The notes beneath the pieces were generated by a model. That model had not been told where the DNA came from and ran no database searches. It saw only the letters and a list, made by a program, of their open reading frames with translations. Made by a program: the position numbers and the translations under genes. This document shows, piece after piece, positions 1 through 22,196 of a DNA stretch of 22,196 nt. Position 1 is the first letter of the stretch, and every line of letters begins with the position of its first letter. Origin of the DNA: a virus; the IMG/VR virus record IMGVR_UViG_3300009183_000399, positions 1-22,196 of that record, one strand, 5' to 3'.

Positions 1-929
1 AATGCTCCGCCGACGAGGCACTTGAGACGTTAGAGATCGAGATCAATTCGCCAGGCGGATCGGTGCTTGATGGCTACCGCGTCTATAACTCGCTGATGCA
101 GATGCGCGGACGCGGCGTCGAGATCATCGCCACCGTCAACACGCTGGCAGCCTCGATGGGCAGCGTCATTCTCATGGCCGCGAACAAGGTGCGGATCGTC
201 GAGGGCGGGCGCATTATGATTCACGAAGCCAGCCAAGCAGTCGCCGGTGATAGTGAGGATCACGCCCGCGCTGCGAAATTACTGGAGGAAATATCCATCG
301 AAATTGCAGGCATCTATGCCAAGCGCACCGGCGGCGATCCCGACGAAATGCGGAAGCTGATGAAAGCCGAAACATGGATGGGCGCAGCCGAAGCCATGGA
401 GCGCAAGTTCGCGGATGAGATCGTGCAATTTGACAAGCCAGCCAAGGGCATGAGCATACTCTCTAAACTATTCCCCGGTAACGACGAAGCACTCAAGATC
501 GAAGCGGCCATCGCTGAAAACGATTCCCTTCGTGCCGACCTGACCACAGCCCACGCACTCATCGAAGAACTTAGCGGCCATGCCGAGACAATCACCCAGC
601 TTCGTGCCGAGCTTGCCACCGAGCAAGAGAAGACCGCCGAGGTGACTGAGAAAGTCGAGGAGCTTGAGAAGAAAGCCGAGGAGCTGGAAACCAAGGTCGC
701 CGAGTCAGAAAAAGAAGCCGAAGTTTCTGACGAAAAGGTCAGCGCACGCGCTGCCGAGCTGCTCGCCAGCACCGGCCACCCCGCTCCGGTCGCACTTACC
801 GGCGACAACGGCGAGGCACCGGTCAGCCACCTCAAGGCCATGGCCTCCATGAACCCAGCCGAGGCAGCCGAATACTTCGCCCTGCACAAAGCAGACATCC
901 TTTCCGATAAAAACCGCTACGCAGTCTAA
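1..929 (+). CDS. ClpP-like (S14) head maturation protease with coiled-coil scaffold-like C-terminus, 5' partial
   Basis: The reading frame is open from base 3, so the start lies upstream; the GTG at 63 is inside the protease domain. The frame before it encodes the NSPGG motif typical of ClpP oxyanion loops. Counting from the GTG, Ser31 lies in LAASMG and His54 in MIHE, matching the ClpP Ser and His. The third catalytic acid is expected near AETWMG, where a Glu seems to replace Asp. From about residue 150 to 235 the protein is a Glu/Lys/Ala-rich coiled coil, and it ends in a compact segment (HLKAMASMNPAEAAEY). Position directly before the capsid gene supports prohead protease. No separate scaffold gene lies between the two, so the coiled coil probably serves as scaffold. 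An internal ATG at 450 could start a free scaffold. Very likely head protease; scaffold role inferred. Confidence 0.9.
   Translation, partial: CSADEALETLEIEINSPGGSVLDGYRVYNSLMQMRGRGVEIIATVNTLAASMGSVILMAANKVRIVEGGRIMIHEASQAVAGDSEDHARAAKLLEEISIEIAGIYAKRTGGDPDEMRKLMKAETWMGAAEAMERKFADEIVQFDKPAKGMSILSKLFPGNDEALKIEAAIAENDSLRADLTTAHALIEELSGHAETITQLRAELATEQEKTAEVTEKVEELEKKAEELETKVAESEKEAEVSDEKVSARAAELLASTGHPAPVALTGDNGEAPVSHLKAMASMNPAEAAEYFALHKADILSDKNRYAV
450..929 (+). CDS. Possible nested scaffold protein from internal in-frame start
   Basis: An in-frame ATG at 450 begins MSILSKLFPGNDEALKIEAA, which reads like a natural N-terminus and sits exactly where the protease fold ends (after the DEIVQFDKPAKG linker). 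The product would be 159 residues, almost all coiled coil plus the short C-terminal segment. In phage lambda the scaffold Nu3 is made this way from within protease gene C. An AAGG lies just upstream (444-447), closer to the ATG than usual. Separate synthesis is inference only; the alternative is a scaffold made by self-cleavage of the full-length protein. Confidence 0.35.
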   Translation: MSILSKLFPGNDEALKIEAAIAENDSLRADLTTAHALIEELSGHAETITQLRAELATEQEKTAEVTEKVEELEKKAEELETKVAESEKEAEVSDEKVSARAAELLASTGHPAPVALTGDNGEAPVSHLKAMASMNPAEAAEYFALHKADILSDKNRYAV

Positions 930-960
930 CCAAATTTTAACTCTCAACTAACGAACCATT

Positions 961-1842
961 ATGGCCTCCATCGCAATCAACGACAAAATCTTCACCCAGA
1001 TCGCCCTCCAGGCATTTGTGGCGAAGCTCGCCCCCCTCAACGCATTCACTCGTGACTTCAGCGGAGACGCTCGTCGCAAGGGTGATGCTATCCTCGTGCC
1101 GCTCATCAGCGGTATCACTGCAACCACCTTCAACAACTCCTATGAAGTTGGCGGCGGTGCAATCAACTTCGCAACCGTCAGCATCAACAATCACCGCATC
1201 GCGTCGATTGACCTGACTGACGTTCAAGTTGCCAACAGCTCCGCAGCGGTCATGGACAACCTCGCCATCCAAGCCGGTGAGTCTCTTGCCCGCATCGTTC
1301 TCACCGACATCTGGTCTGCGATCACGGTCGCTAACTTCGGTGCCGCGATCCTCACGACCGCCGGTGCGAATTACACCATTGCTCAGATGGGCGCACTTCG
1401 CAAAGCACTTGCCCAGCGCAACGTGCCGACCGACCGCCTCAGCTTCATCTCGGACAGCGAGATTTACACCGGCCTGCTCACCTCGTCTGGTGTTGCACAA
1501 GCACTCAACTACGGCGGCGCCGAAGCGGTGCGCGAAGGTCAAATCCCACGCCTTCTCGGAATGTCGATCTATGAGTCGAACATCATCCCAGCCAACGCTC
1601 TCACCAAGCTCGGCGGATTTGTTGCTCACCCTGACTCCATCGCCATCGCAATGCGCTACCTCGAGCCACAAGCCGCCGGTGAGTATCTCGCCGCCGAGCA
1701 AGTGACCGCGAGCAACGGCATCACGATGGGCTACCGCCGCCACTATAACACCTCGACAGGTAAGCACTTCGCAAACTTCGAGTGCTTGTTCGGATTTACT
1801 CCTGCACTGACCCTCGGCCTCGCCCTGGTCACCATCCCATAA
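961..1842 (+). CDS. Major capsid protein (HK97-fold, P22-coat-like group)
   Basis: This 293-residue protein follows the protease by 31 bases and is followed by a strong terminator, as expected for the most abundant virion protein. Its N-terminus (MASIAINDKIFTQIALQ), the early segment with GDAILVPLIS, and the long Ala-rich middle with a central helix (IAQMGALRKALAQRNVP) resemble capsid proteins of the P22 coat/gene 5-like group. The region ISDSEIYTGLL followed by the LLGMSIYESNIIP segment matches the usual A-domain order. No N-terminal propeptide is obvious, so the upstream fused coiled coil may take the place of a delta domain. The start ATG lacks a Shine-Dalgarno sequence; its leader is CA-rich (ctcaactaacgaaccatt). 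Capsid identity rests on context plus sequence character. Confidence 0.88.
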   Translation: MASIAINDKIFTQIALQAFVAKLAPLNAFTRDFSGDARRKGDAILVPLISGITATTFNNSYEVGGGAINFATVSINNHRIASIDLTDVQVANSSAAVMDNLAIQAGESLARIVLTDIWSAITVANFGAAILTTAGANYTIAQMGALRKALAQRNVPTDRLSFISDSEIYTGLLTSSGVAQALNYGGAEAVREGQIPRLLGMSIYESNIIPANALTKLGGFVAHPDSIAIAMRYLEPQAAGEYLAAEQVTASNGITMGYRRHYNTSTGKHFANFECLFGFTPALTLGLALVTIP

Positions 1843-1863
1843 TCTCCCTCGGTTGTGTCTCAG

Positions 1864-1895
1864 CCGTCAGCCTCGCAAGGGGCTGGCGGTTTTTT
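1864..1895 (+). terminator. Rho-independent terminator after the capsid gene
   Basis: The arms CCGTCAGCC (1864-1872) and GGCTGGCGG (1881-1889) pair over nine positions with one G-U pair, around an 8-base loop, and are followed by six T (1890-1895). It lies 22 bases after the capsid stop and should limit read-through into the glycosyltransferase genes. Confidence 0.85.
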
Positions 1896-1938
1896 CGTGT
1901 TGCAAGCTCCCCCTGCTTGCATTACATCACCCGCAGAT

Positions 1939-3591
1939 ATGAAAAACAAACTGAGCCTTTGCGTCATCACCGGCAACGCCGAAAACTACATCACCCGTTT
2001 CCTCGATCATTTCGAGAAGATCGCCGACGAGATTATTGTGGTGAGGGCAATCGGCAACCAAGAGCCAGATAACACGCTGAAGATCGCCATGCAGAGCGGG
2101 TGCATCATCGGCGAGTATCTCAACTTCCACGACTGGCCGCACGTCGATGACTTCGCGGCAGCTCGCAACGCTGCCCTCGACCTCGCCACCGGCGACTGGC
2201 TCATGTGGGCCGATACGGACGACATCATCACGCCGGAGGACTGCGCAACGATCCGCAAGATGCTGCCGCAGCTCGGTGACGACATCCAAGGCGTGCTCAT
2301 GCCCTACGCTGTTCCCGACGATGGCATCACATTGCACCGAGAACGCCTCTGGAGGCGAGGGGCGGCGCGGTGGCACAACCCCATCCATGAGTCGCTCAAG
2401 TTCGCCCCTGACGTTCCTATGGCTCGTTTCGACAAGGTGCAGATCCTCCACCTCCCCCACGGCAAGCGCAAGGCCACCAGCGACGAGCGCAACCTGCGGA
2501 TTCTTCGCTCGATCCCCGAGGACGAGATCACAAGCAGCCAGCTATTTTACACGATGCAGAGCGAGCGGGCGCTCGGCCAGATCGAGGAGGCGAGCGCAAC
2601 TGCGGCCAAGCTCTGCATGGCACCCGACGCAGGGCAGCCTGAGCGCTACGAGGCGTTTCTCGTCATGGGTCAGATGGTGCCGGACGCAGCCACCCGTTCG
2701 CAGCTCTACCTGCAAGCCATCGCCGTTTCACCTGATCGGCGCGAAGCATACGCCGAGCTGGCAATGGAGGCTCTGAAAGCCAACCAGTTCCCGCTCGCGC
2801 TTAGCTGGTCTGAGGTGATGACCTGCCTGCCGCAGCCATCGGCATGGTGGTGGAACAGCCGCAAGAAATTCTACGGCTGGCAGGGCGTGCAGGTGCGCGG
2901 CATGTGCCTGCGGGCGAACGACCGCTACGAGGAGGCCGATGTCATCGAGGCGAACCATTTCGCACGGCACGGCGCGAAGATCAGCCTGCTCCATGCCACC
3001 CGCGGCAGGCCAGCGATGGCCTACAAGGCACGGGCGACATGGCTTGACAGGGCAGCAGACCCCGACGCGATCGAGCACATCTTCGCACTAGATCCAGACG
3101 ATGAGACAATCGGGCCGTTTATCACTTGCCGCCACGTTCTCAACTCTGGTCAAGGACCGGTGGCAGCATGGAACGAGGCGGCAAAGTTTTCCAATGGCGA
3201 GATCCTCATCCAACTCAGTGACGACTGGCAGCCGCCCATGCACTGGGACAAGCTCATCCTCAAGGCGATGGGTGACACATCCAAACCGGCTGTCTTAGCA
3301 GTATCGGACGGACACCGCACCGACAACCTGCTCTGCATGGCGATCCTGACCCGTGCTCGCTATAAGGTGCAGGAATACCTCTTCCACCCTGAGTTTTTCA
3401 GCATGTTCTCCGACAACCACTTCACCGACCGTGCATACGCCGACGACGTGGTGATCGAGGCGAAGGAGATCGTAATCGAGCACATGCACCCGGCGTTCGG
3501 ACTTGCCGAGATGGATGAGACGTATGCCCGCAGCAACGCGCCGGCAAACTACGAAGCTGGGCTGGCAACCTACGAAAAATTGAAGGCATGA
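1939..3591 (+). CDS. Two-domain GT2-type glycosyltransferase with helical-repeat linker
   Basis: The 550-residue protein from ATG 1939 opens with a beta strand (LSLCVITGNAENYI) as in GT-A folds. It has the DFAAARNAAL motif (71-80) and the metal/nucleotide-binding DTDD at 92-95, typical of GT2 enzymes that add sugars from nucleotide sugars. Residues about 195-340 look like TPR-type helical repeats. From about 348 (KISLLHATRGRP) a second GT-A-like domain follows, with SDDW at 427-430. The family KNE motif near the N-terminus appears here as GNAE. A GTG at 1855 in frame is rejected because it would place coding sequence through the terminator. The next gene starts at the overlapping ATGA. Expected to act in the host cytoplasm on a virion protein or host surface precursor; the acceptor is unknown. 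Confidence 0.82.
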   Translation: MKNKLSLCVITGNAENYITRFLDHFEKIADEIIVVRAIGNQEPDNTLKIAMQSGCIIGEYLNFHDWPHVDDFAAARNAALDLATGDWLMWADTDDIITPEDCATIRKMLPQLGDDIQGVLMPYAVPDDGITLHRERLWRRGAARWHNPIHESLKFAPDVPMARFDKVQILHLPHGKRKATSDERNLRILRSIPEDEITSSQLFYTMQSERALGQIEEASATAAKLCMAPDAGQPERYEAFLVMGQMVPDAATRSQLYLQAIAVSPDRREAYAELAMEALKANQFPLALSWSEVMTCLPQPSAWWWNSRKKFYGWQGVQVRGMCLRANDRYEEADVIEANHFARHGAKISLLHATRGRPAMAYKARATWLDRAADPDAIEHIFALDPDDETIGPFITCRHVLNSGQGPVAAWNEAAKFSNGEILIQLSDDWQPPMHWDKLILKAMGDTSKPAVLAVSDGHRTDNLLCMAILTRARYKVQEYLFHPEFFSMFSDNHFTDRAYADDVVIEAKEIVIEHMHPAFGLAEMDETYARSNAPANYEAGLATYEKLKA

Positions 3592-3794
3592 GTCACAAAG
3601 GCGACTGGCACCGGCTGGGCGATGCACCGGCATACCGAAACAACTACGACGCAATTTTTAGAAAAAACAAAAGCAATGATCCTATCCATACTGACCCCGA
3701 CGATACCGGGACGCGAGAAGCAGCTGCAATCCCTCCAACAAAAGATCGAAAGACAGATCGGCGGGCAAGCCGTCGAGCACCTGATTCTGAGTGA
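3588..3794 (+). CDS. Small phage peptide (KGD...NYDAIF type), probably ending near 3679 by a -1 shift
   Basis: The gene starts at an ATGA overlap with the glycosyltransferase stop. Its first 27 codons give a compact peptide (MSHKGDWHRLGDAPAY, then RNNYDAIFRKN) resembling the very short phage proteins with a KGD/KGS start and an N-x-D-x-IF end, from memory of such families. The open frame runs on to 3794, but the last 40 codons overlap the next gene out of frame and look like a shadow. An in-phase A AAA AAC heptamer lies at 3662-3668. A -1 slip there gives three more codons and a TGA at 3677-3679 that overlaps the ATG of the next gene. So the true product may be about 30 residues. A one-base loss in the A run is the alternative. 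Function unknown. Confidence 0.55.
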   Translation: MSHKGDWHRLGDAPAYRNNYDAIFRKNKSNDPIHTDPDDTGTREAAAIPPTKDRKTDRRASRRAPDSE

Positions 3795-4239
3795 CAACCG
3801 CAAGCGCAGCATCGGCGCGAAGCGGCAGGCACTGCTCAACATCGCGCGGGGGCAATACATCGCGTTCGTGGACGATGATGACGACATTGCCGACAACTAC
3901 GTCGAGGAGCTGCTGACTGCCGCAGCCAGCGGTGCCGACGTGATTACGTTTATGCAGGCGGCGACCTACAACGGCAAAAAAAGCGTGGTCGATTTCCAAC
4001 TGCGGCAAGTCGATCAGTATTTTAATCCAGGCGGCATCACGATCCGAGATGCGTGGCACGTCAACGCATGGCGCAGATCCCGCGTAGCGCATTGCCAATT
4101 CGGCGAGACGAACTACGGCGAGGATTTAACATGGTGTCTGCAAGCCCGGCGGATGGCCGAGACGACCGTTCACATTCCAAAGATCCTGCACTTCTACCGC
4201 CACGACGCAGCGACCACCGCGGCGCCGGAGCCAAGTTGA
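3676..4239 (+). CDS. GT2-family glycosyltransferase (single GT-A domain)
   Basis: From ATG 3676 the 187-residue protein begins MILSILTPTIPGREKQLQ, the usual GT2 first strand and loop. It carries SIGAKRQALL followed by YIAFVDDDDDI, an extended DxD metal-binding motif. Later NYGEDLTWC matches the ED motif with the likely catalytic base, and it ends with LHFYRHD. The frame is open back to 3622, but the added residues do not resemble a GT start. The leader is A-rich without Shine-Dalgarno. It follows the two-domain glycosyltransferase and the tiny peptide gene, so these probably act in one glycosylation pathway. Short for the family, so acceptor recognition may be supplied by a partner. Confidence 0.8.
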   Translation: MILSILTPTIPGREKQLQSLQQKIERQIGGQAVEHLILSDNRKRSIGAKRQALLNIARGQYIAFVDDDDDIADNYVEELLTAAASGADVITFMQAATYNGKKSVVDFQLRQVDQYFNPGGITIRDAWHVNAWRRSRVAHCQFGETNYGEDLTWCLQARRMAETTVHIPKILHFYRHDAATTAAPEPS

Positions 4240-4255
4240 CACCCAACTCCATAGC

Positions 4256-4573
4256 ATGAGCGGCATTGATGACTTTTTGAACGGCGGACACACAGAGACG
4301 GATGACCTTATCGGCACGCGAACGATGGTCTGCGCTGGGCAGACGTTCGCGGTCGTGTTTAACGATGCGCGGAAAAGCTACGAGGGCGCTCTGGGCGGGC
4401 TAGAAAGCGACCTGCAAGCGACCGTGGTCGCGCAGCCGGGGGCAGTCACCAACGCCGTCAGCCTCCTCCAGAAACGCTGCACCATCGACGGCGACCCGTT
4501 CCGCGTGGCAGAGGTGGCAGTTGGCAACGTGGCCATCACGTTCACGCTGGCAAGTGCCGGTGATGCGCGGTAA
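4256..4573 (+). CDS. Hypothetical structural protein, head-closure candidate
   Basis: The 105-residue protein is not recognised by motif. It has a short polar N-terminus (MSGIDDFLNGGHTETDDLIG) and then alternating beta-rich segments ending with FRVAEVAVGNVAITFTLAS. Size, beta content and position between the capsid gene and the gp10-like and tail-terminator candidates match a head-closure (stopper) protein of HK97-type neck modules. That role is inferred from gene order only. No Shine-Dalgarno sequence is present. Confidence 0.65.
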   Translation: MSGIDDFLNGGHTETDDLIGTRTMVCAGQTFAVVFNDARKSYEGALGGLESDLQATVVAQPGAVTNAVSLLQKRCTIDGDPFRVAEVAVGNVAITFTLASAGDAR

Positions 4574-4583
4574 AAAAAAGGTC

Positions 4584-4612
4584 TTTACAAGATCGTCGGC
4601 ATTGCCTAGTTT
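4584..4612 (+). promoter_or_regulatory. Promoter with palindromic spacer, upstream of the ligase gene
   Basis: A -35-like TTTACA (4584-4589), a 17-base spacer and TAGTTT (4607-4612) form a sigma-70 style promoter. The spacer ends with GGCATTGCC (4598-4606), a palindrome around its central base, touching the -10 box. A second promoter with the same architecture lies at 16940-16968. Seven bases after the -10 box is the A of the ligase ATG at 4619. Confidence 0.6.
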
Positions 4613-4618
4613 CACGGC

Positions 4619-5143
4619 ATGCAACCAACTCTCCTGCGCGACTACCAAGGCCAACCCGTTGACGGATGGCTGATGAGCGAGAAGCTCGACGGCTGGCGCG
4701 TTATGTGGAACGGTGCTGAGTTCGTGACTCGCGAGGGCAACGTGCTGGCCGCCCCCGCATGGTTCAAAGCTGGCATGCCAGCGGTCGCACTCGACGGCGA
4801 GCTGTTCGCCGGTCGTGGCAATTTTAACGCGATCCAGACACTCATGGCCGCAGGCTGGCACGGCCTGACCTTTCAAGCGTTCGACGCGCCAAGCGCCGCA
4901 CCGTTCCGCGCCCGCTACAAGCACCTGCTGACCCTCGACCTCCCCGCCCACGTCGGCATCGTCAAGCAGATCCGCTGCACTGACACCCGCCACCTTGTCG
5001 AGTATGCCGATGAGATCGTCATCGCAGGCGGCGAGGGTGCCGTGGTGCGCAACCCACGCGCCCGCTACGTCGCCGGACGCACCGACGACGTTCTGCGCTG
5101 GGTGCCGCAATGCCCGCGCATGAATCGCCGCAAGGCTGCGTGA
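4619..5143 (+). CDS. ATP-dependent DNA ligase-like protein, adenylation domain only
   Basis: The 174-residue protein has motif I EKLDGWR (21-27, nucleotide-accepting Lys22), the TREGN segment (37-41), motif III LDGELF (58-63), an aromatic-rich stretch at 84-89 like IIIa, and motif IV EGAVVRNP (139-146). This identifies a covalent nucleotidyltransferase of the ATP-dependent DNA ligase type. Motif V, normally a K-x-K after strand LLK, reads VLRWVPQ at 158-164 with no lysine, and there is no OB-fold: the chain stops ten residues later in a basic tail. Full phage ligases have both. It may therefore be a minimal ligase, a partner-dependent enzyme, or a degenerate copy. It sits alone among head-to-tail genes with its own promoter, like a moron gene. 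Confidence 0.85.
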   Translation: MQPTLLRDYQGQPVDGWLMSEKLDGWRVMWNGAEFVTREGNVLAAPAWFKAGMPAVALDGELFAGRGNFNAIQTLMAAGWHGLTFQAFDAPSAAPFRARYKHLLTLDLPAHVGIVKQIRCTDTRHLVEYADEIVIAGGEGAVVRNPRARYVAGRTDDVLRWVPQCPRMNRRKAA

Positions 5144-5183
5144 GTTTTGACTCCGCGCCTATTGCGTGGACACGAAGATTGAA

Positions 5184-5861
5184 ATGGACAAGGCGACCAT
5201 CGCCAAGTTCGAGCGCACGCTGGCTGAGTTTGCCGAGGTCACCGGCAAGACCGCCGAGGACGGCATGAAGCGCATCGCCAAGGCATCTTGCAAGCGTCTT
5301 GCCTCGACCGTGCAACCCTACGGACTGAAAGGCGGAAGACTGGCGAAGTTTCAAAAGAGTGTGGCTGCCCAGGTAGATCGGGCATGGTTCGGGACAAACC
5401 TCGGCGCATTTCCGGCGACCAATAACATGAAGGATGCGCACTATGCCGCTCGCCGAAATGGCGTGGTGCCGAAGCGACTTTTCCGCAAGGAGAAGGGCAA
5501 GCCGTGGCTGGCATTGATCCCGGCATCCGAGCGCGACACCTACAAAAAGATCGCCATGGAAAAGGTCGGACGCGCCAAAGCCGCGTGGGTCAAAATCGCC
5601 AACGACCTCGGCAAGCCGAAGATGAGCGGTCTTGATTCGATCATCACCCGCCATCTTCCTGCTGCACGCGGCAGCCACACCGTCAGCGGCTCAGGCATCC
5701 AGACCGCCGTGACAATTTCCAACGATGTGACCTACATCAAAAAGATACAATACACCGAGGACGTGGCAAAAGCTGCTGCCGAGGGTATGAAGAACGGCCT
5801 GAAATGGATGACGATCACAACCGCTAAAACCATCGAGAAAGCCAACCGGCAACTGCAATGA
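5184..5861 (+). CDS. Neck/tail-completion protein candidate (HK97 gp10-like position)
   Basis: From ATG 5184 the protein has 225 residues and opens with a helical segment (MDKATIAKFERTLAEFAEVT) like minor tail and tail-completion proteins that join head and tail. An alternative GTG at 5166 adds six residues. The middle is basic (RRNGVVPKRLFRKEKGKPW), and the C-terminus has the beta strand TAVTISNDVTYIKKIQY followed by a helix, as in gp10-like proteins. It overlaps the next gene by ATGA. Gene order (before the tail terminator and tail tube) supports the assignment; no catalytic motif is seen. Confidence 0.65.
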   Translation: MDKATIAKFERTLAEFAEVTGKTAEDGMKRIAKASCKRLASTVQPYGLKGGRLAKFQKSVAAQVDRAWFGTNLGAFPATNNMKDAHYAARRNGVVPKRLFRKEKGKPWLALIPASERDTYKKIAMEKVGRAKAAWVKIANDLGKPKMSGLDSIITRHLPAARGSHTVSGSGIQTAVTISNDVTYIKKIQYTEDVAKAAAEGMKNGLKWMTITTAKTIEKANRQLQ

Positions 5862-6286
5862 CTACCTCCCAACGAATCAAACTCTCCCTCATCGCCATCC
5901 TTGAAGAAAACAAGCCGGACGAATCAATTATGGTTGTTGACGCGAAGCAACGCAGCGAGCTGGCCTTGCCGCTGCTGGCCGTGGACGTGACATCTGCCGC
6001 CGCACACAGCGAGGCACTCCAGACCGTCGAGCGGATCGAGCTGACCGCCACCCTCCGCGTCCACGCTGGGGATGATGACGACATTGACGGATGGATTGAC
6101 CAGATCGAGACGATCCTGACCGACGTGAGTTTTATGAAAGCTGCCACCAGCGACCTTGTGAAAGTGTATGCGTGGACATATTCCGGCAGCGTGCAGGAGT
6201 GGGATGAAAGCATTCTTGAGGTATCATTCACCATCGAAACCCTCTGCTCGCGATTCGACCCGCAGGCGCAGAACGACCCGCCGTGA
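5858..6286 (+). CDS. Tail terminator candidate
   Basis: A 142-residue acidic protein, translationally coupled by ATGA to the gene before. It starts with a helix (MTTSQRIKLSLIAILEEN) and continues with alternating strands, including ERIELTATLRVHAGDDDD and a late LEVSFTIETLCSRF strand. This pattern and its place just before the tail-tube candidate match tail-terminator proteins such as lambda gpU, which cap the tail tube. Sequence similarity alone would not identify it. Confidence 0.6.
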   Translation: MTTSQRIKLSLIAILEENKPDESIMVVDAKQRSELALPLLAVDVTSAAAHSEALQTVERIELTATLRVHAGDDDDIDGWIDQIETILTDVSFMKAATSDLVKVYAWTYSGSVQEWDESILEVSFTIETLCSRFDPQAQNDPP

Positions 6287-6321
6287 TTTGACATGGCCGC
6301 CAAGTTGAACTCTTCAAACTT

Positions 6322-6696
6322 ATGGCCGCCACAGTTTACACCGCATCCACCGCCGCAGATCTTGAGTATGGCATCGTCAATGAGACGAACATCATTCTCA
6401 CCTCATTCTCCCGCAACGTCAGCTCGGTGAAAACCGAAGTGCGCGATGCGGACAACGATGTTGTCGCCGTAGCCTATTCCGGCCTGACCGCAGCCATCAC
6501 GCTTGATGGATTCATCAACGGCACCGCGACCTATGACGTGGCCGCCCTGCTCACCCTCGCCAACGACACCGACACCAGCGGCCTGAGCGGCGGCACGATC
6601 ATCGTCGATTCTGTCAATGAGTCCACCGCTCAAGGCGAGTTCAAGCGCATCTCAGTCTCGGCAACGCAATACGCGTCCACGATGACCGAAGCCTAA
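6322..6696 (+). CDS. Major tail (tube) protein candidate
   Basis: The 124-residue protein is rich in Thr, Ala, Val and Asp and consists mainly of short beta strands (TNIILTSFSRNVSSVKTEV, then VAVAYSGLTAAITLDGFING). Together with its position between the tail-terminator candidate and the tail-assembly chaperones, this points to the tail-tube subunit. It is short for that role. A hairpin follows its stop codon, which would fit high independent expression. No Shine-Dalgarno is present; the leader is aactcttcaaactt. Confidence 0.65.
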   Translation: MAATVYTASTAADLEYGIVNETNIILTSFSRNVSSVKTEVRDADNDVVAVAYSGLTAAITLDGFINGTATYDVAALLTLANDTDTSGLSGGTIIVDSVNESTAQGEFKRISVSATQYASTMTEA

Positions 6697-6703
6697 CCCT
6701 CAC

Positions 6704-6733
6704 AGCCGATGGCACCCCGGCTAATGGGTGCCA
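6704..6733 (+). other. Intercistronic hairpin after the tail-tube gene
   Basis: TGGCACCC (6710-6717) and GGGTGCCA (6726-6733) form a perfect 8-bp stem with an 8-base loop. No T run follows, so it is not a standard terminator; it may protect the upstream mRNA 3' end or weaken read-through. A second, mutually exclusive pairing exists between AGCCG (6704-6708) and CGGCT (6718-6722). Confidence 0.55.
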
Positions 6734-6740
6734 AATAAAT

Positions 6741-7130
6741 ATGACAAACAGGACAGAACTTTTCCACACGACCAATATCAAGGTCGCCACTGCGCTTCTG
6801 ACGCTCGGATTCGAGAAGATCACGATCAGCTCACTGACCCGCACCGACGGCAAAAACAGCATTGTGTTCTGGTTTACCGGCACAAATGCAGAAGGGCTTA
6901 AAGCCAGTGACGTTTTCCACGGCATGACCAAAGGCGGGCAGGCACTTGCCCGCAAGGAGCCTGAGCACATCGTCAACTACCTGCGCTGCTATGCGAATAA
7001 CCGCGACGAGCTGATTGCCGACATCCACAACACGCCGAAGATGGTCGTGATTGAAAAGGACGGCCAGAAAATAGCCATCAGCGCGAACGCCAGCGAGGAG
7101 ACAAAACGGCAAATTGCCGAGATGATTTAA
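6741..7130 (+). CDS. Small tail-cluster protein of unknown function (DUF5659-like)
   Basis: The 129-residue protein begins with TTNIKVATALLTLGFEKITI, a segment like DUF5659 proteins in which a strand and helix are followed by a second strand (here NSIVFWFTGT). It then has helices (KEPEHIVNYLRCYANNRDEL) and a final strand pair (PKMVVIEKDGQKIAIS). The family link is from memory and weak. It lies between the tail-tube and chaperone genes; a tail-assembly role is possible but unproven. Confidence 0.6.
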   Translation: MTNRTELFHTTNIKVATALLTLGFEKITISSLTRTDGKNSIVFWFTGTNAEGLKASDVFHGMTKGGQALARKEPEHIVNYLRCYANNRDELIADIHNTPKMVVIEKDGQKIAISANASEETKRQIAEMI

Positions 7131-7140
7131 TTACAAAAAT

Positions 7141-7548
7141 ATGAGCATAGAACTAATGACAGACGACGAGGCACTGCGCGAGCAGGGCATGACCGAAGGC
7201 AACAAGAACATCAGCGGCATTACGATCCGCCCCATGACGGCCTTGAGCTTGTCATGGCTGCAACGCAACGACGTGTTCGGCGATACCGGCGATTCGATGC
7301 AGAAGACCGCAGCGTTCGTCTATCTCCACAGCCAGCCGCGCGAAGTGATCCGCGCCGTGGTGAACGACCGCAACGCCTTCCTCGACGCGGTTGACGACTG
7401 GATCGAAGTCAACTTCCCGCACCATTCCCAGCTCTCGCCATACAGTGACCTCATGACCGAGGCCATGAACACCTACCTCGCCGCGTCATCCAGCGCGGTG
7501 CAGGAGGCTGGAGGCATTGCCACCGCCGGAGCTGCGAGAAAAAACTAG
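7141..7548 (+). CDS. Tail assembly chaperone, short form (gpG-like)
   Basis: This 135-residue acidic, mostly helical protein sits directly before the tape measure gene. It contains GITIRPMTALSLSWLQRND, and the segment HSQPREVIRAVVNDRNAFLD is typical of helical assembly chaperones. It ends AGAARKN then TAG at 7546. The last sense codons AGA AAA AAC hold the heptamer A AAA AAC at 7539-7545. In lambda and most siphoviruses, G and the frameshift product GT bind the tape measure and recruit tail-tube subunits. The initiation site is SD-less (taattacaaaaat). Confidence 0.85.
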   Translation: MSIELMTDDEALREQGMTEGNKNISGITIRPMTALSLSWLQRNDVFGDTGDSMQKTAAFVYLHSQPREVIRAVVNDRNAFLDAVDDWIEVNFPHHSQLSPYSDLMTEAMNTYLAASSSAVQEAGGIATAGAARKN

Positions 7549-7606
7549 CCATCCCCAACTGGCTTGCGAGCTATGCCTGGCGCATAGCGAGCATCACCGG
7601 CTGGGG
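7539..7606 (+). promoter_or_regulatory. Programmed -1 ribosomal frameshift site with stimulatory stem
   Basis: The slippery heptamer A AAA AAC (7539-7545) is in phase with the gpG-like frame and directly precedes its TAG stop. Seven bases downstream begins a stem: CCCCAACTGG (7553-7562) pairs with CCGGCTGGGG (7597-7606), ten positions with one A-C mismatch and one G-U pair. Inside it lies a perfect 7-bp hairpin, GCTATGC (7570-7576) with GCATAGC (7582-7588). Heptamer, spacer length and stem match the standard -1 frameshift signal. Confidence 0.9.
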
Positions 7607-7763
7607 CTACGCTGAAATTATGGAGGAGCTACCGATTGCGGCAGGCTTGCAGATCCTCGACTGCGACTCATACGCAGCCGGTCACCAGCGCACCTACCGC
7701 AACGATGCAACGCCGTTTGACTCCCGCGCTCTAATAGACAACGCATTCGCTAAATTATTATGA
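7545..7763 (+). CDS. Tail assembly chaperone T domain, made only as -1 frameshift fusion (gpGT-like)
   Basis: After a -1 slip at 7545 the ribosome reads CTA GCC ATC and translates 72 more codons (LAIPNWLASYAWRIAS and onward) to a TGA at 7761-7763. There is no suitable start codon for independent expression. The full fusion is about 207 residues. The T part is rich in Trp, Ala and Tyr and includes WGYAEIMEELPIAAGLQIL, like T domains that interact with tail tube subunits. Its TGA overlaps the tape measure ATG as ATGA, so the two are coupled. It is too short and start-less to be found by ordinary gene calling. Confidence 0.87.
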   Translation, partial: LAIPNWLASYAWRIASITGWGYAEIMEELPIAAGLQILDCDSYAAGHQRTYRNDATPFDSRALIDNAFAKLL

Positions 7764-9892
7764 GCCTCGACGTAAAGTTTTCAGCCACCGATGCAGGGTT
7801 CACCTCTACCGTTTCGAAGGTCAAGACTTCGGTCAAGAGCATGGATGACTCAGTGGCAAAAACCGCCAGCTCGGTCAAAACATCCTTCGGTTCAATGGTC
7901 AAAGCAGGTGCTGCGCTGGCCGTGGGATTCGGCGCAATCAAAGTTGCCGGTGCTGCGATCGCTGGCACGTTCGAAACGTTCAAGGACGCGCTCGACCTCG
8001 GCGGCACGATGAAGGATCTGAGCGCACGGACAGGCGAGACAGCAGGCAACCTGATGTTGCTCAACCGCGCATTCGATAACAGCGGCGTAGGTGCTGACAA
8101 GGTCGGCACGTCGATCAACAAGCTCCAGAAGTTCATGGATGACGCTGCTCAAGGCAGCGAGAAAAACAACACGGTTCTCACTCGCCTTGGCCTAACGATG
8201 GCTGACATGGCAGGCAAGACACCGACCGAGCAGATGGCCATGCTTGCCGAGCGGTTTAAGGGAGTCACCGACAGCGGCGAGCGGTCGGCACTTGCAATAA
8301 GCATCTTTGGCAAAGCAGGCGGCGTGCTCCTGCCGCTGCTCGCAGATTTCAGCGGTGAGATGAAGACCGCGCAAGACCAACTTGGAAGCATGCCCGGCGT
8401 GCTAGATCGCAGCGCCGGAGCCTTCGATAATATCTCTGACAACATCAAGGTGGCAAAGGGCAAGTTTCTTGAGTTCGCCGCAGGGCTATTGGAAAGCATC
8501 GCCCCCGCGCTGGAACTGGCTACCGACCTGATGACTCGGTTCGATGCGGCAGGGGCAGGCATGAAGCTGGGCGAGATTCTAACCGGCGCATCAAACGCGA
8601 TGGGCGGATTTACCGACGCACTCAGCGCCATCAAGCTCGGCGAGTTTGGGCTGGCGTTCAAGATCGCCTTTGAAAGCATTAAGCTGCAAGCCGCCGACTC
8701 GATCAACTCCATCGCCGCAAACGTGATGGCAGCCGTCCAAGCAGCAGGCGCGTTCTTGCTGGCGGCGTTCGGACCGGGCAGCGGCATCTATACAATTATC
8801 GAGGCTCAAATCAACAAGCTGTCACTTAAAATGAAGCTGGCTTTCGAAGAAGCAAATCCTTTACGAGATGAACTGGTCATTGATGGATTAAAGCAGGCAA
8901 TCAATAGCAGTGAAAAATTGATAAAAACTGCAATGGGCGTCATTGGAGAAGATTTTGCACGTGCCGGACAAGAGTTCTCCAAGACCTTCGACTCAGCACT
9001 CAGCAGCAGCAAGCAACTCATCGACACCTCGGCGATGGAGGTGAAGCTGCAAGAGCACCGAAACGAGCTGAAAAAAATGGAGGCTATTGCCGCTGCCGAC
9101 GCAGCTGCCTCTGCCGCTAACAAGCTGACCGTCGAGGAGATGAGCGTGAAGACCGCACAAGACCGGCTGACGCATGAGAATCGCATCAAAGAGCTGGATG
9201 CAGACATCGCCTCGGCAAAGCGCAAAGGCAATGCAGAAGAGCTTGCCGCGCTTGAAGCAATGAAAGCCTTTCACCTTGAACTGCAAGCGTCAAAGGAGAA
9301 AGGGCTAAGTCTCGACGAGGCCATGGCCAATGCCAACAAAGCACGCCAGAACATTATTGACGGCGTGATTGAGAAGAACAAAAAAGACCTTGAAGGCAAA
9401 AAGCAAATCACCAAGGAGCTCGAAAAACAGCTCGGCCTCGGTGCAAAGATCATCGCAGATGCAAACGCAGCCGAACGCAAAGATCGACTTGATCCCGGTG
9501 GAAAAATGGAAAAGGCGGCTGCTGAAGCTCAAGGCAAAGGTAACTTTGCTGCCGCCCGTCGCATTGGCCGCCAAGTTCAAAGCCGTGAGTTTGATCGTGC
9601 CTTTCAAGAAGCATTTGGAAAGAAAGAAGGAGGCCTTGGCAAAAGCGTAACAGACATTGCCAAAGAGCAAGGCATTGACACTTTTGGTAAAACGAAAAGG
9701 CAGCTACAAGAAGAGCTGATGAAAAAGCGCCAAGCCGAAATGAAGCCCGGCGCCGAAGGCAAAAAGGGTGACAAGCCCGGCGAAGCACCTAAGCCCGCAC
9801 CAGAAAACCTCCTGCAAAAATCAGTGGACGCGATCAAGACGGCCGTCGAAAGCCTCGAAAGGAAACTACCAATGCCCGCACTAGGGTTCTAA
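7760..9892 (+). CDS. Tail tape measure protein
   Basis: At 710 residues this is the longest complete protein of the window. It determines tail length and sits inside the tail tube until DNA ejection. The N-terminal segment is helical with many KT/KS heptads (VSKVKTSVKSMDDSVAK), followed by a hydrophobic stretch at about 47-72 and the TP901-type core (MKDLSARTGETAGNL, then a conserved ALAISIFGKAG and VLLPLLADF). A second hydrophobic stretch (about 316-338) could help cross a host membrane. Residues about 420-540 are coiled coil, and the C-terminus is Lys/Pro-rich. At roughly 0.15 nm per residue it predicts a tail near 105 nm. Bases 8790-8950 and 9590-9720 are visibly more AT-rich than the rest. 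Confidence 0.92.
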   Translation: MSLDVKFSATDAGFTSTVSKVKTSVKSMDDSVAKTASSVKTSFGSMVKAGAALAVGFGAIKVAGAAIAGTFETFKDALDLGGTMKDLSARTGETAGNLMLLNRAFDNSGVGADKVGTSINKLQKFMDDAAQGSEKNNTVLTRLGLTMADMAGKTPTEQMAMLAERFKGVTDSGERSALAISIFGKAGGVLLPLLADFSGEMKTAQDQLGSMPGVLDRSAGAFDNISDNIKVAKGKFLEFAAGLLESIAPALELATDLMTRFDAAGAGMKLGEILTGASNAMGGFTDALSAIKLGEFGLAFKIAFESIKLQAADSINSIAANVMAAVQAAGAFLLAAFGPGSGIYTIIEAQINKLSLKMKLAFEEANPLRDELVIDGLKQAINSSEKLIKTAMGVIGEDFARAGQEFSKTFDSALSSSKQLIDTSAMEVKLQEHRNELKKMEAIAAADAAASAANKLTVEEMSVKTAQDRLTHENRIKELDADIASAKRKGNAEELAALEAMKAFHLELQASKEKGLSLDEAMANANKARQNIIDGVIEKNKKDLEGKKQITKELEKQLGLGAKIIADANAAERKDRLDPGGKMEKAAAEAQGKGNFAAARRIGRQVQSREFDRAFQEAFGKKEGGLGKSVTDIAKEQGIDTFGKTKRQLQEELMKKRQAEMKPGAEGKKGDKPGEAPKPAPENLLQKSVDAIKTAVESLERKLPMPALGF

Positions 9893-9895
9893 GCC

Positions 9896-10675
9896 ATGCC
9901 CACTATCATCGAACAGACAGCCAACGCACTTTACAAGCATCCTGAGCGCACCGTCGCGACGTTCCCATCGGGCCTTGTCCGGATCGATCAGAGCTACTCC
10001 TGCAACAACGCAGCCGAGGCTACGCACCGCAGCACGCTCGCGATCGGTAACGAGTTGCCGGAGGATGATGGCTACCCAGCGATAGACGGGGCATACATCT
10101 TTCCGCATTGCCAGCAAGTGCGGCGTGGCTCTGGCTTCACTGAGTTTGTCGCATCCGCCTACGGACGCACGACCGACCAGCCGACGAACTACATCACGAC
10201 CGTTCTAACGGTCAGCACTAACGACACGTCATACTACAACCTTTTGACTTTCACGGCGGACATCGTTCTGCCGACAGGGGACGCCCTAACTCTCGACGCG
10301 TTGAACATCGACCCAATCATGTTTGATCCGTATGGGTTTTTCTACCTGAACGAATACAACAGCGTGAACCGCATCGACGTAACGGTGCGAAATCAGCCCA
10401 GCGTCAAGGCTGTGATTACAAGCGCAGGCACGCTCCAACTTGTAGCTGACAACCAACCTCGGCGGCGCGTCTTCACGGTCATATTCAATCTGTTCACGGA
10501 TGCAGGCGTGGCACTAGGCACGACCGCAACAGTTTATTTCTCAGTCAATGATCCGACAATCAAAGTCGTGTCACAAACGAACTTTGGGAAATTTACGGAA
10601 TACAAGATCGACGTGGACTACAACATCACGACCGGACGCACCCAAGGGCAGGCCGGATCATTCATCGAGGTTTAA
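9896..10675 (+). CDS. Minor tail / tail-tip protein, unknown family
   Basis: The 259-residue beta-rich protein starts three bases after the tape measure stop and is not recognised by family. It begins MPTIIEQTANALYKHPERTV, with an early strand FPSGLVRIDQSYSC. Its last third looks like an immunoglobulin-like fold (RRVFTVIFNLFTDAGVALGT and TATVYFSVND). Position immediately after the tape measure is where distal tail proteins lie in other siphoviruses, so a tail-tip role is inferred. Confidence 0.65.
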   Translation: MPTIIEQTANALYKHPERTVATFPSGLVRIDQSYSCNNAAEATHRSTLAIGNELPEDDGYPAIDGAYIFPHCQQVRRGSGFTEFVASAYGRTTDQPTNYITTVLTVSTNDTSYYNLLTFTADIVLPTGDALTLDALNIDPIMFDPYGFFYLNEYNSVNRIDVTVRNQPSVKAVITSAGTLQLVADNQPRRRVFTVIFNLFTDAGVALGTTATVYFSVNDPTIKVVSQTNFGKFTEYKIDVDYNITTGRTQGQAGSFIEV

Positions 10676-10677
10676 TC

Positions 10678-11031
10678 ATGCCACTTCCCCACGACTTCCG
10701 CGCTCAAGCTCGCCAGCCGATCCCGGTCAATGGCAAAGGCGCACCCTTGCAGATCAGCGGCAGCAAGCTCCAAGAGAACTTTGAGTATCTCGACAAGAAG
10801 GAAACAGGCGGTGGCAGCTCTTTGCCAGCTGGAGAAGCTGGCGACATGCTTTATCACGACGGAACCGACTGGGTGCCACTGGCAAACCCAGGAACACCGA
10901 GCAGCGGTTACAAGTGGACTTTGCAGCATGATGCTGCGGTGCCTGAGTGGGTCGAATACAAAGAGATCACGGTAAGCATCTGCGAAGATGGCACCCCGAC
11001 CGAATACACCATTCTGGGAATCCCAATATGA
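10678..11031 (+). CDS. Small tail structural protein with GDMLYHDG/W-x-P motif
   Basis: The 117-residue protein holds the segment AGDMLYHDGTDWVPLANPG followed by WTLQHDAAVPEWV. Such short Gly/Trp repeats (GDMLY.DG..W, L.hD....P.W) recur in phage tail fibre and tip proteins. It follows the 259-residue tip protein by two bases and overlaps the next gene by ATGA. Unusually for this window, a GAGG lies upstream of its ATG. Exact role unknown. Confidence 0.65.
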   Translation: MPLPHDFRAQARQPIPVNGKGAPLQISGSKLQENFEYLDKKETGGGSSLPAGEAGDMLYHDGTDWVPLANPGTPSSGYKWTLQHDAAVPEWVEYKEITVSICEDGTPTEYTILGIPI

Positions 11032-11486
11032 GCAATCATCTGATCCAGACTATTACGATTGATGGCGTAAAAAGGTGCGTCAACAGAGGGATTGCTCATC
11101 CTGTAGGGTATGCAGGCTGGCGCACAGAAAGCGTATTACAAGGTGGAATAACTGAACCCACCGAAGACTCATGGAATTATCTGCCGGGTGATGAAGAATC
11201 TGACACTCTTCGTTTTGGTCTTTCTTGCGTCAATTTCGTGGATTTACAGTTTGATGTAATTGACGGAATTACGGGTGGCACTGCGGATATTGAAATTTCT
11301 CTTTATGCTCAAGGAGAATCTTCTTCAATCGGAAATTTGGTTTTTGCAGACACTGTAAATTTTCCTGGTGATAGAGCCACTTGCAGCATTGACACATCTG
11401 CCGTAGGTGCCTGCGGTCTAATTTTAGAAATTGCAATATCGGGAACAAACATTGAAATAGCTTTTTTAGTTACTGACGTAACTTAA
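11028..11486 (+). CDS. Hypothetical tail-region protein in an AT-rich island
   Basis: The frame is open from 10947 but the ATG at 11028 overlaps the previous stop (ATGA) and is preferred, giving 152 residues. The protein begins MSNHLIQTITIDGVKRCVNR, contains TESVLQGGITEP, and ends in beta strands (LILEIAISGTNIEIAFLVT). No family is recognised. From about 11100 the DNA falls to roughly 40% GC, while neighbours are near 60%, with AT-ending codons. This suggests recent acquisition, plausible for a host-range or decoration protein; that function is a guess. Confidence 0.6.
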   Translation: MSNHLIQTITIDGVKRCVNRGIAHPVGYAGWRTESVLQGGITEPTEDSWNYLPGDEESDTLRFGLSCVNFVDLQFDVIDGITGGTADIEISLYAQGESSSIGNLVFADTVNFPGDRATCSIDTSAVGACGLILEIAISGTNIEIAFLVTDVT

Positions 11487-11535
11487 ACCCACCACCCGTT
11501 TGACAAACAGCCAATCAGCGTAAGCCATCACCACC

Positions 11536-12408
11536 ATGAACCTCGCCAACTCCCGCGCCACACTCGGCCTGACAACTAAAGCCACCCCGACAAGCACTGC
11601 CGTCAATGGCAGCGTCCAGATCGGTGACAACCCGCAAACGATCACGTTCCCTGATGCCAATGTGGGCTATTCCGTCCGCGCGTTCTTCGCCGCTGGCGCA
11701 CCTACGTTTGCTCTTGCTCTTACCACCGGCGCCACAACCGGATCGACCGCGTTCGTAACCGGTGTCGCGCAAGTCGAGACGGCAACCGCAGCCGGGACAT
11801 GCACCACTTCCGGCGACATCACGGTGACCGTGACGAGCGCAGGCATGACCGGCTCACCGCTTGCTGTTACTGTTCCAATTGTTGCAACCGACACGGCAGC
11901 CACTTGGGCTGGCAAGGTGCGCACCGCGCTTGCAGCCAATGCAACGATTGCCGCTCGCTTTACCGTATCCGGCACGACAACCGCCATCATCCTGACCCGT
12001 AAGCCTGGCCAAGTGCTGACCGATGGCGTCAACTCGGTCAACCTCTTCGTAGCTAACGATTCAACGCTGAACATTGCAATAGCCGCTGGCACGACAGGCA
12101 TCACCGCAGCACCCACATCCGCAAACACCACAGCAGGCACCGTGACAAGCGGCGTCCATATCCACGATGGTGACGCAAAAGACTTTGAAGGCGTGACGAT
12201 CCCAACTTGCGTTCCCAATGCAGTGCTCTTCGCTAACGGCGGAACCAACGCTCTGGAGATCGACGGCGGCGGCACACTGGCTAACCTCGACATCGAGGGC
12301 GGCTCGTCTATCCTCTTCGCAGGCGGCAACGTCCTAACCGGCGAGACGGCACTGACCATCGTAGGATCGTCAACCTACCTCACCGTTACTGTCCTCGCTC
12401 AAGCCTAA
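11536..12408 (+). CDS. Virion structural protein with Thr/Ala-rich beta domains
   Basis: The 290-residue protein is almost entirely Thr, Ala, Gly and Val. Its middle (about 80-180) reads GDITVTVTSAGMTGSPLAVT, followed by DTAATWAGKVRTALAA and a TVSGTTTAIILTRK strand. This is a module recurrent in phage and bacterial surface proteins. The C-terminus has repeated short strands with LDIEGGSSILFAGGN. It is probably a decoration, tip or fibre component. The leader contains TTGACA at 11500, 30 bases before the ATG, but no -10 box. Confidence 0.65.
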   Translation: MNLANSRATLGLTTKATPTSTAVNGSVQIGDNPQTITFPDANVGYSVRAFFAAGAPTFALALTTGATTGSTAFVTGVAQVETATAAGTCTTSGDITVTVTSAGMTGSPLAVTVPIVATDTAATWAGKVRTALAANATIAARFTVSGTTTAIILTRKPGQVLTDGVNSVNLFVANDSTLNIAIAAGTTGITAAPTSANTTAGTVTSGVHIHDGDAKDFEGVTIPTCVPNAVLFANGGTNALEIDGGGTLANLDIEGGSSILFAGGNVLTGETALTIVGSSTYLTVTVLAQA

Positions 12409-12409
12409 C

Positions 12410-12778
12410 ATGAGCTGCTGTTCCTCATCGCCTCCAGCCATCGAGCTCCCATGCGCGTTCAAAGGCGCGACATGGGACGGCTTCACCTGGCGAATCGACT
12501 CGACCGATGGCACCGACTACGACGCGGTGCTGTCATCGGCTCGATTTCAGTTGCAAGACTCGGCTGGCACCGCGGTGCTGACGCTCACAAGCGCCGTGGG
12601 GACCGAGATCACTCTCAACGTAACAACCGCCCGCCTCTGGTCGGTAACGGTCGAGAAACGCCTCCTGACGCTTGATGCTGGCATCTACTCATGGGCGCTG
12701 GAGACGACCGACGCGGCAAGCACGATCAAGGTGCAGCTTATCGGCACGCTGACAGTAAAGCCTGACCTCATCCTCTAA
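12410..12778 (+). CDS. Small beta-sandwich tail protein, unknown function
   Basis: The 122-residue protein begins MSCCSSSPPAIELPCAFKGA and continues with WDGFTWRIDSTDGTDYDAVL. A helix-poor pattern ends GIYSWALETTDA and VQLIGTLTVKPDLIL. This order (strand, charged turn, then a late G-x-Y-x-W strand and a final G-x-L-x-V strand) is common in small phage baseplate/fibre-attachment proteins. It sits one base after the preceding gene and directly before the collagen-like fibre gene. Role inferred from context. Confidence 0.6.
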   Translation: MSCCSSSPPAIELPCAFKGATWDGFTWRIDSTDGTDYDAVLSSARFQLQDSAGTAVLTLTSAVGTEITLNVTTARLWSVTVEKRLLTLDAGIYSWALETTDAASTIKVQLIGTLTVKPDLIL

Positions 12779-12785
12779 AAATCAC

Positions 12786-14135
12786 ATGGCAACTCAAGTC
12801 ACAGTCAATGCCGGCCAAGGCTCAACACAGGTGACAGTCATCACCGGCGAAGGATCGACGAGCTACAAGGTAGAAGCTGGATCACGCGGCCCAGTTGGAG
12901 CCACCGGAGCAGCAGGAGCCAACGGAGCCACCGGAGCCACCGGAGCCACCGGAGCCGCGGGCCCGAACACGATCACGACTTCGACAACATCGAACCTGAC
13001 TGGTTTTATCGCTGCGAACGGAACGGCAGTCAGCGGAGCAACGGCAGGTGTTACAGCAGCCACCGCAAACACGCTCGCCCTGCGAGATGCCACAGGCGGA
13101 GCTTTCTTCGCAGACGTCGGAGCATCATCGGTTACATCGGACGGTGACATCAAGATAAGTGGAGAAACAGGCGTGATCTGGACAGAAGGATCAGCTGGTC
13201 ACATCTACACAATCTCGGGCCACATACAGTCAGGCTCAACATTCAAACTTTACAACGGCACCTACACCACCACGCTCTCCCACAGCCCGACAGCAAACCG
13301 AGCGATTGCATTTCCGAACAAGGCAGGCACGGTGGCGATGATCGACTCGGAGACGCACACCGGAGCGCACGCGTTCAGCAGCACCACCCGCCCGACATCA
13401 GCAGGCACAGGCACGCCAGAGGCGACGAGCTTGATTACGCTTTCAGACCTAGCTGACAGGCAACATTTTATTCGGCACCTTTACAACACATTATCAGGGA
13501 CAGCGAGCGGCGTCGGAGCAACATCAAGACGGGCTGTTGCTAACGGTATTGTTGACGGAGACATATCCACATTGGGAATTAGTGGATCTTACTATCGTGT
13601 GAACACTCCATCATTTAATCTTGCTGGCAATGCTGCAGCAGGAGCCCTTTATTTCGGGAGAAAATGGTCAATTTTATTGTCTGCTGGGCTGAACTTTACG
13701 ACAAACATTTCAGCGTATTGGATTATCGGAGGAGACGGCACAGCCGGAATAGTGGCTTCTGGAGATCACTTTGGAGTTGAGTTTACCAATAATACTAACG
13801 TTAGGCTGTACAAGTGTGTGAGCGGAGTGATCACCACATCTTCAACCGTCGCGCTGCCAAGCAACACCATTGCAACTGGAACAAGCCAGACAAGTGTTTT
13901 TTACCTATGGCTGGACAACGACGGAGTTGGGACGGTTTCGCTGCGAATCGCTAGTCAATTATATGCCGCATCTACACCTGAAAAGCCATCCACTGCACTT
14001 GCCACCCTAGCAGTTACAACGTCTGGCATCACTGGCACCAGCGCTAATAATGGGATGTATATCCGAGCCACTGGAACACCCGGAACATTTGCGGGATTGG
14101 CCGTGTATGATCTTAAAGTTAACAATTCACCGTAA
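12786..14135 (+). CDS. Collagen-like tail fibre / receptor-binding protein
   Basis: The 449-residue protein starts with two imperfect beta repeats (TQVTVNAGQGS, TQVTVITGEGS). About nine Gly-X-Y triplets follow at about 32-60 (GSRGPVGATGAAGANG and onward), which would form a trimeric collagen-like stalk. A linker with beta and coil segments (ATANTLALRDATGGAFFADV) follows, and then a C-terminal domain from about 215 that looks globular and beta-rich. The C-terminal part (bases 13440-14130) is more AT-rich than the stalk, as expected for an exchangeable receptor-binding head. It is the last and largest protein of the tail-tip set. Confidence 0.78.
   Translation: MATQVTVNAGQGSTQVTVITGEGSTSYKVEAGSRGPVGATGAAGANGATGATGATGAAGPNTITTSTTSNLTGFIAANGTAVSGATAGVTAATANTLALRDATGGAFFADVGASSVTSDGDIKISGETGVIWTEGSAGHIYTISGHIQSGSTFKLYNGTYTTTLSHSPTANRAIAFPNKAGTVAMIDSETHTGAHAFSSTTRPTSAGTGTPEATSLITLSDLADRQHFIRHLYNTLSGTASGVGATSRRAVANGIVDGDISTLGISGSYYRVNTPSFNLAGNAAAGALYFGRKWSILLSAGLNFTTNISAYWIIGGDGTAGIVASGDHFGVEFTNNTNVRLYKCVSGVITTSSTVALPSNTIATGTSQTSVFYLWLDNDGVGTVSLRIASQLYAASTPEKPSTALATLAVTTSGITGTSANNGMYIRATGTPGTFAGLAVYDLKVNNSP
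12924..12956 (+). repeat. Tandem 9-base repeat coding for collagen triplets
   Basis: Three perfect copies of GGAGCCACC (12924-12950) plus a partial fourth encode GAT triplets. The repeat can expand or contract in 9-base steps without breaking the frame, changing stalk length. Confidence 0.85.
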
Positions 14136-14141
14136 CCGACT

Positions 14142-14480
14142 ATGACCACACCCCACACCACCGCCGCCACCATTGCTGAGATCATCTCCAGCGTGCCTGC
14201 ATTCGTCGTCTCGCAGATGGCACGGGCTTACGCGCTCGCCAACACGCCAGACCAGCAGCAGGCCATTCTCGACGCAATGCCGGACTTCGGGGTGACACCC
14301 GCGCAGGCACTCACGCTTTACGCAACGATGCAGACCGCGCTGGCATCCATCGGACTGGCTGGCAACCTGCCCGCCGCTGACCTGAGCGTGTTCCAGCCAC
14401 AGCCGGATGGCAGCGTGCTTTATGTCGCACCGCCTGAGCCTGAGCCCACACCTGAGCCCACACCTAACATCGAACAATGA
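14142..14480 (+). CDS. Hypothetical protein with Pro/Glu-rich C-terminus
   Basis: The 112-residue protein has a helical N-terminal part (TAATIAEIISSVPAFVVSQM, then TPDQQQAILDAMPDFG) and ends in a PEP/TPEP repeat tail (PEPEPTPEPTPNIEQ). It precedes the lysis genes and overlaps the next by ATGA. No signal peptide or membrane segment is clear. Function unknown; a fibre-associated or lysis-accessory role is possible. Confidence 0.55.
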   Translation: MTTPHTTAATIAEIISSVPAFVVSQMARAYALANTPDQQQAILDAMPDFGVTPAQALTLYATMQTALASIGLAGNLPAADLSVFQPQPDGSVLYVAPPEPEPTPEPTPNIEQ

Positions 14481-14677
14481 CCGTCCCGACAGAATGGATT
14501 TTAACCGTGCTGATCGCACTCGCCACCGTCATCTCGACGCTGGCCGCGATTATCTACCGCCAGCTTGCCGCCGAGATCGCCACTCTGCGAACTATCGTCG
14601 CGAAACTCCAGGAGGACGTTGACCGCCTATCCAAAGGCTGCGGCCTCGGAACCTGCCTCTACAAAAACCGCCTATGA
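14477..14677 (+). CDS. Small membrane protein with coiled coil (holin- or i-spanin-like)
   Basis: The 66-residue protein has one membrane helix near residues 8-27 (ILTVLIALATVISTLAAIIY), then a coiled coil (AAEIATLRTIVAKLQEDVDR) and a Cys-containing end (GCGLGTCLYKNRL). This layout resembles small phage lysis proteins: a one-span accessory protein or a very short i-spanin facing the periplasm, whose partner could be the lipoprotein at 14835. It is coupled to both neighbours by ATGA overlaps. Confidence 0.6.
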   Translation: MTVPTEWILTVLIALATVISTLAAIIYRQLAAEIATLRTIVAKLQEDVDRLSKGCGLGTCLYKNRL

Positions 14678-14838
14678 AAACCACAATACTCGGACTGCTT
14701 GCAGCCGTCGCCGCCACGATTCAAACAACCGTCCAGGATGGCCATTCGCTCGAGGACTGGAAAACATGGATCCTGCCGGTCAGTCTTGCCATTCTCGGCT
14801 ATCTATCGAACGACACACCCAACACCCCACGCCGATGA
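14674..14838 (+). CDS. Small membrane protein, holin candidate (54 aa)
   Basis: Starting at the ATGA overlap, this 54-residue protein has a hydrophobic N-terminal segment (MKTTILGLLAAVAATIQTT), a short polar turn, and a second hydrophobic segment (WILPVSLAILGYL), with a charged end. Two short membrane segments in a protein between a one-span protein and an M15 endolysin make it the best holin candidate. It also ends in an ATGA overlap with the lipoprotein gene. Confidence 0.6.
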   Translation: MKTTILGLLAAVAATIQTTVQDGHSLEDWKTWILPVSLAILGYLSNDTPNTPRR

Positions 14839-15011
14839 AAACCATCCTCATTCTCGCCAGCCTCGCGCTGGCATCCTGCGTCTCGACCATCACGACCACG
14901 ACCTCGCCTGACGGCACGGTCACTGTCATAGAGCAACGCGGCATCGACCAGGCATCCGTAGTCGCTGCGACTGAGATAAGCCGCACGATCCGCGTCACAC
15001 CGACCAAATGA
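14835..15011 (+). CDS. Small lipoprotein, o-spanin-like
   Basis: The 58-residue protein has a signal peptide ending in the lipobox LASC with Cys15 (MKTILILASLALASC), so the mature lipoprotein is 44 residues and Thr/Ser-rich. Position just before the endolysin suggests an outer-membrane spanin component, implying a diderm host. Its start is set by the ATGA overlap with the gene before; the frame is open from 14565 but those residues shadow other genes. It ends in an ATGA overlap with the M15 gene. Confidence 0.6.
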   Translation: MKTILILASLALASCVSTITTTTSPDGTVTVIEQRGIDQASVVAATEISRTIRVTPTK

Positions 15012-15571
15012 CCCGAGCCGAAATCATCGCTCTCCAGACGCGGATCGGCACGAAGCCGGACGGCATCTGGGGCAATGTATCGACTGCCGCCTGCGAGCGT
15101 CACCTGCGGGCTCTCATGCCCAAACAGCACCCATGGCCGACCGGCGATGACACGAGCGTGATCGCGCGGTTCGGCGAGCCGGGCGACGAGGCGCAATTGG
15201 TCGGTGCAAACGTGCGCGGCCTCGGTGTAAAATACGAGGGGCAGCCGGTTCGCAATATCCGCTGCCACCACCTAGTCGCTGACAGCCTTGTCACGGCCAT
15301 CGCCGAAATCGCCGCATCACCGGCGCGGTGGATACTAGCAGAGTATGCTGGCTGTTTTAATTGCCGCCCGATGCGTGGCGGATCTAGGCTCTCGAAACAT
15401 GCCTGGGGCATCGCGATTGATTTCGCTCCATCGACCAACGGCCTTCGCACTCACTGGCCACGCGCTGCCAACATGCCTATCGAGGCGATGGAGGCGTTCG
15501 CCCGGGTCGGATGGCTATCTGCAGGAGCGTTTTGGAGCAGCGATGCGATGCATTTTGAGGCAACCCGCTAA
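15008..15571 (+). CDS. Endolysin: M15-type peptidase
   Basis: The 187-residue protein has an N-terminal segment (PDGIWGNVST, about 18-27) like peptidoglycan-binding folds. The zinc peptidase motif S129-K-H131-A-W-G-I-A-I-D138 matches SxHxxGxAxD of M15 peptidases, and H182 in DAMHFE supplies the third zinc ligand. It should cleave peptide bonds in peptidoglycan for lysis. It has no signal peptide, so it depends on a holin; the three genes before it fit that. ATGA coupled to the lipoprotein. Confidence 0.85.
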   Translation: MTRAEIIALQTRIGTKPDGIWGNVSTAACERHLRALMPKQHPWPTGDDTSVIARFGEPGDEAQLVGANVRGLGVKYEGQPVRNIRCHHLVADSLVTAIAEIAASPARWILAEYAGCFNCRPMRGGSRLSKHAWGIAIDFAPSTNGLRTHWPRAANMPIEAMEAFARVGWLSAGAFWSSDAMHFEATR

Positions 15572-15575
15572 AACT

Positions 15576-15884
15576 ATGCCCGCCAACCCTCCCACAGAGA
15601 TAAACATCGGAGGGCGCACCATATCGATCCGTATCGACCCGAAACTCGAGGCGTGGGGTGAGTATCACGGAGACGATGCTGAAATCGTTCTGGCAGCCCG
15701 GACGCTTGCCAAACAGTCCAGCCTGCGCGAGACGCTGCGCCATGAGATGCTGCACGCAGCGCTCGACATTTCCGGGCTGTCCTACCTTGAGCGATTCGAG
15801 GAAGAAGCGGTCGTGCGGTGCATTGAGAACATCTTTCATCCAGCTTGGGAAAAGGTTAGGAAACAAATGACGATTTTGGAATAA
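15576..15884 (+). CDS. Putative zinc metallopeptidase (HExxH)
   Basis: From ATG 15576 (open frame back to 15345 rejected as shadow of the endolysin gene) the protein has 102 residues. It has LRHEMLHAALD, the HExxH zinc motif, followed by FEEEAVV about fifteen residues later, which could supply the third ligand in a gluzincin-like fold as in SprT/ImmA-like proteins. A small beta N-terminal part (INIGGRTISIRIDPK) precedes it. Substrate unknown. It is separated from the endolysin by four bases and shares the leader aaaactATG with the next gene. Confidence 0.7.
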   Translation: MPANPPTEINIGGRTISIRIDPKLEAWGEYHGDDAEIVLAARTLAKQSSLRETLRHEMLHAALDISGLSYLERFEEEAVVRCIENIFHPAWEKVRKQMTILE

Positions 15885-15896
15885 CCCGACAAAACT

Positions 15897-16622
15897 ATGG
15901 CATGGGAAAAATCAATATTTCTTGCGGACACCCACGGCGATCTCGTCTGCCCCAAGGCCGTTAAGGTTGTGAAGCAGTTCATCGAGGACTGGCAACCAAA
16001 GCATCGCGTCCACCTCGGTGACGTGTGGGACTTCCGCTCGCTTCGCAAAGGCGCCTCCCCCGAGGAGCGCATGGAGGGCATCTCCTACGATTACAGCTGC
16101 GGCATGGAGCTACTCGACTGGTTCCGACCAAACTTCCTGACCATGGGCAACCACGATGCCCGCCTCTGGCGTGCTGCCGAGGAGTCGAGCAACGGCATCC
16201 TCGCCGATTTGTGCGCTCTCAAAGCGCAAGAGACGGAAGACGAGTTGCGAAAAATGCGGATCAAGTGGGTGCCGTGGAAAGTGACCGAGAGGCTCAAGAT
16301 CGGCAAGCTCACGCTCATCCATGGTTTCCTGAGTTCGATGCACCCGGCAAAGGCACACCATGAACGGTTCGGGCCGTGCATCTTCGGCCACGTTCACTCG
16401 CCCAGCGACTACGAGGCCAGGCACATTGACCAAGGCAGCGCACATGCCGTCGGGACGCTTGCACAGATTGACAAGATGACCTACGCTGACGCTCATCCAG
16501 CCAAGCTCGGCTGGAGGCAAGGCTTCGCTTACGGGATGCACAACACGAAAACAGGGGACTACAAAATATGGCAGGTAACAAAAAACGGATCGGACTGGAT
16601 CAGCCCGATGGGGACACTTTAG
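15897..16622 (+). CDS. Calcineurin-type metallophosphoesterase
   Basis: The 241-residue protein has the complete motif set of this superfamily in order: D11-x-H13 in DTHGD, GDVWD (41-45), GNHD (84-87), IHG (141-143) and GHVH (164-167). These bind two metal ions and hydrolyse phosphate esters. The substrate, which could be nucleic acid, a nucleotide or a protein phosphate, is not evident. The gene overlaps the next by 55 bases, and an in-phase A AAA AAC heptamer (16580-16586) in the overlap would shift ribosomes into the next frame. Its position between lysis genes and the early region suggests a host-takeover or DNA-processing role. Confidence 0.85.
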   Translation: MAWEKSIFLADTHGDLVCPKAVKVVKQFIEDWQPKHRVHLGDVWDFRSLRKGASPEERMEGISYDYSCGMELLDWFRPNFLTMGNHDARLWRAAEESSNGILADLCALKAQETEDELRKMRIKWVPWKVTERLKIGKLTLIHGFLSSMHPAKAHHERFGPCIFGHVHSPSDYEARHIDQGSAHAVGTLAQIDKMTYADAHPAKLGWRQGFAYGMHNTKTGDYKIWQVTKNGSDWISPMGTL

Positions 16623-16858
16623 GCAAGATCGACGACTTGCTGGCGTGGCTTGTCGAATCTGAGCAGGACAACTACGTCAAGCCCGATGAATTTACCGTGG
16701 ACATGGCCGCGAAAAAAATGCAAACGGCTGGCCTACAAGTCAGTGACGCTGCACTTCGCTGCAAGTTAAGCAGGATGGCTAAAAGCGGGCAGCTGACCAG
16801 TCGGCTGATCCGGCTGAATGGAAAGATGACTTCCGTCTACAAGCGGGTCACAGGGTAG
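16568..16858 (+). CDS. Small basic protein, possible winged-helix DNA-binding protein
   Basis: The 96-residue basic protein has a helical middle (TVDMAAKKMQTAGLQV, then DAALRCKLSRMAKSGQL) and ends with beta strands (TSRLIRLNGKMTSVYKRV), a winged-helix-like order. It overlaps the phosphoesterase gene by 55 bases in the -1 frame. It precedes the intergenic promoter region, so a role in switching late to early transcription is possible but not shown. A -1 slip at 16580 would produce a 320-residue fusion with the phosphoesterase. Confidence 0.6.
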   Translation: MAGNKKRIGLDQPDGDTLGKIDDLLAWLVESEQDNYVKPDEFTVDMAAKKMQTAGLQVSDAALRCKLSRMAKSGQLTSRLIRLNGKMTSVYKRVTG

Positions 16859-16875
16859 TTGCGTGATTTTTTTTT
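16846..16875 (+). terminator. Weak terminator candidate at end of the late cluster
   Basis: GTCAC (16847-16851) can pair with GTGAT (16863-16867), one pair being G-U, and nine T follow (16867-16875). The stem is short with an 11-base loop, so confidence is low. CGGGT (16844-16848) could alternatively pair with ACCCG (16876-16880). Confidence 0.3.
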
Positions 16876-16939
16876 ACCCGTTTTGCCCTAGTGGAATAAA
16901 GGATTTCTAGGATCGCGTAAAAATAATTGCAGAATTATC

Positions 16940-16968
16940 TTTTCATTCCGTTCGGCAATGCCTAGTTT
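16940..16968 (+). promoter_or_regulatory. Early promoter with palindromic spacer
   Basis: TTTTCA (16940-16945), a 17-base spacer and TAGTTT (16963-16968) repeat the architecture of the promoter at 4584. The spacer ends with GGCAATGCC (16954-16962), the reverse complement of the palindrome at the first site. This is the largest intergenic gap (16859-17018). It also contains CCTAG (16887-16891) and CTAGG (16907-16911) arms 15 bases apart. It should start the early/replication transcript. Confidence 0.65.
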
Positions 16969-17018
16969 CTTCCCAGTTGCAAGACGCAACGCTAACAACA
17001 ACCAACACCAATACGAAC

Positions 17019-17282
17019 ATGACAACGACCAACGCAGCAAAATACACAATGGCACTCGGATTCGCTGGCGACTCCTCTAACTGGGAATCCCTAACCATGG
17101 ATCAAGTGATCGAGAAAATCGCCGCCGCTAACGCCATCATACAACGCACAGCAGATTTTGATCGGGTGGAAAATCAAACCATCATCACACTCGGCGAGTT
17201 TCACTCAACCAATCAGGGTTGGCAGCGTGCTGAGATTCTCATAAACGGTGCAACTGGATATGGATTCATCATTGCCATTTAA
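17019..17282 (+). CDS. Early hypothetical protein (87 aa)
   Basis: First gene after the early promoter. The ATG at 17019 is preferred to the TTG at 16977, which would lie at the transcription start. The leader (about 44 bases) is CA-rich and unstructured with no Shine-Dalgarno. The 87-residue protein includes a helix (LTMDQVIEKIAAANAIIQRT) and a final strand (QRAEILINGATGYGFIIA). No family recognised. As the first early gene it could act on host or phage expression. Confidence 0.6.
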   Translation: MTTTNAAKYTMALGFAGDSSNWESLTMDQVIEKIAAANAIIQRTADFDRVENQTIITLGEFHSTNQGWQRAEILINGATGYGFIIAI

Positions 17283-17286
17283 AACC

Positions 17287-17394
17287 ATGAAACTAACTGA
17301 CCCACCCCTATGGATCGCCGTTCCGCTCTGCTGCCTCATCGGGGCCTGCATCGTGCCTGCGCTCGTAATCCTCAAACACATCATCAACCCATGA
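17287..17394 (+). CDS. Very small membrane protein (35 aa)
   Basis: The 35-residue ORF has one hydrophobic segment (LWIAVPLCCLIGACIVPALV) and overlaps the next gene by ATGA. It lies four bases after the previous stop. Too short for family recognition; the coupled start and membrane helix support that it is translated. Confidence 0.5.
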   Translation: MKLTDPPLWIAVPLCCLIGACIVPALVILKHIINP

Positions 17395-17606
17395 AAACTA
17401 CCGTCACAATAATCCGCGAGGTCGAGATAACCGTCGAGGTGCGCTACATACCCGGCACCGCAGCTACTCGATGGGAGCCGTGCGACCCTGACGACATCAT
17501 CATCGACGAAGCCTACGACGACACCGGCGGCGTCATGCTGACCGAAGCCGAGCGCGACGAAGTGCGCGAGATGGTGCTGGAAAACCCACCCCACCGCGAT
17601 TACTAA
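17391..17606 (+). CDS. Small acidic phage protein, unknown function
   Basis: From ATG 17391 the protein has 71 residues: a beta strand (TVTIIREVEITVEVRY), the turn PGTAATRW, and an acidic helix-rich end (MLTEAERDEVREMVLEN). The strand-turn-acidic plan recalls small conserved phage early proteins, but none is named with certainty. The frame is open from 17310; the ATGA overlap with the membrane peptide decides the start. Confidence 0.6.
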   Translation: MKTTVTIIREVEITVEVRYIPGTAATRWEPCDPDDIIIDEAYDDTGGVMLTEAERDEVREMVLENPPHRDY

Positions 17607-17627
17607 CTCTCACCAAAAACAACAACA

Positions 17628-17843
17628 ATGAACACCGACAATACACCGAAAACAGACAACATCAGCGACGAAACCAGCGCAAAACTTCTGCGCTGGCACA
17701 TCGAGGATGCCACAAAAGCACCGCAAAAATCGACCAGCAGAGAGCCAAACTACCAGCGTGAAAACGACGGCGTGATAAACAGCCTACTGATTGCCCTGCT
17801 CATCCTAGCGGTGATGCTATTGGTCATCTGGTTCTCGAAATAA
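17628..17843 (+). CDS. Small membrane protein with polar N-terminus
   Basis: The 71-residue protein has a polar, Asp/Thr-rich first half and a C-terminal membrane helix (INSLLIALLILAVMLLVIWF) ending in SK. It is thus a tail-anchored type protein with most of its length in the cytoplasm. The leader (caccaaaaacaacaaca) is A-rich with CAA/ACA runs and no Shine-Dalgarno. Function unknown; superinfection exclusion or membrane anchoring of replication proteins are possibilities only. Confidence 0.6.
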   Translation: MNTDNTPKTDNISDETSAKLLRWHIEDATKAPQKSTSREPNYQRENDGVINSLLIALLILAVMLLVIWFSK

Positions 17844-17879
17844 TCTCCCCCATAACAACAAAACAACAAAACAACGATA

Positions 17880-18560
17880 ATGAAACTAAGCGAAAAAAGA
17901 AACAGCAACTTCACCCCGCATCCTGAATGCCCTGACCCAATCAAAGCCGTTTTGGTGGACATCACCGAGCTAAAGAAACGAGTGACACAATACGGTGATA
18001 AGGACGAGTTTCGCCTCGTATTTGAAACCGAGTGCATGGATGAGGAAAACGACCGCAGATTCTGCATCTGGTCAAGGGGCTACACGCCATCGCTCAACGA
18101 GAAAGCAGCCCTGCGCAAAGACCTTAAAAAGATGATGGGACGCGAGCTTACCCAGTTGGAGCTAGACGAGTTTGACCTCGAAGGCCTCATCGGTCACGGC
18201 GTCAAGCTCATCATCCAGCATGAACACAAGGACGACAAAACCTACGCGAACATCTCGTTCATCGCCCCCGACAAGGACAAGGCGCTCAAACCGAGTGGAA
18301 AATATATCCGAGTGCGCGATCGAGACACCGAAGGCACGGAGCAGACCGAGGCGAAAGCCGAGGAGTCCGGCTGGGAGTCGGTGGTAGTCCATGTCGGCAA
18401 ATACAAGGGCAAGAAGCTCGGCGAGGTTGACGAAGTAGGCGCAGGCAGCCTGATCTCCAACTGGCTACCGAAAGCGAAGGCAGGCGGTAAAGCAGAGGAC
18501 GCGGCACTCGTGGCTGCGCTGACCGAGCTGGCTGACATCCTCGGCGGCGAAGACTACTGA
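17880..18560 (+). CDS. Putative ssDNA-binding / recombination protein with ExoX-C-like C-terminal domain
   Basis: The 226-residue protein has a central domain (about 18-130) with KAVLVDITELKKRVTQYG, then a beta/charged part and YTPSLNEKAALRKDLKKMMG, GHGVKLIIQHEHKDD and TYANISFIAP. This resembles phage proteins annotated as ssDNA-binding or DUF669-like replication/recombination factors; the resemblance is from memory. The C-terminus (about 165-200) has GKYKGKKLGEV (173-183) and NWLPKAK, like the ExoX C-terminal or DUF3820 motif in which a G-K-x-K-G-K loop precedes a Trp. The leader contains an extended ACAAC run. A strong terminator follows the gene, so it ends its transcript. Confidence 0.65.
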   Translation: MKLSEKRNSNFTPHPECPDPIKAVLVDITELKKRVTQYGDKDEFRLVFETECMDEENDRRFCIWSRGYTPSLNEKAALRKDLKKMMGRELTQLELDEFDLEGLIGHGVKLIIQHEHKDDKTYANISFIAPDKDKALKPSGKYIRVRDRDTEGTEQTEAKAEESGWESVVVHVGKYKGKKLGEVDEVGAGSLISNWLPKAKAGGKAEDAALVAALTELADILGGEDY

Positions 18561-18587
18561 TCTCCGGGAAGTGCATTGCATGGCACG

Positions 18588-18617
18588 CCTCCTACTGCGA
18601 AAGCGGTAGGAGGTTTT
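18588..18617 (+). terminator. Rho-independent terminator with GAAA tetraloop
   Basis: CCTCCTACTGC (18588-18598) pairs with GCGGTAGGAGG (18603-18613), eleven pairs including one T-G, around a GAAA loop, and four T follow. It ends the 17019-18560 transcript; genes from 18640 need read-through or another promoter, which I cannot see. Confidence 0.88.
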
Positions 18618-18639
18618 CTGGGCGAAACTACTAACCGCC

Positions 18640-19113
18640 ATGCCAACCATCGCCGAAATCATCGCCGCCAAGAAAGCAGCCGCTGCACAGCCACCGGCAG
18701 CCGCACCACCCGCCGCCCAGCCTGACCTCGAGCTAGAGGCCGCCATCGACCGCATCGACCCGCCAGCGGCGGGAAAGCGCCGGGCGGGGCTGGTGCTGAG
18801 CGCCAAGACCCCGCTCCAACCTGCGGAGGTGGCACAGAAGGCGCACCACGCCGCGCTCAGGAGCCTTTCACAGCCGGAGGGGGAGGCAATCCCGCTGACG
18901 CCATGCAACGCGTCACAGGAGGTCGTGACATGGCACGAAGCGACGAACGCATTCGAATCGCAGCTCTGCGTGATGCGCGATCCGCAGGATTCGGACGTAA
19001 TTTGGCTGGCGATCCGGGCAGACCGCGACGGGCTGCCGCCGATCCTCATCCATCGCCTGCCTTGGACGCTCTGGGACTACCCACACGCGCCGACCGACCG
19101 CCAACCGTTCTGA
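18640..19113 (+). CDS. Hypothetical protein, Ala/Pro-rich N-terminus
   Basis: The 157-residue protein starts MPTIAEIIAAKKAAAAQPPA and has a Pro/Ala linker to about residue 30. A more ordered part follows, including GLVLSAKTPLQPAEVAQKAH, and the C-terminal QLCVMRDPQDSDVIWLAIR followed by a Pro-rich tail. It resembles conserved phage proteins of unknown function. The segment from 18903 on overlaps an alternative -1 frame with a zinc-ribbon-like end. Confidence 0.6.
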   Translation: MPTIAEIIAAKKAAAAQPPAAAPPAAQPDLELEAAIDRIDPPAAGKRRAGLVLSAKTPLQPAEVAQKAHHAALRSLSQPEGEAIPLTPCNASQEVVTWHEATNAFESQLCVMRDPQDSDVIWLAIRADRDGLPPILIHRLPWTLWDYPHAPTDRQPF

Positions 19114-19283
19114 GCATCCGCCAGGCACTCATCGAGCGAGCCGCCAAAGCCCGCGAGAGAGTCACCCCGCCCAATCACTGCCCGACCTGCCATAAATATT
19201 ACTGCCGCCTGCTCCTGAGCCACTGCTGCATCTGCACCGGCCACATCACGCAAAACGCACCTAGACCATTCTTCAACCAATAA
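19062..19283 (+). CDS. Possible small zinc-ribbon protein, start uncertain
   Basis: The frame ending at 19283 holds CPTC, then a Cys near LLSHCCIC and a His (TGH), which together look like a zinc ribbon (C-x2-C ... C-x-C). The only close start is a TTG at 19062 inside the preceding gene; ATGs at 18903 and 18930 would give a long overlap. The region 19114-19288 otherwise holds no gene. Non-AUG start or reinitiation would be needed, so confidence is low. Confidence 0.4.
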   Translation: MDALGLPTRADRPPTVLSIRQALIERAAKARERVTPPNHCPTCHKYYCRLLLSHCCICTGHITQNAPRPFFNQ

Positions 19284-19288
19284 ACAAA

Positions 19289-19462
19289 ATGAAAATACGA
19301 CTAGAAACAACGGATTCAGAACCTAAATACAGCCACGCCGTCGAGATCACGGTGGACAATGACCACCTAATTATCCATCAAGTATGGGAGGACCTTATCG
19401 TTCCAGCCCTGCTCGCATTTGGGTTCCAACAAGAAACAATCGACCAAATAAACCAACCATGA
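19289..19462 (+). CDS. Small acidic early protein (57 aa)
   Basis: From ATG 19289, preceded by the A-rich leader aaccaataaacaaa, this 57-residue protein (MKIRLETTDSEPKYSHAVEI onward) has an N-terminal strand, then HLIIHQVWEDLIVPALLAFG and a short end. It overlaps the next start by ATGA (19459-19462). A short strand-helix protein just upstream of a recombination-associated gene is typical of phage early clusters. Function unknown. Confidence 0.6.
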   Translation: MKIRLETTDSEPKYSHAVEITVDNDHLIIHQVWEDLIVPALLAFGFQQETIDQINQP

Positions 19463-20166
19463 ACACAACCGAACTAATGCCGCTCATCCTCGCAGGTGAT
19501 GGCTACCAACTGACCATCTCACCTGAGGCCGAAGCTCGAAAAGCCGAGATCCTCTCTGCGTCATCCACGATCCAGATCGTCGGCGACAATGACGAATCTG
19601 CCGTTGCACAGCGACACACCCGCCAGCTCGCTGCCATGCGCATCGAGGTCGAGAAATCCCGCAAACTCGTCAAGGAGCCGGTCAACCGCATCGGAAAAAT
19701 GATCGACACCGCCGCCGCAGAGTTCCTGATCGAGATCAATGCCGAGGAGGGACGCATCAAACGACTGATCGGCAACCACGCCGAGGAGGTGATGCGGATC
19801 AAGGCTGAGAAGGAGGCTGCCGAGCGTGCCGCGTTTGAGGCTGCCCGTGCCGCCCGTGAGGCTGCCGAGGAGGGTGGCATCGCTGCTGTCCTCGCCGCTA
19901 AGAAAGCCGCTGCCGAGAAGATGGAAGCATCCGCCGAGGTCGCCACCACTAAGATCGCCGAGGGCGTGCGGTTCGCGTGGGACTTTGAGGTCGATAACAT
20001 CGAGGCCGTTTATCGTGCCGCGCCGGAGTTCATCACCCTAGAGATTAAACGCAGCGCGGTTCTTGAATGGTTCCGCGAAATGGAGCGTGCCGACGTTGAC
20101 GTGGCAGCTGCTGCAGTTTTAGCCAACATACACGCATTCAAAAAACCAATTATCTCCAGCCGATGA
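19459..20166 (+). CDS. Coiled-coil recombination-associated protein
   Basis: The 235-residue protein starts at the ATGA overlap (the frame is open from 19384, rejected). It has an N-terminal part (YQLTISPEAEARKAEILSAS), then a long Arg/Glu/Ala coiled coil from about 55 to 165, and a C-terminal segment (GVRFAWDFEVDNIEAVYRAA then EITLEIKRSAVLEWF-type strand and helix). DUF1351-like proteins linked with phage recombinases have this plan. No catalytic motif is seen. Position before the coiled-coil protein, VRR-NUC and helicase supports a DNA recombination or replication role. Confidence 0.6.
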   Translation: MNTTELMPLILAGDGYQLTISPEAEARKAEILSASSTIQIVGDNDESAVAQRHTRQLAAMRIEVEKSRKLVKEPVNRIGKMIDTAAAEFLIEINAEEGRIKRLIGNHAEEVMRIKAEKEAAERAAFEAARAAREAAEEGGIAAVLAAKKAAAEKMEASAEVATTKIAEGVRFAWDFEVDNIEAVYRAAPEFITLEIKRSAVLEWFREMERADVDVAAAAVLANIHAFKKPIISSR

Positions 20167-20681
20167 ACACACCCCATTACACATGGGCCGAAAGCCCGAT
20201 CCACGAACAAATCCGAGACGCGGGGCTAGATCCCGTCAATCGAACCATGAACACACCGACACCAAGGACGGATTACCTATTAAGCGATTACGTTACAGTT
20301 GACCAACTAATCGACCACGCCAGAGAGATCGAAACCGAACTAACCGCCGCACGGGAAGCCTTAAAGACTGGTGGAATGCTAAACATCATCGACCGCGCCC
20401 ACCATGAAAGAGCAGCCGCTATCCGCGAACGGGACGAGGCGCGGAATGAGACGATCCGCACCCGCGAATTCATGGATCATGGATTCGCCAAGGCTAGGGA
20501 TGAACTCACCGCCGTCACCGAGCAGCGGGACAGGCTGGCTGAGGCTTTGGTTAATTTAGTAAAGGTTAACGAAACATGGAATCAGGGCATGATGGATGTT
20601 ATCGGCAGACCTCCTAATTGGAATGACTCTTATCTTAACGAAGCTAAAGAAGCCCTCCAATCCCTAACTCATAAATCATGA
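20163..20681 (+). CDS. Coiled-coil phage protein (TPRTD type), unknown function
   Basis: The 172-residue protein begins at an ATGA overlap. A second in-frame ATG at 20247 starts MNTPTPRTDYLL, the usual N-terminus of this kind of small phage protein, so the first 28 residues may be an extension or the second start may be the real one. Two copies of ATGAACACACC (20163 and 20247) mark both starts. The rest is a coiled coil (LIDHAREIETELTAAREALK, ERAAAIRERDEARNETIR). Function unknown. Confidence 0.6.
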   Translation: MNTPHYTWAESPIHEQIRDAGLDPVNRTMNTPTPRTDYLLSDYVTVDQLIDHAREIETELTAAREALKTGGMLNIIDRAHHERAAAIRERDEARNETIRTREFMDHGFAKARDELTAVTEQRDRLAEALVNLVKVNETWNQGMMDVIGRPPNWNDSYLNEAKEALQSLTHKS

Positions 20682-20959
20682 GAGAATCCACCATCGAGCA
20701 GGCAGTCTGCGCATACGCCAAGGCCAAGGGCTGCCTGAGCCTCAAGCTCGCCGGGCAGAACCAGAAAGGCCAACCTGACCGCATGTTCCTATTCCAAGGC
20801 CACGTCCTGTTCATCGAGTTCAAGGCACCGGGCAAACGGCCAACCGCGCTGCAAGCCCGCTGGCTTGACCGCCTGACCGAGCACACGTTCCACGCCACAT
20901 CCTGCGACGACATCGAGGCCGGCAAGCGGCTGATCGACCTCATTACCATGACCTACTAA
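20678..20959 (+). CDS. VRR-NUC domain nuclease
   Basis: The 93-residue protein is a single VRR-NUC domain: Glu7 in an N-terminal helix, PD at 33-34 in GQPDRMFLF, then IEFKAPGK with E47 and K49, and Gln59 in LQARW. This is the PD-(D/E)xK nuclease core seen in structure-specific phage nucleases. It likely cuts branched DNA in recombination or replication. Its TAA overlaps the helicase ATG (TAATG). Confidence 0.82.
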   Translation: MRESTIEQAVCAYAKAKGCLSLKLAGQNQKGQPDRMFLFQGHVLFIEFKAPGKRPTALQARWLDRLTEHTFHATSCDDIEAGKRLIDLITMTY

Positions 20960-22196
20960 TGACCGAAACCTTCGAGCCTTTCAATTACCAGATCCCCATG
21001 GTCGAGCATCTACTCGCCAACGATCGGGCTGCGCTCTTCGTGTCACCCGGCAAGGGCAAGACGGTCGTGACCTTGACCGCGCTCGACGTGCTCGCCACCT
21101 GCGGGCAGCTACGCGGTGCTCTAATCGTCGCACCGCTCCGCGTCTGCTCGATCACATGGCCTGCGCAGGTGGCACGGTGGGCACATACCTCATGGATGCG
21201 GGTCGTCAACCTACGAACCGCCGAGGGGCTGCAGGCATGGCTCGACGGCACCGCGGACATCTACCTGATCAACTCCGAGCTCCTGCCTAACCGCCTGCCG
21301 CTGATGTTCCCGAAGAAAAAAACGTTCGTGTGTCCCGTCGATACGCTGGTGATTGACGAACTCAGCCTAGCCAAGAATCCACAATCCAAACGCTTCAAGG
21401 CTCTCCACAAGCATCTCGGCGGCATCACGCGCAGGTGGGGACTGACCGGCACGCCGATCCCGAACAACTACCTCGACCTCTGGATGCAGGTGCGGATGCT
21501 CGACGATGGCAAGCGTCTGGGCAAGACGTTCGCCAGCTACAAGGCTGAGCACTTCTACCCTGCCGACTACATGGGCTACACCTTCAAGCTCGTGACCGGC
21601 CAGAAAGAGCAGATCGATCGCCGCCTAGCCGACCTCGCGCTGGTGATGGTCGGCGATCCGAATGACCTGCCCTCCTCGAGCTTTATCGACATCCCGGCTA
21701 CCCTACCGCCCGCCGCCCGCAAACAATACAAGACGCTCGAAAAGGAGATGCTTGCCCAGATTGCAGACGGAGAAATCACGGCACCATCCGCCGGCGTGCT
21801 GGTCAACAAGCTGCTCCAAGTCACGTCCGGCGCAGTCTATGATGAGGATCGCAACGTCCTGCCCGTCCACACGGCCAAACTCGATGCTTTGCGCACCCTG
21901 CTCGACAAGCACCGAGGCGAGCCGGTCTTGATCCTGACCGCGTTCAAGCACGAGTCCGCACGCATCATCGCCGCGATACCTGAGGCACGCATGTTCAACG
22001 AGATGATGCTCGGCGAGTGGCAGGATGGCCGCATCCCGGTATGGGTCGCCGATCCTCGGTCACTCTCGCACGGCATCGACGGGCTGCAGAAATCCTGCCG
22101 CATCGCTATCTGGTGCAGCCTCACCTATTCGCACGAAACCTACGTCCAGACCAACGCGAGATTGATCCGCACCGGCCAGACCGCCGAGACGATCAT
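20959..22196 (+). CDS. SNF2-family DNA helicase/translocase, 3' partial
   Basis: The gene runs off the window after 412 codons and is still open. Walker A is SPGKGKT (29-35), motif II is DELS from residue 133 (VIDELSLAKN), motif III LTGTP (162-166), and RLIRTGQ (401-407) matches motif VI (R-x2-R-x-G-Q). Motif order and spacing identify an SF2 SNF2-like ATP-dependent DNA translocase. Paired with VRR-NUC it is a common phage replication/recombination module. Confidence 0.9.
   Translation, partial: MTETFEPFNYQIPMVEHLLANDRAALFVSPGKGKTVVTLTALDVLATCGQLRGALIVAPLRVCSITWPAQVARWAHTSWMRVVNLRTAEGLQAWLDGTADIYLINSELLPNRLPLMFPKKKTFVCPVDTLVIDELSLAKNPQSKRFKALHKHLGGITRRWGLTGTPIPNNYLDLWMQVRMLDDGKRLGKTFASYKAEHFYPADYMGYTFKLVTGQKEQIDRRLADLALVMVGDPNDLPSSSFIDIPATLPPAARKQYKTLEKEMLAQIADGEITAPSAGVLVNKLLQVTSGAVYDEDRNVLPVHTAKLDALRTLLDKHRGEPVLILTAFKHESARIIAAIPEARMFNEMMLGEWQDGRIPVWVADPRSLSHGIDGLQKSCRIAIWCSLTYSHETYVQTNARLIRTGQTAETI

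Follow-up and report, generated by a model that had tools for sequence, protein, structure and literature searches.

The 22,196-base stretch of DNA analyzed here (the window; positions 1-22,196, one strand, of IMG/VR record IMGVR_UViG_3300009183_000399, an uncultivated virus) carries, at the end of a G-like gene, a conserved arrangement that we read, with a probability of about 95%, as a programmed -1 ribosomal frameshift signal, by which two predicted tail assembly chaperones would be made from one gene. Most ribosomes would decode AAA AAC and terminate at TAG, which yields G (135 aa). A minority would move back one base on A AAA AAC, continue with CTA GCC ... and give a G-T fusion of 207 aa, and a stem 7 nt downstream would assist this slippage. 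By analogy with lambda gpG and gpGT, G would bind the tape measure protein and the T part would recruit the tail tube subunit. The signal is conserved at more than 100 related sites, which very probably means that the known tailed-phage mechanism operates here. The coordinates of the features are collected in Table 1.

Table 1. Features of the predicted G/GT frameshift region, in window coordinates
Feature	Position	Strand	Basis
G-like tail assembly chaperone gene (putative), 135 aa, stop TAG	7141..7548	+	ORF; conserved protein in relatives; third-position-biased substitutions upstream of heptamer
Slippery heptamer A AAA AAC, in 0-frame phase	7539..7545	+	Codons AAA 7540 and AAC 7543
0-frame stop TAG, adjoining heptamer	7546..7548	+	Sequence; stop adjacent at 104/104 sites
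-1 frame T extension, 72 codons from CTA 7545, stop TGA 7761-7763	7545..7763	+	Conserved T protein; third-position-biased -1-frame substitutions after heptamer
Outer stem, 5' arm (7-nt spacer after heptamer)	7553..7562	+	RNAfold; pair counts; synonymous-shuffle tests
Outer stem, 3' arm	7597..7606	+	RNAfold; pair counts; synonymous-shuffle tests
Inner hairpin, 5' arm	7570..7576	+	RNAfold; exact 7 bp mainly in near relatives
Inner hairpin, 3' arm	7582..7588	+	RNAfold; exact 7 bp mainly in near relatives
Tail tape measure protein gene	7760..9892	+	phrog_8462 (E = 5e-20) and phrog_9483 (E = 1.5e-14), both 'tail length tape measure protein'

Coding evidence for the frame change

Homologues were gathered from IMG/VR by scans with G, T and their alignments, from genome contigs, and from 388 genomes belonging to the phylum of a Verrucomicrobiaceae MAG. 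The resulting site set comprised 104 distinct 74-nt sites. T, the first residues of which overlap the site, served to gather many of these loci; a further 32 contexts, outside the first set, came from searches with the G sequence or profile, in which T was not used.

The 3' end of the G gene reads ...GA AAA AAC TAG. A first reading of the sequence alone (the sequence-only reading) had placed the heptamer in phase and directly before the TAG, and had described a -1 frame of 72 codons, an ATGA junction with the tape measure gene and a fusion of 207 residues (135 + 72). All of these hold by coordinates, the ATGA junction arising where the tape measure ATG overlaps the TGA of T. No obvious Shine-Dalgarno sequence was found at the ATG start of G. 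Copies of A AAA AAC number 7 in the window against 2.6 expected, so the heptamer alone is not rare and its count was rejected as evidence by itself. What goes beyond chance, judging from the sequences, is the position of the heptamer (in phase, next to the stop and ahead of a long -1 ORF) together with its conservation in relatives.

Substitution patterns were compared between the window and four near relatives. Differences from one of these (L010) at codon positions 1/2/3 numbered 7/3/30 in the G frame before the heptamer and 1/0/16 in the -1 frame after it. The substitution pattern changes frame at the heptamer, consistent with protein selection on the G frame before it and on the -1 frame after it. 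As the -1 frame is open for 18 nt or less upstream of T in 27 of the 104 sites, the shift is confined to the heptamer region. Readthrough of the stop was rejected, because the conserved protein lies in the -1 frame and not in the 0 frame, and because the identity of the stop varies.

Single-base indels are common in A runs, and a frame change at such a run could be a sequencing or assembly error, or the mark of a decayed gene. The chance of this is negligible: it is refuted by the independent contigs, 104 distinct sites showing the same arrangement with different heptamers and stops, and substitutions are third-position-biased in both frames.

T could instead be a separate gene, expressed from an internal start or by translational coupling at the G stop and involving no frameshift. 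Phage genes often overlap and re-initiate, and most relatives have an ATG at T codon 27. In the window, however, the -1 frame has no ATG, GTG or TTG from the upstream stop to codon 27, and a start at codon 27 would drop the most conserved part of T (K1, L2, P5, W7, Y11, T19, W21 and E25). Three relatives (L037-L039) lack the codon-27 ATG, none of the listed starts has a Shine-Dalgarno match by a simple test, and the heptamer would be left unexplained. We therefore consider a separately started T very improbable.

Conservation of the heptamer and the adjacent stop

The sequence-only reading had proposed that related genomes be searched for the heptamer and the open -1 frame. Both were found at 104/104 distinct sites, each with an in-phase X XXA AA(C/G) directly before a stop, and the interpretation as a -1 frameshift signal giving G and GT is supported by this conservation in homologues. 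The heptamers were GGGAAAC (66 sites), AAAAAAC (29), CCCAAAC (6), AAAAAAG (2) and GGGAAAG (1), and the adjacent stops TAA (63), TAG (36) and TGA (5). The rule of a heptamer plus an adjacent stop was also obeyed by all 32 contexts found without T. In a phylogeny from which the heptamer codons had been left out, at least 5 switches of the first triplet between AAA, GGG and CCC are seen. At each switch three bases change together, so that Lys, Gly or Pro is exchanged in G while slipperiness is kept. Switching of the triplet as a whole unit is what selection for two-tRNA slippage would predict.

These heptamers also bear on slippage of RNA polymerase on the A run, which would give mRNAs with an altered number of A and thus a fusion without ribosomal slippage. 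The window does have a run of six A. In a distant Verrucomicrobiota relative (L191, 1466-1476), a run of ten A lies near a G/T-like junction and is a candidate for transcriptional or ribosomal slippage in place of a standard heptamer. Against this, only three consecutive A are present in GGGAAAC and CCCAAAC, the heptamers of most relatives, and a conserved stem lies at the distance of a ribosomal stimulator. Transcriptional slippage is accordingly given only a very small probability for the window.

Two other distant Verrucomicrobiota relatives, L190 (1498-1522) and L192 (minus strand, end of ORF 1641-2054), carry an in-phase C CCA AAC, with the G stop 15 nt after the heptamer and not adjacent to it. 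An adjacent stop is therefore a trait of the nearer group, and the wider family does not always have it. L007, L008 and L009 have, around 3400, G homologues in which A AAA AAG TAG occurs together with a diverged T; in these the outer stem is absent from its usual register, and another stem can form.

RNA structure downstream of the heptamer

Folding of 7546-7612 with RNAfold gave both nested stems (-30.5 kcal/mol, z = -2.55 against dinucleotide shuffles). This is the structure described in the sequence-only reading, namely a 7-base spacer and a 10-position stem enclosing a perfect 7-bp hairpin. The outer stem has 9/10 pairs, with a single A-C mismatch (A7558 x C7601) that the wording '10-position' allows, and the enclosed hairpin has 7 perfect pairs. 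In a 131-nt context the fold energy was not significant (z = -0.74), and single-sequence folding is therefore weak evidence by itself. A search of Rfam gave nothing at the gathering threshold in the window and only chance-level matches at 7480-7680. On direct reading of the window, no Shine-Dalgarno-like element was seen at the usual distance upstream of the heptamer.

The outer stem keeps 9-10 pairs in 99/104 sites. Across 44 sequences, 92.7% of pair cells were paired in the outer stem and 71% in the inner stem, and the covariation score was above those of all 500 shuffles and all slid registers. An independent-pairs covariation test was not significant, there being few independent stem substitution events on the tree. 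Both-sided changes occur in the outer stem at pair 15-68 (CG/GC) and pair 20-63 (AU/GC). At the second of these, base 63 follows base 20: where base 20 is G, base 63 is C in 50 cases and T in 2, and where base 20 is A, base 63 is C in 26 and T in 24. In two relatives (L032 and L019) a long outer stem is retained, with its register shifted.

Dinucleotide shuffles do not make a fair control for this region, because the bases that pair here also specify conserved residues. A control was run on 17 clade representatives in which the protein was held fixed and synonymous codons were shuffled. For the window alone, the whole fold was better than such shuffles (p = 0.002) and the outer duplex was no better than they were (p = 0.16). 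For the 17 representatives, the combined p was 2e-20 for fold energy and 2e-14 for the outer duplex; the Fisher combination assumes independent clades, an assumption that holds only roughly. The mean z was -3.36 at the stem, compared with -1.4 to +0.7 in the other tested segments of G and T.

The stem could nevertheless be a by-product of conserved protein motifs (P-N-W ... T-G-W-G), without a role of its own, in which case the heptamer alone would shift. The paired codons do encode conserved residues, synonymous shuffles already average 7.4/10 outer pairs, and the outer duplex of the window taken alone is unexceptional. This explanation is unlikely, since the synonymous codon choice of the clade representatives favors the stem, and only here, since base 63 follows base 20, and since L032 and L019 retain the stem in another register. 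The stem thus appears to be under selection beyond protein constraint, and we infer a stimulatory role for it.

An inner fold was favored overall (combined p = 2e-10) and in several clades, its exact form differing between clades. The perfect 7-bp hairpin occurs mainly in the close kin of the window and in a few others. The proposed check for conservation of the stem was thus borne out for the outer stem and not for the strict 7-bp inner hairpin, in place of which other clades have a different, often still favorable, inner fold.

Comparison with known frameshift signals

A conserved tail chaperone frameshift of dsDNA phages was reportedly described by Xu, Hendrix and Duda in 2004. The window has in common with lambda G/GT an in-phase X XXY YYZ close to the end of the gene that precedes the tape measure gene, a -1 ORF that extends the chaperone, and a short G with a longer GT. 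Lambda requires gpG in balance with a small amount of gpGT; the tape measure protein is bound by G and the tube protein by T (PMC5009743). Lambda has G GGA AAG with a stop 15 nt after it, whereas the window family has an adjacent stop and a conserved 10-position stem. The gap between heptamer and stop is 18 nt in P2, and averages 26 nt in the SEA-PHAGES training data, nearly all of which are tail chaperones (PMC10885494).

Caulobacter phages phiCbK (A AAA AAC TAA) and CcrColossus (G GGA AAC TGA) share both the heptamer classes and the adjacent stop with the window family (PMC3556154). These sites (L197 9278-9287 and L198 16055-16064) are accompanied by a G dissimilar to that of the window family, and the -1 extension of the Caulobacter phages is longer. 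As both phages have it, the adjacent stop was dropped as a feature unique to the group of the window. Eukaryotic RNA viruses likewise have a stop directly after a slippery heptamer (PMC4373837) and differ in genes and stimulators. The bacterial -1 cassettes of dnaX and IS elements have in common with the window a heptamer followed by a stem-loop a few nt downstream; the window family differs from them in having AAC and not AAG as the second codon at most sites, and in its adjacent stop.

Two published results count against the frameshift reading. A_AAA_AAC shifts far less readily than A_AAA_AAG in E. coli (PMC5009743), and in HIV-1 reporters a stop right after the slippery site lowered frameshifting through competition with the release factor (PMC4373837). 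A second codon AAC is of the mammalian-like type, and is used by haloarchaeal viruses too (PMC5009743). Frameshifting was measured at 6 and 7% for two HK97-like chaperone genes (PMC3711429); by analogy, an efficiency of a few percent seems a reasonable guess for the window.

The adjacent stop, invariable as it is, may keep the G:GT ratio low or tune it. We tentatively suggest, as a possibility that we hold to be doubtful, that a stop directly following X XXA AAC functions within the signal. Slippage would then compete with the release factor, the G:GT ratio would follow the speed of termination, and the layout, together with that of the Caulobacter phages, would form a recurrent termination-coupled class outside the E. 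coli model. The family is well suited to studying why AAC slippery codons, weak in E. coli, are used by some phages, and whether an adjacent stop tunes the ratio. It also allows a single phage frameshift signal to be aligned in depth across natural variants, among which are three heptamer triplets, two second codons, three stops and a protein-constrained stem.

Protein families, host and gene neighborhood

The kind of signal is already known from the lambda G/GT arrangement. On sequence comparison the G/T family is new, as it has no database model and no isolated phage: G and T matched no PHROG, Pfam or NCBIfam model, and tblastn with G and with T gave no match in isolated phages. Neither protein had detectable sequence similarity to lambda G or T, and in profile comparison G had no match to the G of lambda, HK97 or phiCbK. 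Tail chaperones have low sequence similarity between phages (PMC5009743). The structure model of G (pLDDT 73) had no match in the PDB with E <= 0.001 and weak matches only in BFVD; uncharacterised phage proteins came first there (E = 0.1), and N15 GT and two Gordonia tail chaperones followed only at E = 0.6-2. The structure model of T was of low confidence.

The putative label of chaperone for G and T rests on gene order and architecture. The late gene order of the window is of the long-tailed-phage type, running from a ClpP-like protease and scaffold region through the major capsid protein, small head-tail genes and small genes of tube size to the tape measure gene. The G gene is directly upstream of this PHROG-supported tape measure gene, which is the known place of G/GT (PMC5009743). 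To this extent the chaperone label of the earlier reading is qualified, as no family model matched G or T. A putative tail chaperone family without a database model is added here, from phages of a phylum that has been little sampled; its GT product would escape ordinary annotation. The host is probably in Verrucomicrobiota, as indicated by two contigs (L034 and L188); the assignment is tentative because both could be misbinned phage contigs.

Within the same neighborhood, the ORF at 6322-6696 has about the right place and size for the major tail protein gene, with no PHROG, NCBIfam or above-cut-off Pfam match. Two family 2 glycosyltransferase genes (1930-4239) stand between the major capsid gene and the next head-tail genes. 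A 174-aa ORF inside the head-tail module (4619-5143) had a weak match to ATP-dependent DNA ligase (PF01068, E = 3e-4, below the curated cut-off) and carries an EKLDGWR motif, suggesting a short ligase-like adenylation domain in an odd location. A possible tail-fibre protein is encoded at 12786-14135; close to the N-terminus it has a short collagen-like repeat, which gave a weak match to PF01391.
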